A DNA stretch of 64,000 bases from Synechocystis sp. PCC 6714 (GTDB lineage Bacteria > Cyanobacteriota > Cyanobacteriia > Cyanobacteriales > Microcystaceae): NCBI RefSeq assembly GCF_000478825.2, contig NZ_CP007542.1, positions 310,001 to 374,000 on the forward strand, written 5' to 3'. The position numbers were made by a program, and so were the translations under genes. This document shows, in pieces, positions 1-64,000 of the stretch. Below the pieces are notes generated by a model. That model made no database searches, was not told the origin of the DNA, and saw only the letters and a list, made by a program, of their open reading frames with translations. How positions within the stretch are numbered: the first letter of the stretch is position 1; every line of letters starts with the position of its first letter.

Positions 1-104
1 GCAGGATTTCGCTTTATTTGGTTACCTCAAGGCATTTTCCCAAACTATGGGAGACATGAAATAACGCTACATACCCTAAATTAGGTTAAAAATTGAGAAC
101 TATT

Positions 105-638
105 TTAAGGCACGTCCCTTTGAGTAAAAGTAGCGTCATCTCTGAAAATTGTGCTTTCTGTAAATCCGCTAAATTTATCGAGCCAGAGTTCAAAATTTCG
201 ATGTCGAATATAATGCCCCGGATAATTGTTTGATTCAAATGATACTCCCCCTTGGGAATTTAACCCGTTCCTCGGACAGAAAGTTGCATCTTGCCTAAAA
301 AGATCACTGTTTTCATTGGCAGATAAAATTATGCGATAGTTTCTGTGTCTTAGAAAGTAATTTGGAAAGTTTCTAGATTCTAAAGAGATGCAATTGGGAT
401 TTGCTAATCCTGTTGTGATGCGAAAACTAGAATCCAATTCATCCAAGCTTGTATTGATAGGTTCAACATAGCCAAGATAGTTCCTATGACGGATAAATCG
501 TTGGGGGGAATTGACTGATTCATAACGAACATAGGGAGTTTGGGCTTGGATTTGCCGAGATCCACCCAAAATAGCTATGGAAGGAATCGCTAAGGTTACT
601 GTCAGTCCAAATATGGAAAGAAAGTGTAAAAGTTTCAT
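105..638 (-). CDS. Secreted AbfB/CBM42-like beta-trefoil protein
   Basis: The 177-residue product begins with a cleavable-looking signal peptide (hydrophobic residues about 4-25, then a polar stretch ending IQAQT). The mature part contains three internal repeats, each with an aromatic/Ser-rich strand followed by RHRNY or RHRNF (RFIRHRNY, YFLRHRNY, HYIRHRNF). The later two repeats are followed by FR(Q/D)DATF. This three-lobe pattern is that of the AbfB (arabinose-binding, CBM42) beta-trefoil fold, which binds arabinofuranose side chains. No catalytic domain is attached, so the protein is probably a free-standing exported carbohydrate-binding lectin. The gene stands alone, is AT-rich and lacks HIP1 sites, unlike neighbouring core genes, which may mean transfer. 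The fold call is fairly sure; the ligand is unknown. Confidence 0.75.
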   Translation of the reverse strand: MKLLHFLSIFGLTVTLAIPSIAILGGSRQIQAQTPYVRYESVNSPQRFIRHRNYLGYVEPINTSLDELDSSFRITTGLANPNCISLESRNFPNYFLRHRNYRIILSANENSDLFRQDATFCPRNGLNSQGGVSFESNNYPGHYIRHRNFELWLDKFSGFTESTIFRDDATFTQRDVP

Positions 639-729
639 TTTATTTACCTTCCATTTAATCTGACAATCTAGGCTAGTTAATTAATACTTAAACCATTTTT
701 TGTGAACCTATTTCCCAGATATATCTCAA

Positions 730-1344
730 TTATATCAAGTTTTTTTGCATTACCAAAGCATGGGGAGTAAAACCAAATTTTTCATATAATTTCATTGCCC
801 CTTGGTTATGGGTAAAAACCTGCAAAGCTAATTGCCGATCGCCTCTTTTTTGGCCCCATTGTTGGGCCTGTTGCATCAGAGCGGTGGCAATACCCCGACG
901 GCGGTGGGCCGGCTCCACATAGAGCATAAAAATATGGCCGTGGCGATCGCCTGTTACTTGGTCAATGGCATTCCCTAACCAGAGCCCCGCAATGGGCTGG
1001 CAATGAACAATTTTTTTTGTCTGTTCCCCTTGATTTGCCCCAGGTTCTGTTGGGCAAGCCAGATTAATTTGGTCCATCAGTCCCAATGGATCTTCAGTGG
1101 TAGAAAAAAGACTATCATGGCTTCCAGGGCTGGAATTTCCTTGGGGCGTTTCCGGTACAACCCACCACAATGGCGATCGCCAAGAAAAATAACTTTCCAC
1201 CGTTTGGGCCAGATGGCGGAACTCTTCCATCTCCGGAAAAATAGACTGGTAAGTGCGTTTCAAAAAATCCACCAATAACCGTCGGTCTCTGGTCGTCCCC
1301 TTATAAAGGCAATAGCCCGGGGGGCTCAACAATGATCTTTCCAT
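730..1344 (-). CDS. GNAT family N-acetyltransferase
   Basis: This 204-residue protein has the acetyl-CoA pyrophosphate-binding motif A of GNAT enzymes near residue 147 (VEPAHRRRGIATALM). The usual C-terminal end follows (NQGAMKLYEKFGF), which packs around the cofactor. GNAT enzymes move an acetyl group from acetyl-CoA to an amine; the substrate cannot be read from the sequence. Residues about 65-115 form a low-complexity, Ser/Pro-rich insert that lengthens it over a minimal 150-residue GNAT. The ATG at 1344 starts the gene, about 80 bases from the divergent solute-binding protein gene, so the two may share a promoter region. Confidence 0.8.
   Translation of the reverse strand: MERSLLSPPGYCLYKGTTRDRRLLVDFLKRTYQSIFPEMEEFRHLAQTVESYFSWRSPLWWVVPETPQGNSSPGSHDSLFSTTEDPLGLMDQINLACPTEPGANQGEQTKKIVHCQPIAGLWLGNAIDQVTGDRHGHIFMLYVEPAHRRRGIATALMQQAQQWGQKRGDRQLALQVFTHNQGAMKLYEKFGFTPHALVMQKNLI
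942..951. repeat. HIP1 palindrome (representative copy)
   Basis: GGCGATCGCC here is one of dozens of copies of the HIP1 octamer core GCGATCGC in the window, most inside coding sequence. HIP1 is a known hallmark of many cyanobacterial genomes, including Synechocystis. The copies are strikingly absent from 26233-28797 and sparse in a few other segments, which makes them useful as a marker of resident versus acquired DNA. Confidence 0.9.
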
Positions 1345-1423
1345 AGTTACTGAATAATATTAATTAAATTAACCCCCCATCAAGCAGAATTTGTCGATTT
1401 ACCCCCATGTGTTCTAGGCCGCT

Positions 1424-2413
1424 ATGAATTATTTTTCTAAAAAATTATTGGGATGTGGATTCATTCTCATCCTAACGGCGATCTGCCTGGTCAGCTTGTA
1501 CCCAAAACATGGGCTGCAACCCCTCACAGTAGGAATGAACGACTGGCCTGGCTACAACATTATTATCTATGCTGAAGCCAAGGGTTTATTTACCGAAAAA
1601 GGCTTGGACGTGGAAATAGTTCATTTTGAAGAACAAAACGATAATTTTCGCGCCACCATGCGGGGCTACCAAGATGCGAGTTTCATCTCCCTTCCCCAGG
1701 TGATGCAAATTGACTTTCCCCAAACATCCCCGGAATTTGTTTTAGTTTCTGATGTTTCCGCCGGTTCCGACGGTATCGTGGCCAGGCCAGACTTGAATTT
1801 CATCGCTGAAATGACTGGCAAAAAGATTAGTGCCCGATTCGGTAGTCTTTCCCACGTCATCCTACTGGAAGCCCTGTGGGCCAACGGTATAAAGTCGAAC
1901 GAGGTGGAGATAGTTGATCTAGCCAATGAGGAGGGCCTTGAACAGCTTAAGGAAGGAACCATCGATGCCGCAGTACTCTGGGAACCCGCGTTACACCAGA
2001 TAGCGAAAGAGATCGGCGGTAATGTTATCTACACCACGGCGGAATTGGACAGCATTATTGTGGATGGTTTAGTGGTTCCATCGGAAATTGCGGAGACCAA
2101 GCGAGAGGAATTAATCCGCTTTATTCAGGTCTGGTTCCAAGTCATGGAGGCAGTGGAAACTAATCCCCAAGAAGTTTTTACCGTCGTGGCGGAAAAATTG
2201 GATATACCGGTGGAAGTTTTTGCCCGGGGTTTCGAGGGCATGATCCATGGCGATAGAATTTTGAACGAAGAAATGCTGGTTCAAGGACGTTTAAAATCCG
2301 TTGTGGGAAGAATTCGCCAACTATTATTAGAAAGTTGCCGTCACGGATTAATTCTCCGCGAAAATGTGCTTGTCAATTCACAACTTTTTTCCCGTGCTGT
2401 GCAAAGGTCATAA
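1424..2413 (+). CDS. NMT1/THI5-like periplasmic solute-binding protein
   Basis: The 329-residue product has an N-terminal signal or anchor segment (residues about 9-27), followed by the start of an NMT1/THI5 or nitrate/sulfonate-type binding protein (VGMNDWPGYNIIIYAEAKGLFTEKGL). The GLFTEKGLDVEIV and DAAVLWEPAL motifs are typical of this fold, used by transporters for nitrate, sulfonates, taurine or thiamine precursors. No permease or ATPase gene lies beside it. Its stop codon is two bases from the start of a histidine kinase, so I infer that it presents ligand to that kinase rather than feeding a transporter. The ligand is not determinable. Confidence 0.8.
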   Translation: MNYFSKKLLGCGFILILTAICLVSLYPKHGLQPLTVGMNDWPGYNIIIYAEAKGLFTEKGLDVEIVHFEEQNDNFRATMRGYQDASFISLPQVMQIDFPQTSPEFVLVSDVSAGSDGIVARPDLNFIAEMTGKKISARFGSLSHVILLEALWANGIKSNEVEIVDLANEEGLEQLKEGTIDAAVLWEPALHQIAKEIGGNVIYTTAELDSIIVDGLVVPSEIAETKREELIRFIQVWFQVMEAVETNPQEVFTVVAEKLDIPVEVFARGFEGMIHGDRILNEEMLVQGRLKSVVGRIRQLLLESCRHGLILRENVLVNSQLFSRAVQRS

Positions 2414-2415
2414 CC

Positions 2416-4839
2416 ATGATTTGGGCCAAATTTTCCGTTAATCAAACCCTGCGCTACCAATTGTTATTGGGTTGTGGGATAGTGCTTTTATTAACCAGCT
2501 TAATTACTGCGTTTTTTACTCAAAAAAATCTGCAGAGGGAATCGGAAATAAATAGTATACGCCGGGCCCAAAGATTGACGGAGGGAATCGAATTTGCAGC
2601 GGAAGGTTTAATCGAAACTAATGATGTTTATCGACTCAATCGCTTAGTGCAAAACTATGCCGCTTGGCCCCGGGTGGAAGATGTGTCAATTATTGATCCC
2701 AATGGCATTATTATTGCCCATAGTAGCGATTTTGGTTCGGTGCGAGGACAAAAATATAGAGAGATTAGTCCCTACTTTTTCCCCCTATTTGAACAGGTTT
2801 CCACCAGTGGCATTCCCCAATCTATTAGCACAACCATTGACGGCTATAGCGTAGTTGCCTATGCTTTGCCATTCAGTACCTATTCCTTCCCCCAGGAAAC
2901 GGAGACCCCCTTAAGTCTCCATAACCGCCGTCGGGGGGTGGCGATCGCCGTTTTAGAACAACGGGAATTGAATCAGGAGGTTAATCGGGCTCTTTTAATC
3001 GTGATAATTCCCCTAGTTATAGGTGCTGTGGTAATTCTCCTTTTGGTGAGCTTACTAATACAACACTTTGTTCTATCTCCCCTAGGTAAATTGCGCCTGG
3101 CCTTGGTTAATTATGACAATTTTAAGCAGCTTAATTTACCCCCCCTAAGCAATAATGAAATTGGTTTCTTAGGTCATACCTTGGTGCAAACCTTCGATCA
3201 ATTGGAATTTTATCAGAAGGAAGCCCTGGAAATTGCAGAGCGTAAATATGTGGAAATTGCCCAGCGCTATGAGTTAGCGTCCCAAGCCACCAGAGTTTGG
3301 GTATGGGAATATCAACCCCAATTTAACTACCTAGAAGTAGACCCCAAATTAGTTATCTGGTTAGGCTTTGATCCTGCCCCTGACCAGGCAGGAAGGGATT
3401 TTTTTATCTATCCTGGCGATCGCCCTTTATTTTGGCAAACCATTGAGCAAAGTTTAATCAATCCAGAGATGGAACTATCGGGAGAACTACGTCTGCAAGC
3501 GGCCAATGACGAAATTTATTACTGCCTATTCCGTGGGCAAATTCATCAAGAAGAAGGGGTAGAATTAGTAAGAACTATTGGAACCATTGCTGATATTACA
3601 AATATCAAAAAAGCGGAAGAAAAATTAAAGCTTTCCAACATAATTTTGGCTAAAGCTACCCAGCTCAAGGATGAATTTTTGGCCAATATGAGCCACGAAT
3701 TACGCACTCCCTTGAATTCTATTTTAGGTATGGTGGAAGCCCTGCAAAATCAAATCCATGGCCCATTAAATGACAAGCAAGCCTATTGTTTAGAAGTAGT
3801 CAAAAGAAGCGGTACTCATCTACTGTCATTGATCAACGATATTCTCGATCTTTCTAAGATTGAAGCAGGAAAGATGGACCTAGATATAGAATCTACCAAT
3901 CTAAGTTCCTTGGCTAATCAAAGCCTGAGTTTCGTACAACAGTTTGCTTTACAAAAACAAATTGATTTAGTTTGTAAAATTTCCCCAGATCTGCCCAATG
4001 CGATGGTAGATAAACGACGCATTTGTCAAGTTTTAATTAACTTACTTAGTAATGCAATTAAATTCACTCCAGAAGGAGGAAAAGTAACCATAGAAATTAG
4101 CCCAGGAGCGGAAAAAAACGAGCAAAATTTCTCTTCTTCCCCTAGCCATTTCCGCATGGTAATTGCAGACACTGGCATTGGCATTCCTCCGGAAAAGTTA
4201 GACACTATTTTCGAGCCATTCGTGCAAATCGACGGTACCCTCAATCGTCATTATGATGGCACTGGATTAGGTTTATCTTTGGTAAAAAAAATTGTTGAGC
4301 TCCATGGAGGAACGGTGAGCGTCCTCAGTGAGATAGACCGGGGCAGCCAGTTTCTTGTGGTTATTCCGTGCATTTTCGAGGATGGCGGTGAGCAATCCTC
4401 CCAAAGCGAGTTCCTAAATGCTCCTAGCCTTAAAACCCTAGTTCGAGCTAGGGTAACTTTATGCAGTGCAAATTCTGCCTATGCCACCACCCTCAGTAGT
4501 TATTTTCGGGCGAGGGGCTACCAATTGGAATGGCTCAATTGTCTCTGTCCTACGGAGGTCGAATTAATGCAATTAAGACAATTAACAAATCACTATTGCC
4601 ATTTATTAGTGATGGATTTGCCCCGGGCTGGGGCAGTGGCGGTGGATAGTTTTGATGACATACGTCGTTTCTTGGGAACAGAGTCTGTGAAAATTATTGT
4701 CCTGATCGATCCCATGGATCATGCTGATGGCCGGAGTGTCCAGATGGAAATTGCCGCCGATCGGTTTTTAATTAAGCCAGTGCATTTCCATCGCTTAATG
4801 GAAATCATCCGGGAAGAGACTCTGCCCGTTCTCAACTAA
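2416..4839 (+). CDS. Hybrid sensor histidine kinase
   Basis: The ATG at 2416 is preferred over an upstream in-frame start at 2335, which lies inside the preceding gene. The 807-residue protein has TM1 (about 14-37), a periplasmic Cache-like region, TM2 (about 193-218), a HAMP/linker, a PAS-like domain, a HisKA domain with phospho-accepting His427 (SHELRTPLN), an HATPase_c domain (GTGLGLSLVKK) and a C-terminal receiver-like domain. In that domain the phosphorylatable Asp is present (VMDLPRAG, Asp734) and so is the late Lys (FLIKPV), but the N-terminal acidic pair is replaced by a CSANS stretch. It is therefore a degenerate receiver, perhaps unable to bind Mg2+. It forms a tight pair with the solute-binding protein upstream. 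Confidence 0.9.
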   Translation: MIWAKFSVNQTLRYQLLLGCGIVLLLTSLITAFFTQKNLQRESEINSIRRAQRLTEGIEFAAEGLIETNDVYRLNRLVQNYAAWPRVEDVSIIDPNGIIIAHSSDFGSVRGQKYREISPYFFPLFEQVSTSGIPQSISTTIDGYSVVAYALPFSTYSFPQETETPLSLHNRRRGVAIAVLEQRELNQEVNRALLIVIIPLVIGAVVILLLVSLLIQHFVLSPLGKLRLALVNYDNFKQLNLPPLSNNEIGFLGHTLVQTFDQLEFYQKEALEIAERKYVEIAQRYELASQATRVWVWEYQPQFNYLEVDPKLVIWLGFDPAPDQAGRDFFIYPGDRPLFWQTIEQSLINPEMELSGELRLQAANDEIYYCLFRGQIHQEEGVELVRTIGTIADITNIKKAEEKLKLSNIILAKATQLKDEFLANMSHELRTPLNSILGMVEALQNQIHGPLNDKQAYCLEVVKRSGTHLLSLINDILDLSKIEAGKMDLDIESTNLSSLANQSLSFVQQFALQKQIDLVCKISPDLPNAMVDKRRICQVLINLLSNAIKFTPEGGKVTIEISPGAEKNEQNFSSSPSHFRMVIADTGIGIPPEKLDTIFEPFVQIDGTLNRHYDGTGLGLSLVKKIVELHGGTVSVLSEIDRGSQFLVVIPCIFEDGGEQSSQSEFLNAPSLKTLVRARVTLCSANSAYATTLSSYFRARGYQLEWLNCLCPTEVELMQLRQLTNHYCHLLVMDLPRAGAVAVDSFDDIRRFLGTESVKIIVLIDPMDHADGRSVQMEIAADRFLIKPVHFHRLMEIIREETLPVLN

Positions 4840-5342
4840 CGACGGGAGCCATCGGGCATGGTTGTTTCGTCGAATTCTGCCTCTTCCAAATCGGCATCGG
4901 TCAAGTTCGCCGCCGTTAAATTGGCCCGGGTCAGGTTGGCTCCCTTCAGGTTCGCTCCGGTTAAATCCACATCCCGCAGAAAACTCCGTTCCAAATTAGC
5001 GCCGCTCAAATCTGCCCCGGCCAGATTAGCTTCAGTTAACGCTGCTTCGGTTAAATCCGTTTCACTCAAATTTGCCCCCGCCAGGTTGGCCCGGTCCAAC
5101 AACGCCCGCCGTAAATTCACCCCGGATAAATTTGCCCCTGACAAATCGGAACGATTCAAGCGAACGTTTTCCAAATCAAACTCCCGCAAATCCGCCCCCG
5201 CCAGATTGCAATCAAGACATTCCCCTTTCTCCCGCAATTGTGATAACGGATCAATTTCTTTTCTGGGCTGATTACAAGCCGTCAGAGCCAAGATTCCCAG
5301 CAATGGTAATGGTAGGGTTAGGCTGAGTTTTTTGTTATTCAT
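4836..5342 (-). CDS. Pentapeptide-repeat lipoprotein
   Basis: This 168-residue protein starts with a lipoprotein signal peptide whose lipobox is LTAC (Cys at about 23). A continuous run of A(D/N)LXX pentapeptide repeats follows from about 46 to 155 and should fold as a right-handed quadrilateral beta-helix. Its start ATG overlaps the stop of the TonB-like gene upstream (ATGA), implying translational coupling and a shared transcript. Its stop overlaps the histidine kinase stop by four bases, tail to tail. The function is unknown; location with a TonB-like gene suggests an envelope role. Confidence 0.85.
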   Translation of the reverse strand: MNNKKLSLTLPLPLLGILALTACNQPRKEIDPLSQLREKGECLDCNLAGADLREFDLENVRLNRSDLSGANLSGVNLRRALLDRANLAGANLSETDLTEAALTEANLAGADLSGANLERSFLRDVDLTGANLKGANLTRANLTAANLTDADLEEAEFDETTMPDGSRR

Positions 5343-6136
5343 GGCGATCTAAGTTCTTCTAAGGTTTTTTGTTCGGGGGAGAGAAGATAAAACGCATCCC
5401 GTCCCGCATTATCACTGACGATGTGGAGAAATTGGGGTGGTTTATCTTGCCGATAGACTTTGTATACCCGCAGTCCTGTATCTCGATAACTCTCACTCAG
5501 GCTGAAGCCTTCTGCCTCCAAACGGGCCTGGAGGTCTTGGGTAACGGCTCGGACCGTAGCCCCTGCCAGAAAATGACAGTCGTCTGAGCCATAGCATCCC
5601 GATTGAGCTCCTTCTAGGTGAGCAATGCCAGCGATAAGTTCTCTCTTGGGCTTTAGGACGGGGGAGGGTTCAATAGTTTTAACCTCACTCTCAACCTCCT
5701 GTCCTTGGTCAGGGCTGGGTTCTGGAACTGATGCAGGCTCAATCCCATTGTCCTCCTGCTTTGGATTCGGCTGGTTCTGGGGTGCTCTTACGGCTTTGGG
5801 GGAGGCTTTCGATGGGGCAGTGGTTTGGGGGCGGAATGGTGGCGGTGCTACAACTTCAGGCGCTACTTCGGGAACAGATTGAGGCGCAGGAGGGAGAGAC
5901 GCTAAAGCTTGGGGAGATTTCCTTGGCGGAGGTTCGGCCCTGGGGGCCGGTGTCACTAGGTCGGCGAGGGGAACTGTGGCGATCGCCTCGGAAGCAGAAT
6001 CCTTCGATGGGGGGGGGAGAGGCTCCAACTCCGCTGCTGGGGGAGGTAAGGGCAACCATAATAACCCTCCATGGATGACAGACGCACAGACAAAGGCTAG
6101 GGGAAATTGTAACTGATGCCAGGAGGGTAGCCACAT
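5339..6136 (-). CDS. tonB: TonB-like energy-transducer protein
   Basis: The product of about 265 residues has one N-terminal transmembrane segment containing a Ser/His pair (ASVIHGGLL), like the TonB signal anchor. A long Pro/Ala/Glu-rich periplasmic spacer follows (about 30-170), then a C-terminal globular domain of about 90 residues. The C-terminus does not obviously match the canonical TonB motif, so TonB-like is the safe name. TonB proteins couple ExbB-ExbD and the proton motive force to outer-membrane receptors for iron chelates. FutA2, ExbB and two ExbD genes follow nearby. ATG at 6136 (MWLPSW) is preferred; an in-frame TTG lies at 6145. A palindromic operator-like motif sits about 110 bases upstream. 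Confidence 0.65.
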   Translation of the reverse strand: MWLPSWHQLQFPLAFVCASVIHGGLLWLPLPPPAAELEPLPPPSKDSASEAIATVPLADLVTPAPRAEPPPRKSPQALASLPPAPQSVPEVAPEVVAPPPFRPQTTAPSKASPKAVRAPQNQPNPKQEDNGIEPASVPEPSPDQGQEVESEVKTIEPSPVLKPKRELIAGIAHLEGAQSGCYGSDDCHFLAGATVRAVTQDLQARLEAEGFSLSESYRDTGLRVYKVYRQDKPPQFLHIVSDNAGRDAFYLLSPEQKTLEELRSP

Positions 6137-6243
6137 GGAGTCCAAAAAGGGGAAGAAACAATGACCGGCAACAAAAACACCGCACCCTTAATGGTTTGAG
6201 CACGGCGTTCGATCCTGCCAAAACAATATCGTGTTCTGACACC

Positions 6244-6266
6244 TATATGCAATTTATATGCAATAA
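6244..6266 (-). promoter_or_regulatory. Operator-like motif upstream of the tonB-like gene
   Basis: On the minus strand the sequence reads TTATTGCA, then seven AT bases, then TGCATAT. The exbB leader at 7524-7559 has the same core, TTATTGCA, seven AT bases and TGCAATA. A shared dyad in front of two iron-uptake-type genes fits a Fur-family or similar repressor site, but no regulator is shown by the sequence itself. Confidence 0.45.
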
Positions 6267-6306
6267 CTGGAGAAAAAATTTGGGCAATTGTCCAATTTTC
6301 TTTGCA

Positions 6307-7347
6307 TTACTGCCAGCCAACTTCATTCATCAAACGAGCTGAATCGGGTTGGTAACGTCCCAGGTTAGCAACATTGAGGGGGTCTCCTTTTAGTTGGCCA
6401 TGGCTGGCGAGCACAGGATCAATGGGTACTCCCGGAATCACTGGATACTCATTGTTGCCCTCGGCAAAATAACGTTGGGCATCATCGCTGGCCAGATATT
6501 CCAGGAAGGCGATCGCCGCGTCCCGATTAGGAGCATTTTTCAGCACCCCAGCCCCACTGACATTGACATGGGTTCCCCGCTCTCCCGGGCCAGTGTTAGG
6601 GAAGAAAAGGCTGACTTTTTCCACCACTTCTTGATCGGCGGGATCGGTGGATTTTTGCAGGCGGATATAGTAGTAGCTGTTGGCGATCGCCACATCTCCA
6701 ATCCCAGCGGCAATAGCGCGAATTTGTGCTGTGTCATTACCCTCCGGTTGCCGAGCAAAGTTACCCACCAAGCCTTGTAACCAGCGGCGGGTTTCTGGCT
6801 CCCCATGGATGGCAATGCGGGAAGCGGTTAGGGAAAGGTTATACACATTACTAGAGGGACGTACCAGGATTTTTCCCCGCCATTGGGGATCCGCCAAGGC
6901 CTCGTAGGTGGAGAGATCCGCTGGATTGACCCGGTCGCGACTGTAATACAACACCCGGGCTCTCTGGGTGAAGCCATACCATAGCCCATCGGGATGGCGC
7001 AGATTTTCGGGAATGCGCTCATTCAGCTTGGCGCTACGCACCGGTTGGAAAAGTCCCGCCTGTTCCGCCCGCCATAACATACCGGCATCTACAGTGAATA
7101 AAATATCCCCCGGACTATTAGCCCCTTCACTTTGGATGCGCTCAATCAGTTCTTCGGCACTGGCCTCGATTAGGTTAACCTCTCCAAAGGCATCATAGAG
7201 TGCATCATCGGTGTTGTAATGCCGTGAAGAATAGAGGTTAATGGTGCGGGACTGGGCAGAAGCCCGCCGGGGCAAATTCGCTACCACTAGGGCGGTGAGG
7301 GCCGTGCCTCCCACAAAAAAGGTCCGCCGGGAAATCTTAGTTGTCAT
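6307..7347 (-). CDS. futA2: Ferric iron-binding periplasmic protein FutA2
   Basis: The 346-residue protein carries an N-terminal twin-arginine signal (SRRTFFVGG, Arg7-Arg8) and an Ala-rich hydrophobic region with cleavage near ASAQS. The mature protein is a class II ferric-binding protein (INLYSSRHYNTD at its start; tyrosine-rich YYYIRL later). I recognise it as FutA2 of Synechocystis, the Tat-exported Fe(III)-binding protein that feeds the FutB permease and FutC ATPase. FutB lies at 48465-50144 in this window; FutC is not present. The ATG at 7347 gives the full signal. It lies between the tonB-like gene and exbB, strengthening an iron theme. Confidence 0.95.
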   Translation of the reverse strand: MTTKISRRTFFVGGTALTALVVANLPRRASAQSRTINLYSSRHYNTDDALYDAFGEVNLIEASAEELIERIQSEGANSPGDILFTVDAGMLWRAEQAGLFQPVRSAKLNERIPENLRHPDGLWYGFTQRARVLYYSRDRVNPADLSTYEALADPQWRGKILVRPSSNVYNLSLTASRIAIHGEPETRRWLQGLVGNFARQPEGNDTAQIRAIAAGIGDVAIANSYYYIRLQKSTDPADQEVVEKVSLFFPNTGPGERGTHVNVSGAGVLKNAPNRDAAIAFLEYLASDDAQRYFAEGNNEYPVIPGVPIDPVLASHGQLKGDPLNVANLGRYQPDSARLMNEVGWQ

Positions 7348-7523
7348 CGAAGTCTAGGGCAATGGATAGTGGGCAATTTAAAATGAAAGTAATAAATAAT
7401 GCAGGCTCAATCCAGTTCCATTAACCTGAACTAGGCCCCATGTCTGGGCTCATTTGGCTAGTTATAGGCAGCCCGACGGGCATCTGGAGTGGATCGGCTT
7501 CAGATTATCTGAGTTATCGATTT

Positions 7524-7559
7524 TATTGCAAATTAAATGCAATAATTCATAAATTATTG
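7524..7559 (+). promoter_or_regulatory. Overlapping palindromes upstream of exbB
   Basis: Two inverted repeats overlap here: TATTGCA, seven bases, TGCAATA (7524-7544), and a perfect CAATAATT-CATA-AATTATTG (7540-7559). They lie 64-99 bases upstream of the exbB ATG at 7623. The first shares its core with the motif at 6244-6266 upstream of the tonB-like gene. The pattern resembles an iron-responsive Fur-type operator; this assignment is inference. Confidence 0.5.
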
Positions 7560-7622
7560 AAGCACTTGTGCTGGATAATTGCAAGAGATTACTATTTAGA
7601 AAATTTCCCCTATTTTCTGTCC

Positions 7623-8333
7623 ATGCCCCCATTCCCCCTGTTTTTGACTCAAACCCCGCGACTACTCGATGAGTTTCTTAAGGGGGGGGCAGTGATGTTT
7701 CCTTTGTTACTGCTGTCCATCCTTGCCCTCACCACTGCCCTAGAAAGAGGTTGGTTTTGGAGTCGCTTACTTATTCAAGAAGACCGGGTTGTGCGGGACG
7801 TCCTCGATGCGGCGGTTGAGGATTTGGCAAAAGCTCGGAAAATCGCTGAATATGCCCAACATTTAGCTATTGGCCGTTTTCTTCTGGCCCCCTTAAAGCT
7901 CCGTCACCCCAGTCCAGAAACTTTCCGTTTGGCCATGGAAGCCACCGCCGATAAAGAATTTGCCCGAATGCGACGGGGCGATAAACTCCTGGAAACCATT
8001 ATTGCCTTAGCCCCCCTCCTGGGCTTATTGGGCACCGTAACGGGCTTAATTCGTACTTTCAACAATCTCAATATCGGAGGTGGAGGCTCCAGTGCGGAGG
8101 CCACCCAGGCCGCCTCGGGTATTGGAGAAGCACTGATTACCACCGCAGCGGGGATGATGGTGGCGATTTTTGCCCTATTAGTATTTAGGGTTTTGGTCAG
8201 TTTACAATCCCAACAAATGGATTATTTTGCCGCAGTGGGCAGTGAATTAGAACTTATTTACCGTGAAGTCTGGTACGAACCCCATCACCCAATGCCCAAT
8301 TTATTAAAGACGGCTAGAATTGCTGAGCCATAA
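7623..8333 (+). CDS. exbB: ExbB-like proton channel protein (MotA/TolQ/ExbB)
   Basis: The ATG at 7623 (MPPFPLFL) is chosen because upstream in-frame sequence from 7440 is AT-rich and contains the operator palindromes. The product is 236 residues, close to E. coli ExbB. It has an N-terminal TM (about 24-42), a cytoplasmic loop and two C-terminal TMs containing the conserved family segments ETIIALAPLLGLLGTVTGL and GIGEALITTAAGMMVAI. ExbB pentamers surround ExbD and power TonB. The gene is followed by two exbD-like genes three bases away and then overlapping, so 7623-9229 is one operon. Confidence 0.92.
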   Translation: MPPFPLFLTQTPRLLDEFLKGGAVMFPLLLLSILALTTALERGWFWSRLLIQEDRVVRDVLDAAVEDLAKARKIAEYAQHLAIGRFLLAPLKLRHPSPETFRLAMEATADKEFARMRRGDKLLETIIALAPLLGLLGTVTGLIRTFNNLNIGGGGSSAEATQAASGIGEALITTAAGMMVAIFALLVFRVLVSLQSQQMDYFAAVGSELELIYREVWYEPHHPMPNLLKTARIAEP

Positions 8334-8336
8334 CCA

Positions 8337-8780
8337 ATGAAAAGTCGAGTCAGGGGGGGGAGGACTCCAGGGATTAATTTAGTACCGATGATTGATGTTT
8401 TGATGTCGGTATTAACTTTTTTTGTAATTTTAACCATGTCTTTGACTGGTAGAGTTATTGCTGATCTGGAACCACCGGAGAGCGCAGGCGGTTTGGCCAA
8501 AGAAGGGGAATCATCTCCCCAAACAAAGATTATGGCCCCTGGTTTAGATGTGGGCTTAAATCGTCAGGGTGACGTTTTGATAGGAGGTAATATTGTCGAA
8601 AGAGATAAATTGTTAGCGACGATCGCCACCTTTTTGGCGGCCCATCCCCAGGGTGAGGTGAGGTTAACAGTGGACGGACAGTTGAATTATCGTCAAGTGG
8701 ATGATTTGTTAGTTCAAATGGTGGAAATTGGCGGCGATCGGGTCCTCTTGGTAGTCCGTAAATCAGACCCAGGGCTATGA
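8337..8780 (+). CDS. exbD: ExbD-like protein, canonical Asp present
   Basis: This 147-residue ExbD/TolR family protein has a short cytoplasmic N-terminus, one TM (about 17-38) and a periplasmic C-terminal domain. The essential proton-carrying aspartate is present at residue 20 in the motif PMIDVLMSVLTFF, equivalent to Asp25 of E. coli ExbD. Its stop overlaps the start of the next exbD-like gene (ATGA at 8777-8780). It is expected to form the ion path within the ExbB pentamer and to contact the TonB-like protein. Confidence 0.9.
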   Translation: MKSRVRGGRTPGINLVPMIDVLMSVLTFFVILTMSLTGRVIADLEPPESAGGLAKEGESSPQTKIMAPGLDVGLNRQGDVLIGGNIVERDKLLATIATFLAAHPQGEVRLTVDGQLNYRQVDDLLVQMVEIGGDRVLLVVRKSDPGL

Positions 8781-9229
8781 AATTTAGACACCGACAAGAC
8801 TGGGACAAATTACCAGAACTAGAAATCACCCCGATGCTCAATGTGATGTTGGTGGTGCTGGCCTTTTTTGTAGCCGTTGCCGCTAACCTAGCGGAAGAGG
8901 GGGCGTCTTTGCTAGTTCGTTTACCCCAAGGCTCTGAAACTGCGGAGGTTCAACCTGCCGAGGTGCCATTGGATAAATCGGAAGAGGTGGAATTTCTTCA
9001 AGTGGTGTTACACCAAGGGGGAAAACTCTCGGTGAATGATCGCCCTGTGGAAAAAGCTCAACTTCTACAGCAGTTACCCAGCTATTTACAACATTCCCCC
9101 CAGCGTTACGTTTATCTGCGGGTGTCAGGGGACGTTCCCTATCAAAGTGCCATCGAAATTCTCTCTAGCCTGAGGGAAGTTGGTGGCGATCGGGTTTCCC
9201 TCTTAATTGGTGCTGGGGCCACGCCTTGA
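8777..9229 (+). CDS. ExbD-like protein with Asn in place of the key Asp
   Basis: This second ExbD family member (150 residues) has the same topology as its neighbour. In the TM motif (ITPMLNVMLVVLAFF) the expected Asp is Asn22, encoded by AAT at 8840-8842. The Asp-to-Asn change at the matching position abolishes proton-driven function in E. coli ExbD and TolR. This subunit is therefore probably not proton-conducting and may serve as a structural or regulatory partner in a mixed ExbD dimer. Translational coupling to the canonical exbD supports co-assembly. The periplasmic domain is Glu-rich near residues 60-75. Confidence 0.85.
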   Translation: MKFRHRQDWDKLPELEITPMLNVMLVVLAFFVAVAANLAEEGASLLVRLPQGSETAEVQPAEVPLDKSEEVEFLQVVLHQGGKLSVNDRPVEKAQLLQQLPSYLQHSPQRYVYLRVSGDVPYQSAIEILSSLREVGGDRVSLLIGAGATP

Positions 9230-9318
9230 ACATCGATGGAGGCAATGATCAATATCAGTCGACATTAATGGTTGAATGGGACATAAAGTCCCCGTAGCTA
9301 ATTGCCCACAACTAAGCA

Positions 9319-9705
9319 ATGCAAATTATTAACACTGCCCAAGCTCCCGCCCCCGTTGGCCCCTATAATCAGGCGATCGCCGCCAATGGTTTTCTTTTTA
9401 CCGCCGGCCAAATTGCCCTGGATCCTCAAACCATGACAGTTATGGGAACGGGAGATGTAGAAGCCCAAGCCCAACAGGTAATGACCAATTTAGAAGCAGT
9501 GCTGAAGGAGGCAGGTTGTGGTTGGGAAAATGTGGTTAAAACTACGGTATTTATCAAAGATATGAACGATTTCGCCAAAGTTAACGCCATCTATGGCCAA
9601 TATTTTAATGAGGCTACGGCCCCAGCCCGTAGTTGCGTGGAAGTAGCTCGCCTACCGAAAGATGTATTAGTGGAAATCGATTGTGTCGCTGTGTTACCAA
9701 CCTAG
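9319..9705 (+). CDS. ridA: RidA family enamine/imine deaminase
   Basis: At 128 residues the protein has the full-length RidA (YjgF/YER057c) fold. It shows the signature block near the C-terminus (APARSCVEVARLPKDVLVEID), whose Arg binds the carboxylate of the substrate, and the conserved AGQIALDP segment. RidA hydrolyses reactive 2-aminoacrylate and other enamines released by PLP enzymes, protecting metabolism. It stands upstream of gdhA on the same strand with a gap of about 160 bases, so separate promoters are likely. Confidence 0.93.
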   Translation: MQIINTAQAPAPVGPYNQAIAANGFLFTAGQIALDPQTMTVMGTGDVEAQAQQVMTNLEAVLKEAGCGWENVVKTTVFIKDMNDFAKVNAIYGQYFNEATAPARSCVEVARLPKDVLVEIDCVAVLPT

Positions 9706-9868
9706 GGCAATGCCCGCTATGGCCCCAGGCTCCATGCTCTAATGGAACTATTGATCAAACAAAGATCAAATCACAATCAAATAAATTCGTTGACCGTCAG
9801 GGCTAGCCTATGGCAAATGTTGCCCAACGCCAGTGGCGGCCCACCCCCATGTTCCAGGAGTAGTAATT

Positions 9869-11155
9869 ATGGCTGGATCCCTCTTTACCGATGCTAGTAA
9901 GCGTCTAGAAAAGGCCCTGAAATATGTGGCCATTTCCGATGATGCCGGGGAAAGGCTGAAATATCCCAAAACCAGCCTCAGTGTTTCCATTCCAGTGCGG
10001 ATGGACGATGGTTCCCTAAAGATTTTTCCTGGTTACCGGGTACGCTACGACGACACCAGGGGCCCCGGCAAAGGGGGTGTGCGCTATCACCCCAACGTCA
10101 CCATGGACGAGGTGCAATCCCTGGCCTTTTGGATGACCTTTAAATGTGCCCTGTTAAACCTGCCCTTCGGAGGAGCTAAGGGGGGCATCACCCTCAATCC
10201 CAAAGAACTCAGCCGAGCGGAATTGGAGCGTTTAAGTCGGGGTTACATTGAGGCAATCGCCGATTTTATTGGGCCGGACATCGACATTTTGGCCCCGGAC
10301 GTTTACACCAACGAAATGATGATGGGCTGGATGATGGACCAATACAGCATCATTCGCCGCAAAATTAGTCCCGCCGTTGTCACCGGCAAACCCGTCACCA
10401 TGGGGGGAAGCCAGGGTCGCAACACCGCCACCGGTACTGGAGCTTTTTACATCATGCAGGGTATGCTGCCCAAGTTTGACCAATATCCCGAAAATACCAC
10501 CGTCGCCGTCCAGGGTTTTGGTAATGCGGGTATGGTTGTGGCAGAATGTTTATACCAAGATGGTTACAAAGTGGTGGCGATCAGTGATTCCCAAGGGGGT
10601 ATCTATAACGAACAGGGCATCGATATTCCTGCTGTCATCGACTATAAACAACGGCACCGCACTTTGGCGGGTATGTACTGTGACCAAGCCATCTGTAATT
10701 TGGGGGAAAATCAACAACTAAGTAATGCTGAGTTATTGGCCCTGGATGTGGACGTGCTAATTCCCGCCGCCTTGGAAAATCAAATTACCAGCGACAATGC
10801 AGACCGGGTCAGGGCCCGCTACATTTTTGAAGTTGCCAATGGCCCCACCACCACTGCCGCCGATGATATTTTGGCCAGCAAAGGCATATACGTTTTTCCC
10901 GATATTTTAGTTAATGCTGGGGGAGTGACGGTGAGCTACTTTGAATGGGTGCAAAACCGCAGTGGGCTTTATTGGAGTGCTAAAGAAGTGAACGATCGCC
11001 TCAAGGAAAAAATGGTGGAGGAAGCGGAAAAAGTTTGGCAGATCACCCAAGACTTGGAAGTGAATGTACGGACTGCGGCCTATATCCACGCCCTCAACCG
11101 TTTGAGCGAAGCCATGGATGCCAAAGGAACTAGAGACTATTACCAGGACAGCTAG
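9869..11155 (+). CDS. gdhA: NAD(P)-dependent glutamate dehydrogenase
   Basis: The ATG at 9869 (MAGSLFTDASKRLEKAL) gives 428 residues; the longer GTG start at 9833 would add twelve unconserved residues. The enzyme interconverts 2-oxoglutarate plus ammonium and glutamate. Visible motifs are the substrate-binding KGGVRYHP and the active-site segment PFGGAKGGI with its catalytic lysine, then the Rossmann GFGNAGMV coenzyme loop. Together with GS-GOGAT it assimilates nitrogen, probably mattering at high ammonium or late growth. An AGGAG ribosome-binding site lies about ten bases upstream of the ATG. Confidence 0.96.
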   Translation: MAGSLFTDASKRLEKALKYVAISDDAGERLKYPKTSLSVSIPVRMDDGSLKIFPGYRVRYDDTRGPGKGGVRYHPNVTMDEVQSLAFWMTFKCALLNLPFGGAKGGITLNPKELSRAELERLSRGYIEAIADFIGPDIDILAPDVYTNEMMMGWMMDQYSIIRRKISPAVVTGKPVTMGGSQGRNTATGTGAFYIMQGMLPKFDQYPENTTVAVQGFGNAGMVVAECLYQDGYKVVAISDSQGGIYNEQGIDIPAVIDYKQRHRTLAGMYCDQAICNLGENQQLSNAELLALDVDVLIPAALENQITSDNADRVRARYIFEVANGPTTTAADDILASKGIYVFPDILVNAGGVTVSYFEWVQNRSGLYWSAKEVNDRLKEKMVEEAEKVWQITQDLEVNVRTAAYIHALNRLSEAMDAKGTRDYYQDS

Positions 11156-11225
11156 AAAAATCTGAAATAATAGGAATACTGTTTTTCTTCTACTTCCTAA
11201 TCCCGTCCATTTTTTACTGTTCACT

Positions 11226-11639
11226 ATGGCCGACACTGCAATTACCACCAGCGACAACATTGAAAAATATGGCGAGCGCGAAATTCGGGATGCCCAACTG
11301 ATCACTTTCCCCAATCCCCGTCCCGGCCGTCGTTACGATGTGCACATCACCCTACCGGAATTTACCTGTAAATGTCCCTTTTCCGGTTACCCGGATTTTG
11401 CCACCCTGTATTTAACCTATTGCCCTGACCAGAAGGTGGTAGAACTAAAATCCATTAAGCTTTACATTAACAGTTACCGCGATCGCCATATTCCCCACGA
11501 AGAAGTAACCAATCAGATTTTGGATGATTTTGTGGCGGTGGCCAATCCTTTGTACGCTAGACTAAAAGCTGATTTTAACCCCCGGGGCAATGTCCATACG
11601 GTGATTGAAGTGGAATATCACCAGGAAAAAGATAGTTAA
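11226..11639 (+). CDS. queF: NADPH-dependent 7-cyano-7-deazaguanine reductase
   Basis: The 137-residue protein is a type I (YkvM) QueF. It reduces preQ0 to preQ1, the base that Tgt inserts into tRNA. The catalytic Cys sits in the CPFSGYPDF segment, and the QueF signature ELKSIKLYINSYR follows, forming the NADPH-binding site. It lies 70 bases after gdhA on the same strand. QueC (53617-54321) and Tgt (15928-17100) elsewhere in this window act before and after it in the same pathway. Confidence 0.96.
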   Translation: MADTAITTSDNIEKYGEREIRDAQLITFPNPRPGRRYDVHITLPEFTCKCPFSGYPDFATLYLTYCPDQKVVELKSIKLYINSYRDRHIPHEEVTNQILDDFVAVANPLYARLKADFNPRGNVHTVIEVEYHQEKDS

Positions 11640-11680
11640 AAATAACTAATTCTAGTCCCTGCGAGTGTGTTTGAAAAAAA

Positions 11681-11744
11681 CCTGCCCCCCAAGTTTGGGG
11701 GAAATTGGGTCAAAGTTCCCCAGTATTGGGAGATTTAGGAGGCA
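11681..11744. repeat. C-rich/G-rich dispersed intergenic repeat, copy 1
   Basis: The spacer after queF holds a C-run (CCTGCCCCCCAAG) and a G-run (TTTGGGGGAA) that can pair, then a second weaker C/G pair ending GGAGGC. Similar elements occur at 20571-20650 and 37189-37226. Such C-rich hairpin elements are scattered in intergenic DNA of many cyanobacteria. Confidence 0.5.
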
Positions 11745-11811
11745 AAATCAGATTTTACGAACAGATTCTAAGCCAGCTTGGAAGAATATTCCGATTTTAT
11801 GAGGTGAGGCC

Positions 11812-12780
11812 ATGACCGCCTGGCAAAAGGTACAAAAAATTGCCCCGGCGGCGATCGGGGCTTGCCTATTCGTGCTGTCCATTGGCGCTATCCATTCAGA
11901 ACTGCATCACTACGGTTGGCAAAATGTGCTGACCAGTTTCCAAAGCATCGTCAAAACTCGTTTGGCCGGAGCCTTTGCGCTCATGCTGATCAATTACATA
12001 ATTTTGACTGGCTATGACACCCTGGCCATGTTTTATCTGGGCCAATCCCTACCCCTAGCTAAAACTAGCTTTGTGGGCTTTGTCAGTTATGCCATCAGTA
12101 ACAGCGTCGGCTTAGCTTTGCTCAGTGGCAGTGCCATCCGTTACCGCCTCTATCAATCCTGGCAGGTGCCGCCCCCGATCATTGCCCAGGCGATCGCCTT
12201 TTGTAACCTCAGTTTTTGGGTGGGTTTATTAACGGTGGGGGGCATAACTTTTGTGGTGGATCCTCTGCAATTGCCTGCCTTTCTTCATTTACCTTTTCTT
12301 TCCGTTCATCCCATTGGCTTTATTTTCCTGTCTATTATTGGCGTTTATCTGCTGGTGACGGGCAATTTAATTAAGCCATTTAAAATTGGCCAATGGCAAA
12401 CCCCAAAAATTCCCTTTGCTGTATCTTTAGCCCAAATTGGTTTGACAGCGGTGGATTGGATTCTCGCTTCGGGCATTTTATATGTCTTGTTACCGGGGCA
12501 CCATCACCTTAGTTTTCCTGGCTTTTTTGGTATTTATCTCCTAGCTCAGGTGGCGGGCATTATCAGTAATGTCCCAGGGGGATTGGGGGTATTTGAGACA
12601 GTGGTGTTATTCCTATTGACTCCCAAATATTCCTCCGTGGAGGTGTTGGGGGCATTGTTAGCTTACCGAGTAATTTACTTTTGGATTCCCCTCGGTGCTG
12701 CCAGCCTTAGCTTGGCAGGGTTTGAACTTTTAGAACATCGACGGGAAAGAAGACAAAAATCCAGTTCCGGATCTGAGTAA
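11812..12780 (+). CDS. Polytopic membrane protein, MprF-like/UPF0104 flippase domain
   Basis: The 322-residue protein has about eight transmembrane segments and matches the lysylphosphatidylglycerol-synthase TM region (UPF0104, YbhN/AglD-type). Diagnostic are the SNSVGLALLSGSAIRYRLY block and the late GIISNVPGGLGVFETVVL loop, a family hallmark. The C-terminal aminoacyl-transferase domain of full MprF is missing, so it is likely a stand-alone lipid or prenyl-linked substrate translocator. The C-terminus is a charged, Ser-rich cytosolic tail. The exact substrate is unknown. Confidence 0.75.
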   Translation: MTAWQKVQKIAPAAIGACLFVLSIGAIHSELHHYGWQNVLTSFQSIVKTRLAGAFALMLINYIILTGYDTLAMFYLGQSLPLAKTSFVGFVSYAISNSVGLALLSGSAIRYRLYQSWQVPPPIIAQAIAFCNLSFWVGLLTVGGITFVVDPLQLPAFLHLPFLSVHPIGFIFLSIIGVYLLVTGNLIKPFKIGQWQTPKIPFAVSLAQIGLTAVDWILASGILYVLLPGHHHLSFPGFFGIYLLAQVAGIISNVPGGLGVFETVVLFLLTPKYSSVEVLGALLAYRVIYFWIPLGAASLSLAGFELLEHRRERRQKSSSGSE

Positions 12781-13165
12781 GTGATTTAGTCAACCTTATC
12801 TATCCATGGGATTTTAGACGTTACGTGAACTACTCCTCCGTGCTAAAGCGAGGAAGGAGCTCCCTACCCAAAGAACTGCCCTCTATTCCGAAAACCAGCA
12901 AGTCTTACATTCTGGCGATAGGCGGAAAACCCTCGTTCCGAAGGCCAGAAGGCCACAAGTTTTTTCTTGCAACACTCCCGTTTGGCTTGGTTTTCGCTTA
13001 GGGAGACGTGCTCAAGACTGTTCTATCCCAGCAGAAGTCAGACTCGCTTTTATCCCCTCCCTGCTCATCGCCGTAAGCCTGAGTGCGAGAAAGGGAAATT
13101 CCCGCCCGTATCAGTTAAATTGGTTTGACCTTTGTATTCGTGTATTCGTTGATCACATCGGCAAA
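12781..13165. other. 385-base gene-free spacer
   Basis: No credible open reading frame or promoter is evident. The stretch begins with a stem-loop at 12833-12859 and contains a GGCC-AGAA-GGCC mini-hairpin near 12950. The sequence has the look of decayed DNA, possibly the relic end of an IS200/IS605-type element, but no transposase fragment could be read with confidence. Confidence 0.35.
12833..12859. other. Imperfect stem-loop after the flippase-like gene
   Basis: CTCCTCC (12833-12839) pairs with GGAAGGAG (12852-12859) with one bulged A, leaving a loop of about twelve bases. There is no T-run after it, so it is not a standard intrinsic terminator. It resembles the hairpins at IS605-family ends, but this is only resemblance. 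Confidence 0.3.
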
Positions 13166-13567
13166 TCACATATGGGGGTTGATTTGCGGGTAACCGAGGG
13201 GACGAATTTGTTGGTGCTTTCTTTTTTCTTCCAACTGTTTCAGCTCGTCGTAGGGCACCCAATGGATACAGTCCACCGGACAGGTATCGATCGCCTCTTG
13301 GATGACCGCCTCATCGTCGCCATTTTGGCTAAAGGCCCGGGAGCGGCCATGTTCCTGCTCAATGGTGAAAGTATTGGGAGCTACGTGGGCACAGTTTTTG
13401 CAACCAATGCAGGTCACCTCGTCCACATAGACTCCCCTCTCCCGCAACTCTCCGCCCAATTCCGGCTCCAAACCAGAACGGTCATCGAAGTTACGCCAAT
13501 CTCCTCCCAACTCCGGCTCTAGTCCAGAACGGCGATCGGGAAGAAAATTTAGATCAGCCATCACCAT
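13166..13567 (-). CDS. fed7: [4Fe-4S] bacterial-type ferredoxin with repeated N-terminus (Fed7-like)
   Basis: The 133-residue protein carries a CxxCxxC cluster motif (CIGCKNC) and the partner cysteines in DTCPVDC, typical of bacterial-type ferredoxins in cyanobacteria. The N-terminus holds a tandem duplication: RSGLEPELGG occurs twice, separated by a short linker, mirrored by about 30 duplicated bases in the DNA (13457-13530). The C-terminal 30 residues are charged and may form a helix. Its ATG overlaps the ycf35 stop (ATGA), and the DUF2997 gene lies upstream. The order DUF2997-ycf35-ferredoxin matches what I recall for the PCC 6803 ssl1263-sll0661-sll0662 group. Confidence 0.85.
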   Translation of the reverse strand: MVMADLNFLPDRRSGLEPELGGDWRNFDDRSGLEPELGGELRERGVYVDEVTCIGCKNCAHVAPNTFTIEQEHGRSRAFSQNGDDEAVIQEAIDTCPVDCIHWVPYDELKQLEEKRKHQQIRPLGYPQINPHM

Positions 13568-13953
13568 CAGGCACTCCAGCGTTGCACCACCAACCGCACT
13601 GATCCGTCTTCATTTTTTTGTTGTTCCGTCACCGCAAAACCTTGTTTGGCAGACTCATTGAGTACGGTTTCCAGGGCGTAACCCTGGGTGATTTTTTGTA
13701 GAAATCCTTCCACCGAAAGGGGTTGTTGCCAGTACTGTAAATCCGTTACCAGCTCATACTCCTGACCATTCCAGCTAAAACCCAGGTCGTAATCATTGCT
13801 CTGTTCAATAACCACTGCGGCTTTGGCAGTCAAACCCTGGTAACCCCGCACGGTGGCCGGCCCCTCCTTCCAGTCCAAACCCAAATTGGTGAGGGTGGTT
13901 TTCAACACATCAAGGTTACGAATCTTGGTTTTGATATTGCTAAAGTGAGACAT
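13567..13953 (-). CDS. ycf35: Ycf35 family protein (DUF1257)
   Basis: The 128-residue protein belongs to the Ycf35/DUF1257 family, found in cyanobacteria and plastid genomes of red algae. The opening SHFSNIKTKIRNLDVLKTTL and the YDLGFSWNGQEYELV block are characteristic. It has no signal peptide or membrane segment. The function is not established; the overlap with the ferredoxin gene suggests joint production and maybe a redox role. Confidence 0.9.
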   Translation of the reverse strand: MSHFSNIKTKIRNLDVLKTTLTNLGLDWKEGPATVRGYQGLTAKAAVVIEQSNDYDLGFSWNGQEYELVTDLQYWQQPLSVEGFLQKITQGYALETVLNESAKQGFAVTEQQKNEDGSVRLVVQRWSA

Positions 13954-14033
13954 AGGAAGCGATAAAAAAATTGGAAGAATGAATTAGACAGGTTCTTAAA
14001 ACTTTTAAACAAGGATTCTCGTACAGAGGAAAT

Positions 14034-14261
14034 TTAGGTTCCCCCAGACCAACGGGAAAAGCTCTGGGACTGCTGGACCGATTGCTCCACCGGATTAGTT
14101 TGGGTAAAAAATTCCGCGGTGGCCTGTTGGGTCAACACAACCCCCAGTTCCGCTTCGATCGCCGCTGTCACTTCCTGACAAGAGCGGCCCACAATGCCGG
14201 TTACCGTTTCTTTTACCCGGCCGTCGGGATAGATGACGAATTCCAGAGTTTCTAGATTCAC
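14034..14261 (-). CDS. DUF2997 small protein
   Basis: This 75-residue protein begins METLEF-like (MNLETLEFVIYPDGRVKE) and shows the DUF2997 pattern, in which a short beta-hairpin is followed by a CxEVTAAIE helix. In cyanobacteria DUF2997 genes commonly sit next to ycf35. It is 80 bases upstream of ycf35 on the same strand and is probably the first gene of the operon ending in the ferredoxin. The function is unknown. Confidence 0.8.
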   Translation of the reverse strand: MNLETLEFVIYPDGRVKETVTGIVGRSCQEVTAAIEAELGVVLTQQATAEFFTQTNPVEQSVQQSQSFSRWSGGT

Positions 14262-14547
14262 GGTTAATCCTCAATGGGGGATCAAGGTTAAAAGTCACCA
14301 CCTGGGTGACGGTCAAAGTTTTCCGGTCACTAATCCAGGGCCACGGAGCCGGACAAACAAAGAGCTATTCTAGTTTTGGCCCAACTAGCCAGGAAACTGG
14401 CATAAATTGTAGCAAAAATTAACATTTGCTGGGGCCGTAAACTCCTATGGACACCATAGGGAAACAGTTAGTTTCAAAGGAACTTTGCCTGTTCCTGGTG
14501 CCAAAAGAAAATTAGATTGATAGGAAATTTGACCCGGTTTGCCGCAG

Positions 14548-15624
14548 TCATCGAATTTGATTAATTTCCGAGGAAGAAGCTCTGTTTCCTGCCAATGGGC
14601 GACATCTTTGCTCCACTAACTCAACGGCTAGTTTAATAGCGGCAATGAGACTATCTGCCCTGGCAATGCCTTGCCCAGCAATGTCAAAAGCAGTGCCGTG
14701 GTCAGGGGAAGTGCGGACAAAGGGCAAACCGATGGTGGTGTTAATGGCTTGATCAAAAGCCAGCAGTTTGACGGGAATTAAGCCTTGGTCATGGTACAAA
14801 GCCAGGTAAGCATGGGGGACTTTAGCTTGACCATCGGTTAACCAAGCCCTGCCCGGGCCGACCCACATGGTATCCGGGGGAATGGGGCCAACTAGTTCGG
14901 CCTGGGGATATTTTTGCCGAGCCTGCTCCAACCAAGGAATTAACCATTCCTGCTCTTCGTTGCCTAATTTTCCTTCTTCGCCACTGTGGGGATTCAAGCC
15001 GGCGATCGCCACGGAGGGTTCGTCAATGCCAAAATCCTGAGCTAGACAACTGAGCAATAAATCTAGTTTGTTGTCCATTAACTCTGGGGTTAATGCTTGG
15101 GGGACATCTTTCAAAGGAATATGGGTCGTGGCTAGCAACGTGCGTAAAGTCCAACCAGTAAAGGGCGATCGCCCTACAAACATCATGGCAAAGCGTTCCA
15201 CCCCAGCCCGATGGGCCAAAACTTCCGTTTGCCCTGGATAATTATGGCCAGCGGCCTGCCAAGCAGATTTGGCGATCGGGGCAGTGACAATGGCATCAAA
15301 TTCCCCCGCCAAAGTTCTGGTAATAGCTTCATCTAAATAAGCAAAACTAATGGCGCCACTAACGGCATCTCCCCGACCAACGTTTATTTTTCCCACATTG
15401 GACAGATCCACTTCTAGCAAATTAATTTTTTCCGGATCTGCTAGGTTTAAGCCCGAATTTTGGCCCAACAGTTGCTCGTAGGTTTGGGCCAACGGCGATC
15501 GGGAACCAATTACCGTTAACTGACAAATTTTCGCCAACCCGTCTCCAGCCAAAGCTTTGAGTACCACTTCGGGGCCAATTCCCGCTGGATCTCCCAGGGT
15601 CAAAATTAAACGGGGTAAACTCAT
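14548..15624 (-). CDS. pdxA: 4-hydroxythreonine-4-phosphate dehydrogenase
   Basis: PdxA oxidises 4-phosphohydroxy-L-threonine in the DXP-dependent pyridoxal-5-phosphate pathway. The N-terminus [13 protein letters not shown] is diagnostic, and metal-binding His/Asp residues appear in GHNYPGQTE and in the C-terminal [12 protein letters not shown] and [12 protein letters not shown] blocks. ATG at 15624 ([12 protein letters not shown]) is chosen; ATG at 15633 and TTG at 15639 are in frame and add three and five residues. The length of about 358 is slightly over the E. coli protein because of a C-terminal tail. It is divergently transcribed from petM. Confidence 0.95.
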
Positions 15625-15734
15625 ACAATCCATACTCAATCGGGTTTAACGGTAGATTCCTATGGGATAATGAACCACCGACAACAAAGACTTTTTCATC
15701 TCCTATTATTCATCCCCCCATTGAGGAATTAACT

Positions 15735-15845
15735 ATGACCGCTGAAAGCATGTTGGCCAATGGCGCTTTTATCATGATTGGCTTGACCTTGTTAGGATTA
15801 GCCTGGGGCTTCGTGATCATCAAGCTCCAAGGTAGCGAAGAATAG
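15735..15845 (+). CDS. petM: Cytochrome b6f complex subunit PetM
   Basis: A 36-residue ORF starts with ATG at 15735 and encodes a single hydrophobic helix (residues about 10-30) flanked by an acidic N-terminus (MTAESML) and a short charged tail (KLQGSEE). This matches PetM (subunit VII) of the cytochrome b6f complex, a peripheral one-helix subunit of the plastoquinol-plastocyanin oxidoreductase in the thylakoid membrane. It is too short for routine ORF calling. It sits between pdxA and tgt with its own upstream region. Confidence 0.93.
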
Positions 15846-15927
15846 AAATCCGTCGGCCAAGGCGGTTTAATCCCTCCTGGTTCGGGAAAAATTGTTGAAG
15901 TTATGCCAGGGTGATTGACTGCCCATT

Positions 15928-17100
15928 GTGCCATTGCCTAGTGTGAATTTTACTTATCAGTGCCAAGCCCGGTGTTCCCATAGCCAAGTCCGGGCTGGAA
16001 TTTTTCAGACTCCCCATGGGCCGGTGGAAACTCCCCGTTTTATGCCCGTGGGCACCCTTGCTACGGTTAAAGGCATTACCCCCGCCCAGCTGGCTGACAC
16101 CCAAGCCCAAATGGTGCTGGCCAACACCTACCATTTGCATTTGCAACCGGGGGAAAAGATCATTGCGGCCGCTGGGGGAGTACACAAATTTATGGGCTGG
16201 CCAGGCCCCATGTTGACGGATTCCGGTGGATTCCAGGTTTTTAGTCTCAGTCAATTACGCACCATTGATGAAAGGGGAGTGACATTTCGATCGCCGAGGG
16301 ATGGCCGCTTGATTGACATGACCCCGGAGAATTCCATCCGCATCCAGAATGCTTTGGGAGCAGACGTAATCATGGCGTTTGATGAATGCCCCCCTGGCCA
16401 GGGCGATCGCCCCATGGTGGAACGGGCCACAGCCCGCACCTACCGCTGGCTAGAAAGGTGTATTGAAGCCCATCAAAGACCCCAGGATCAAGCCCTGTTT
16501 GCCATTGTCCAGGGAGGGACCTTTTTAGATTTGCGTTCCCAAGCAGTGGAAAAATTACTTGCTTTGGATTTACCGGGTTACGCCATTGGCGGAGTGAGCG
16601 TTGGGGAAGCACCAGCACTGATTGATAAAGTAGTGCAACACACTGCCCCATTATTACCAGCGCATAAACCTCGCTATCTGATGGGTGTGGGCACCTACCG
16701 GGAAATGGCCAGGGCAATTTTTGCTGGCATTGATTTATTCGATTGTGTTATTCCCACCCGTTTTGGTCGCCATGGGACAGCCCTAGTACAGGGAGAACGA
16801 TGGAATTTAAAAAACGCCACTTTCCGCGAAGATCATCGCCCCTTGGATGAAAACTGCCCTTGCTACACTTGTCAAACTTTTTCCCGCGCTTACCTAAACC
16901 ATTTGATACGCTCCAGGGAAATGTTGGGCTACATTCTGCTTTCTTTGCACAATATTACGGAATTAATCCGCTTCACCCAAAGCATCCGCCAAGCAATTTT
17001 AAATGATACGTTCACCCAAGATTTTGCCCATTGGCTAACTCCACCAGGGCAACTTGAGGAAAAATCTGGACAATTACCGATCTTTTGTGGAGACCCATAG
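15928..17100 (+). CDS. tgt: tRNA-guanine transglycosylase
   Basis: The 390-residue bacterial-type Tgt exchanges guanine-34 for preQ1 in tRNAs with GUN anticodons (Asp, Asn, His, Tyr). Seen are [12 protein letters not shown] (substrate-pocket Asp), [15 protein letters not shown] with the nucleophilic Asp, and the zinc site CPCYTC...LHN near the C-terminus. GTG at 15928 is the likely start; another in-frame GTG lies at 15943. It follows petM by 82 bases. QueF and QueC in this window provide its substrate pathway. Confidence 0.96.
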
Positions 17101-17540
17101 AAAGCCATGATTCTATGGTTAAAAAAACAATATCAAAGCAAAAGGGTTGAATTTATTGTTGAAAGATAATCAATTTACCTGCAACTTATTGTTATTTCTT
17201 GTTCCATCAAGGTAGGGATTTTTTTGTCTTTTACCAAGCCTCGGGCTTGAAATTTGCCGCCGCTCAACTCCGTTAGAGGGTCTTGTTACCCCTGCACACA
17301 TGTTTGCAAGCATTGGTCAGCGTTAACATTGCCTCCATTCTCCATTGCTGTAACTGTTCTGGAGCTACCCTGGCGATCGCCATCTAAATTTCCTTGAATT
17401 TCCTTGGTCTACCCAAACTGGGGGCAACCCCGTCTCAAAACTTAATATCAAGGAAGAAAATATCCTTTAGAATTTTGGCCAACTGCCGCTTTGACCGCCG
17501 GTCAAGGTTTCCCCGTACACAACAGAGGATTCTTCAAATT
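17101..17540. other. 440-base gap upstream of a small membrane protein
   Basis: No convincing gene. A 36-codon ORF on the minus strand (17273-17383) starts at a HIP1 site and has no recognisable domain. A short AT-rich region follows tgt and could hold its terminator. The remainder probably contains the promoter of the downstream small membrane protein. Confidence 0.4.
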
Positions 17541-17795
17541 ATGGAAAGAGACTTACCCAAATATCGCATGGTCTGTACCCTATCCTTTGGGGATATTTAT
17601 GGCCAAATTATTGTCTGGCTGATCGTCATTTTCCTCTCCTTGGCTTCGGCCCTAGCCCTAGCTAGCAGTACCAGGCCGGTTTATGCCCTAGCCACAGTGG
17701 GTTTGGTGCTGGTGCTTTCGTTGCCGTTTTTGCTGTTCAGCTTTGTCACCACCCTATTTAACCATTTGGATTTTGTTCCGGTGGAGTCGGATTGA
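17541..17795 (+). CDS. Small two-helix membrane protein
   Basis: The ATG at 17541 (MERDLPKYRMVCTLSFGDIYGQ) gives 84 residues with two hydrophobic helices (about 22-44 and 50-72) joined by a short polar turn, and an acidic C-terminus. The longer frame from 17394 adds a basic, low-complexity N-terminus that I do not believe. I recognise no family by name; it looks like a conserved cyanobacterial hypothetical, possibly in the thylakoid or plasma membrane. Confidence 0.6.
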   Translation: MERDLPKYRMVCTLSFGDIYGQIIVWLIVIFLSLASALALASSTRPVYALATVGLVLVLSLPFLLFSFVTTLFNHLDFVPVESD

Positions 17796-17987
17796 AGATC
17801 AATTGGTGCCCATGGAATGGGGAAATTAGTCGCGGCCGTGGCTTTTGCGGTTCTGTTTGCTAGAGTTTGAGTGGCAAATCTTGGGACACATTTCATTTGC
17901 TCGGTTTGCTCTGCCGATGCTCCCTAGTGATTTGCAAAAACCCTGTCAACATCTGCTATTAGCGACTTTTCCCCTCCCCAGAGATCT

Positions 17988-19880
17988 ATGAATGACCCGA
18001 TTTTGGCTGTGCGTCAACTGGAAATTGCTTTCCCCGATGCCGACACCAAGGAAAAACTATTGGCGGTCAAAGGCATTGATTTTGTTTTGCAAAGGGGGGA
18101 AATTCTCGGCATTGTGGGGGAATCGGGCTCCGGCAAATCCGTCACTTCCTTGGGCATCATAGGTTTGGTGCCGAAACCGGGTTGGGTGGAATCCAGCAGT
18201 GAAATTGATTTTTTTGCCCAGGCCCAAGGTTCTCCTGTCAATCTAGTTGCTTTACCGGAGGGGGAAAAGCGTCAGTACCGGGGCGGCAAAATTGCCATGA
18301 TTTTCCAGGAGCCGATGAGTTCCCTCAATCCGGTCTATACCATTGGCTTTCAAATTATCGAGGCCATTCGACTACACCAAAATGTCACCCAGGAACAGGC
18401 CCAACAACAGGCGATCGCCCTTTTGCAGGAGGTGAGGGTTTTACCCAGGGATGAAGTGCTGGAGGAAGAATTTTTAGCCCAAGAACAGGCTCAGCCGTCG
18501 GTGCAGATCAGCCGTTTAGGTTCTGCCCTTGTACCTACCCCCAGGGTTAGCCAAAGTTTAGCCAGCTATATCCAAAAACGGAAAAGGGATTTTCTCAAAC
18601 GCTATCCCCACGAACTATCCGGCGGCCAACTGCAACGGGTGATGATTGCCATGGCGATTTCCGCTAATCCCCGGCTACTGATTGCCGATGAACCCACCAC
18701 CGCTTTGGATGTGACAGTACAGGCGGAAATTTTGCGACTTCTGCGGGATTTATGCAAACAGCACCAGGAAATGTCGTTAATTTTCATTTCCCATGATCTG
18801 GGGGTAATTAACGAAATCGCCGACCGGGTAGCGGTGATGTACCGGGGGGAAATTGTTGAGCAGGGGCTAAAGGAACAGATTTTGCACAATCCCCAACATC
18901 CCTACACCAAGGGTCTATTGGCCTGTCGTCCCCGGCTGGAAATGCAATTGGATCATTTGCCCACTGTGGGGGATTTTCTCAATGTCGATGGCCCTGCTCC
19001 CAGTTATCAGGTGATTACTCCAGCCCAGGAAGGCGATCGCCTAGCTCAGTTGCAAACTAAACCACCGTTATTGGAAGTACAAAATTTGACTGTGAGCTAT
19101 GGCCAGGGGGGCTTTTGGGGTAAAAGATCTGCGTTCACAGCGGTTAACGATGTCTCCTTTACCGTTTACCCAGGGGAAACGTTGGGGCTAGTGGGGGAAT
19201 CCGGTTGTGGTAAGTCCACCCTAGCCAGGGCTTTACTGCGACTGACTCCGATTGAAAAGGGCAAAATCATATTTGATGGGCGAAATATAGTCTCCCTGCC
19301 AGCTAAGTCCCAACAATGGCGAAGGTTACGGCGGGAAATGCAAATTATTTTCCAAAATCCCTACAATTCCCTTAATCCCCGCATGACCATCGGCCGGGCT
19401 ATCCAAGAACCGCTGATTATTCATCAACCAAAACAACCAGCCAAACAACAACGGGAACGGGTGGCGGAATTGTTGGAACGGGTAGGCATTAGCCCCCAAT
19501 GGTTTAATCGCTATCCCCACGAATTGTCTGGGGGCCAACGGCAACGGATTTGCATTGCCCGGGCTTTAGCGCTCAATCCCCGTTTTATCATTTGTGACGA
19601 GTCCGTTTCTGCGTTGGACGTATCGGTGCAAGCCCAGGTATTAAATCTGCTCAAGGAATTACAACGGGATCTACAACTGACCTATATTTTTATTTCCCAT
19701 GATTTGAGCGTGGTGCGGTTTATGGGCGATCGCATTATGGTGATGAACCGGGGGCAACTGGCGGAACCGATCAACACGGCCCAGGAAATCATTGAAAATC
19801 CCCAGAGTGCCTACACCCAAAAGTTAATTCAATCCATTCCCCGTTTTCCCGAAACCCTCAATTGGTTGCAATCCGCTTAG
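17988..19880 (+). CDS. Fused dipeptide/oligopeptide-type ABC transporter ATPase
   Basis: This 630-residue protein joins two nucleotide-binding domains of the OppD/DppD and OppF/DppF types. The first has Walker A GESGSGKS, signature LSGGQLQRV and Walker B LLIADEP. The second has GESGCGKS, LSGGQRQRI and IICDES. Each is followed by the family-typical oligopeptide/dipeptide C-terminal segment (HPYTKGLL, AYTQKLI). No permease or binding protein is adjacent, so the partner subunits must be encoded elsewhere. Likely substrates are peptides, nickel or glutathione. The fused layout resembles GsiA/YejF-type ATPases. Confidence 0.9.
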   Translation: MNDPILAVRQLEIAFPDADTKEKLLAVKGIDFVLQRGEILGIVGESGSGKSVTSLGIIGLVPKPGWVESSSEIDFFAQAQGSPVNLVALPEGEKRQYRGGKIAMIFQEPMSSLNPVYTIGFQIIEAIRLHQNVTQEQAQQQAIALLQEVRVLPRDEVLEEEFLAQEQAQPSVQISRLGSALVPTPRVSQSLASYIQKRKRDFLKRYPHELSGGQLQRVMIAMAISANPRLLIADEPTTALDVTVQAEILRLLRDLCKQHQEMSLIFISHDLGVINEIADRVAVMYRGEIVEQGLKEQILHNPQHPYTKGLLACRPRLEMQLDHLPTVGDFLNVDGPAPSYQVITPAQEGDRLAQLQTKPPLLEVQNLTVSYGQGGFWGKRSAFTAVNDVSFTVYPGETLGLVGESGCGKSTLARALLRLTPIEKGKIIFDGRNIVSLPAKSQQWRRLRREMQIIFQNPYNSLNPRMTIGRAIQEPLIIHQPKQPAKQQRERVAELLERVGISPQWFNRYPHELSGGQRQRICIARALALNPRFIICDESVSALDVSVQAQVLNLLKELQRDLQLTYIFISHDLSVVRFMGDRIMVMNRGQLAEPINTAQEIIENPQSAYTQKLIQSIPRFPETLNWLQSA

Positions 19881-19936
19881 GTTATTCCCCCGATCGCCGG
19901 TCCCGACCAACATGGGATAATTTAGCTAACTAACCA

Positions 19937-20557
19937 ATGGAATTGTCAACTAAGTTATCTGTGGCTAATAGTATGGATGCAAAAACCAACCTCCTAGAGG
20001 CGATCGCCGGCAAAAATCGGGGGCTATTGGCATCGGATCGGGACCGGGTGGCCATCCTTTCCGCGGTGGAAAAATTAGAAGACTATAATCCCCATCCCAA
20101 ACCGCTCCAGGAAAAAAATTTGCTGGATGGCAATTGGCGACTCCTCTACACCAGCAGTCAGAGTATTTTAGGACTGAACCGTTTACCCCTTTTACAATTG
20201 GGGCAAATTTATCAATACATAGATGTGACGGAGTCAAAGGTGGTAAATTTGGCGGAAATTGAGGGCATTCCCTTTTTTGAAAGTTTAGTGTCCGTGGTGG
20301 CTTCCTTTCTGCCCGTTTCCGATAAACGCATTGAGGTCAAATTCGAGCGTTCCATTCTCGGCCTACAAAAAATCCTCAATTATCAATCCCCTCTGAAATT
20401 TATCCAACAAATTTCCATGGGCAAACGCTTTCTGCCAGCGGATTTTAACCTACCCAGTCGGGACAGCGCCGCTTGGTTGGAAATCACCTATTTAGACGAA
20501 GATTTACGCATCAGCCGGGGCAATGAAGGCAATGTTTTCATCCTGGCTAAGGTTTAG
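19937..20557 (+). CDS. PAP/fibrillin (plastoglobulin) family protein
   Basis: The 206-residue protein carries a plastid-lipid-associated (PAP_fibrillin) domain, shown by the DGNWRLLYTSSQSILGL motif near 60-75 and the C-terminal WLEITYLDEDLRISRGNEGNVFIL block. Cyanobacterial fibrillins sit at thylakoids and plastoglobule-like bodies and affect photoprotection and lipid or quinone handling. The N-terminal 12 residues may be optional, as ATG at 19973 (MDAKTNLLEAI) is also in frame. It is followed by a C-rich repeat. Confidence 0.9.
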   Translation: MELSTKLSVANSMDAKTNLLEAIAGKNRGLLASDRDRVAILSAVEKLEDYNPHPKPLQEKNLLDGNWRLLYTSSQSILGLNRLPLLQLGQIYQYIDVTESKVVNLAEIEGIPFFESLVSVVASFLPVSDKRIEVKFERSILGLQKILNYQSPLKFIQQISMGKRFLPADFNLPSRDSAAWLEITYLDEDLRISRGNEGNVFILAKV

Positions 20558-20570
20558 AACGTGTTTTCAA

Positions 20571-20650
20571 AGCCCCCCTAGCCCCCCAACTCTGGGGGGA
20601 ACAGTGTTCAAATTCCCCCAAACTTGCCGGAGGAGATCTAGGGGGCGGAT
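20571..20650. repeat. C-rich/G-rich dispersed intergenic repeat, copy 2
   Basis: The element reads AGCCCCCCTAGCCCCCCAAC, then CTGGGGGGAAC, an AT centre with CCCCCAAAC, then a G-rich end. C-runs and G-runs can fold into a strong hairpin. It lies between two convergent genes and may help terminate both. It matches copies at 11681-11744 and 37189-37226. Confidence 0.55.
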
Positions 20651-20690
20651 CATGACTTTTTAAGCAAGCTTTTTGATAAACCCAGCCTAA

Positions 20691-22940
20691 CTATAACGAG
20701 GCGATCTGGCGCATATATTGACCCCAAAGGCTGGCCGCTAAACCACTACTACCTTGGGTAGGACTACTGTCGTCATTGCCTAGCCAAATGCCAGTGACTA
20801 GATTTTTTTGCGGTAAAAAGCCAATAAACCATAAATCCACTGCTTTATCGGTGGTGCCGGTTTTGCCTGCGGTGCCGTAGCCAATGTCCGCAGCTTTGCC
20901 TGTGCCATTGCTAACAGCGGCCTGTAACAGTTGGGTCATGGTGGCGGCGATCGCCGGGGAAACCACCTGTTTTTGCCCCCGGCCATCCTGGCTGACTTGA
21001 TAAATTTCCCGACAGCTTTTTAATTGTTCTGGGTCAGGACAATCCCCCCCATCCCGAATATTAACAATGCCGTGGGGCCGGTTCCAGATGCCCCCATTGG
21101 CGATCGCCCCGTAGGCTCCGGTCATTTCCAGTACCCTAGCTTCACTCTGTCCCAAAATCAAACCCGGTTCTTTCACCAGGGAAGAGTTGACGCCAAAATC
21201 CTTAGCCAGGGCAATAATTTCGTCTAAGCCCACTGTTTGGGCTACCCGCAGAGCCACCACATTTTCCGATTGGGCAAAACCTTCCGTAAAGGTAATAGCC
21301 GGGGCCGCCCCGCTCCGTTCACAGGGCTTGTAGTTTTGACCCTGCCAGGTCAGAGGGCCACACTCAAAAGCCTGATTAGTTCCCACTCCCTTGGCGATCG
21401 CCGCTGTGTAGGCAAAAAGCTTAAACGTGGAACCCGGTTGCCTTTGGGCTTGGCTCGCCCGATTAAATTGACTTTCCCGGTAACTTTTGCCCCCCACCAT
21501 CGCCAAAACAGCCCCAGTGCGACTGTCTAGGGTGACCAATGCCCCCTGGGAAACCGCATATTTTTTTCCCTCCGTGGTGAGGAAATTCTGTAAACTCTTT
21601 TCTGCTAGGGCCTGCATTTTTAAGTTAAGGCTAGTTTCTACGACGAAATTACCTTCTTTGGCCACATCTTCCCCAAGCAAATGGTTTAATTCCCCAAAAA
21701 TGTAGCCATAAAAATAGGGCGCCTGCCGTTGGGAAAGGGTTTGGGTGGCTTTGGGACTGACCTGAATGCGCGATCGCCGAGCCCGGTTGGCTTCCTGTTC
21801 GTCAATCATGCCCAGCATCGCCATACGCTCAATGACCCGATTCCGCAACTGCACGGAGGTTTGATAATCCTGCACGGGGTTGTAAAGATTGGGAGCTGGC
21901 AACATAGCCACTAGGGTGGCCGCTTCCCCCACATCCAAATCCTGGGCAGACTTGTCGAAATAAAACTGGGCCGCATCTTCAAAGCCGTAATTGCCCGCTC
22001 CTAGGTAAACCCGATTTAAATAGGCTTTTAAAATTTCATCTTTGCTGTACACCGCCTCTAACTTGAGGGCCACAAACATTTCCCGTATTTTGCGCCCCGC
22101 CGTATTTTCCCGCCCCACTTCGCTGAATAAACTGCGGGCCAACTGTTGGGTCAGGGTGCTGGCCCCCTGTTTCACGTCCCGATCCTGGAGGTTAATATAG
22201 ATAGCCCGGCCTAAACCGTAGGGATCAACGCCAAAATGCCAATAAAAACGAGTATCTTCCGAAGCAATAACCGCCTGGGGCAAATAAGGGGAAAAATCAC
22301 TTAAATTATCAAATTCTCGGTGAATTTCCTGTTTAATCGGGTTGATTTCCGTGCTCCCATCCCCCGCATACACTTTGACTGGCCCGGTCACGCCGCTGGG
22401 CATCGGTTTGACGGGAATTTTGCTCCACTGCCAGGCGATCGCCCCGGTGATGATGAGAAAAAATAGAATCCCGGTGGAAAAAAAAGTCCGCATTCCCTTT
22501 AACCACAATGGCGGCGGGTTTAAGTAAACTAATTTGGGCACATCCACCAATTCCGGTGGCCCCAGGGTAATTTCATCACCATGGTGGAGACGATAGCTTT
22601 TCAAGCGACGGCGTTGGAGATAAATGCCATTGCTAGAGCCCTCATCCCGAATGAAAAATTGGTTAGGATGGTCCGGGTCCCGTCGGAGAGAACAATGGGT
22701 TTGACTCACCAGGGGATTTTGCAGTTGAATATCGCAACTGGAACTGCGGCCGAGGAAATAACGATCGCCAAGGAGGGGAAATACACGCCGGGACTGGGGA
22801 TTTTTGCCCGATTCCTGCAAAAGGATTTTAGCCACCCTAGATCCTTTTCTGAGGGCCACCTTTTGGCTGTTGCCGCCCTGGGAAAGGTTAGTTTGACTTT
22901 TTTTGGGGGCAGAGGGGGCTTTGCGGGAACGGGTGGCCAT
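20691..22940 (-). CDS. Class A penicillin-binding protein with N-terminal FHA domain
   Basis: The 749-residue bifunctional peptidoglycan synthase carries an extra cytoplasmic FHA domain (about 50-145; GRSSSCDIQL, SSNGIYL) before the single TM (about 151-170). A glycosyltransferase family 51 domain follows (EDTRFYWHFGVD, GASTLTQQLARSLF), then a transpeptidase domain with the active-site STFK, SEN and KTGT triad. FHA domains bind phosphothreonine peptides, so this enzyme may be recruited or controlled by Ser/Thr kinases. The N-terminus is Lys/Ser-rich and basic. Confidence 0.92.
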   Translation of the reverse strand: MATRSRKAPSAPKKSQTNLSQGGNSQKVALRKGSRVAKILLQESGKNPQSRRVFPLLGDRYFLGRSSSCDIQLQNPLVSQTHCSLRRDPDHPNQFFIRDEGSSNGIYLQRRRLKSYRLHHGDEITLGPPELVDVPKLVYLNPPPLWLKGMRTFFSTGILFFLIITGAIAWQWSKIPVKPMPSGVTGPVKVYAGDGSTEINPIKQEIHREFDNLSDFSPYLPQAVIASEDTRFYWHFGVDPYGLGRAIYINLQDRDVKQGASTLTQQLARSLFSEVGRENTAGRKIREMFVALKLEAVYSKDEILKAYLNRVYLGAGNYGFEDAAQFYFDKSAQDLDVGEAATLVAMLPAPNLYNPVQDYQTSVQLRNRVIERMAMLGMIDEQEANRARRSRIQVSPKATQTLSQRQAPYFYGYIFGELNHLLGEDVAKEGNFVVETSLNLKMQALAEKSLQNFLTTEGKKYAVSQGALVTLDSRTGAVLAMVGGKSYRESQFNRASQAQRQPGSTFKLFAYTAAIAKGVGTNQAFECGPLTWQGQNYKPCERSGAAPAITFTEGFAQSENVVALRVAQTVGLDEIIALAKDFGVNSSLVKEPGLILGQSEARVLEMTGAYGAIANGGIWNRPHGIVNIRDGGDCPDPEQLKSCREIYQVSQDGRGQKQVVSPAIAATMTQLLQAAVSNGTGKAADIGYGTAGKTGTTDKAVDLWFIGFLPQKNLVTGIWLGNDDSSPTQGSSGLAASLWGQYMRQIASL

Positions 22941-23008
22941 GGCAAATTAGGGCAAAAGCAGTCCAATTTTAGATCGATACAGTGGTGAAATCAGAATCAG
23001 GTATTTCT

Positions 23009-23713
23009 ATGCAGACGCATTCATTGCCTAAAAAGGTTGCCTCTTGGGTAGCTAGCTTCGGCCTAGCGGGGCTTTCCATTCTAGCCCTAAACCCTTTGGC
23101 CAGCCGGGCCGACAGTCCTTTGACTTCCACCGATTTAGCTAGTGCTTATGAAGACATTGCTGTGGTGCAATGGGCTCAGCAGTATCGGCTCATGTCCCCC
23201 ATCATTGTAGATTTTCTCCTTGGCGATCGCCCCTTGGGGGAAAAGGCGGCGGTGATCAATGCCCTGGGCTGGAATATAGATGGTAGCAACAACGCTGAAC
23301 AATTTTTGGTGGCCCTGGCCCGGGAGCGACGCAAGCCCGCCACCCACCTAGATTTGGGGGATTTAACCCCAGAAGAATTATTTATGGTCGGTTATCTCCT
23401 TGCCCTGGACGATTATCAAAATTTAGGGCCCCTCAGTGCCCAAGGCGGCAATGACCTCTGGCGATCGAACCCGGTGCAACTGTTGTCCAAGGCGGCCTAT
23501 GCCCTGCCGGACGATTTCACGGTGCAATTTGTCCGTTCCCTGGTGACGGGGCAAGCTTGGTTTAGTGCTTCCTGGTGTGCCCTTTATCTGGAACCAGCCA
23601 ATGTTTTGGCTAAATTTCCCCCAGGACAACGGAATTTACGCCCCCAAGCGGTGCAAAATGCCATGGAGTATCTCAATCTCTACGAATCCTATTGTTTAGA
23701 TGGGGATATTTAA
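23009..23713 (+). CDS. Exported alpha-helical protein of unknown function
   Basis: ATG at 23009 (MQTHSLPKKV) is preferred because it gives a proper Sec signal peptide with cleavage near SRADS; a GTG at 22982 is also in frame. The mature protein of about 200 residues is helical and soluble, with the DLGDLTPEELFMVGYLLALDD segment in the middle and a CysX-rich end. I recognise no named family. It is divergent from the FHA penicillin-binding gene, so a role in envelope upkeep is possible but unproven. Confidence 0.65.
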   Translation: MQTHSLPKKVASWVASFGLAGLSILALNPLASRADSPLTSTDLASAYEDIAVVQWAQQYRLMSPIIVDFLLGDRPLGEKAAVINALGWNIDGSNNAEQFLVALARERRKPATHLDLGDLTPEELFMVGYLLALDDYQNLGPLSAQGGNDLWRSNPVQLLSKAAYALPDDFTVQFVRSLVTGQAWFSASWCALYLEPANVLAKFPPGQRNLRPQAVQNAMEYLNLYESYCLDGDI

Positions 23714-23813
23714 ATTTGGGCTAAATTAACAGCATTTTTGGCCAGATTTTTCAGACTTTTTAGGCGATCGGGGTAGAATCCAAGCAAGAACTCCCTGTAT
23801 TTTGCTTTCCCCT

Positions 23814-24755
23814 ATGTCTAACCAACCTTCCCCCGGTGGCCTAATTAAGCTCAGCGTCGGTGATGTGGTTTCCGGCGGCCTCAGGGTTTACCGCGACCAT
23901 TTCAAGTCCTATCTCTGGCTGGCGGGGCAAGCCTACCTCTGGCTCTTAATTCCCTTTGCCATAACTGGGTTAGTGATGTTAATCATAGCTGGGCTAGCTG
24001 CGGTGATGGAACCGATCGCCGTGGGAGGAATAATAGTTTTGGCGATCGCCGTTTTGTTGGTGCCCTGGGGCTATTGCCTGGGTAAATTATTGGCAATCCA
24101 GGGAGTGTTGGCCAGGCTAGTGTTCTTTGAAGTGGGGGAACAACCGGAAACCGTCGCGGCGGCAAAAATCCAACTGATGCCAAGATTTTGGCGCTTTCTC
24201 TGGGTTAGTCTACTGAGCTCCTTAGTGTTTTTGCTCTTTTTTATCCCGATTCTATTGGGCTATGGCGTTATCGTTGGCCTATTCACCTTTATTTTCATGG
24301 GGGATGACCCCGACGTAGTAACCATTTTATTGTCCGTATTGCTGACCATTGTTTGGACTTTGGTTTCCCTTTACGTTTACATTTGGATTTTTGCCCGTTT
24401 AGCCTTGGTGGATGTGTGTTTAGCGTTAGAACCAACCCTGAGCCCCATTAATGCCATTGGTCGTAGTTGGTCTTTAACCAAGGGTTACGTATTGAGTTTA
24501 CAGCTAATTTTCTTCCTAGCCTTTTTGATCACTTTGCCCCTTTCTACGTTTACCAATATTGGTTCCCTCACCACCATTATTCTTGATGTTGAACCGATCT
24601 GGGGCTCTGTAATTGATATCCCTTTGGGAATAATTGTTAGTATTGTAATCGTACCTTTTTGGCAAGCTATTAAAGCCATCGTCTATTATGATCTGAGGAT
24701 CCGTAAAGAAGGATTGAATTTATCCTTAGATTTACCAACCATGGATAGTTTTTAA
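23814..24755 (+). CDS. Multipass membrane protein (GlpQ-membrane/DUF975-like)
   Basis: ATG at 23814 (MSNQPSPGG) is chosen over the TTG at 23802. The 313-residue protein has a short polar N-terminus and about six transmembrane segments, with the motif IKLSVGDVVSGGLRVYRDHFKSYLWL at its start and a long cytosolic linker INAIGRSWSLTKGYVLSLQL. This layout resembles membrane proteins of the glycerophosphodiesterase-membrane or DUF975 type found in many bacteria. The function is unknown. Confidence 0.65.
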   Translation: MSNQPSPGGLIKLSVGDVVSGGLRVYRDHFKSYLWLAGQAYLWLLIPFAITGLVMLIIAGLAAVMEPIAVGGIIVLAIAVLLVPWGYCLGKLLAIQGVLARLVFFEVGEQPETVAAAKIQLMPRFWRFLWVSLLSSLVFLLFFIPILLGYGVIVGLFTFIFMGDDPDVVTILLSVLLTIVWTLVSLYVYIWIFARLALVDVCLALEPTLSPINAIGRSWSLTKGYVLSLQLIFFLAFLITLPLSTFTNIGSLTTIILDVEPIWGSVIDIPLGIIVSIVIVPFWQAIKAIVYYDLRIRKEGLNLSLDLPTMDSF

Positions 24756-24855
24756 TCATATTTGTTAACATTAATTTAGCAAATTTAATTAGGACTAAAA
24801 AATAATTCCCAGGTTTCGATATTTTCGATATTAACGAGTATTAATATAATTTTCT

Positions 24856-26232
24856 ATGGTTAAAGTTGTTCGCCGTCGTTCCCTAGGAATGCACAGGGTA
24901 TTTGACATTGGTCTCGCCCAAGACCACAACTTTCTACTAGCCAATGGGGCGATCGCCGCCAATTGTTTTAACAAATCCCATTCCACTGCCTACGCCTATG
25001 TCACTTACCAAACAGCCTATCTAAAAGCTAACTATCCAGTGGAGTATATGGCGGCCCTGCTCACCGCCAGCAGTGATAGTCAGGAAAAGGTGGAGAAATA
25101 TCGGGAAAATTGCCAAAAAATGGGCATCACTGTCGAGCCCCCCGACATTAACCGTTCCCAACGCCATTTTACCCCCCTAGGAGAATCGATTTTATTTGGT
25201 CTTTCCGCCGTGAGAAATTTGGGCGAAGGGGCGATCGAGCAAATTATTACCGCCCGAGATAATTCTGAAGAAAAACGTTTCAAATCCCTGGCAGATTTTT
25301 GCACCCAAGTGGATTTAAGGGTCGTTAACCGTCGGGCGATCGAAACGTTGATTATGGCAGGGGGCTTTGATGGTGTCCAAGCTAATCGCAACCAACTTTT
25401 ACATGATCTGGAATTGGTCATTGCTTGGGCCCAAAAGCGAGCAAAGGAGAAAGAAACCGGACAACTAAATATTTTTGATAGCCTAGCTGGTGGAGAATCC
25501 ATTAAAGCGAAAGAAGCCGCAAACAATGGCTTTGAGCAGGAACCCTCTGCTCCTCCAGTGGCGGAATTTTCCCTGCAAGAAAAGCTACAACTAGAAAAAG
25601 AACATTTAGGTTTTTACGTCTCAGAACATCCCCTCAAATCGGTGCAACGTTCTGCCCGCTTATTATCTCCCATTAACCTGGTGGATTTAGACCAGTATAA
25701 AGTGCGTCAAAAAGTCAGTGCGGTGGCTATTTTGGTAGCAGTAAAAAAGATTATTACCAAAAAAACTGGCCAACCCATGGCTTTTTTAACCCTAGAAGAT
25801 ATGTCGGGCCAATCGGAAGCGGTGGTTTTTCCCTCCAACTATGAGCGTCTGCAGGACATTTTGCTGGAAGGTAGTCAACAAATGATTTGGGGCAAAGTTG
25901 ATCGTCGGGATGACCAATACCAACTAATTGTGGAAGATTTGGAGCCGGTGGAAGAAGTAAAAATGGTTATGTTAGACCTAATGCCCCAGGACATTATTAA
26001 TACGAGCACCCAAGCCCAACTGAAGCAAATTTTGCAGAACCATGCGTCCCAAAGGGAGCAAACCAAAATACCGGTAGTAGCGTGCATTAATGAAGGGGCA
26101 ACCAAACACTTCATCCGTTTTGGGGAAAACTACTGGGTGAATGACCATGGTGCTACGGTGGCATCTCTGCAGAAATTAGGTTTTCGGGCCAGGTTAGAAC
26201 CATTGTTACCCCAAAATTGTAGCGCCAACTAG
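24856..26232 (+). CDS. dnaE-C: DNA polymerase III alpha, C-terminal part with split intein C-fragment
   Basis: Residues 1-36 are the C-terminal piece of the split DnaE intein: it opens [11 protein letters not shown], holds [14 protein letters not shown], and is followed by the obligatory Cys of the C-extein (CFNKSHS). The extein, 422 residues, is the C-terminal half of the replicative polymerase alpha subunit (OB fold and beta-clamp region). It becomes functional only after trans-splicing with a DnaE-N protein made elsewhere; no dnaE-N lies in this window. Several intein residues differ from the Synechocystis PCC 6803 version as I recall it. The intein is coded by 24856-24963 and the extein by 24964-26232. 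Confidence 0.97.
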
Positions 26233-26523
26233 ATGTGAATTGACAATCGACTAATAAGGTGACTCCGACTTAAAAAAATGGGCATTCTAGAAAAGTCGAA
26301 AATCAACATGAATATCCAAATAAGTAAAAAAACAAGACAAAAATTTACAATCAAATAAAAACCAGAGGATGTACAATTCCTCATCATGGCACAGTTGGTA
26401 ATTTGAGATATAGTCGTTTCTAGTAAGACTGAGGCAGTCGAATTCACCGAAAAGCTTGTCAATAAAGACTTAAGCAGTCTCGAAATTATTTGAAATGACT
26501 ATATTCTAGTCAGCTATAATTTC
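26233..26523. other. AT-rich spacer after dnaE-C
   Basis: No gene is supported. ORFs here are short, hydrophobic and without ribosome-binding sites. This marks the left boundary of the AT-rich, HIP1-free island that holds the AAA ATPase pair. Confidence 0.4.
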
Positions 26524-26724
26524 TTATCTGATATTTTCAAAGATCGCCTTGGCTTTATTTTGACTGGCGAACTGAGCATTAATAGTATCTAAAAAACTCG
26601 GTGGAGTAAACTTTAGGATTAGTGTGACAAGCTCCCCATTTGTGAGACTTTTTATGTACTTTTTTATCTTCTTTGTTAATTCAGGTGTTTTTATGTTAAT
26701 GCCTGTCGTATTTTCAAGAGTTCC
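26524..26724 (-). pseudogene. Frame-shifted C-terminal extension of the Toprim-like gene
   Basis: A 66-codon open frame without a start codon begins inside the last codons of the Toprim-like gene and runs on (GTLENTTGINIKTPELTKK to the end KAIFENIR). Its Lys/Glu-rich helical character matches the preceding protein. It can be joined to it by removing one base near 26725 (after EKLKLL). It may be the natural C-terminus lost by a one-base insertion, or chance coding. It could not be translated alone from ATG, GTG or TTG. Confidence 0.45.
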
Positions 26725-27457
26725 TTAAAAGCTTTAATTTTTCCCATATATCAAATAAATGTTTCAAACTTGATAAATGGTTAGTTGATGAGCATCGCTT
26801 TATTAAAGCATCTAAAAATTCTTGACTTTGAATAATTCTTGGCTGCTTTTTACTGTAAGAAAAACCGAACTCTTTCAAGTACTCTTTTAGATATTTTTCA
26901 TGAAACTTTGCTTGGGTTGAAAAGGAATAGTTCGGAGGAAAATATGGTATTTGCTCTGGATCGTCAATCAAAATGTCATAGTATTTTTGTAATTGAACAA
27001 AATCTTGTGAAATATTCTTGCGAGGGTAATAACTTGGAAGACATGCATTACCTAAAGCCCAAGTTTCGATACAGCGATGTTGAACAATGATATAAAACTC
27101 TGTTCCTTGAAATTGCTCCATACCAAGCTTGATTTTGAAATTTTCAAGTCTTGAAGTAATGTCATTAAATCGATCTCGATAGGTTTCTTCCTCTGAGTCA
27201 ACACATACAAAAAAATAATCTATATTATTGAAATTTTTTATATCAAGCAAGCAGGCTTCTAAACGAGACTTTTCTCCACTTAATTTAGGAGTGCTAACCA
27301 TATTCGGATAACCATTTCCTGGTACAATTCGACATGAATTAGTTGTTATTTCTTCAGGCTTACTTACAAAATTTAAATGAGGAAATAAATGGGACAACCA
27401 GGACTTGTAAACTTTTGGTTCTGTTCTTTTTCCTTCAACTAAGAACATAAGATTCAT
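26714..27457 (-). CDS. Toprim-like (DUF4276/RloB-like) nuclease-type partner protein
   Basis: The 247-residue protein opens with LMFLVEGKRTE, placing Glu8-Gly9 as in the first Toprim motif (acidic residue after a beta-strand). A second acidic strand follows, FFVCVDSEEE (Asp87), as in OLD-, RloB- or DUF4276-type proteins. In such proteins the acidic residues bind metal for nuclease or nucleotidyl chemistry. It starts five bases after the AAA ATPase gene, so they form one operon. The C-terminus may be shortened by a frameshift (see 26524-26724). The exact family is uncertain. Confidence 0.55.
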   Translation of the reverse strand: MNLMFLVEGKRTEPKVYKSWLSHLFPHLNFVSKPEEITTNSCRIVPGNGYPNMVSTPKLSGEKSRLEACLLDIKNFNNIDYFFVCVDSEEETYRDRFNDITSRLENFKIKLGMEQFQGTEFYIIVQHRCIETWALGNACLPSYYPRKNISQDFVQLQKYYDILIDDPEQIPYFPPNYSFSTQAKFHEKYLKEYLKEFGFSYSKKQPRIIQSQEFLDALIKRCSSTNHLSSLKHLFDIWEKLKLLRNS

Positions 27458-27462
27458 TCAGA

Positions 27463-28620
27463 TTAATCCTCATCTGCAAGAAAATCAATTAATTGAGTGA
27501 ACTTATCCAAACTTGATGCTGTATCAAGTTCGGGAATATTTCGTGCTTTAGTAGAACGAATTCGGCTGTCAATCCTACTGACAACTTGCCAGGTTTTCCA
27601 TGGAATATTGTTAATAATATAGGGATGATGACTCGTAAGTATAAATTGCAATTCAGATGACTTGTCCAAGATGAATTCTGTCAAATCAGGCATACAGTTA
27701 ATACCTAGACTATTTTCAAATTCATCAATAACAATAACTGACTCGTTTGGGGCGGCTAAAATTTCCACCAAAAAGGTAAGTGTGCGATACATACCCGACG
27801 ACATTAGCTGTTGAGAAATCCAATTATCTACTCCATTTTCTTTTATTTCAAAAAGAAGATAGTATTCATTAATAGACTCTTTGCGGACAGTAATCCTAAT
27901 ATCTTGAATATTAGGGAAAATGCCATAATAATACTCTTTTATCTCCTCAAACACCTCCGGAAAATATTGTTGAAGAAAATATGCTTTTAATACTGGTGGA
28001 GTATCAACGGAGCTTTCCTTGAATTTTTTTATGTCGATTAATTTATGAGCTTGTGAATTGGAATTTGATGATAATGTCAGATCGCGAGGATCAAAGCGAA
28101 TAGTTAAAAGACCCCTTTGTGGAACTTCATTAAAAATAAATCTTTTAAATGCTTCAGCTATAGGAGCAATTGAATCTTCTTCCTCAAGTAAAGTGATTAA
28201 ACTTTCAGTCCTTTTGAGTTTTGGAAGATCACCGTGACTCCATTTAGACTCATTTTTATCCCTTTGGAGAATTATTGTCTTGTTATTATCGATAATCTCT
28301 GTTATTTTTTCATACAAAATCTCTGCTTGTCCTGGTTCAATTGAAAAAGCTTCATTAATAGAATTTGATGTTTTCAACTCCCACATATAATTTTTTCCCA
28401 AATGGGAAAAGTTAATCGTCCATTCCACATCATCTAATTTTTGTGTTCTGTCTTTCGCTATTCTGTCTTTTGCCACATCACAAATTAAATCTAATGCGCG
28501 AAGTATTCTCGTTTTTCCAACGCCAGAAACCCCAACGAGTAAGTTTAAATCGTCAAAGAAAATTTCATCAATATGCCAGTGTTGCTTCTCACTGCTAAAT
28601 TTAAAGCTTTTTATTTTCAT
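27463..28620 (-). CDS. AAA/ABC-like ATPase (OLD/AAA_15-type)
   Basis: ATG at 28620 gives 385 residues; the TTG at 28656 would add twelve. It has Walker A GVSGVGKT (30-37), an ABC-like signature region LMSSGMYRTL (272-281), Walker B VIVIDEF (294-300) with Glu300 next to the Asp, and a switch histidine segment TSHHPYII (329-336). This is the order of SMC/OLD-like ATPases used in anti-phage systems. It precedes the Toprim-like gene. The island is AT-rich and lacks HIP1, which suggests lateral gain. Confidence 0.8.
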   Translation of the reverse strand: MKIKSFKFSSEKQHWHIDEIFFDDLNLLVGVSGVGKTRILRALDLICDVAKDRIAKDRTQKLDDVEWTINFSHLGKNYMWELKTSNSINEAFSIEPGQAEILYEKITEIIDNNKTIILQRDKNESKWSHGDLPKLKRTESLITLLEEEDSIAPIAEAFKRFIFNEVPQRGLLTIRFDPRDLTLSSNSNSQAHKLIDIKKFKESSVDTPPVLKAYFLQQYFPEVFEEIKEYYYGIFPNIQDIRITVRKESINEYYLLFEIKENGVDNWISQQLMSSGMYRTLTFLVEILAAPNESVIVIDEFENSLGINCMPDLTEFILDKSSELQFILTSHHPYIINNIPWKTWQVVSRIDSRIRSTKARNIPELDTASSLDKFTQLIDFLADED

Positions 28621-28797
28621 ATTTTCAGTCCTGTAAAGTTTAACTCCTATTGCCAATGTAAGTTTCCAGAGTTAGAAACTTTGCAATATTTAAGTGTTGG
28701 CATGTTAAAGGCTATCCTCTATAGAATAAACGTATGAAACTTTGTTAATCTAAGCTTGGATGGGGGAGATAAACATCTCCCCTAACTTGTCAATTTA

Positions 28798-31770
28798 CTA
28801 CTGATCTGCTCCTTCAATGGGTGCAAAGCCTTGGCGTTGAATGTTTTCCGTTACATGGCGGGGTTCTAAAAACTGTAATAAATAATCTGGGCCACCCGCT
28901 TTGGAGCCTACCCCAGACATTTTGAAACCGCCGAAGGGTTGGCGGGAAACGATCGCCCCAGTGATGGTGCGGTTAATGTAAAGATTGCCCACCTCAAATT
29001 CCTTGGCGGCCTGATCAATGTGTTCCGGGGTGCGGGAATAAAGCCCGCCGGTGAGAGCGTAGTCTGTACCATTGGCAACTTCCAACGCTTCGTCAAAATT
29101 ACTGGCTCGGATAATCGCCACTACGGGGCCAAAAATTTCTTCCTGGGCAATGGTGGCATGGGGAGAAACATTCTTAAAGACGGTGGGACCGACAAAATAA
29201 CCTTCTGTGGGGGCTTCCCGTTCAATGGCCAATTCACATTCCGCTTTACCCTGTTCGATATATTCCTTAATGCGGGCTTGGGCTTTACCGTCAATCACTG
29301 GCCCCACTTGGGTGCTGGGGTGATCCGTATCACCAATGTTGAGGGAACGGGTGGCCTCGACAAAACGTTCCACAAAGGCATCATGGACAGGGGCTAAGAC
29401 CACAATGCGAGAACAGGCAGAACATTTTTGCCCGGTGTAACCAAAGGCGGAATACACTGCTCCGGCCACAGCCTGGTCTAGATCAGCACTTTCGTCGACA
29501 ATGATGGCGTTTTTACCCCCCATTTCTGCAATTACCCGCTTAAGGTGTTTTTGCCCCGGTTGTACTAGGGCGGCATCGGCATAAATGCGACAACCCACTT
29601 CCCGAGAGCCGGTGAAGGCAATTAAATGAACGTCGGGATGATTAACTAAATGGGAACCCACTACGGAACCCTTACCGGGAATAAATTGAAAAACGCCCTT
29701 TGGAACGCCGGCTTCGATGAGAATTTCAGTAATCTTTGCCGCAATGACGGTGGAAGTTTCCGCTGGTTTGAGCAAAGTACAATTGCCCGCCACCAATGCC
29801 GCTACGGTCATGCCAACGGCGATCGCCATGGGGAAATTCCAGGGAGAAATTACCAGGGCAATGCCCCGGGGTTGGTAAAGGTAACGATTGGTTTCGCCGG
29901 GAATGTCTAGATTTACGCCCTGATCCAACCGCTCCATTTCATCAGCGTAGTAACGACAAAAATCGATCGCCTCGGACACTTCCGCATCTGCTTGGGGAAT
30001 AATTTTGCCCACTTCTAAGCAAATCCAAGCATTGAGCTCATGGCGACGACTTTCCATAATGTCCGCCGCTTTCCGCAAAATGCCACACCGTTCCCGCACA
30101 GGGGTTTTTTTCCAACCGGGGAAAGCCTCTTTGGCCATTTCAATAGCGTGATCCGCCTGTTCAATATTGATCAGGCCAACTTTGCCAATAATTTCCGATG
30201 GACGACAGGGATTAACCGATTCAATGATGGTTTCCGTTTGGACGTATTCACCATTGATGTAGGGTAAATAGGTTTTACTTAACTGTTGTTTAACTCGGGT
30301 CAGAGATTGGAACGCTTTTTGGCGTAAATCGGCATCGGCATAGTCTGTATCGGGGGCGTTGGGATAACCCTTATTGGGCAGTTCGTTGACCCCCTTCACC
30401 TGGGGCGCACCAATTAATTCTTCCACGGGGCGTTCTTCCAAATTTTGCCGCAGGAAGGAACTATTGGCCGTATTTTCCAGCAATCGTCGGATTAAATAAG
30501 CCATACCCGGCAGTAGCTTGCCGTAGGGAGCATAAACCCGTACTCGATGACCCCGTTTAACAATGGCCCGGGCTAAGGGTTCCCCCATGCCGTAAAGAAT
30601 TTGCATTTCATAACGACGTTTAGGAATATTTAACTCTTCGGCGATGGCACAGGCCAAAGCCTGGGAACGAACATTATGGCTACCAATGGCGGCGTATAAA
30701 TATTCGTGGTTTTCCAACAGTAACCGGGTCATCCGTTCATAATTGGCATCGGTTTGAGCTTTTTCCACGTAAACCGGAATTGACCAGTGATTTTGTTGGG
30801 CTTTAATGGTTTCTTGATCCCAATAGGCCCCTTTGACTAAGCGCACTGTAACCGGATAACCCCGATGTTTAGCCCAAGGAATTAAGTCTTCTAAATCCTC
30901 CGCAGAATCCCGTAAATAGGCCTGCATGGTGATGCCCACATCGGTGCGGGAACGAAATTCTTCTTCTACTAAAAGTTCCTTGAGAATATTTAAAATTAGA
31001 TTTTTATAATGATATTGCTCCATGTCAAAATGGACAGCCACATTCAATTCCTTAGCTTGGCGCAATAGTTCCCGAATCCGTTCACAAACCTTGGCTTTAC
31101 TTCCTTCCGGATCCAGGGGGTCAAACTGGGAATAAAAGGCGGTTAATTTAACTGAAACTTGTACTTGGGGCAACATTTCCCCATCCGCCTGATCAATCTG
31201 AGGCACCGTTGACCAAGATTTTGCTTGCTGGGAAAGTTGAGCCATCAAATCTAAATAATTCTGCCAATAGGCTGACGCTTCCGTTTCCGTTATGACCGCT
31301 TCCCCCAATAAGTCGATGGTGAAGCCCATTTTTTCCTTGCGTAACTTTTCTACCGCTTTAATCACCTGGGCAATGGTTTCCCCAGCAATGTATTTAAAGG
31401 CTAAAGTTTCCGTTGCTTTGCTAATGGTGGCCGCTGCCAACTGGGCCGGGGGAGATTGAGCATCGGCAAAATTAAGCAACTTTTTCAATGCTTCCGGCAA
31501 TTCCACATCTTCTTCCCCCATATACTGCTGGAGATGATGGGCAATTTCCGTATTACTTTGCAGGGCAGGCAGACAATCAATAAATTTAAACAATTGCACC
31601 CGTAAACCAGGGTGGGCCATGGCCCAGTCGAGCAATTTGTCATCTAAGCGAAAATTATCACTGAGCTTGTTCCAAAGAGAACGCTTTTCCCTGGTTTCTG
31701 CCAATAATTCTCTGGCGATCGCCTGGGTGGCCTGTTCATACTGCTGTTGTGACTCGATTTGTGCAACCAT
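28798..31770 (-). CDS. putA: Bifunctional proline dehydrogenase / P5C dehydrogenase
   Basis: The 990-residue enzyme oxidises proline to glutamate. The N-terminal half is the FAD-binding proline dehydrogenase barrel (FDMEQYHYKNL, RLVKGAYWDQE, RRYEMQILYGM). The C-terminal half is an aldehyde dehydrogenase using NAD, with ISPWNFPMAIA, the catalytic-Glu region VIAEMGGKNA and the nucleophile loop GYTGQKCSACSR. There is no N-terminal ribbon-helix-helix domain as in E. coli PutA, so it does not autoregulate that way. HIP1 sites inside contrast with the neighbouring accessory island. Confidence 0.97.
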   Translation of the reverse strand: MVAQIESQQQYEQATQAIARELLAETREKRSLWNKLSDNFRLDDKLLDWAMAHPGLRVQLFKFIDCLPALQSNTEIAHHLQQYMGEEDVELPEALKKLLNFADAQSPPAQLAAATISKATETLAFKYIAGETIAQVIKAVEKLRKEKMGFTIDLLGEAVITETEASAYWQNYLDLMAQLSQQAKSWSTVPQIDQADGEMLPQVQVSVKLTAFYSQFDPLDPEGSKAKVCERIRELLRQAKELNVAVHFDMEQYHYKNLILNILKELLVEEEFRSRTDVGITMQAYLRDSAEDLEDLIPWAKHRGYPVTVRLVKGAYWDQETIKAQQNHWSIPVYVEKAQTDANYERMTRLLLENHEYLYAAIGSHNVRSQALACAIAEELNIPKRRYEMQILYGMGEPLARAIVKRGHRVRVYAPYGKLLPGMAYLIRRLLENTANSSFLRQNLEERPVEELIGAPQVKGVNELPNKGYPNAPDTDYADADLRQKAFQSLTRVKQQLSKTYLPYINGEYVQTETIIESVNPCRPSEIIGKVGLINIEQADHAIEMAKEAFPGWKKTPVRERCGILRKAADIMESRRHELNAWICLEVGKIIPQADAEVSEAIDFCRYYADEMERLDQGVNLDIPGETNRYLYQPRGIALVISPWNFPMAIAVGMTVAALVAGNCTLLKPAETSTVIAAKITEILIEAGVPKGVFQFIPGKGSVVGSHLVNHPDVHLIAFTGSREVGCRIYADAALVQPGQKHLKRVIAEMGGKNAIIVDESADLDQAVAGAVYSAFGYTGQKCSACSRIVVLAPVHDAFVERFVEATRSLNIGDTDHPSTQVGPVIDGKAQARIKEYIEQGKAECELAIEREAPTEGYFVGPTVFKNVSPHATIAQEEIFGPVVAIIRASNFDEALEVANGTDYALTGGLYSRTPEHIDQAAKEFEVGNLYINRTITGAIVSRQPFGGFKMSGVGSKAGGPDYLLQFLEPRHVTENIQRQGFAPIEGADQ

Positions 31771-31911
31771 GGCTTATCTTCTTGGCGATCGATTCTGTGA
31801 GGTGTGTTCAAGGCCTAATTTTACCGCAGTTATCAATCCCGACAGTGCCCGCATCAAGCTTTGCGGATTTTGCACAGACTCTGCTGATCGAATGCCTTTG
31901 ATAAGCTGTAG

Positions 31912-33465
31912 CTAAAGAGATAAAGACTTTTGGCTAATATCAAAAATTTTATTAATTCTTTGCCGAATCCACTCCACCGGATTTTTCAGGTCAGCCTCAA
32001 CCAGTAAACCCATTTCTTTGAGTTTTTGTTGATATTGCTGCAGAGCATCCTGGCGTTTGGCTAATTCCTCTGCCACTCGATCTGATAGTTGGGGGTGGGC
32101 GGATAGAAGCTGGTGAAAACAATCTTTACCAATTAAGAAAAGGGCTGTTTCCTCAGCGGCAATCATCGTTGTGGGATAGGGCACTTCCAGCATTAAAGGT
32201 AACTCACCAAAAAATTCTCCTTGGGTGAAGGTGAACATACGGTTACTAATTTTTTCATTTTCATAAATTGCATTGATTGCTCCGATGAGCACCACACAAA
32301 AATAACTGTGGTACTGATTTTGTCTGACTAGGATCTCCCCTGGTTGTAGATAGATTCGCTCACCAGATTCAATCACATTTCTAAGGTCTAAATCATTGAG
32401 ATTTTCAAAGCAAAAATTTTTCTTCAATAGTTGGGTAAGGGTCGGAGACTTATCCAAATTTTTTCTATCCTTGACAATATCTATGGACTGCTCACCAATA
32501 GTAGAGGAAATGCTCTCTGGATTTCTCAGCCATAAATCCCTTTGGGGAAAAGGCATATTGATACCCCGGCGAGAACAATTGTATTGAATAATGTGATTGA
32601 GGGAGCTAAAAATGATGAATCTTTGATCAATGCGTTCAGTCCAAACCCATAATTCAAAATTGAGGGCGTTCTCTCCAAATCCGAGAAAAACGACTTTGGG
32701 AGGAGGATTGCTGACAATATTTTTTTCCATTGAGGCTGATTCCAACAACATTTCTGTGACTAAAACCAGGTCACTGCCATACTCCACACTGACGGGAATT
32801 TCTAGACGACCACTGCAATTTTCGTAATTCCAATTAACAACTAAATTACTGGTTAAATCTGTGTTAGGAACCACTAAGTCACTACCTTTGAAGGTACGAA
32901 TAATCGTGGATCGAATGGAAATTTCCTTAATGTAACCAATATGATTATTGAACTCGATTAGGTCCCCAACTTTCAGCTTGTTTTCGCCAAAAATTGTTAA
33001 CCCACTGACTAAGTTTCTAGTTAATTCCTGTAAACCAAAGCCAATGCCAATACCTAAACCACCCATGATTACCGCAAAGCTAGCTAATTCCAAGCCCATT
33101 GCCTGCAGTACAATGATAAAACCTAATACCGCGACCCCTAAACTGGTCAGTGTCCCAAGTACTTCTCGATTGCCTTCACTGAATCCAAGTTTGAGCAGCA
33201 AAAATTTCTTGAGAAATTGTTTGGTTCCTTTCGCACATATTCCTACCAATATAAGTAGGAAAAAAGATTGAACAATCCACCATAGGGTAATGTTCTGGGC
33301 CCCCAGTTTAAAAATGGGGGTGGTTAGGCTTTCAATGAACCAAATTTGGACAAAATGCCATTGTTCAGGCAAATTGGCGATCGCCTGGGAGAAATTTCCC
33401 TGGTGCTGTTGTGGATTTAGTTGTGCATCAATCTGTGCAACCACGGTATGTTTCCCTGGGATCAA
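31912..33465 (-). CDS. MscS-type channel with C-terminal cyclic-nucleotide-binding domain
   Basis: The product, about 517 residues, has a membrane region (about 60-145), the MscS beta-domain and TM3 (MGGLGIGIGFGLQELTRN, DLIEFNNHIGYI) and a C-terminal cNMP-binding fold (LQPGEILVRQN, GEFFGELPLMLEVPYPTTM). The usual Arg-Ser/Thr of the phosphate-binding cassette is replaced by Pro-Thr, so ligand binding is doubtful. Only TTG (33465) or GTG is available as start, and the frame stays open eight codons further upstream to a stop. The true N-terminus may be incomplete, perhaps lost where the gene abuts dedA. Confidence 0.8.
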   Translation of the reverse strand: MIPGKHTVVAQIDAQLNPQQHQGNFSQAIANLPEQWHFVQIWFIESLTTPIFKLGAQNITLWWIVQSFFLLILVGICAKGTKQFLKKFLLLKLGFSEGNREVLGTLTSLGVAVLGFIIVLQAMGLELASFAVIMGGLGIGIGFGLQELTRNLVSGLTIFGENKLKVGDLIEFNNHIGYIKEISIRSTIIRTFKGSDLVVPNTDLTSNLVVNWNYENCSGRLEIPVSVEYGSDLVLVTEMLLESASMEKNIVSNPPPKVVFLGFGENALNFELWVWTERIDQRFIIFSSLNHIIQYNCSRRGINMPFPQRDLWLRNPESISSTIGEQSIDIVKDRKNLDKSPTLTQLLKKNFCFENLNDLDLRNVIESGERIYLQPGEILVRQNQYHSYFCVVLIGAINAIYENEKISNRMFTFTQGEFFGELPLMLEVPYPTTMIAAEETALFLIGKDCFHQLLSAHPQLSDRVAEELAKRQDALQQYQQKLKEMGLLVEADLKNPVEWIRQRINKIFDISQKSLSL

Positions 33466-33495
33466 GTTGGTTAAATCAATGTTGTTGCCTCAAAG

Positions 33496-34113
33496 TTAGG
33501 CTTTGCGCTGTAGCTGTTTACGAACAAGGGACAGCGTAATGATAGTAATCACAGCTATGACAACAATTTTAGAGACGGGACTTAGGTATTGCTCCACCAG
33601 TTCGTAGTGATCCCCTAGTTTGTAGCCTGCACTAGCTAAAAAAGTTACCCAGAGAGATATGCCTCCCAAGCTGTAGAGAGTAAAGGAAATCAAACCCATG
33701 GCATTGACGCCTGCGGGCAAGGAAACAATGGTGCGGATGCCTGGCACCAAACGCCCAAAAAAGACAGATTGATGGCCATGGTGATTAAACCAATTGTTGG
33801 CTTTATGGATATCCGATGCATTGATTCCCATCCATTTTCCGTAACGATTGGCAAAACTCTCCAGCCGTTCTTCACTAATCCATTTACCCATGTAGTACCA
33901 AGGATAGGAACCTAGAATAGTGCCGATAACGCCAGCAATAATTGTTGGGAACAATTCCAATTTACCCTGGGCGGCGGAGAAACCAGCTAAAGGCATGATC
34001 AACTCAGAAGGGATGGGGGGAAATAAATTTTCCAAAAACATCAAAAGACTGATTCCCACATAGCCCAACTGATTCATTACTTGGGGAATCCATTCTGTAA
34101 TCCACTGGGACAT
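33496..34113 (-). CDS. DedA/SNARE-associated family membrane protein
   Basis: The 205-residue protein has about five TM helices with the DedA signature (ENLFPPIPSELIMPLAGF near the start, FFGRLVPGIRTIVSLPAGVN in the middle). DedA proteins are half-transporter-like lipid scramblases/undecaprenyl-phosphate flippases affecting membrane proton-motive force and cell division. It is followed after 30 bases by the MscS-cNMP gene on the same strand, likely one operon. A second, distinct DedA lies at 42420-43076. Confidence 0.93.
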   Translation of the reverse strand: MSQWITEWIPQVMNQLGYVGISLLMFLENLFPPIPSELIMPLAGFSAAQGKLELFPTIIAGVIGTILGSYPWYYMGKWISEERLESFANRYGKWMGINASDIHKANNWFNHHGHQSVFFGRLVPGIRTIVSLPAGVNAMGLISFTLYSLGGISLWVTFLASAGYKLGDHYELVEQYLSPVSKIVVIAVITIITLSLVRKQLQRKA

Positions 34114-34255
34114 AGATATTGGGTAAGGATGGGAGGATAGATGGCAGAAGAAATTTGCTCCATGGAGCGATATGCATTAGCAAGGATAGGGTCAATGGGC
34201 AGAGCGGGGGGAACGTTAACTTTTATAATGGCGATCGCCCTTTAATGACCCAGCC

Positions 34256-35494
34256 ATGGCCAGTATCAACGACAATTATCTCAAACTGAAAGCCGGTTAT
34301 CTTTTTCCTGAAATTGCTCGACGGGTAAATGCTTTCACTACCGCCAATCCTAACGCCCAGGTAATCAAACTTGGTATTGGGGATGTGACGGAGCCCCTAC
34401 CCCTTGCCTGTCGCCAGGCCATGGCCAAAGCCATTGACGACATGGGCGATCGCCAAACCTTCAAAGGATACGGCCCGGAACAGGGTTACGCTTGGTTGCG
34501 GGAAACAATTGCCCAGCACGATTTCCAAGCAAGGGGCTGTGAGATTAGCGCCGAAGAAATTTTTATTTCCGACGGTTCCAAATGTGACACCGGCAATATC
34601 CTCGACATTTTCGGCAAAGACAACGTCATTGCTGTCACCGACCCTGTTTATCCCGTTTATGTGGACACCAATGTGATGGCAGGCCACACCGGCGATGCCA
34701 ATGAAAAAGGGGAATACGGTGGTTTAGTCTATCTCCCCATTTCGGCCGAAAATGACTTTGTCGCGGCCATACCGAGCCAAAAAGTAGATTTAATTTATCT
34801 CTGTTTTCCCAACAACCCCACCGGAGCCACTGCCACTAAAGAGTATTTAAAACAATGGGTGGACTACGCCAAAGCCCACAGTTCCATCATCTTTTTTGAT
34901 GCGGCCTACGAAGCATTTATCACCGATCCCACTCTGCCCCACTCCATTTACGAAATTGAGGGAGCGAGGGACTGTGCCATTGAGTTTCGCTCTTTTTCCA
35001 AAAATGCTGGTTTCACCGGTACCCGTTGTGCGTTAACCGTTGTGCCCAAAACCTTAACCGCCAAAGCGGCCGACGGCAGCGACGTGGAGCTGTGGAAACT
35101 CTGGAATCGACGTCAATCCACCAAGTTTAATGGCGTTTCCTACATCATCCAACGGGGGGCAGAAGCCGTCTATTCCCCCGAAGGTCAAGCCCAGGTCAAA
35201 GAGTTAATTAGTTTTTATTTAGAAAATGCTCGCATCATTCGGGAGAAATTAGCTGCCGCTGGTTTGCAGGTTTATGGTGGCATTAACGCTCCCTATGTTT
35301 GGGTAAAAACCCCCCATGGCCTGAGCAGTTGGGACTTTTTCGATAAGTTGTTGCACACAGTCAACGTAGTGGGCACCCCTGGCTCTGGCTTTGGAGCGGC
35401 GGGGGAAGGCTATTTCCGCATTTCCGCTTTCAACAGTCGGGCCAATGTGGAGGAGGCCATGGAACGAATTACTTCCACCCTCAAATTGGGTTAG
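34256..35494 (+). CDS. dapL: LL-diaminopimelate aminotransferase
   Basis: The 412-residue class I/II PLP enzyme converts tetrahydrodipicolinate directly to LL-diaminopimelate, the route used by cyanobacteria and plants for lysine and peptidoglycan. It shows the characteristic N-terminus [19 protein letters not shown] and the PLP lysine in [14 protein letters not shown]. The [15 protein letters not shown] motif follows near the C-terminus. It shares a divergent spacer with dedA. MurE in this window carries the DNPR motif that fits use of this diaminopimelate. Confidence 0.96.
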
Positions 35495-35564
35495 AATCGC
35501 TCCCAAAGGTGGCCATTGGGTCTTTCCCATCTGGCATTGCCAGTTTGAAAACTTTGAAAACATA

Positions 35565-36029
35565 GTGCAGTCATCCGTCGAACTTTGGCAAAAAAATCTG
35601 CACCGGGGCAAGCAGGCTAGGGATTTAGTTTTCGATTACGCATTGGGCACCAGTTTAATTACCCTGTTGCCGATCGCCGGTTACTATTCCCTCCGCTTGC
35701 TGGTGGTGTTATTGCTACTGGTGAAAATGTGCCGGGACATTGGTAAAATCTGGCAATTTCCCCGGGGTCAGGATCTGCTGGCGATCGCCGGTAATATTTT
35801 TGGGGCCATGGGCGCAGTGGTTACCGCCTCCGTAGTCTGGATCACCCTACTGGCGATCGGGATTTGGGTGCCCTATTTCGACAGTTTTAAAGGTTTTGCG
35901 GGACTGTTTACCCTGACTTGGATGTTGGGTCAAAGCACCAACCAATATTATGCCAACGGAGCTCTGCGGCATCCTTCCCATCAACCAGTCCAGCCCGATC
36001 AGGAGAGTATCAACCATGGGCATCTTTAA
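35565..36029 (+). CDS. Small two- to three-TM membrane protein
   Basis: GTG at 35565 is the most plausible start (VQSSVELWQKNL), leaving 154 residues; the longer frame overlaps dapL. Two or three hydrophobic segments (about 29-55, 75-105 and 115-130) lie after a short basic stretch. It sits between dapL and the lipase, and its end overlaps the lipase start by 14 bases (36016-36029), which implies translational coupling. The function is unknown; the gene order dapL-this-lipase is as I recall for the PCC 6803 sll0480-0482 region. Confidence 0.6.
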   Translation: MQSSVELWQKNLHRGKQARDLVFDYALGTSLITLLPIAGYYSLRLLVVLLLLVKMCRDIGKIWQFPRGQDLLAIAGNIFGAMGAVVTASVVWITLLAIGIWVPYFDSFKGFAGLFTLTWMLGQSTNQYYANGALRHPSHQPVQPDQESINHGHL

Positions 36030-37173
36030 CCGCCGAAGACTATTGCTGGGGGGAGTCGCCCTGGGGGGAGCATTCACCATAGGCCGAGAGGAACGCCATC
36101 GCCAGGAAATCACAGCATTACAGACATTAGCGAAAGCCCAAGCAGCCAACACTGACAAAACGAGTTTGTTGAGTGCCGCCTTTGAAGCCGATGCGGAAAA
36201 AATTTACCGGGGCGAGGAAATTATCAACAGTGTTAGGCTTACCTCCCCTATCCTGCCCTACGATCGCCAAATTTCCCGACTCCTAATCCGTTGCAGTAAA
36301 ATTGCCACCCAGCAGTACCTAACAGGGAAAACCATCCCTAGCTACGACGGTAATATTCGACAGTTACCAGCCTATAGCTCCGACCTGGACGAGTATCGAC
36401 AGATTGCCTCTTTTCGGGGCAAGGAAGCCAAAGTGTCAGAATCCGTTGCCGTCCAAATTCCCCTGGATAACACCGGTGACCCCCTCGACCGAACCTGGGA
36501 CCAAGCGGAGGATTCCCTGGGGGAAACCATTCGTCAGGTGGTCAAAGTAACCAAAGAAATCCCTGTTTACCTCGGTTTTGTCCTCAGTTCCCCCCGCCAT
36601 AACTTAATTGTTTTTCGGGGTACCCAAACCACCATGGAATGGGTTAACAATCTGCGGGCCCAACAAATTCCCTTCACCGATCGCCAATCCGGGCAATACT
36701 TCGGCAAAATTCACCAGGGCTTTATCGAAAATTATCTGCGTATTGTCAGTCCCATTCCTAGGGAAATCGCCCGGCAGTTAGACCCATCTGTGCCCTGTTA
36801 CGTCACTGGCCATAGTTTGGGAGCTTCCCTCGCAGTGTTGGCGGCCCTGGATCTAGCCGTTAACCTGCCTAAACTACGGCCGCAGATTCAACTCTATAGC
36901 TATGCCTGCCCCAGGGTTGGGGATGTCACCTTTGCCCAGCTCCATTCCCGCCAAGTTCCCAACAGTTATCGCATTGTCAATTTAGCAGACGTGATTCCCC
37001 TCCTGCCCCCCACCACGGGACTGGGCACCTATGTCCATGTGGGCCAGAGTTGGAGTTTTCTCAGCCAGGGTCAGGACATTTTACCCAACCATGTGGTGGA
37101 CACCTACCAAGGAGCAGTGGACAGGGAAGTGGAAACGGATCAACCTAGGAATTACCCCATCGCCGCTGTTTGA
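36016..37173 (+). CDS. Class 3 lipase-like alpha/beta hydrolase, exported
   Basis: ATG at 36016 (MGIFNRRRLLLGGVALGG) gives 385 residues with a Tat-like twin/triple-Arg signal. The lipase class 3 domain shows the nucleophile elbow GHSLGASLAV, the acid in NLADVIPLLPP and the His in LPNHVVDTY, completing a Ser-Asp-His triad. An oxyanion-type HNLIVFRGTQTT strand lies about 120 residues before it. The likely substrate is membrane or storage lipid; galactolipase activity is possible but not shown. Confidence 0.88.
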   Translation: MGIFNRRRLLLGGVALGGAFTIGREERHRQEITALQTLAKAQAANTDKTSLLSAAFEADAEKIYRGEEIINSVRLTSPILPYDRQISRLLIRCSKIATQQYLTGKTIPSYDGNIRQLPAYSSDLDEYRQIASFRGKEAKVSESVAVQIPLDNTGDPLDRTWDQAEDSLGETIRQVVKVTKEIPVYLGFVLSSPRHNLIVFRGTQTTMEWVNNLRAQQIPFTDRQSGQYFGKIHQGFIENYLRIVSPIPREIARQLDPSVPCYVTGHSLGASLAVLAALDLAVNLPKLRPQIQLYSYACPRVGDVTFAQLHSRQVPNSYRIVNLADVIPLLPPTTGLGTYVHVGQSWSFLSQGQDILPNHVVDTYQGAVDREVETDQPRNYPIAAV

Positions 37174-37188
37174 GCTTTGTCTGAATTG

Positions 37189-37226
37189 TCCCCCTGACCC
37201 CCAATGCTGGGTTTGTAGGGGGAACC
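37189..37226. repeat. C-rich/G-rich dispersed intergenic repeat, copy 3
   Basis: The run GTCCCCCTGACCCCCAATG is followed by CTGGGTTTGTAGGGGGAACC, a C-run/G-run pair that can form a hairpin. It lies between the lipase and por genes, which point at each other, so it could serve as a bidirectional terminator. It shares the CCCCC..CCCCCAA..GGGGGAAC pattern with copies 1 and 2. Confidence 0.55.
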
Positions 37227-37232
37227 AAAGAA

Positions 37233-38228
<996 letters not shown>

Positions 38229-38332
38229 TTAATTGTTTAGTGGTTAAACTCTGCCACTCTTTAGAATCGCACAATGTTGAAGCCGCTTTTGTGAAGGAGC
38301 TTTAAGCAAAATTCAGTTTTACCAATGGTTAA

Positions 38333-38905
38333 TCATGGGGCTGTGGGGGGATTTTCCACCGGAGCACCCTCGGTAATATCTAATTCAATTTGGGGGCCCC
38401 GGTCGAGGATTTCAATGTCCCATTGCCCTCTTTTGGCGGTTTCAAAAACGATGTAGCGGCCGTCGGGGCTAATCTTGGGATTGCGTACCCATTGGCGATA
38501 ATTGAGGGTCAAAAGTTCTGTTTTTTTGGTCAGGCGATCGTAGAGGGCGATGTCGGGCCGCCCTTGAATACTCGATAGATAAACCAGATAACGGCCAGTG
38601 CGGCTCAGACTCGGACTTTCAGCAATGGTGTTGGCTTGGTTCAGTCCTGGTAGACTAATCAATTGGTTATTGCGTAGGTCATAAACCAGTATTTCCCTGG
38701 CGCCATTACGGTTCGAAACTAGGGCCAACCAACGACCGTCCCCGCTCAAGCTGGGCTGTTCGTCGTTAAAGCGGCTATTTAAACTCTGATCCAATGGCGA
38801 TCGCCTGACATTATTGCAACTACTGAGTACTAGGGGTATTAGTACGATTGCCAGCCATAACCATGGAGTCTGCCTTAAACTACCCCGAATTTTCGCCCTG
38901 TTCAC
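38333..38905 (-). CDS. TolB-like beta-propeller lipoprotein
   Basis: The 190-residue protein has a lipoprotein signal with lipobox LSSC (Cys30), followed by TolB/WD40-like beta-propeller blades, each with the SxDGRW(L/Y)(A/V) pattern (LSGDGRWLALVS, LSRTGRYLVYLS, ISPDGRYIVFE). With about three blades it is too small for a closed six-blade propeller, so it may dimerise. It lies nine bases after the ycf66 stop region on the same strand. The role is unknown. Confidence 0.75.
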   Translation of the reverse strand: MNRAKIRGSLRQTPWLWLAIVLIPLVLSSCNNVRRSPLDQSLNSRFNDEQPSLSGDGRWLALVSNRNGAREILVYDLRNNQLISLPGLNQANTIAESPSLSRTGRYLVYLSSIQGRPDIALYDRLTKKTELLTLNYRQWVRNPKISPDGRYIVFETAKRGQWDIEILDRGPQIELDITEGAPVENPPTAP

Positions 38906-38914
38906 TGGGAAAAA

Positions 38915-39931
38915 CTAATAATCAAACCGTTCTTGGTCATCGGCTCCGGTGAAGCGCTCTTCCCCATCGACGGGGGGACGGCTAGGGCTTTGATTGCGGG
39001 GGTTAACACTCCGGTTCTGTTCCCGGTCCCTATCTGTAGAGTCCTCGGGAGTGGTGGGGCGAGGGGCTAAGTCTGCTTCGTCAATGGGTTGGTAGTCCAC
39101 ATAGGCCGCAGGGGGCTCATCTTCGTAGGGGCGGGCATTGCGGGGGGCGTTCCTTTCTGGGCGATCTCCAAAGGAATCATCGATCGGGCCGTTACTGGGT
39201 CGGGGTCGGCGGTTGTTGGGACGACGGGAAGAACCGGGCTCATTGCCAGCTTCAGGACGGGGACGACGGGTAGGAGGCCGACGGTTAGGGGTGGGATCAT
39301 CCCAAACATCATTGCCACTGCTGTCCCAACCGGAATAGTCATCCCTATAGCCGTAGCTATCACTGTAACCAGGGGTGGGCCGTTGGGGGGCACTGCGGCC
39401 ACTGGGGGGACGGGGTCGAGTTGGTCTGGGGTTAGATGGAGGGGCACTGCGGCCAGAAGAACGGGGCTTGGGCCGGGCATCCGCTTCCCCGTAGCCATCG
39501 GGGCGGCCACTACGGGCATCATCGTCATAACCCCTTAAGCGACGGTCATTGCGGGCCAATGGCTCATCTTCCGGTTCCAGTTGGTCCAATTCCGCTTCGG
39601 TATAAACTCTGGTTTTACTCACCCGGCGATCGTCGGCGTAGGGAGCACTGCGCCGGGCCTGCTCGGTGGTGATGCCCCGCAAACGAATGGTTTCAGTGGC
39701 AAAAAATACGGTGGAGCCACTGAGTAGTAATTGCCCAAACTGTAAAATCGGATCAAGCCGCCAACCTTGGAACAGTAGAATTAGCCCGCACAGTAGGCCC
39801 ACAGCAGAAAAAAAGATGTCGTAATCCCGAGACACCTCCGGCCGTACGGAGCGCAGAAAATAGAGCCCCGCCCCGGCCACTGCGAGAAAAATACCAAGGA
39901 TGCTAGCTGAATTGAGCCCGAAATTTACCAT
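38915..39931 (-). CDS. ycf66: Ycf66 family membrane protein with long disordered tail
   Basis: Residues 1-90 form the Ycf66 domain: three hydrophobic helices (GIFLAVAGAGLYFLRSV, IFFSAVGLLCGLILLFQG, FGQLLLSGSTVFFATETIRLRG), as in plastid Ycf66. The remaining 245 residues are highly charged, Arg/Asp/Pro-rich and almost surely disordered, with repeats of RRP, PPSNPRPTRPRPP and SGRSAPQR. Domain and tail are in one frame. The function is unknown, but its plastid conservation suggests a link to photosynthesis. Confidence 0.9.
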   Translation of the reverse strand: MVNFGLNSASILGIFLAVAGAGLYFLRSVRPEVSRDYDIFFSAVGLLCGLILLFQGWRLDPILQFGQLLLSGSTVFFATETIRLRGITTEQARRSAPYADDRRVSKTRVYTEAELDQLEPEDEPLARNDRRLRGYDDDARSGRPDGYGEADARPKPRSSGRSAPPSNPRPTRPRPPSGRSAPQRPTPGYSDSYGYRDDYSGWDSSGNDVWDDPTPNRRPPTRRPRPEAGNEPGSSRRPNNRRPRPSNGPIDDSFGDRPERNAPRNARPYEDEPPAAYVDYQPIDEADLAPRPTTPEDSTDRDREQNRSVNPRNQSPSRPPVDGEERFTGADDQERFDY

Positions 39932-39993
39932 TACCCTGAAAGCTAATGTTTCTCTGCTCCATGGTAGCTGATTCCGTTGATAGCGGAAGGGCC

Positions 39994-41052
39994 CTAGATG
40001 CTGGCGATCGCCGTTTTGATTTGTTCTGGATCTAAACCTTGACCAATGACCACCAAGCGGGTCTGTCGAAGTTCTTCTCCAGTCCAGAGACGATCATAGA
40101 AATAATCAAACCGTTGCCCCACTCCTTGGAATACTAGACGCATGGCTTTTTGAGGAACCGCTACAAAACCCTTAATACGATAAATTTCGTTGCTTGCCAC
40201 TAATTTTGTTAAACCTTGAGCCAATTGCGCCGGCTCAAATTCCCGGTTAAGGGCCACATACACCGCATTGATATCCTCATCGTGGTCGTGGTCTTCTTCA
40301 TGGTCATGGTGACTGGGGCGACTGTCGAGGTTTTCTTCCACCGCTGCATTGAAGCCGAGGAGAATGTCTGGGCTAATTTCTCCTTGATGGCAGGGCACCA
40401 CCTTGACCCCCGCTGGCAACTGACTGCCTAACCAATTTTCCAACCTTTGCTGGTCTTCCATTGCCAACAAATCGGTTTTTGTTAACAACACCATATCTGC
40501 ACAGGCTAACTGGTCTTCAAATAACTCTTCAATGGGAGTTTCATGATCTAAGCTTTCATCGGCCCGCCTTTGGGCTTCCAGGGCATCCAAATCCCCCACT
40601 ATGGCCCCCCTGGCCAACGCATCCCCATCTACTACGGTAATAACCCCATCCACGGTGGCTGCGGTACGAATTTCCGGCCAACGAAAAGCTTGGATCAAGG
40701 GTTTGGGTAGAGCTAAGCCCGAAGTTTCCACGACAATGCAGTCAATTTCTTCGCGCCGTTCCAGCAAAGCCTGCATCGTAGGCAAAAATTCCTCCTGCAC
40801 AGTGCAACAGAGACAACCGTTGGCCAATTCAACAATTTGGGGAGCACCATTGGTGCCAGGGGCAATCTCGTTTCCTTTTTCATCGCATACCCGGCAACTG
40901 CGGAGAATATCCCCATCAATGCCCACTTCCCCAAATTCATTGACCAGTACCGCAATACGCCGTCCCTGGTTATTTTGCAATAGGTTCCTAACCAAGGTAG
41001 TTTTGCCAGAGCCGAGGAAGCCGGTGACTACGGTAACGGGTATTTTATGCAT
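39994..41052 (-). CDS. COG0523 GTPase (CobW/ZNG1-like metallochaperone)
   Basis: The 352-residue P-loop GTPase has Walker A GFLGSGKTTL at 11-20, the metal-binding GCLCC motif near 80, TKTD near 195 and a His-rich stretch of about 15 residues (HHDHEEDHDHDED) after residue 245. The CobW C-terminal domain follows. Such proteins load Zn2+, Co2+ or Fe into target enzymes. The His stretch suggests metal binding or storage. No cobalamin gene is adjacent, so zinc is a fair but unproven choice. Confidence 0.9.
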   Translation of the reverse strand: MHKIPVTVVTGFLGSGKTTLVRNLLQNNQGRRIAVLVNEFGEVGIDGDILRSCRVCDEKGNEIAPGTNGAPQIVELANGCLCCTVQEEFLPTMQALLERREEIDCIVVETSGLALPKPLIQAFRWPEIRTAATVDGVITVVDGDALARGAIVGDLDALEAQRRADESLDHETPIEELFEDQLACADMVLLTKTDLLAMEDQQRLENWLGSQLPAGVKVVPCHQGEISPDILLGFNAAVEENLDSRPSHHDHEEDHDHDEDINAVYVALNREFEPAQLAQGLTKLVASNEIYRIKGFVAVPQKAMRLVFQGVGQRFDYFYDRLWTGEELRQTRLVVIGQGLDPEQIKTAIASI

Positions 41053-41081
41053 AGATTTTGGAGAAACTTATGAAAATCTAT

Positions 41082-42353
41082 CTAACACCATTTTTGGTGC
41101 AGAACTTCCGCAATGAGACGGGCCGCCCCAGTTTCTCCCAATCGTTCCCGACCATTACGGGCGATCGCCTTTAGTCGATCAATATTGTGCAGCACTTGAT
41201 GTAGGGCCGCACCGGCCTGATCAGGACTATCCAGCAAAATTAAAGACTCCCCCAGTAACCAGGTTTGACGACGGGCAAAGTAGGGGGTGTATTGGGGGCC
41301 ATCGCCGGGAAAACTAATCACGGGTTTACCTAGGCCGACAAATTGCTCTGTGGCAGTACCGGCCATGGCGATCGCCCCTTGGGAATGGTGTAAACAATCA
41401 ACAAACTGTTGTTGGCTAAAAATTAGCTGGCCCTGGTCTTTTCGGAAAATAGTGCCCTTGATAATGGCAGCAATGTTATTGGCTAAAACTTCTGGGCTGT
41501 TATCTGCAACTCTGTGCCAACCTTGGTTTTCCACTGCAGCCATCAATGGTTTCAAGGGGAGGGAGGGGGCGATCGCCGCGAGAAAAGTTATGGGGGAATC
41601 GGGAAAATGGGTTAACACACTGGTTAAACTTTCCACAATCAAGGCCCAATTGCGTTCCATTTCTGGCGATCGGGAACCGGGTAAAAGGGTAATGGTCAAA
41701 CCCTGGCCCGGTTGTAACGGTTGGGGCTGGTAGTCTTCTTGGTTTAAACCGTCCATCATTGGATTACCGACCGGATAACTGGCAATGCCCTGGCTGAGTA
41801 ATTTGTTGTGGGTAGGGCGATCGCGGGGAAAGACCGCTACGCAATTTTTCCTAGCCATCAACCATCGTTCCCAGGGATAGTAGGCGGAACCCAGCCATTT
41901 TTCCCAAGATTTGGTAGTGGTTAACCATTCCCCAACAGGTGAGCGGAGATAATATTCCGACTTAGCTGTGCCCACAAAAGCGTATTCGGCCCGACCCAAC
42001 CAAGCCAGGGCCAGGGGAACTATGTCCCCCACCGCCAGAACTTTCCCTCCCTGGGCTGTCCATTGCTTCAAGTTGTCTAACTGAGCTTTAGTTAACCCCC
42101 AAAGACCGCCCCTCATATCCCGCCACAATTCCTTGGCATCCATATTGTTAAAACCACCGGAAGGCATGGTTTTCACCGGGCCAATGAGGGGAATGTTTAA
42201 CCGTCGATAATTATTGCCTTCTCCCACCAGAGGCAAGCCCACTAATATCTCCCTGGGCTCCATCTTTGCCAACTCACTCCAGGCCTGGCCAATGGTCACG
42301 GCGATCGCATCCTCTCCATGGCCATTGCTGAGCAGTAAAATCTTCGGCAACAT
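41082..42353 (-). CDS. Lipid-A-disaccharide synthase-related glycosyltransferase-like protein
   Basis: The 423-residue protein shows the GT-B fold of the lipid-A-disaccharide-synthase-related family (TIGR03492-type): SNGHGEDAIAV at the N-terminus, a central linker, and the donor-binding end GTATEQFVGLGKPVISFPGDGPQY. These proteins are widespread in cyanobacteria. The sugar and acceptor are unknown. The C-terminal gene end lies 30 bases from the COG0523 gene on the same strand. Confidence 0.8.
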   Translation of the reverse strand: MLPKILLLSNGHGEDAIAVTIGQAWSELAKMEPREILVGLPLVGEGNNYRRLNIPLIGPVKTMPSGGFNNMDAKELWRDMRGGLWGLTKAQLDNLKQWTAQGGKVLAVGDIVPLALAWLGRAEYAFVGTAKSEYYLRSPVGEWLTTTKSWEKWLGSAYYPWERWLMARKNCVAVFPRDRPTHNKLLSQGIASYPVGNPMMDGLNQEDYQPQPLQPGQGLTITLLPGSRSPEMERNWALIVESLTSVLTHFPDSPITFLAAIAPSLPLKPLMAAVENQGWHRVADNSPEVLANNIAAIIKGTIFRKDQGQLIFSQQQFVDCLHHSQGAIAMAGTATEQFVGLGKPVISFPGDGPQYTPYFARRQTWLLGESLILLDSPDQAGAALHQVLHNIDRLKAIARNGRERLGETGAARLIAEVLHQKWC

Positions 42354-42419
42354 CCAACACTCCCATCAGCTACACTAAAAAATAAGTAAAGTATTAAGAA
42401 TTATTAAATAAGCATTGCC

Positions 42420-43076
42420 ATGGGTTGGGAATTTTTTTCGCTGGAGACCTTGCAGGAATTGGCCCGCCAGTATGGTTACGGAGCCGTCTTCTTTGGCATT
42501 GCCTTGGAAAATGCGGGTATCCCCATCCCTGGAGAAACCATAACCCTGTTGGGTGGCTTTTTGGCCGGTAGTGGTGATTTAAGTTACGGTGGTGTGCTCG
42601 TTGCGGCGATCGCCGGAGCAGTGTTGGGGGACAGTTGTGGCTACTGGGCCGGACGATGGGGCGGCTGGCCCTTACTGACCGGGGCCGCCAAATTATTTAA
42701 GATTCCCCAGGATAAATTAGACCAAGCTCGCCATAAATTTAGTCAAAATGGAGCGGCGGCGGTATTTTTTGGCCGCTTTGTCACTTTACTGAGAATTTTT
42801 GCGGGGCCCATGGCTGGCATTGTTCGCATGCCCTACGGCAAATTTTTGTTGTATAACATCGGCGGTGCTTCCGTCTGGGCCACCATTACCGTCAGTTTGG
42901 CGTATTTTTTAGGGCGGGTGGTTACCATTGAACAAATCATTGCCTGGACAACCCAATTCAGTTGGTTTGCTTTGGCCGCAGTGCTGGGGATGGTAGGCAT
43001 TTATTTTGTGTTCCACCTGTTGCAAAAACGTTTTGATCAAACCATTGAATCCGCCATGGGCGATCGCCCCCGATAA
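42420..43076 (+). CDS. DedA family membrane protein, second copy
   Basis: A 218-residue DedA protein with the conserved motifs ENAGIPIPGETITLLGGF and VFFGRFVTLLRIFAGPMAG and about five TM segments. It differs from the copy at 33496-34113 (motif PGIRTIVSLPAG there). It is divergent from the glycosyltransferase-like gene and precedes the thioredoxin gene by 40 bases on the same strand. Confidence 0.92.
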   Translation: MGWEFFSLETLQELARQYGYGAVFFGIALENAGIPIPGETITLLGGFLAGSGDLSYGGVLVAAIAGAVLGDSCGYWAGRWGGWPLLTGAAKLFKIPQDKLDQARHKFSQNGAAAVFFGRFVTLLRIFAGPMAGIVRMPYGKFLLYNIGGASVWATITVSLAYFLGRVVTIEQIIAWTTQFSWFALAAVLGMVGIYFVFHLLQKRFDQTIESAMGDRPR

Positions 43077-43116
43077 TTGCTAGAACTGGATTAACCATTT
43101 CTGGGAGAAAAATGCC

Positions 43117-43434
43117 ATGGCCGTCAAAAAACAGTTTGCCAGTTTTGCCGAAATGTTAGCCGGTTCCCCTAAGCCGGTGCTAGTGGACTTTTATGCTACC
43201 TGGTGCGGCCCCTGTCAAATGATGGCCCCCATTCTCGAACAAGTGGGTAGTCATCTCCGTCAGCAACTCCAAGTGGTGAAAATTGACACCGATAAATATC
43301 CGGCGATCGCAACCCAGTACCAAATCCAATCTTTGCCAACCTTGGTTTTATTCAAACAGGGCCAACCAGTCCATCGCATTGAAGGGGTGCAACAGGCCGC
43401 CCAATTAATCCAACAGTTGCAAATTTTTGTGTAA
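43117..43434 (+). CDS. trxM: M-type thioredoxin
   Basis: This 105-residue thioredoxin has the active site WCGPC (near 30-34), the cis-Pro loop SLPTLVLF and the expected fold length. In cyanobacteria the m-type proteins transfer electrons from ferredoxin-thioredoxin reductase to Calvin-cycle and antioxidant targets. It sits 40 bases after the dedA gene, so they may be cotranscribed. The m-type label is from overall similarity as I recall for PCC 6803 slr0233. Confidence 0.85.
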   Translation: MAVKKQFASFAEMLAGSPKPVLVDFYATWCGPCQMMAPILEQVGSHLRQQLQVVKIDTDKYPAIATQYQIQSLPTLVLFKQGQPVHRIEGVQQAAQLIQQLQIFV

Positions 43435-43851
43435 AAAAAGAATGAGTGTATTGTTTTACTGGAATAGCAAATCCCAAAAGTAACCTTGGGATGCCATGCC
43501 AGCTCCGTACTCGCTGGGTTGACCCTCGCCGCTCTGAAGGACAGAGATTTGTGTTCACAGACCCAACTTGTGCTGACGGGATTACCCTGGACAAAATAGA
43601 GGAGGGCGAGGCTTGTACCCCATTTTTCTTAGTCGTGTTGAATAGGGTCGGTCCGCTTCCAACCTTATCTAGCATCGATTGCAGCTTTGCCGACGGATTC
43701 CAACAATTTGGGAAAACAGGAGCCGTGTTAAGATCGAATTCGGGATGAGCCTCCGCGGCCTAATATTTCCTGTGCAGACTTCCCGTAGCACAAACTTCAG
43801 CAACCGGACTCGGCAAGTGGTCTGTAAACTATATTTCATGAGGAACAAACA
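43435..43851 (+). other. 417-base gene-free leader of possible structured RNA
   Basis: No believable protein is coded; two ORFs on opposite strands overlap and neither shows a recognised domain. The sequence has hairpins, for example CTCTG-AAGGA-CAGAG at 43532-43546, and moderate GC content. It ends immediately before a small basic-protein gene. I could not match it to RNase P, tmRNA, SRP or 6S RNA. It may be an ncRNA, a long leader, or the relic of an IS605-like end. Confidence 0.35.
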
Positions 43852-44019
43852 ATGGCAAAACGTCGTAATTTAAAAAAGGAAAAAGCTGAACGTAATCGTG
43901 CTTACGCCCGTCAGTTTCGCTCCGCTAGTCGTACCCAAAACCGTCGCTATTCCGGTGGCCAAAGACAACAGGGTGATGCCAGTGGCTCCAGCAATAACGG
44001 TGCCGCCAGCGACGTTTAA
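43852..44019 (+). CDS. Small basic protein (55 aa)
   Basis: ATG at 43852 begins MAKRRNLKKEKAERNRAYAR; the 55-residue product is very basic in the first half and Gly/Ser/Asn-rich in the second. A GAGGAAC ribosome-binding site precedes it by about six bases. The basic start resembles ribosome- or RNA-associated proteins. I recognise no named family. It is preceded by a 417-base leader. Confidence 0.6.
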   Translation: MAKRRNLKKEKAERNRAYARQFRSASRTQNRRYSGGQRQQGDASGSSNNGAASDV

Positions 44020-44154
44020 CCTTTTCTTGAGTCCCCAAACGGTGGCTAAAGTCCTAAATAAGAAATGGTGATCGGTGGGCTTTGGCCCGCCGCTTGTCTT
44101 CTCTGGGGCGCGATTGATTAAATCCCACAATTGTTTTGCAAGCCTTTTTGGCCC

Positions 44155-44733
44155 ATGGTTGAGTTGGACCGGAGCAGGGTAATCCATTGGCTCCAAGAAA
44201 ATGTTTCTCCCCAGCGGTTAGACCATATTTTGGGGGTTGAGCAAACAGCGGTGCAATGGGCTCCCTACCATGGCATTGATGCTGGCAAAGCGGGACAAGC
44301 GGGGCTGCTGCATGATTTAGCTAAGTTTTTCCCTCCCTCCAAACTGCTGGCGATCGCCGAGGCACAGGAGCTACCCCTCGACCCGATTTTGTCGGCTAGT
44401 CCCCATTTAATCCATGCTGATGTGAGTGCCGTTATTGCTGCCGAAGAATTTGGCGTTGATGATCCGGACATTTTGACCGCCATCCGTTGCCATACCCTGG
44501 GGGCGGTGCCCATGGATCCTTTGGCCTGTCTGATTTTTGTGGCTGATGCGTTGGAGCCAACTAGGGGTAACAGTTTAGAATTAGAGAAACTACGCCAGGT
44601 GGCCCAACACAACCTTTATCAAGCCGTACGCCTCACCTGTGAGCAAACCTTGACCTATTTGATTAAGCAGCACAAAATCATCCATCCCCAGGTGATTTTG
44701 ACCCGTAATTGGGCCTTAAAAATGGCAAAGTGA
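44155..44733 (+). CDS. yqeK: YqeK family HD-domain diadenosine tetraphosphatase
   Basis: ATG at 44155 (MVELDRSRVIHW) gives 192 residues. The HD domain metal site is shown by the early LDHILGVE histidine, GLLHDLAKFF (His-Asp), HLIHADV and IRCHTLGA. YqeK enzymes symmetrically hydrolyse Ap4A to ADP. In many bacteria yqeK lies between nadD and rsfS. Here rsfS follows 88 bases downstream, keeping that pairing. Confidence 0.92.
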   Translation: MVELDRSRVIHWLQENVSPQRLDHILGVEQTAVQWAPYHGIDAGKAGQAGLLHDLAKFFPPSKLLAIAEAQELPLDPILSASPHLIHADVSAVIAAEEFGVDDPDILTAIRCHTLGAVPMDPLACLIFVADALEPTRGNSLELEKLRQVAQHNLYQAVRLTCEQTLTYLIKQHKIIHPQVILTRNWALKMAK

Positions 44734-44821
44734 GCACAATATTAGCGGTGGTTCTGGCTACACTAGAAGATATCGTTCTTAAACCCTGATTAATTCATTT
44801 TTGGAGTTGACAAAATCTTAC

Positions 44822-45286
44822 ATGACTGAAATTTCCCGCTTCGATGCCTATCCCCCCACCTTGACCGTCAATCCCACTGTCCCCGCCGATGCCCCCGCCA
44901 CTGAGCATTTGGTGTGGACCATTGCCCAGGCCGCTGAAGAACGCAAAGCAGGGGATTTAGTCATTCTCAAGGTTACGGATGTCTCATATCTGGCGGATTA
45001 TTTTGTCATCTCCACCGGTTTTTCCCGCACCCAAGTCCGGGCGATCGCCGACAACATTGAAAAACAAGTGGAATTGGTGCATGGCCAGTTACCTACCCAC
45101 ACGGAAGGGAATAATGAAAGCATCTGGGTGTTGCAGGATTTTGGCGATGTGTTAGTCCATACCTTCATGCCGGAGGAGCGGGAATTTTATAAGTTGGAAG
45201 CCTTTTGGGGTCATGCCCAGGAACAAACTCTGGCTGACATTGCCACTGTGCTCGGTATTGCCTACAATCCAACCACCTCTGCTTAA
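44822..45286 (+). CDS. rsfS: Ribosomal silencing factor RsfS
   Basis: ATG at 44822 ([12 protein letters not shown]) is chosen over TTG at 44801. The 154-residue protein has an unusual N-terminal 35-residue extension (Pro/Thr-rich), followed by the RsfS/DUF143 domain with [26 protein letters not shown] and the [21 protein letters not shown] signature. RsfS binds L14 of the 50S subunit and blocks subunit joining when nutrients are scarce. It keeps its usual place next to yqeK. Confidence 0.95.
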
Positions 45287-45308
45287 GGTTTGTAGGGTTT
45301 GTAGTGGT

Positions 45309-46094
45309 CTAGGCTAACAATCCCTGTTCGTTGAAGATACGCACGAGTGTTCCTTCTGTGGGCAAATTACTGGGCTGAATAGTTAACCGATTACTATTGA
45401 TGCGCTGGATATTCATCCCTTGCACCAAGTCCAAAAAGGGTTGCAGGGTTTGCAGCTCGCAGGTTGCACGGTCAGCGGCGGGGGTAGCGTACTGAGTTGG
45501 CACCATAATGCGGGGATTGAGGACTCCCATGGCAGCCTTCGCTTCGGCAGCATCGTAATTTTTGGGGCCACCTCCCACGGGGATTAAGGCTAGGTCAGGA
45601 CTGCCCAACAAAATTTTCTGTTCTTCAGTGATGGGAGAAGCCGCTCCCCCCATGTGAACGACTCGAATTCCCCCCTGACTCCAACGCCACACCACGTTTT
45701 GACCAAATCTTCTTCCCCCTAGGCGATCGTGGGGCGCACTGATGCCCTGAAACTGAATGCCACCAATGTTATAACTGCCGGGCTCAAATAAAATTCTTGG
45801 GTTGCCCGGTAGGTTCTCCGCTGCGCCTTCGTCCCATAATTGGGAGCTAATCAGTACCAAATCCGCCTGCACCCTAGGCAAACGAAATTTCTGAGTGCAA
45901 CCAATGGCCCGGAAAGGATTGGCCAAAATGCGGAAACCATTGGCGGAAAAGAGAAAAGCGCTATGTCCTAACCATTCCACCTGCAAACCAGGGCTTGCTT
46001 GAGCTATGGCTGGCTTCCGGCGATCGCCAATTTGCACTCCAGCAACCGCCAGCAACCCGAATCCGGCAGTACGAATGATTTGTCGTCGTTTCAT
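45309..46094 (-). CDS. Exported metallo-beta-lactamase-fold protein lacking the metal motif
   Basis: The 261-residue protein starts with a Tat/Sec-like signal (MKRRQIIRTAGFGLLAVAG). The mature protein matches the UlaG-like MBL fold (VEWLGHSAFLF, NPFRAIG, GISAPHDRLGG, VVHMGG). The canonical HxHxDH metal-binding segment is replaced by ISSQLWDEGAA, and other ligands are partly missing. It is probably not a metal-dependent hydrolase, or uses a divergent site. It may be periplasmic or lumenal. The gene is tail-to-tail with rsfS. Confidence 0.7.
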   Translation of the reverse strand: MKRRQIIRTAGFGLLAVAGVQIGDRRKPAIAQASPGLQVEWLGHSAFLFSANGFRILANPFRAIGCTQKFRLPRVQADLVLISSQLWDEGAAENLPGNPRILFEPGSYNIGGIQFQGISAPHDRLGGRRFGQNVVWRWSQGGIRVVHMGGAASPITEEQKILLGSPDLALIPVGGGPKNYDAAEAKAAMGVLNPRIMVPTQYATPAADRATCELQTLQPFLDLVQGMNIQRINSNRLTIQPSNLPTEGTLVRIFNEQGLLA

Positions 46095-46271
46095 CAGAAA
46101 AATGGGTCCGAAACCCCGTCCCCTAGGATGGCTTTACATTGGAATTATAGTGGTTGGCCTGCCCGCCCCCCAAGTTAAATTGGCCACAAAAAAAAGGGCA
46201 ACAGGAAATGACTCCTGCTCCCCCCGCAATGGGCTATGGGAATAGCCAAACTAGATTGGCTTAGGCCGGCA

Positions 46272-46580
46272 CTAGAATTGTTTCTTGATCTGCTCAAAAG
46301 TATTGGCCAACTCACTCCAACTTTTTTCCAAACCGGCCTGTAACTCATCCCAGGCCGCCTCTCCAGATTGCTGGAGGTCCTGCCATTTGCCCATCAGTGC
46401 ATCCCGTTGAGCCTGGAGTTCTTTCATTGTCCGTTGATAGTTGATATTGGCATCCGCCGTTTTTTCCCTAGCTTCAGCGGACATTTGGTCAATGTGGGCG
46501 TTCAGTTGGTCAATTTTAGCCTTGACTTTTTCTTTATAGGCTTCCTTTTCTTGGGCACTCATAGTGGTTGGGTTGGACAT
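46272..46580 (-). CDS. Small coiled-coil protein
   Basis: The 102-residue protein is charged and almost wholly alpha-helical (KEKVKAKIDQLNAHIDQM, heptads of Leu/Ile/Met spaced by Lys/Glu/Gln), with repeated Trp-Leu/Ala segments in the C-terminal half (GKWQDL, AAWDEL, KSWSEL). No signal or membrane part. Such proteins in cyanobacteria are often stress-induced, structural or scaffold-like; I recognise no specific function. Confidence 0.65.
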   Translation of the reverse strand: MSNPTTMSAQEKEAYKEKVKAKIDQLNAHIDQMSAEAREKTADANINYQRTMKELQAQRDALMGKWQDLQQSGEAAWDELQAGLEKSWSELANTFEQIKKQF

Positions 46581-46772
46581 GGAATTTATCCTCTGTTGAT
46601 TTACTTTGATGTCTTTTGAGGTTGTCTAGAAAAACTCGGTCAATGGAAGTTCATACCAAGCTAAAAAGTGAGTGGACAATGCTTACAGTGGCGTCAGCAC
46701 TGACGATCTTTTCAGGGTCAGGGGGGAATTAATTGCTTTTTGGTAAGCCCAATTCTCTTAGCTGATAAAGCT

Positions 46773-47174
46773 CTAAAATTTGCCGGTAATAACCAAGGCC
46801 AACACAATTAACCCCAGGGTCAGATTGGCGGCTAATCCAAAGCCAATTAAATTTCGTCTGAACTGTTTTTGGGAGTGTGGATCAACTTTGGACACCGGTG
46901 GAGAAACAGGATAGGCGTTGATCAAGCCGGAATCTGTAACTCGGTAAGCCGGCTCTACATTGGGAGAAGAGGGGACATTTCCTCGGTTTCCACGCTCTTG
47001 CATTTCCGATTCTGGAGTCAAAGGAGTTTCCCTCTCCATCAACCCTTTGGCCGCAACCTCAGAGGGAATTAGCTCACTCCCATCACTGCCATGGCGCCCA
47101 AGATTATTCTCCTTAGACTGGACTGACTTACCGGTGGGTGCTTCTTTGTCCAGGGTTGTGTTTTGGTTATCCAT
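46773..47174 (-). CDS. C-terminally anchored membrane protein
   Basis: ATG at 47174 (MDNQNTTLDKEAP) is chosen: a GGAGGG ribosome-binding site lies just upstream, and the longer frame to 47252 adds unrelated residues. The 133-residue product is acidic and disordered for about 100 residues, then has one TM helix near its end (NLIGFGLAANLTLGLIVLALVIT). It is a tail-anchored protein of unknown role. Confidence 0.6.
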   Translation of the reverse strand: MDNQNTTLDKEAPTGKSVQSKENNLGRHGSDGSELIPSEVAAKGLMERETPLTPESEMQERGNRGNVPSSPNVEPAYRVTDSGLINAYPVSPPVSKVDPHSQKQFRRNLIGFGLAANLTLGLIVLALVITGKF

Positions 47175-47397
47175 TGATAACCCTCCATCTAACAACAGCA
47201 AGTATTTACCTTGCAACAATGCCATTGTAATTTTATGTCGTGCTTTTGTCAACCAAAAGTAATCTATTTTTAATTACTTTATCATGGTTATATTATTGCA
47301 TTGTTATTACAAAAAAAGGAGTCGAGACCTGAATCGGCAGCATTATGGCCCGCGGAAAATTGCTATGCTGAGATTATGGAAATGTTAAGGGAGGGCA

Positions 47398-47553
47398 ATG
47401 GTCAGAACGAAACCGAAATCCGATAAAGTGCTCACAATTCGCTTGCCAGAAAAGGATTTAGTACATTTGGAGAAGTATTGCACAGCGGAGGGAAGAACTA
47501 AAACAGAGGTGTTGCGCCAACTGATCCAAAGTCTGCCCGTGGTGTCTGACTAG
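47398..47553 (+). CDS. CopG/Arc-type ribbon-helix-helix protein (51 aa)
   Basis: The ATG at 47398 starts a 51-residue ORF too short for usual ORF listing. It begins with the beta-strand KVLTIRLPEKDL, continues with a helix LVHLEKYCTAEG and second helix TKTEVLRQLIQSL, the classical ribbon-helix-helix (CopG/MetJ) DNA-binding fold. A GGGAGGGC ribosome-binding site precedes it. No toxin gene is adjacent, so it may be an orphan antitoxin or a transcription regulator. Confidence 0.8.
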   Translation: MVRTKPKSDKVLTIRLPEKDLVHLEKYCTAEGRTKTEVLRQLIQSLPVVSD

Positions 47554-47634
47554 GGGAGGATTTTGCTACAATGGTGGGCTGGTCAAAGTAGATAACTTAG
47601 ACAGTCCGCGTTAGGCAATTTAAGCAGAAGCACT

Positions 47635-47871
47635 ATGTACAATCCTTCCCTCCGTCGAGAAGCCCGTTATGAACCAGCGGCGGTTTTGCCCGTTACCCGT
47701 GAGCAGTCCTTGATTGACTGGTTAGAAAGTAATAATCGTCTGATTTACCGGGAGATTGAAGAAGGGACCACCAGTAATATCAGCGATGAAGATGTGGATA
47801 TTGCCGAGCTGATGGACGGGGATGACAATCTTTATGGTGATGATGGCGCTGACGATATGGAGGAAGAATAG
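47635..47871 (+). CDS. DUF3134-like small acidic protein
   Basis: The 78-residue protein has a moderately conserved start (YNPSLRREARYEPAAVLP), a helical middle (SLIDWLESNNRLIYREIE) and a strongly acidic tail (NISDEDVDIAELMDGDDNLYGDD). It fits the cyanobacterial DUF3134 family as I recall it. It is divergent in direction from the phosphatase gene downstream and just after the ribbon-helix-helix ORF. Confidence 0.65.
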   Translation: MYNPSLRREARYEPAAVLPVTREQSLIDWLESNNRLIYREIEEGTTSNISDEDVDIAELMDGDDNLYGDDGADDMEEE

Positions 47872-47932
47872 CATTGACCCCTGAGGCAAGATTTTTCGGT
47901 ATTGTCCCGACCAGGGGTATCCGGTTCCTGTC

Positions 47933-48406
47933 TTAGGGGGTCCTATTTTTGCCGATGCTGGTGAGTAAATTGGCGCAGGCATCTTCGAGTAAGTCAATCA
48001 CATGTTCGAATCCCGCCTGGCCGCCGTAGTAGGGGTCGGGCACTTCCCGATCGCCAAACTTTTCGGCATAATCACAGATCATCTTTACTTTATGGTGATG
48101 TTGTCCTGCCGGATCCTGGGCAAGAATATTACGGTAGTTATCCCGGTCCATGGCTAGAATCAGGTCAAAGGAATGGAAATCTGTGGGGAGAAATTGTCTT
48201 GCCCTTCCCTGTACTCGGTAACCCCGTTTTTTCAAACTTGCTGTCATGCGGCGATCGGGGGGGTCTCCCACATGGTAACCGGAAGTCCCGGCGGAGTCGC
48301 AAAGGATTTCTGCCCCCAAGCCAGCCTGTTCAATTTGGGCATTCATGATATTTTCCGCCGCTGGCGATCGGCAAATATTTCCTAAACAGACAAACAATAA
48401 TTTCAT
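47933..48406 (-). CDS. Low-molecular-weight protein tyrosine phosphatase
   Basis: The 157-residue enzyme has the catalytic loop CLGNICRS (Cys7 nucleophile, Arg13) at its start and the general-acid Asp in VPDPYYGG near residue 125. It dephosphorylates tyrosine on proteins. In cyanobacteria the homologue (slr0328 as I recall) acts on photosynthesis-related proteins. It is followed by futB on the same strand. Confidence 0.96.
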   Translation of the reverse strand: MKLLFVCLGNICRSPAAENIMNAQIEQAGLGAEILCDSAGTSGYHVGDPPDRRMTASLKKRGYRVQGRARQFLPTDFHSFDLILAMDRDNYRNILAQDPAGQHHHKVKMICDYAEKFGDREVPDPYYGGQAGFEHVIDLLEDACANLLTSIGKNRTP

Positions 48407-48464
48407 CTTTAAATCTAAAGGTCTAGGATCGATGGGTTAAAACTGAATGTGTATAAATTTCCCA

Positions 48465-50144
48465 CTAACTTTGTAGATCGTTGGGGCGGGAGCGGGCAAT
48501 TTGCACACTGAGGAAAATCACGGGCAACATTCCCGCCAGAATAATGGTCAGTGCTGGGGCTGCCGCCTCAATGAGCCGTTCGTCGGAGGCGTATTGATAA
48601 ACCCGGATGGCTAAGGTATCGAAGTTAAAAGGACGGATTACCAACGTTGCTGGCAATTCTTTCATTACGTCGACAAACACCAACATCACAGCGGTGAGTA
48701 GGCCTCCGGTCATTAGGGGAGCATGGACTTGCCAGAGAATTTGGCTGGGGCTTTTGCCTAAACTGCGGGCCGCATCGTCCAAACTGGGTTTAATTTTGCC
48801 TAAACTACCTTCAAGGGAGCCCAGGGCCACGGCCAAAAACCTGACCAGATAGGCATAGACCAGAATGGCAATGGTGCCACTCAGCAGAAGACCCATTTTT
48901 ACGCCCCAAATATTTTCCCACCAATCAGCCAGCCAATTGTCAAAGTTTCCCGCTGGAATGAGCACCCCCACGGCAATGACGGAACCGGGGATGGCATAGC
49001 CCATGGAAGTGACTTTGACTGCGAAGGAGGTTAGGGGTTGGCGGCTCAACCTTTGGCCATAGACCAGGATTAAACCAATCCCTAGGGCGATCGCCGCGGT
49101 GAGGCAGGCCAGGATTAAACTGTGGGAGGCCAATTGGAAGAAGTTATTGTTACTGACTTCCTGGGCGTAGGAGAGAGTAAGGTAAAGCAAATAGCTGGCG
49201 GGTATTAAAAAGCCGAGCAAGAAGGGAAAAAGACAAAAAACTAAGGCCCCGATCGCCCTTAGGCCCCGGAGTTGATAACGGGGTAAATGCTGTTGGGGAC
49301 TACTGGATTGATAAAATTTTGCCTGACGGCGGGACCAGCGTTCCAAGATAACCAGGAGGAAAATAAAAATCATTAAAAAGGCCGCCAGTTGGGTGGCCCC
49401 TTGCCTTTCCCCAAAGCCGAACCAGGTGGAATAGATACCTGTGGTGAAAGTATTGACGCCAAAATATTGCACAGTGCCAAAATCATTCAGGGTTTCCATC
49501 ATTACCAACGCTAAACCAGCGGCGATCGCCGGCCGAGCTAGGGGCAGTGCCACCCGACCAAAACTTTGCCAGGGGTTACAACCAAGGGAACGACTGGCTT
49601 CTAGGGTGCAAATTCCCTGTTCTAAAAAGGCAATGCGAGTTAGGAGATAAACGTAGGGATAGGAGACCAAAGCCAAAATGGCGATCGCCCCCCAAAGGGA
49701 ACGGATATTGGGAAACCAATACTCAGGGGCTGACTGCCAACCGAAGATAGGACGCAGTAGTCCTTGGACGGGACCGTAGTAGTCCAAAAGGTTGCTATAG
49801 CCGTAGGCCAATAAGTAGGCCGGGGAAGACAGGGGTAATAACAAAGCCCATTCCAACCAGCGGGAGCCGGGAAAACGGCACATGGTCACTAGCCAAGCGG
49901 TACCCACCCCCAAAACCAAAACCCCCGCTCCCACTCCCACCATAAGAGCTAGGGAGTTACGAATGTATTCTCCCAAAACCGTCTCCCAGAGGTGTTGAAA
50001 AATTTCCCCCTGCCAGGAAAAAATACCCAGAAAAACAAAGACCACCGGCACTGCAATCCAAGCGGCGATCAGTAAACTGACCATAACCCAAACATTGAGG
50101 GAAACTTTACTGAAGGGGGAAAACGCAATGGAGAAATTAAACAC
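48465..50144 (-). CDS. futB: Ferric iron ABC transporter permease FutB
   Basis: The 559-residue protein contains two fused permease halves, each with about six TM helices and an EAA loop: EASRSLGCNPWQSFGRVALP in the first and DAARSLGKSPSQILWQVHAP in the second. This architecture (SfuB/FbpB type) is that of Fe(III) permeases. FutA2 at 6307-7347 supplies the ferric ion and FutC, not in this window, the ATPase. The order phosphatase-futB matches what I remember for PCC 6803 slr0328-slr0327. Confidence 0.95.
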   Translation of the reverse strand: MFNFSIAFSPFSKVSLNVWVMVSLLIAAWIAVPVVFVFLGIFSWQGEIFQHLWETVLGEYIRNSLALMVGVGAGVLVLGVGTAWLVTMCRFPGSRWLEWALLLPLSSPAYLLAYGYSNLLDYYGPVQGLLRPIFGWQSAPEYWFPNIRSLWGAIAILALVSYPYVYLLTRIAFLEQGICTLEASRSLGCNPWQSFGRVALPLARPAIAAGLALVMMETLNDFGTVQYFGVNTFTTGIYSTWFGFGERQGATQLAAFLMIFIFLLVILERWSRRQAKFYQSSSPQQHLPRYQLRGLRAIGALVFCLFPFLLGFLIPASYLLYLTLSYAQEVSNNNFFQLASHSLILACLTAAIALGIGLILVYGQRLSRQPLTSFAVKVTSMGYAIPGSVIAVGVLIPAGNFDNWLADWWENIWGVKMGLLLSGTIAILVYAYLVRFLAVALGSLEGSLGKIKPSLDDAARSLGKSPSQILWQVHAPLMTGGLLTAVMLVFVDVMKELPATLVIRPFNFDTLAIRVYQYASDERLIEAAAPALTIILAGMLPVIFLSVQIARSRPNDLQS

Positions 50145-50212
50145 GGCAGATCGGACGCAGTGACAAGGCTGGGTTACTATCGGTTACTGATGCTAAATGA
50201 CTATGGAATGGA

Positions 50213-50482
50213 TCAGCTAGTGGGGGGCTCGTCTGTTTTAAAAGGATTTTGCCCGATGCCCAATTCTTTTTTGCTCTCCTTAAGGCTCTTCCATAGTTTT
50301 TTGATTCTCTCATAGGCTTCCACTGTTTCAATTTTGCCTGCGGTCTCTAAATTGCAAATCACACTCACTTTCTGGGCGAATTCCTGTAGATTTGCATTAA
50401 AAACCAACTTTTCCGGCTTGAAATCCCCATAATATTTACTTTTGGGATACATAAATGCGTCTTTTTCCGGATTATCAGTCAT
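50213..50482 (-). CDS. Small cyanobacterial hypothetical protein
   Basis: The 89-residue protein has no signal peptide or TM. A conserved-looking core runs through KYYGDFKPEKLVFNANLQEFAQKV and a helical end (EAYERIKKLWKSLKESK). It resembles a small domain family seen only in cyanobacteria (DUF7219-like, from memory). It is divergent from ribE. The function is unknown. Confidence 0.55.
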   Translation of the reverse strand: MTDNPEKDAFMYPKSKYYGDFKPEKLVFNANLQEFAQKVSVICNLETAGKIETVEAYERIKKLWKSLKESKKELGIGQNPFKTDEPPTS

Positions 50483-50680
50483 ATTATCTCTTCAGCGGAC
50501 AAGAACACTAACCATTGTAGGCGCATTGACCATTTCCGGGGGGTTGGGTCGGGTAAAAATAACCCTGCTCAGACCATGGCTTCTAAGGGTTTTTGTCAAT
50601 TACCGCAGTAACCCAACCCAAGCTGGGACAATGGTGGTGGTTATTCCAGACCGTCCCCATCTTCCCCTATTTCTTCCATT

Positions 50681-51361
50681 GTGTTTACCGGCATTATCCA
50701 ATCCCTCGGTTACCTTTCTGCCCAGCGGGCCGACCGCCTGGAAATTACCCTCGCTCCTCCTGATGCCCAAAGGGTCCTGGGAGATATGGCTTTGGGGGAT
50801 AGCATTGCAGTGGATGGAGTTTGCCTCACCGTAGAGGCGATCGCCCACCATGGGTTTCTAGCGGATATTTCCCCGGAAACTTTGCAGCGCACCACCCTCG
50901 GCCGAGCCAAGGAACGACGCACAGCGGTCAATATTGAAACTTCCCTCCGGGTAGGGGGAAAAGTGGGAGGACATTTTGTCTCCGGCCATGTGGACGGAGT
51001 GGGGCAATTGTTGAGCAACGAACAAACTGACAATGCTTGGCTACTAAGCTTTGGTCCGGTGGGGAATCTGCAGGGACAATGGTATCAGTATCTAGCGCCC
51101 TACCTCGTGCCTAAGGGCAGTATCGCCGTCAATGGCATTAGTTTGACGGTGGCGGACTGTGGAGAGAATTGGTTTAATGTGGCAGTAATTCCCCACACCT
51201 ACAGCGAAACTAATTTGCAACTGTTACAACCGGGGGACTGGGTTAATTTGGAGGGGGATATTTTGGGTAAATATGCGGCCCGATTTTTGTCCCGGGGTCA
51301 AGCAACAGAAAGGGCTAAAGATATTGACCTAGCGTTTTTGTCCGAACATGGCTACGGCTAG
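50681..51361 (+). CDS. ribE: Riboflavin synthase alpha subunit
   Basis: The GTG start at 50681 gives VFTGIIQSLGYL, the usual N-terminus of this enzyme. The 226-residue product has two tandem lumazine-binding domains (LGDSIAVDGVCLTVEA; PKGSIAVNGISLTVAD), each with the conserved Thr-Val region, and the trimerising C-terminal helix. It dismutates two 6,7-dimethyl-8-ribityllumazine molecules to riboflavin plus a pyrimidine. No other rib genes adjoin. Confidence 0.96.
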   Translation: MFTGIIQSLGYLSAQRADRLEITLAPPDAQRVLGDMALGDSIAVDGVCLTVEAIAHHGFLADISPETLQRTTLGRAKERRTAVNIETSLRVGGKVGGHFVSGHVDGVGQLLSNEQTDNAWLLSFGPVGNLQGQWYQYLAPYLVPKGSIAVNGISLTVADCGENWFNVAVIPHTYSETNLQLLQPGDWVNLEGDILGKYAARFLSRGQATERAKDIDLAFLSEHGYG

Positions 51362-51482
51362 CATGATGCCACCGGTAAGCATAGTTAGCCACAGTTAATT
51401 TCAGGTTTCAACGGGTAGAAATTGCCTTTGCTCCACTGGATTGTTTTGCTAGGCTGGAGGGAGATCCCGAGAAATTAGTTCT

Positions 51483-51992
51483 ATGTTTTCTTTGCTCCTT
51501 TCTGGCTGGCAGCGGTGGCTACAAATACTTATCTTGGCGATCGCCTTGGTGTTGCTCTGGGCGCCATCGGCATTGGCCCAAGCCAATACGGTGAACTACA
51601 CCTATGGGGATTTAGCTCGGTCAGATTTTTCCCATCAGGACTTAACCAAAGCGGTGTTTGCGGCGGCGGATTTACGGGAAAGCAATTTTGAGGGGAGTGA
51701 TCTAACCTTTTCCATTTTGACCGATGCGGTTTTCCTCCATGCCAATCTCCGGGGTGCTAACCTGAGTGGCTCCCTGGTGGACCGGGTTACCCTGGATTTT
51801 GCTGATTTGCGGGACACCATTTTCACCGAGGCGATCGCCACCCGCACCCGTTTTTACGACACCGATATTACGGGGGCAGATTTTAGTGATGCGGTGCTTG
51901 ATGCTTACCAAGTCAAACTGATGTGTGAACGGGCGGCAGGGGTTAATCCAGTCACTGGGGTAGCCACCAGAGAAAGTTTAGGTTGTCGTTAA
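51483..51992 (+). CDS. Exported pentapeptide-repeat protein
   Basis: The 169-residue protein has a Sec signal (hydrophobic residues about 10-32, cleavage near ALAQA). About eighteen A(D/N)LXX repeats follow, with a break (VTLDFADL) in the middle, then a conserved Cys-containing end ([13 protein letters not shown]...RESLGC). The two cysteines may form a disulphide in the periplasm or lumen. It is tail-to-tail with murE, overlapping by four bases. The function is unknown; a lumenal role is possible. Confidence 0.85.
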
Positions 51993-53515
51993 TGGTGACC
52001 GTTGTAACGCAGAGTCAACGCTTCCCTGGCCTGTTCCCGGTCATCAAAGTGGATCTTTTCCGTCCCGAGAATCTGGTAGTCTTCATGACCTTTACCGGCA
52101 ATTAACACCCCATCCCCTGGTTGCGCTTCGCGGATTGCTTTTTGGATGGCAGTGGCCCGATCGCCAATAATCCAGGGCTTGGCATCTGGGGCAATACCCT
52201 GTACCACATCGGCCAAAATTTGTTCCGGATCTTCGGTACGGGGATTATCGGAAGTAACCACCGCTAGGTCGGATAACTGGGCGGCAATATTGCCCATTAA
52301 AGGGCGTTTAGTGCGGTCACGATCGCCACCACAACCGAATACGCAAATCAAACGGCCGGGGATGAAGGGTCGAGCAGCCTTGAGAGCATTTTCCAAACTA
52401 TCAGGGGTGTGGGCATAGTCCACCATGACAGAAATGTCCTGATCCGGGCGGATTTTGACTTGCTCCATGCGCCCTGGTACCCCAGGAAAATTGAGCAAAT
52501 CCTTGACCATAGTGGCTAAATCTAAACCAAAATGCACTCCACTGGCGATCGCCGCTAACACATTAGCTAAGTTAAATTGCCCTACTAGCGGAGACTGGAA
52601 TGGTAATGATCCCTGGGGCGTGACCAAAATCCCCTGCACACCGGTAGGTTGATAGTCTAAATCTTTGGTGTAAAAATCCGCTGTGCTCCCATTGACACTG
52701 TAGGTATAAACTTGCTCCGACGGCAGGCGATCGATTAATTTTTGCCCGTAAACGTCATCTTGGTTAATCACTGCCCGACCCTTTAAATATTGCCCTTCAA
52801 ACAGCAGGGCTTTGGCGGCAAAATAATTGTCCATAGTGCCGTGGAAATCCAAGTGATCCTGGGTCAGGTTGGTGAAAACAGCACAGGCAAAGTCACATTG
52901 CAAGACCCGCCCCTGGGCCAAGGCGTGGGAACTGACTTCCATCACTGCGTACTGATTGCCTGCTTGAAGAGCTTCCGCCAATTGTTTCTGCAAATCCGTA
53001 GCAAAAGGGGTAGTGTGGGTAGCGTTTTTTTGATAGCCGGGCCAACGGGTGTAGAGGGTACCTAATAAAGCGCTGGGCCGTTGCTGTTGGTTAAGAAAAT
53101 ATTCAATTAGATGGCTGGTGGTGGTTTTCCCATTGGTGCCTGTTACCCCGGTCAACTGTAAAGTTTGGGCCGGATGTTGATAAAAAGCGGCGGCAATATC
53201 AGCACAAACCTTGACCAAATCCGGCACGGCAATGACACATTCTCCATTTTGGGCCGGAAACTTTTGCAATGCGCTCTCACTCACCACGGCGGCGATCGCC
53301 CCGCCACTGAGGGCCCCAGACCAAAATTCGCCCCCATCGACCCTAGTGCCTGGCATACCAATGAATAATGTGCCGGGGGAACAAGCGTGGGAATTGGTGG
53401 ACAAACCCTCCACTACTTCTCCTAGGGCGGGGTAACGCTCAGGTTCCTGGGTTAACCAAGGGGCGGCGGCTACCACTGCTGGAACCGATGCTAATAAATG
53501 CCCTAACTTAACCAT
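51989..53515 (-). CDS. murE: UDP-MurNAc-tripeptide synthetase MurE
   Basis: ATG at 53515 ([13 protein letters not shown]) is preferred over the longer in-frame start at 53608. The 508-residue ligase adds the third residue to UDP-MurNAc-dipeptide using ATP. Seen: [14 protein letters not shown] (P-loop), the carbamylated-Lys region, and DNPRTEDP, the DNPR motif that selects meso-diaminopimelate. DapL in this window supplies that substrate. Confidence 0.96.
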
Positions 53516-53616
53516 GGTCGTTTTTCCCCAATCAAATTTGCCGTAATTGAAGGTCAATATACCTGAGATGTTCCAAGTGGGGTTAGCCCCTGGTGTACTG
53601 GTTGCCAAGGTTTTAC

Positions 53617-54321
53617 CTAGCTTTGACCCACGTCCTCTCTCCGGTGACGACCTTGGACACTGGCCAGTTCAGGGTGACCTGCTTCGATCAAGGCCTGATC
53701 CCGCAAACGGCAGGAATCACAGCGGCCACAGGGTTGCTCTCCCCCGGCATAGCAAGACCAGGTTTCGGCAATGGGCACCCCCAACTCCAAGGCTTTATGG
53801 ACAATGTCGACTTTGCTGAGTGTAATCAGGGGCGCAATTAATTGGATTGGTCGCCCTTCCACTCCCACTTTGGAAGATAGGGCTGCTAATTGTTGATACA
53901 CCGCTAAATATTCGGGGCGACAGTCAGGATAGCCGGAATAATCAATGGCGTTAATACCTAAAAATACCGCTTCGGCTCCCTGGGCTTCAGCCAAAGATAA
54001 ACCCAGAGCAATAAAAACAGTGTTACGCCCCGGCACATAGGTGGAAGGAATAATATCCGGCTCCACTCCCCCTTGGGGCAGGATTTGTTGGCGATCGGTT
54101 AGGGAAGATCCTCCCCATTGGGCCAAGTCCAAATCAACGGTGAAATGGTGCTCGATCGCCAGGGCTTGAACAATGGCTTGGGCTGCCTGGAGCTCCCGGT
54201 CATGGCGTTGGCCATAGTTAAAGGACAGGGCAATCACTTGGTACCCTTCCTCTTTGGCGATCGCCGCTACAGTGGCGGAATCTAGTCCCCCTGATAAAAG
54301 AACAACAGCAGTTTTGGTCAT
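53617..54321 (-). CDS. queC: 7-cyano-7-deazaguanine synthase
   Basis: ATG at 54321 ([15 protein letters not shown]) is chosen: the PP-loop LLSGGLDS must be near the N-terminus, and the longer frame overlaps the MscS stop. The 234-residue enzyme makes preQ0 from carboxydeazaguanine, ammonia and ATP. A zinc-binding cysteine cluster near the C-terminus ([15 protein letters not shown]) completes the QueC signature. It is 34 bases before the MscS gene end on the same strand and acts before QueF. Confidence 0.96.
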
Positions 54322-54355
54322 CACAACTTCAACGATTTTCTTGATCAAATTAACT

Positions 54356-56200
54356 CTAAATTTCTCCAGTGGACTCAATGGCACTAAAGGGGAGAGTACT
54401 GGCTCCATTGGTGGTATATATTCGGCGGGGAACACCAATTTCAATGTTATTTTCCGTTAGGGCCTGACGTACTCGAAACCGCAGCTCCCGTCCCACGGAC
54501 CATTGCTGAGCCGGTGCTGTTTGAATCCAGATGGTGATGGTCATGCCCTCATGGGTGAGACTGTCGATGCCCAACACATCGGGAACCGCTAGCATTTTGT
54601 CGCGCCATTCCGGGTCATCGTACAGATTTTCCCCCACCTGACGCAACACATTGATGGCCTTGGCGGGGTCGGTGTCGTAGGCCACATTGATACTCACATT
54701 AGCCCTGGACCAAGAACGGGTCAGATTCTTCACTTGGGTAATGGCACTGTTGGGAATGGTTACCAATTCCCCTCCGGCGCTTCGTAGCTGGGTAACCCGC
54801 AAATTCAAATTTTCCACTCCTCCGGCGGCAAAGCCAACATCAATCACATCACCGATGGCGTACTGATCCTCCGCCAACACCAGGAATCCATCGACTAAAT
54901 CCTTGACTAAACTTTGGGAACCAAAGGAAATGGCCAGGGCCACCAAACCTCCGATGGCAACCACAGACCCGGTGGGAATACCGAGGATGGTCAAGGCGGT
55001 CAATAGCCCGCTGGTGGTAATAACCACTGTCACCACACCTTTGATAGCCCCGGCGATGGTGGAAATGCGGAGATCTCGTCTTTGGTTATCCCCCAAATTG
55101 ATAAATTTATTGAGGCTTATGTAGCTAGTGTTTTGCCAATTATCTTTTAATAGTTCGATAATGCGGTGACCGATGCGGATGGCTAGGCCGACAAAAAACC
55201 ACAGCAGTAATAATTGCAAAGGCCGGCCCAGAATGGCACCACTGAGGGTCGCTAAGCCGGGAATTTCTCGGAATATGGCGAATAGTCCGAAGTACCAACC
55301 AAGGATGATCACCCAGAACAAAAGCCACTGAATAAACTGCCAAAAGCCAATTTTTCGTTCGATGTTAAGTATTTGGGGCAATCTTTGCCAAAATATTCGT
55401 TGCCGTTGCCCTAGGATTTTCGGCACAGGATAGCGGGCTTCTATGGGGTCGGGGTGGTTTTCAGCAAAGACCTCCGACTCCGCTTGTTGTTCTTGTTCGG
55501 CGGCGATCGCCTGTTTACGCTTTAGGAGCAGTTGACGATAACGGAAAATTAGATATTTGATGCCGGCAATGACAGCCGTTGCCACCAATAGGGCAGCAGA
55601 TATTTGCAAAGCCTTTTTAAAGGATTGCTCCAAGGCTTCTGGGGTGGTGCTGGCCTGGCCCCGACGAATTTCTTCATCTAGTTTTTTTCGCCATCGCTCT
55701 GCCAAAACATCGATGGTTTGACCGTTGAAATCCGCATCATTTTCCGTCACGGAAGCCAGAACAAGGGGTAGGGGATAATCATCATTGCTGACGGTAACCA
55801 CCACCACATTATTGAGGCGAGATGTTTCCACCCTTAGGTCATCGGGGTTCATATCCCGCCCAAAAATGGCCAGTTCCAGTTTGCTTTTAATATCTTGGGC
55901 CCTTTGCTCCACAGGAACCCCGTCGTTGTCCCCCTGGCGGTCATAAACGGTGGGGGATGCCACATTGAATAGAAAACTGTTATCAATGGGCGATCGGACG
56001 GGGGCCACTTCGATGGGACCGTACCGGGAAACCTCTGGGGGTTTGTAGCCACGGCTCTGGCCACTAAATCCTTGGGGCATGACAAATTGAGCTTGGCTGG
56101 GGTGGGGAATAGTCAGTAGTAGGGCTAGAACGATGCAGCCGAGCCAGAAGAAACGTTGATATTTTCGTCGATATTTTTTCAGTTTGGTAATTAAGGGCAT
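54356..56200 (-). CDS. Large MscS-family mechanosensitive channel
   Basis: The 614-residue protein starts with an uncleaved or cleaved signal helix ([16 protein letters not shown]) and a periplasmic region (about 40-205), then five TM segments and the MscS domain ([24 protein letters not shown] as TM3; [24 protein letters not shown]). It ends with a typical alpha/beta C-terminal domain. It is a larger member than E. coli MscS, likely with its own osmosensing range. Its ATG at 56200 is near the divergent mraY. Confidence 0.93.
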
Positions 56201-56312
56201 GGTTCTTGATGTTCAAATCTGTCAGCAAAATCGACAGCCAAAGGCCAGCAACCTTGATGGTAGTCTGATGGAGAAAACGTCATTGATCAACCCCTGAACT
56301 AATTTTTTGACT

Positions 56313-57416
56313 ATGGCCAACGCAAAATCCTCATCCCTTCCCAGTTGGAAGAATCCCAGCGGTAAAACCTTGCTAATTCTGCTCTGGGCCCTGGCTTTAG
56401 CCCTGATGGCTCTGTTGGGTAATTGGGCAGGTGTGCCATGGTTAGGCAATGTAAAATTACTTATTGCCCTTGGTTTTACGGCCCTAATCACCGCCTTGAT
56501 TGGCATGGCGGTAGTACCAATGTTCGTAAACCTCAAAGCGAGCCAAGTAATCCAGTCCGATGGCCCCCAAAGTCATCTGAAAAAGGCCGGCACCCCCACC
56601 ATGGGAGGCATTTTCTTTGTGCCGGTGGCAGTGGCGATCGCCGTGGTAGGGACTCAGTTCAACCCTGATGTCATGGTGGTAGGCCTGGTAACTTTGGGTT
56701 ACATGGCGATCGGTTGGGTGGATGACTGGCAAATTTTAAAATACAAATCCAATAAAGGGTTAACCCCCAAACAAAAATTATTTTTACAGGTGGCGATCGC
56801 CGTTATTTTTTGCACTTGGTTATTTTTTTATGGGCCGGTGGAAATTACCAACATTCGCATTTTGCAATTTGTTTTACCCCTGGGTCTGCTTTTTTGGGGG
56901 GTAGCAATATTTGCCCTTGTGGCAGAAAGTAACGCCACTAACTTAACCGATGGGGTGGATGGTTTAGCCGCGGGCACCGGGGCGATCGCCTTTGTGGGGT
57001 TAGGTTTACTGGTGGTGACGGAAAATCCAGCGTTGGCCTTTTTTTGCTCTGCCATGGCCGGTGGCTGTATTGGTTTTGTGCACCATAACCATAATCCTGC
57101 CCGGGTATTTATGGGGGATACGGGTTCCTTAGCCCTAGGGGGAAGTTTAGCGGCGGTGGGCATCATGACCGGCAACCTCTGGGGTTTATTACTGATCAGT
57201 GGCATTTTCCTAGTGGAATCCCTCTCCGTCATTGCCCAAGTCAGTTACTACAAAGCCACCAAAGGCCCCGATGGGGTAGGTAAAAGACTATTAAAAATGG
57301 CTCCCGTTCACCATCATTTGGAATTAAGCGGTTGGACTGAAACCCAGATTGTGGGCTCTTTCTATCTCATTAATACCCTTTTGGTGATCGTGGCTATGGC
57401 AACAGCGTCAGACTAG
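56313..57416 (+). CDS. mraY: Phospho-N-acetylmuramoyl-pentapeptide transferase MraY
   Basis: ATG at 56313 (MANAKSSSLPSWK) gives 367 residues; TTG at 56307 adds two. About ten TM helices carry the MraY motifs: the acidic DDWQ (GWVDDWQ, Mg-binding), NLTDGVDGLAAG and HHHLELSG. It transfers phospho-MurNAc-pentapeptide to undecaprenyl phosphate to form lipid I, following MurE-made precursor. The N-terminal 40 residues form an extra hydrophobic helix pair compared with E. coli MraY. Confidence 0.96.
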   Translation: MANAKSSSLPSWKNPSGKTLLILLWALALALMALLGNWAGVPWLGNVKLLIALGFTALITALIGMAVVPMFVNLKASQVIQSDGPQSHLKKAGTPTMGGIFFVPVAVAIAVVGTQFNPDVMVVGLVTLGYMAIGWVDDWQILKYKSNKGLTPKQKLFLQVAIAVIFCTWLFFYGPVEITNIRILQFVLPLGLLFWGVAIFALVAESNATNLTDGVDGLAAGTGAIAFVGLGLLVVTENPALAFFCSAMAGGCIGFVHHNHNPARVFMGDTGSLALGGSLAAVGIMTGNLWGLLLISGIFLVESLSVIAQVSYYKATKGPDGVGKRLLKMAPVHHHLELSGWTETQIVGSFYLINTLLVIVAMATASD

Positions 57417-57446
57417 AATCAGGGGGTAATGGTTAGTGGTAGTCCA

Positions 57447-57698
57447 ATGCAAATCACCTTAAACTTACCTGATAGCCTCGGTCAGACAATAAACTTTGAT
57501 CAGAATGATTGGCTCCGGGAAATTGCCATTGCCCTATTTGCACAGGAACGCATTTCCCTTAGCCGTGCCAGTAAAATTTCCTCCATGGAAGTTATGGAAT
57601 TTCAAAAACTTCTGTCGGAGCGGGAAATTTGTGTTCACTACGACGTAGATGAATTTGAACAGGACATTGAGCAACTGCAAAATCGTGGCTGGTTATGA
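57447..57698 (+). CDS. UPF0175 family antitoxin-like protein
   Basis: ATG at 57447 (MQITLNLPDSLGQT) is chosen over ATG at 57429, as the IT(L/I)NLP strand opens the UPF0175 fold. The 83-residue protein has the family helix ERISLSRASKISSMEVMEFQKLLSEREI and the acidic end HYDVDEFEQDIEQL. UPF0175 proteins pair with PIN-domain (DUF3368) proteins as type II antitoxins. Its stop overlaps the start of such a gene (ATGA at 57695-57698). Confidence 0.9.
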   Translation: MQITLNLPDSLGQTINFDQNDWLREIAIALFAQERISLSRASKISSMEVMEFQKLLSEREICVHYDVDEFEQDIEQLQNRGWL

Positions 57699-58189
57699 TT
57701 GTCATTAGTGACACTTCAGCCCTTGCCAATCTCGCCGTTGTCGATCATCTTTGGCTCCTAGAAGTAATTTACGAAAAGTTAATTATTCCGGAGTCCGTTG
57801 CCAGGGAAATTACCATGGCCACTAACCCCCAAATTTCGGCAATTGTGCAGTTAGATTGGATTCAAACCCGCTGTCTTAGTACCAATGGCTATCACCTAGC
57901 ACGACAACTACAGAGGTAACGGGGCCTTGATTTGGGGGAAGCCCAAGCCATAGCCCTGGCCATGGACTTACAAGCTAACGATCTATTAATTGATGAGCGT
58001 TTAGGAAGAAGAGAAGCCTCCCGTTTGGGACTTTCTATAATTGGAATTTTGGGAATTCTTCTTGTTGCCAAACAGAGGAGCCTTATTACTCAGGTGAAAC
58101 CAATTATTGACAATTTGGTTAGCCAAGCCGGCTTTAGGGTTAGCCCCCAACTGTACCAACGTGTCTTAATTATTGCCCAAGAAATTTAA
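57695..58189 (+). pseudogene. PIN-domain toxin (DUF3368) interrupted by in-frame stop
   Basis: One reading frame runs from ATG 57695 to TAA 58187-58189 with a single internal TAA at 57917-57919. The first part (74 residues) carries the PIN start VISDTSALANLA; the second (LGEAQAIALAMDLQANDLLIDERLGRR) carries the acidic Glu and Asp that complete the active site. Restoring the stop to CAA (Gln) gives a normal 164-residue PIN protein. As it stands the toxin is truncated and likely dead, unless read through. Confidence 0.85.
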
Positions 58190-58204
58190 CAAAAAATTGC
58201 CCCC

Positions 58205-59776
58205 ATGGACTCTGCCACCAGAACTAACACTTTTTTAGACTCCAAACTTAATTCTGTGCCCGGGGATGCCCTGGGTTATCTACGGCGTTTAGATCAGCGT
58301 TGGCAAGCCCTCTGTCAGGGAAAAATTCTCCCCATCCCTGAGGTAGCCCAAAAAGTTAATGGTAAATTAGGAGAAACGGATTTTGACGCGGTGATTTGTG
58401 GCGGCACCTTGGGAATTTTATTGGCCCCTAGTTTACAAATAAAAGGTTGGCGTGTTGCCGTCATTGAACGGGGGAAATTACAGGGTCGCGTCCAGGAATG
58501 GAATATTTCCCGTCAAGAATTACAAACCTTTGTGGAATTAGATTTACTCACCCCAGAGGAGTTGGAAACGGCGATCGCCAGTGAATATAATCCCGGTCGC
58601 ATTGCTTTCCATGGGGGGCAAGAATTTTGGATAAATAATGTTTTAAATGTGGGGGTAGACCCGGTTTATTTACTGGAAGCATTGAAGCAAAAATTTCTCC
58701 AAGCTGGAGGAATATTATTGGAATACACTGCCTTTCAAAAAACAACTATTCACCCCGATGGAGTTGAAATTAGTTATCAACAAAATGGGGCAGATTCGGT
58801 TGATTCCAAAATTACTAGCCGCTTGTTGATTGATGCCATGGGCCATGGTTCTCCCTTAGTAAATCAAGCCCGTCAGGGGAAAATTCCTGATGGAGTTTGC
58901 CTTGTAGTTGGTAGTTGCGCCCAGGTTTATCCTGACAACAAAACTGGAGACTTAATTGCCACCACCACAGGAATTACTAATAATTGCCAATATTTTTGGG
59001 AAGCTTTTCCAGCCCGGGATGGCCGCACCACCTATCTATTTACCTATGTAGATGTGCATCCTGACCGTATCGGTTTGGAGTTTCTCTTTGAGGAATATTT
59101 TCGACTGTTGCCCAGTTACCAAAAAGTTAATCTAGACCAACTACAATGGCAACGATTTTTATCTGGTTTTTTCCCTGCCTATAAATCCAGTCCCCTCCAT
59201 TTTCCCTGGAGTAGAGTACTAGCCGTGGGAGATAGTGCCGGTAGTCAATCCCCTGTTAGTTTCGGCGGTTTTGGTGCCATAGTACGGCATTTACAACGAT
59301 TAACCACCGCCATTGGCGAAGCCCTCGAGGGGAATTATTTAACCGCAGCGGATCTGGCTCTTTTACAACCCTACCAGCCCAATATTGGTGTTACTTGGTT
59401 ATTTCAACAAACTATGGGGGTTAGAATTGGTCAGAAGGCCGATCCAGATCAAATTAATCATCTGATGAATACTGTTTTTGCCATCATGGACCAACAGGGG
59501 GAAAAAGTAATGCAACCTTTTCTACAGGACGTCATTCAATGGTCTGGTTTGACTCAAACTTTGCCCAGGGTAAATCCCTTGATAGTATTACCTTTGTTGC
59601 CCCAAATTGGTCTTCCAGCCTTGGTAGATTGGTTGGGTCACTATGCTAATTTAGCTGGCTATAGTCTGGCCTATCCTCTGTTTAAAAATATCTTGTTTAC
59701 CAAACCTAACTTTGAGCAAAAACGTTGTTTAGAAGCTTGGTATTATGGCTCCGGATTTGATTTTCACCGTGACTAA
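58205..59776 (+). CDS. cruP: CruP-type lycopene-cyclase-like flavoprotein
   Basis: The 523-residue FAD protein has a dinucleotide fold starting near 60 (FDAVICGGTLGILLA), then a flavin/substrate end (VGDSAGSQSPVSFGGFGAIVRHL). It matches the CruA/CruP family. In cyanobacteria CruA is the lycopene cyclase, while CruP has been linked to limiting oxidative damage and lacks full cyclase activity in some tests. The choice of CruP rather than CruA is from memory of the PCC 6803 gene (sll0659). No other carotenoid gene adjoins. Confidence 0.8.
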   Translation: MDSATRTNTFLDSKLNSVPGDALGYLRRLDQRWQALCQGKILPIPEVAQKVNGKLGETDFDAVICGGTLGILLAPSLQIKGWRVAVIERGKLQGRVQEWNISRQELQTFVELDLLTPEELETAIASEYNPGRIAFHGGQEFWINNVLNVGVDPVYLLEALKQKFLQAGGILLEYTAFQKTTIHPDGVEISYQQNGADSVDSKITSRLLIDAMGHGSPLVNQARQGKIPDGVCLVVGSCAQVYPDNKTGDLIATTTGITNNCQYFWEAFPARDGRTTYLFTYVDVHPDRIGLEFLFEEYFRLLPSYQKVNLDQLQWQRFLSGFFPAYKSSPLHFPWSRVLAVGDSAGSQSPVSFGGFGAIVRHLQRLTTAIGEALEGNYLTAADLALLQPYQPNIGVTWLFQQTMGVRIGQKADPDQINHLMNTVFAIMDQQGEKVMQPFLQDVIQWSGLTQTLPRVNPLIVLPLLPQIGLPALVDWLGHYANLAGYSLAYPLFKNILFTKPNFEQKRCLEAWYYGSGFDFHRD

Positions 59777-59829
59777 AACATTACCCCGATCGCCCAAATA
59801 TCCATGGATTTGGACTAATTACCTGGGCT

Positions 59830-61530
59830 TTAATCCGGTGGACCGACGATATTAACTTCTGTCTCACAATCACTAAAGAGGACGTACTGATTTCTCCCTG
59901 CCTGCTTTGCTAAATAAAGGGCTTGGTCTGCCTGCTTGAGTAATGTTTCGCTGTCACCTTCAAACCCAGAACAGGCCACAGCAATGCCAATACTACATGT
60001 AACATTGCCTCCATTACCTGTTGCCAGATGCGGAATCGCCTCCGCCTGCAGAGTAATTTTAATTCTTTGGGCAATGGCGATCGCCTCCAGGCGGCCGACT
60101 TCGGGCAGAACCAGAATAAATTCCTCCCCCCCATAACGGGCAATGAAATCAGATCCTGGCTGACGAATACAACTTTGCAATATTTGGGCGATCTCCGTTA
60201 AGCAAATATCCCCTTGGCCATGGCCATAATGATCGTTATAGAGCTTGAAATAATCCACATCCACCATCATCACAGTAAGATTATTGCCTCTCTGGAGAAA
60301 GGCTTCCCATTCCCGGGGAAATTGTTGTTCAAAATAGCGACGGTTAGGAACATGGGTTAATCCATCAATGTGAGCTAGCTTATTCAGTTCAATATTGGCT
60401 ATTTCTAAGGATTTTTTTGCGGCGGTTAATCTCTCCGTTCTTCTTTTAACTTCATTTTCCAGGTTTCTTACTGCCTGGGCAAGGGATTGTTGGGCAATTT
60501 TCTTTTCTTCAATAACGGCAGAAAAAAACAGGGCTGTCATGGAAATTACCCCCGTAAACATCTGTAGAAATATCACTGAATTATTGCCGGAATCATGAAT
60601 AAATATACCTTGGCCCTGGGCGGTGGTGAAAATAGCAAAAAAAGCAAAAAAAGCAACGAAAACACTAGCAAAAAATTCGCCAAAATGAAAGACCACAAAT
60701 AGAATTAGTGGCAAAAACATATAGGCGACTGGATAGGATTTATAAAAAGAAAGAAACCAAATTAAAACAGTTAAAGCAATGGACAGAATTAACTTAACAT
60801 CAGTCAGATGATGACGGCGAAATTGGTAGAAGCGGACAGTAATTAGTACAGGCGAAAAAACAATAATTGCCAAAAAACTATTAGACCACCAAGTGATCCA
60901 AGAGTAGAAAAATTTTTCCCAGGTGACAATTCCTAAAAATAATAAGGTGCTAACACCAATAACTGCGGATAAGAACGGACCGATTAATGCCCCCTGGACG
61001 AAAGCAATGGTAGTAGAAAGTCTTTGGAAGGGATTGAGAATTGCCAATGGCTCCCTGATACTATCACTATCATTAATAATTGGTACCGATTCCCTTTGGG
61101 CTACTAACTTCAGTTTATTTTTTAGCCAGAGGTCTCCCACAAAAGGCTGAATAGTATTGGCAAAGGCAAAGGCAGTTTCTAGGACAAGAAATTGGGTAAT
61201 ACTAGGGGGCGGATCAAACGTAGAAAGTACTGAAATTAAGCCCAACACCGAGCCGAGAATGATACCTGGGGTGACCCAATGACCAAAGTGGAAAAACACG
61301 CCAAAGGTTAGGGCGGAGGGAAACCAAACGGGGGCAATTCTCCCCGGTAGTAGTGTGCTAACTAATTGGTCGCTGAGTTTAATTCCTACGACATAAAACA
61401 GAGCTACCAAAAGGTTTAAAAGAATATTATGCAGGAGGGGACTTTGCAAAAAAAATGAAGTTTTACTGCCTCCAAGCCAACGAACTAACCCATGGCGATG
61501 GATTGGAGCCCAGTGCTCTTGTCTGGCCAT
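59830..61530 (-). CDS. MASE1-GGDEF diguanylate cyclase
   Basis: The 566-residue protein has a MASE1-like integral membrane sensor with about eight to nine TM helices (about 30-340), a short coiled coil (about 345-380), and a GGDEF domain starting near 390 (DGLTHVPNRRYFEQQF). The active motif GGEEF is intact, so c-di-GMP synthesis is expected. The inhibitory RxxD I-site is absent: the matching residues are PGSD five bases before the motif (in residue terms). Product feedback is thus unlikely. It is convergent with cruP. Confidence 0.93.
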   Translation of the reverse strand: MARQEHWAPIHRHGLVRWLGGSKTSFFLQSPLLHNILLNLLVALFYVVGIKLSDQLVSTLLPGRIAPVWFPSALTFGVFFHFGHWVTPGIILGSVLGLISVLSTFDPPPSITQFLVLETAFAFANTIQPFVGDLWLKNKLKLVAQRESVPIINDSDSIREPLAILNPFQRLSTTIAFVQGALIGPFLSAVIGVSTLLFLGIVTWEKFFYSWITWWSNSFLAIIVFSPVLITVRFYQFRRHHLTDVKLILSIALTVLIWFLSFYKSYPVAYMFLPLILFVVFHFGEFFASVFVAFFAFFAIFTTAQGQGIFIHDSGNNSVIFLQMFTGVISMTALFFSAVIEEKKIAQQSLAQAVRNLENEVKRRTERLTAAKKSLEIANIELNKLAHIDGLTHVPNRRYFEQQFPREWEAFLQRGNNLTVMMVDVDYFKLYNDHYGHGQGDICLTEIAQILQSCIRQPGSDFIARYGGEEFILVLPEVGRLEAIAIAQRIKITLQAEAIPHLATGNGGNVTCSIGIAVACSGFEGDSETLLKQADQALYLAKQAGRNQYVLFSDCETEVNIVGPPD

Positions 61531-61712
61531 AATTACCCTTCTCCCTCAACTTTACAATTACCCGACACTTTACTGTGGCAATTTGTCGAGAGCTTTGCGG
61601 TATAGCGCCCGACATTAGAGTTAAGTATAGGCTTAATTGTCTAGGTCTTTGACCAATGGGAAAGGGGCTAGGGAAGAACTAGGGAAGCGATAAACCATAA
61701 CTCTGAAACCTA

Positions 61713-61784
61713 AGCCGAAGATGGGATTTGAACCCACGACCAACTGATTACGAATCAGCTACTCTACCACTGAGCTACTTCGGC
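61713..61784 (-). tRNA. tRNA-Thr (anticodon CGU)
   Basis: A 72-base cloverleaf on the minus strand begins GCCGAAGTAGCTCAGTGG and ends with the matching acceptor CTTCGGC. The anticodon stem GCTGA/TCAGT encloses the loop TTCGTAA, with anticodon CGT, decoding ACG. The T-arm GTGGGTTCAAATCCCAT is standard. The CCA end is not encoded. It sits between the GGDEF gene and pheA. Confidence 0.95.
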
Positions 61785-61845
61785 ACGACTTAATTCCACT
61801 GCAAAATGATAACATTTCCTGTACCAGCTTTCCTGGGGAGAATTT

Positions 61846-62745
61846 ATGCCACCATTGGTTGTTGCACATTTGGGGCCAAGGGGAACCAATACGGAAACCG
61901 TTGCCTTGGTTTATGGGGAACAGCACCAGGAGCGCACTGGACAATTTGTAGAGTTCTTGCCCTGTCCCAGCATCGGCAAAACCCTAGAGGCGGCTGCCCA
62001 AGGCCTGGTGGACGTGGCGATCGTGCCGGTGGAGAACTCAACGGAGGGGGGCATTGCTATTACCTTGGATTGTCTGTGGTCGGCGGATAATCTCAAAATA
62101 CAGCAGGAATTGGTGCTCCCCATCACCCATGTTTTGCTCAGTCGGGGCCAATCTTTAGCCAATCTAAATCGCGTTGTGTCCCATCCCCAAGCCCTGGGGC
62201 AATGTCAGAAATGGTTGACCGCCCATCTTCCCCAGGTCAGTTTAGTACCCGCCAATTCCACCACCGAAGCGATTCAAATTATCGGTGACGATCCCACCTC
62301 AGCGGCGATCGCCTCTCCCCGGGCTGCCACCCTGTTTGATCTTCCTGTACTACAAACTAATATCCAGGATTACCCCGACAACTGCACGCGCTTTTGGGCA
62401 GTCAGTTCAGAGGGCCATCTAAATGGCAGTCACACCACCCTCGCCTTTAGTGTCCCCCGCAATGTGCCCGGAGCCTTAGTTAGCCCTTTACAACTGTTGG
62501 CCCAGAGGAACATTAACCTAAGTCGCATTGAATCCCGCCCCACCAAACGGTCATTGGGAGAATATGTCTTTTTTATGGACTTAGAGGCAAGCCAAACAGA
62601 ACCCCGACTGCGGGAAGCCCTTGGACAGTTAAAACAATACACAGAAGTGCTGAAAATTTTTGGCAGTTACCCCACAAAAGTTCTACAATTGGCTGACCTC
62701 CAGCATTTCCATCCACCGGGTTGGCCTGCAAGTTATTCCCCGTGA
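61846..62745 (+). CDS. pheA: Prephenate dehydratase
   Basis: The 299-residue enzyme makes phenylpyruvate from prephenate in phenylalanine synthesis. It has the catalytic region (AHLGPRGTNTE, ENSTEGGIAITLD, NCTRFWAVS; Thr-Arg-Phe essential) and a C-terminal ACT domain (LSRIESRPTKRSLGEYVFFMD), where ESRP binds phenylalanine for feedback control. No chorismate mutase domain is fused. It is followed by nblB2 on the same strand by 39 bases. Confidence 0.96.
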   Translation: MPPLVVAHLGPRGTNTETVALVYGEQHQERTGQFVEFLPCPSIGKTLEAAAQGLVDVAIVPVENSTEGGIAITLDCLWSADNLKIQQELVLPITHVLLSRGQSLANLNRVVSHPQALGQCQKWLTAHLPQVSLVPANSTTEAIQIIGDDPTSAAIASPRAATLFDLPVLQTNIQDYPDNCTRFWAVSSEGHLNGSHTTLAFSVPRNVPGALVSPLQLLAQRNINLSRIESRPTKRSLGEYVFFMDLEASQTEPRLREALGQLKQYTEVLKIFGSYPTKVLQLADLQHFHPPGWPASYSP

Positions 62746-62784
62746 CCCCCTACCATTGCCTTTGACCTTCCCGATCAAGTTTTT

Positions 62785-63447
62785 ATGAGTGACCTCCTCA
62801 GCCAGATCCAAACATTGCTCAGCTCAGAAGATTTTAGCGATAAAGTCCGGGGTTTAAATCAACTGCGAGTCCTGGAGCCGGCCGAGGCATTCCCCCTGCT
62901 CAAGCCCCTGGTCAAAGATGCCAATCCTCGCATTCGTTATGCAGCAGTCAGTCAGTTGGACCCTGTGGGCAATGCGGATCTGGAGCAAGCCCTCGAACTA
63001 CTGCGAGATCGCCTCTTCAACGATCCTGAAATTGATGTGCAATCGGTGGCGGCGGATGTGATCGGCGGCCTAAAACTGACAGCGGCCTACCCTGATTTGC
63101 AAAGGGCCTATGAAGAAACTCCAGAATGGTTATTGCAGATGAGTATCGTGGCCACCCTGGGGGAAATGGGCGACAGCCGGGGCTTTGACTTACTCAAAAT
63201 TGCCTTGAGTTCCGAAAATAGTTTAATTAGAACCGCGGCTATCAGTGCCCTGGGGGAACTGGGTAACCCTGAAGCATTTCCCCTGTTGGTGCCCCTGGCC
63301 CAGGACGAAGACTGGCAAGTACGGTACCGCTTGGCCTTGGCAGTGGGTCATTTAAACCATCCCGATCGCCAGAATTTACTGCAACAGTTAGCCCAAGACA
63401 GGGCGGAGCAGGTGGCCAGCACTGCCCGGGAGTTGTTGGGCATCTAG
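62785..63447 (+). CDS. nblB2: HEAT-repeat phycobilisome-related protein (NblB/CpcE-like)
   Basis: The 220-residue all-helical protein contains about five HEAT/PBS-lyase repeats (NPRIRYAAVSQL, EIDVQSVAADVIGGL, LIRTAAISALGELGN, DWQVRYRLALAVGHL). NblB proteins detach chromophores from phycobilisomes during nutrient stress or greening; NblB2 is the second copy in PCC 6803 next to pheA (sll1663, from memory). It may be cotranscribed with pheA. Confidence 0.8.
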   Translation: MSDLLSQIQTLLSSEDFSDKVRGLNQLRVLEPAEAFPLLKPLVKDANPRIRYAAVSQLDPVGNADLEQALELLRDRLFNDPEIDVQSVAADVIGGLKLTAAYPDLQRAYEETPEWLLQMSIVATLGEMGDSRGFDLLKIALSSENSLIRTAAISALGELGNPEAFPLLVPLAQDEDWQVRYRLALAVGHLNHPDRQNLLQQLAQDRAEQVASTARELLGI

Positions 63448-63459
63448 GTCAAGTTGGCT

Positions 63460-64000
63460 TTAGGACTGGACATTGTCGGCCGATCTAAACACAGGGCAGT
63501 GGCCATCCCCCCTTACCTGTAGACCCATGAGGGGGGACTCGGGATTACGGCAATGGTAATGCTGAAAATATAGGCAATTGGTGCAACAATCACCGTCGGC
63601 CAGCCCCCTAATGGTTTGGGATTGCCTCAGCAATTCCCTTTGGCTAATGCCCCTTAAAATCAATTCTTCCCCTTGCCAACGGGCTTGTACAATGCCAGTT
63701 TCACCAAACTTGGCCCAACGGGAATTTTCCATAATTTGTCCGTCCAGGTGAATAGCTACTTCCCCCAGGTGATGGACATTTTTGTCGGGCTCCAATTCAT
63801 GGATTTCCCCCTCATAAATTTGTGGTAGGGGTGGTGTGGGCTGGACAAATCGATCGCCAATGGGTAGGGCTACCCAGTTGCCAGCGGCGGGGGAATGGAG
63901 TTGGTAGCGGCTTTGTAACTCCTCCAGGCTAGTGAGGTCTTCGATGTTCGAGCGTTCTCCATGGACAAAGACCAAATGTTGGGGGCGGAGATTGTGGATT
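63460..64000 (-). CDS. Partial C-terminus of a beta-CASP/MBL-like protein
   Basis: The reading frame is open to the window edge and has no true start here: the TTG at 63975 lies inside a conserved run (LRPQHLVFVHGERSNIEDL), so the gene continues beyond 64000. That run and the SRYQLHSP strand match the C-terminal part of beta-CASP metallo-beta-lactamase ribonucleases, with the His in FVHG likely near the metal site. The last 40 residues hold a CCTNCLYFQHYHC cluster that could bind zinc. Exact identity needs the missing N-terminus. Confidence 0.65.
   Translation of the reverse strand, partial: IHNLRPQHLVFVHGERSNIEDLTSLEELQSRYQLHSPAAGNWVALPIGDRFVQPTPPLPQIYEGEIHELEPDKNVHHLGEVAIHLDGQIMENSRWAKFGETGIVQARWQGEELILRGISQRELLRQSQTIRGLADGDCCTNCLYFQHYHCRNPESPLMGLQVRGDGHCPVFRSADNVQS

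Follow-up and report, generated by a model that had tools for sequence, protein, structure and literature searches.

On the minus strand of the analysed stretch of Synechocystis sp. PCC 6714 DNA (64,000 nucleotides; hereafter, the window), two genes separated by five bases encode an ABC (Rad50/SMC-like) ATPase (27463..28620; 385 amino acids from ATG) followed by a Toprim-like predicted nuclease of 247 amino acids, which is related to RloB, DUF4276 and AbiLii and is the probable effector of the pair (26714..27457). The mechanical open reading frame (ORF) of the ATPase starts at a TTG, 12 codons upstream of the ATG at 28620. Both ORFs of the original prediction, which was made from the letters of the DNA, proved real, as did their spacing, and every motif it quoted is present in the translations. 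The pair lies in an AT-rich island between dnaE-C and putA (26233..28797, unstranded), at the junction of two chromosome blocks; an AT-rich island had been noted, but the start first given for it, 26524, lies 190 bases beyond where the second gene ends. All that is found there is an open frame of 64 codons that lacks an ordinary start codon (26527-26718), for which we found no convincing relatives; the idea that it might be an effector-associated domain gained no support from Pfam and was set aside.

The ATPase carries a Walker A motif (GVSGVGKT, residues 30-37; 28510..28533), an ABC-like signature (SSGM, residues 274-277; 27790..27801), a Walker B motif (VIVIDEF, residues 295-301; 27718..27738) and a switch-like motif (TSHHPYII, residues 329-336; 27613..27636), all on the minus strand. 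Across 49 aligned ATPases (the window plus 48 of the 80 best species-genome loci), G30, S32, G35 and K36 of Walker A, S274, G276 and M277 of the signature, D299 and E300 of Walker B, and T329, H331, H332, P333 and Y334 of the switch are invariant (49/49), and the invariance of K36, S274, G276, D299, E300, H331 and H332 places the originally quoted motifs beyond chance. Pfam returned AAA_21 (E 1.5e-20, 75 bits) and AAA_15 (40.6 bits), and the best PADLOC matches were AriA (2.8e-25) and AbiLi (2.2e-21), of which the AriA match is generic because its model length and match range are the same as those of Pfam AAA_21. AriA was also the closest solved chain in sequence searches (E 1.4e-6). In the Foldseek matches listed for the AlphaFold model of the ATPase (pLDDT 89.1), retron PtuA complexes appear together with Rad50 and SMC heads, at E-values from 1e-11 to 7e-10; AriA is absent from that listing. 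Since the model matches PtuA, Rad50 and SMC heads, the predicted fold is ABC/Rad50-type and not AAA+; the earlier name of AAA-ATPase is thus right as to an ATPase with Walker A and B motifs but not as to the fold.

Conservation in the second protein was followed in 62 aligned sequences (the window plus 61 of the 80 best species-genome loci). E8 is invariant (62/62) and E13 nearly so (61/62) in its first acidic Toprim-like motif (VEGKRTE, residues 7-13; 27419..27439, minus strand); D87 never varies and position 89 holds D or E throughout (each 62/62) in a DxD/E-like motif (CVDSEEE, residues 85-91; 27185..27205, minus strand); and E131, W133 and G136 are invariant (62/62) in CIETWALGN (residues 129-137; 27047..27073, minus strand), which hhalign aligned with the FElW-type motif of RloB. 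In Toprim domains, strands and helices follow a beta-alpha order in which strand 1 leads into an acidic residue and DxD/E comes behind a later strand. The AlphaFold model (pLDDT 94.4) runs E3-7, H12-24, E29-31, E41-46, H65-76, E81-87, H93-110 and E120-126; in it, E8 follows the first strand, D87 closes a later one and E89 is in place. This modelled order of strands and helices, together with the conserved acidic residues, fits Toprim. Foldseek gave no match to the model at E ≤ 0.001 in PDB or BFVD; the top TM-scores against model length among the BFVD matches listed belonged to an RloB-like phage protein (0.41/0.46; probability 0.93), which at E 0.03 we did not take as proof. Querying the solved chains by sequence brought up no relative of the second protein. 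With no significant Foldseek match, the Toprim reading is therefore based on profile comparison and motif order, both of which fit the Toprim-like character proposed at the outset.

Taken alone, the window's second protein is matched by no model in Pfam, that for HNH included, or in NCBIfam, and AbiLii, its sole PADLOC match, lies below threshold (E 0.027). Relationships became visible across the family: among 27 second proteins, window included (27/30 loci, three truncated ones being left out), 21 matched AbiLii (PADLOC; best 1.3e-7), 17 DUF4276 (best 7e-8), 12 RloB (best 7.5e-6), eight a HEC-01B model (best 1.1e-4; another HEC-01B model, 4.8e-5) and five DUF3226 (best 1.8e-4), all at E ≤ 1. 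Profile-profile comparison by hhalign gave probabilities of 97.5 with DUF4276, 96.6 with RloB and 26 with DUF4435, compared with 0.1 to 2.2 for reversed sequences and 0.1 for the ATPase family; the comparison set was length-filtered to 21/24 RloB, 27/30 DUF4276 and 13/18 DUF4435 proteins (the 18 found in 19 loci). By these profiles, the second-protein family is related to DUF4276, RloB and AbiLii.

Among systems already described, ATPase + DUF4276 (PF14103) pairs, which likewise place an ATPase gene beside a Toprim-like gene, are on sequence criteria the nearest known relatives of the pair. A profile of the window ATPase found a match (E ≤ 0.01) in 28/30 DUF4276 loci (in L192, within the matched ORF itself), in 2/24 RloB loci (within 1.5-kb flanks) and in 5/19 DUF4435 loci, and the second-protein profile found one in 5/30, 1/24 and 0/19, respectively. 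The second-protein family differs from DUF4276 in having its own signatures (CIETWxLGN, DPE and FHxxYL), and neither the window protein nor the rest of its genome gave a DUF4276 match over the curated cut-off. AbiL (AbiLi + AbiLii), described in the available part of PMC10440598 as acting by abortive infection through AbiLii, and RloB systems are alike in being two genes for an AAA_21-type ATPase and an RloB-type Toprim; the window ATPase is of AbiLi type, with the generic-looking AriA model scoring higher, whereas for the window's second protein the AbiLii match is no better than the E-value given above and RloB (PF13707) has no match over the curated cut-off in the window protein or its genome. 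PARIS (AriA + AriB) also combines an AriA-related ATPase with a separate Toprim-like partner, and the ATPase exceeds the PARIS thresholds stated in the accessible text of PMC9122126 (32 bits for AAA_15 or 27 bits for AAA_21, with 27 bits for DUF4435), but no DUF4435 match was found in the second protein by Pfam or in its genome; with hhalign giving the low probability reported above, membership of PARIS is ruled out. OLD class 1 and Gabija GajA hold ATPase and Toprim in one chain, whereas here each has a gene of its own, both in the window and across the paired loci (108/108), and Septu and retron PtuA-PtuB are alike in the ATPase, for which retron PtuA-type complexes are the best structural match among those listed, but differ in the HNH partner PtuB, the window partner having no Pfam HNH match.

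These comparisons both narrow and correct the kinship to OLD, PARIS and RloB-like pairs that had been proposed: the link to ATPase + Toprim-type pairs stands, and membership of PARIS falls for want of DUF4435. Of the profiles suggested with that proposal, AriA matched the ATPase, and RloB, DUF4276 and DUF4435 left the second protein, searched singly, unmatched. The type, which could not be named exactly at the outset, can now be named more closely, its nearest relatives being the DUF4276, AbiLi/AbiLii and RloB pairs. Our literature searches, in which subscription literature was thinly covered, found no paper naming DUF4276 and none describing the subfamily of the window pair by title or abstract opening.

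The two genes behave as one unit. A species-genome pattern scan returned 208 stretches encoding second-protein relatives, from which we retained the best 80, and in a set of 110 loci (L001-L110, window included, with some genomes possibly present twice) the ATPase gene adjoins the second gene in 108, on the same strand in 108/108. The genes overlap by 4 nt in 72 of these 108 loci, and the gap is at most 13 nt in 106. Of the two loci without a pair, L064 is cut by a contig end, with the end of the ATPase still visible, and L030 is degenerate. Pairwise distances among ATPases and among second proteins are correlated (r = 0.86 over 47 rows; none of 5,000 permutations exceeded 0.23), and the pair thus forms an operon-like, co-diverging unit, as the original prediction of an operon held. 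A search for a third component, in which ORFs within 3 kb were clustered in 72 of the 80 best species-genome loci, found no convincing candidate among the 14 largest clusters. The largest (8, 7, 7, 7 and 7 loci) are shared flanks of related cyanobacteria, and those spanning lineages, named by eye, are response-regulator/histidine-kinase-like (6 loci), PIN-like (4) and repeat-rich (4), which we do not regard as a third component because they are common families at varying positions. The long ORF of L102, an apparent large N-terminal fusion to the ATPase, seems to be a spurious extension in GC-rich sequence.

The pair is AT-rich, as had been noted: GC is 0.316 and 0.334 in its two genes versus 0.478 in the window, and the lowest-GC 2.4-kb stretch of the window (starting at 26301, in steps of 100) contains it. 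The accompanying observation that HIP1 sites (GCGATCGC) are missing from the island was accurate, none of the 61 in the window starting between 24950 and 29818, the largest gap; however, placing the sites uniformly produces a gap of that size in 41% of cases, and finding none in 2,497 bp has P of about 0.09; we therefore dropped HIP1 absence as a signal of lateral gain. The second protein is missing from all four other genomes of the genus, and homology to the two nearest congeners, G076 and G093, breaks off at 26215, within the final codons of dnaE-C, and restarts at the end of putA (28799 for G076, 28714 for G093). dnaE-C and putA are separated by about 307 kb in G076 and by about 49 kb in G093; the sequence that follows dnaE-C in G076 lies about 152 kb from dnaE-C in the window genome, and the 1.7 kb after putA in G076 has one 37-base match only in the window genome. 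The breaks in homology and the separation of dnaE-C and putA in congeners place the island at a rearrangement junction. Lateral gain of the pair, claimed from the outset, is supported by its absence from 4/4 congeners, the lowest GC in the window and a position between blocks that are apart in congeners. No direct repeats or inverted ends stood out at the bounds of the island, and scans for promoters and terminators stayed near chance (12 versus 10.6 and 3 versus 1.9).

Searching the phylum sample of 386 genomes with the second protein gave relatives in 31, one of them the genome that contains the window. The nearest are from Pseudanabaena (up to 64% identity) and Nostocales, and a Thiomargarita sequence falls inside the same fully supported tree group of ten as these; within the window's own family there are three matches (G253, G312 and G357), 34 to 38% identical. 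The tree has rows from 12 phylum-level groups, and the pair travels together between very different microbes. Two relatives came from the viral collection, L216 on a contig with filamentous-phage genes (protein I/Zot-type morphogenesis and a minor head, receptor-binding gene) and L215 on a contig with a phage integrase gene. Phage records held one match, on an unannotated 4.2-kb scaffold, and plasmid records held seven, four of them on plasmids under 16 kb.

Elsewhere the pair is settled. Eight cyanobacterial loci (seven titled Nostocales or Nostocales genera, one UBA11153) share a neighbour that we take to be mnmG-like, Pfam having given GIDA matches for two of the 100 neighbours sampled, and in seven Nostocales loci a different set of neighbours recurs; these fixed neighbours argue that part of the pair family has long been resident. 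Such fixed sites beside common genes might be expected of a pair that serves housekeeping processing of nucleic acids, for example RNA or DNA repair, and not defence. Nor was defence enrichment seen among neighbouring genes: at E ≤ 1e-20, 18 PADLOC families were matched among neighbours (100 of 291 ORFs from 39 cyanobacterial loci, those of <100 or ≥900 amino acids being left out) versus 26 among controls (100 of 154 ORFs from window and congener flanks). This test is weak, because the tables count families and not distinct ORFs and because homologous stretches of five genomes supplied the controls; among the families listed, control matches were mostly PD-T4-6 models, presumably kinase-type, plus mad3, mad6 and others. 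A housekeeping role is nevertheless highly improbable given the patchy occurrence described above, including 0/4 congeners, the spread across distant phyla and the carriage on a phage contig and plasmids; the pair is not, as housekeeping would have it, conserved in all related cyanobacteria.

Twelve loci chosen for short or split ORFs showed how the genes decay. The ATPase gene is damaged and the second gene intact in L047 (large internal loss), L059 (frame change) and L087 (one stop), all three on MAG contigs, and the MAG of L047 carries another pair, L062. The second gene is truncated beside an intact ATPase gene in L028 and in L044, the latter near a contig end, and both genes are damaged in L029, L036 and L080. 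The intact second genes beside damaged ATPase genes speak, if mildly, against free toxicity of the second protein and in favour of PARIS-like activation by the ATPase. They thereby bear on the idea of a toxin-antitoxin system, in which an unconditional Toprim toxin and an ATPase that neutralises it would be kept by plasmid or genome addiction and would have no part in phage defence. Pairs are indeed found on plasmids, and in E. coli a RloB-homologous TOPRIM : AAA pair was confirmed to act as a toxin with its neutraliser, with no phage assay of it appearing in the available part of that source, which also reports that a third AAA pair gave no protection against a coliphage collection in E. coli (PMC10440598). 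Against this stand the three MAG loci, one of them in a MAG with another pair, and PARIS itself, for which the accessible text of PMC9122126 describes deletion of either gene as non-toxic, and we consider addiction distinctly unlikely.

We instead favour, as reasonably likely, a laterally gained two-gene defence module of ABC-ATPase and Toprim protein, closest to the ATPase + DUF4276 and AbiLi/AbiLii (RloB) pairs; the likelihoods that we attach to the alternatives overlap with that of this reading, as the explanations are not exclusive. For the module we infer complex formation, sensing, nuclease activity, a target and phage defence, with the ATPase probably the sensor or regulator of the pair and the second protein probably the effector, a predicted nuclease, both by analogy with known pairs. 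The ATPase would oligomerise, bind ATP and hold or license the Toprim protein until a phage component is sensed, whereupon it would activate or release its partner; the Toprim protein, with metal at a site formed by E8, D87, the acidic residue 89 and E131, would then cut nucleic acid, which would stop growth so that the phage could not multiply. The model for this is PARIS, in which AriA keeps hold of AriB up to the detection of a phage protein and AriB, a separate-gene Toprim partner with a known target, then cuts tRNA (available part of PMC12409363), and by this analogy the target would most likely be RNA such as tRNA. A closely similar explanation, differing from the defence module in substrate alone, is a two-chain, OLD/Gabija-like, ATP-regulated DNA nuclease that degrades invading DNA. 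The Rad50/SMC-like fold of the ATPase agrees with it, as do the Toprim enzymes of OLD and Gabija, which cut DNA according to the available text of PMC10568477 and PMC12409363, but AriB is the counter-example, and we judge a DNA-degrading enzyme somewhat unlikely, while cautioning that sequence does not decide between tRNA and DNA.

The defence module likely belongs to the already known general type of ATPase + Toprim defence pairs. We also entertain, more tentatively, that it represents a distinct unnamed immune family, in which an ABC-ATPase and a Toprim clade of its own (CIETWxLGN/DPE/FHxxYL) would have their own trigger and their own RNA or DNA target, with a range of at least 12 phylum-level groups, carriage by filamentous phage and plasmids, and no recognition as such by the curated libraries searched. 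If the defence reading is true, a widespread unnamed branch would be added to the ATPase + Toprim defence pairs, and it would be open to direct test, as close relatives of the host genome are tractable in the laboratory. One assayed member would help explain many proteins annotated as 'hypothetical', DUF4276 being the nearest family, and the two nearest congeners, G076 and G093, each carry a cousin pair of ATPase and DUF4276 protein (L187 and L188).

The pair recurs at 3867-5687 on a contig from a viral collection (L216) that also carries filamentous-phage genes, among them a protein I (Zot-type) morphogenesis gene lying upstream of the pair. On three MAG contigs (L047, L059 and L087) the gene for the Toprim-like protein is intact and stands beside a damaged ATPase gene. 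Two congeners hold a different pair, made up of an ATPase and a DUF4276 protein (loci L187 and L188).

In eight cyanobacterial loci (L066, L067, L072, L073, L082, L086, L099 and L104) the pair is adjoined upstream by a divergently oriented gene on the minus strand that we take to be mnmG/gidA-like and to act in tRNA modification, a name based on Pfam matches. A tRNA-modification gene beside a suspected tRNase system is a curious neighbour.

Directly 3' of the Toprim-like gene in the window lies an open frame of 64 codons (26527-26718, minus strand) without an ordinary start codon; a search for its relatives gave none that were convincing, and it is perhaps a gene remnant. Beyond it is dnaE-C (24856-26232); its opening stretch appears to be the known split DnaE intein's C-terminal half. 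On the other flank, putA may end at a variable site: in the congener G076 it is followed immediately by an AT-rich gene (GC 0.32; L129, 9511-9897, minus strand) with no Pfam match. Among the 100 control ORFs, drawn from the window and the congener flanks (L128-L135), three matched the PADLOC mad3 model, the best at 7e-59.
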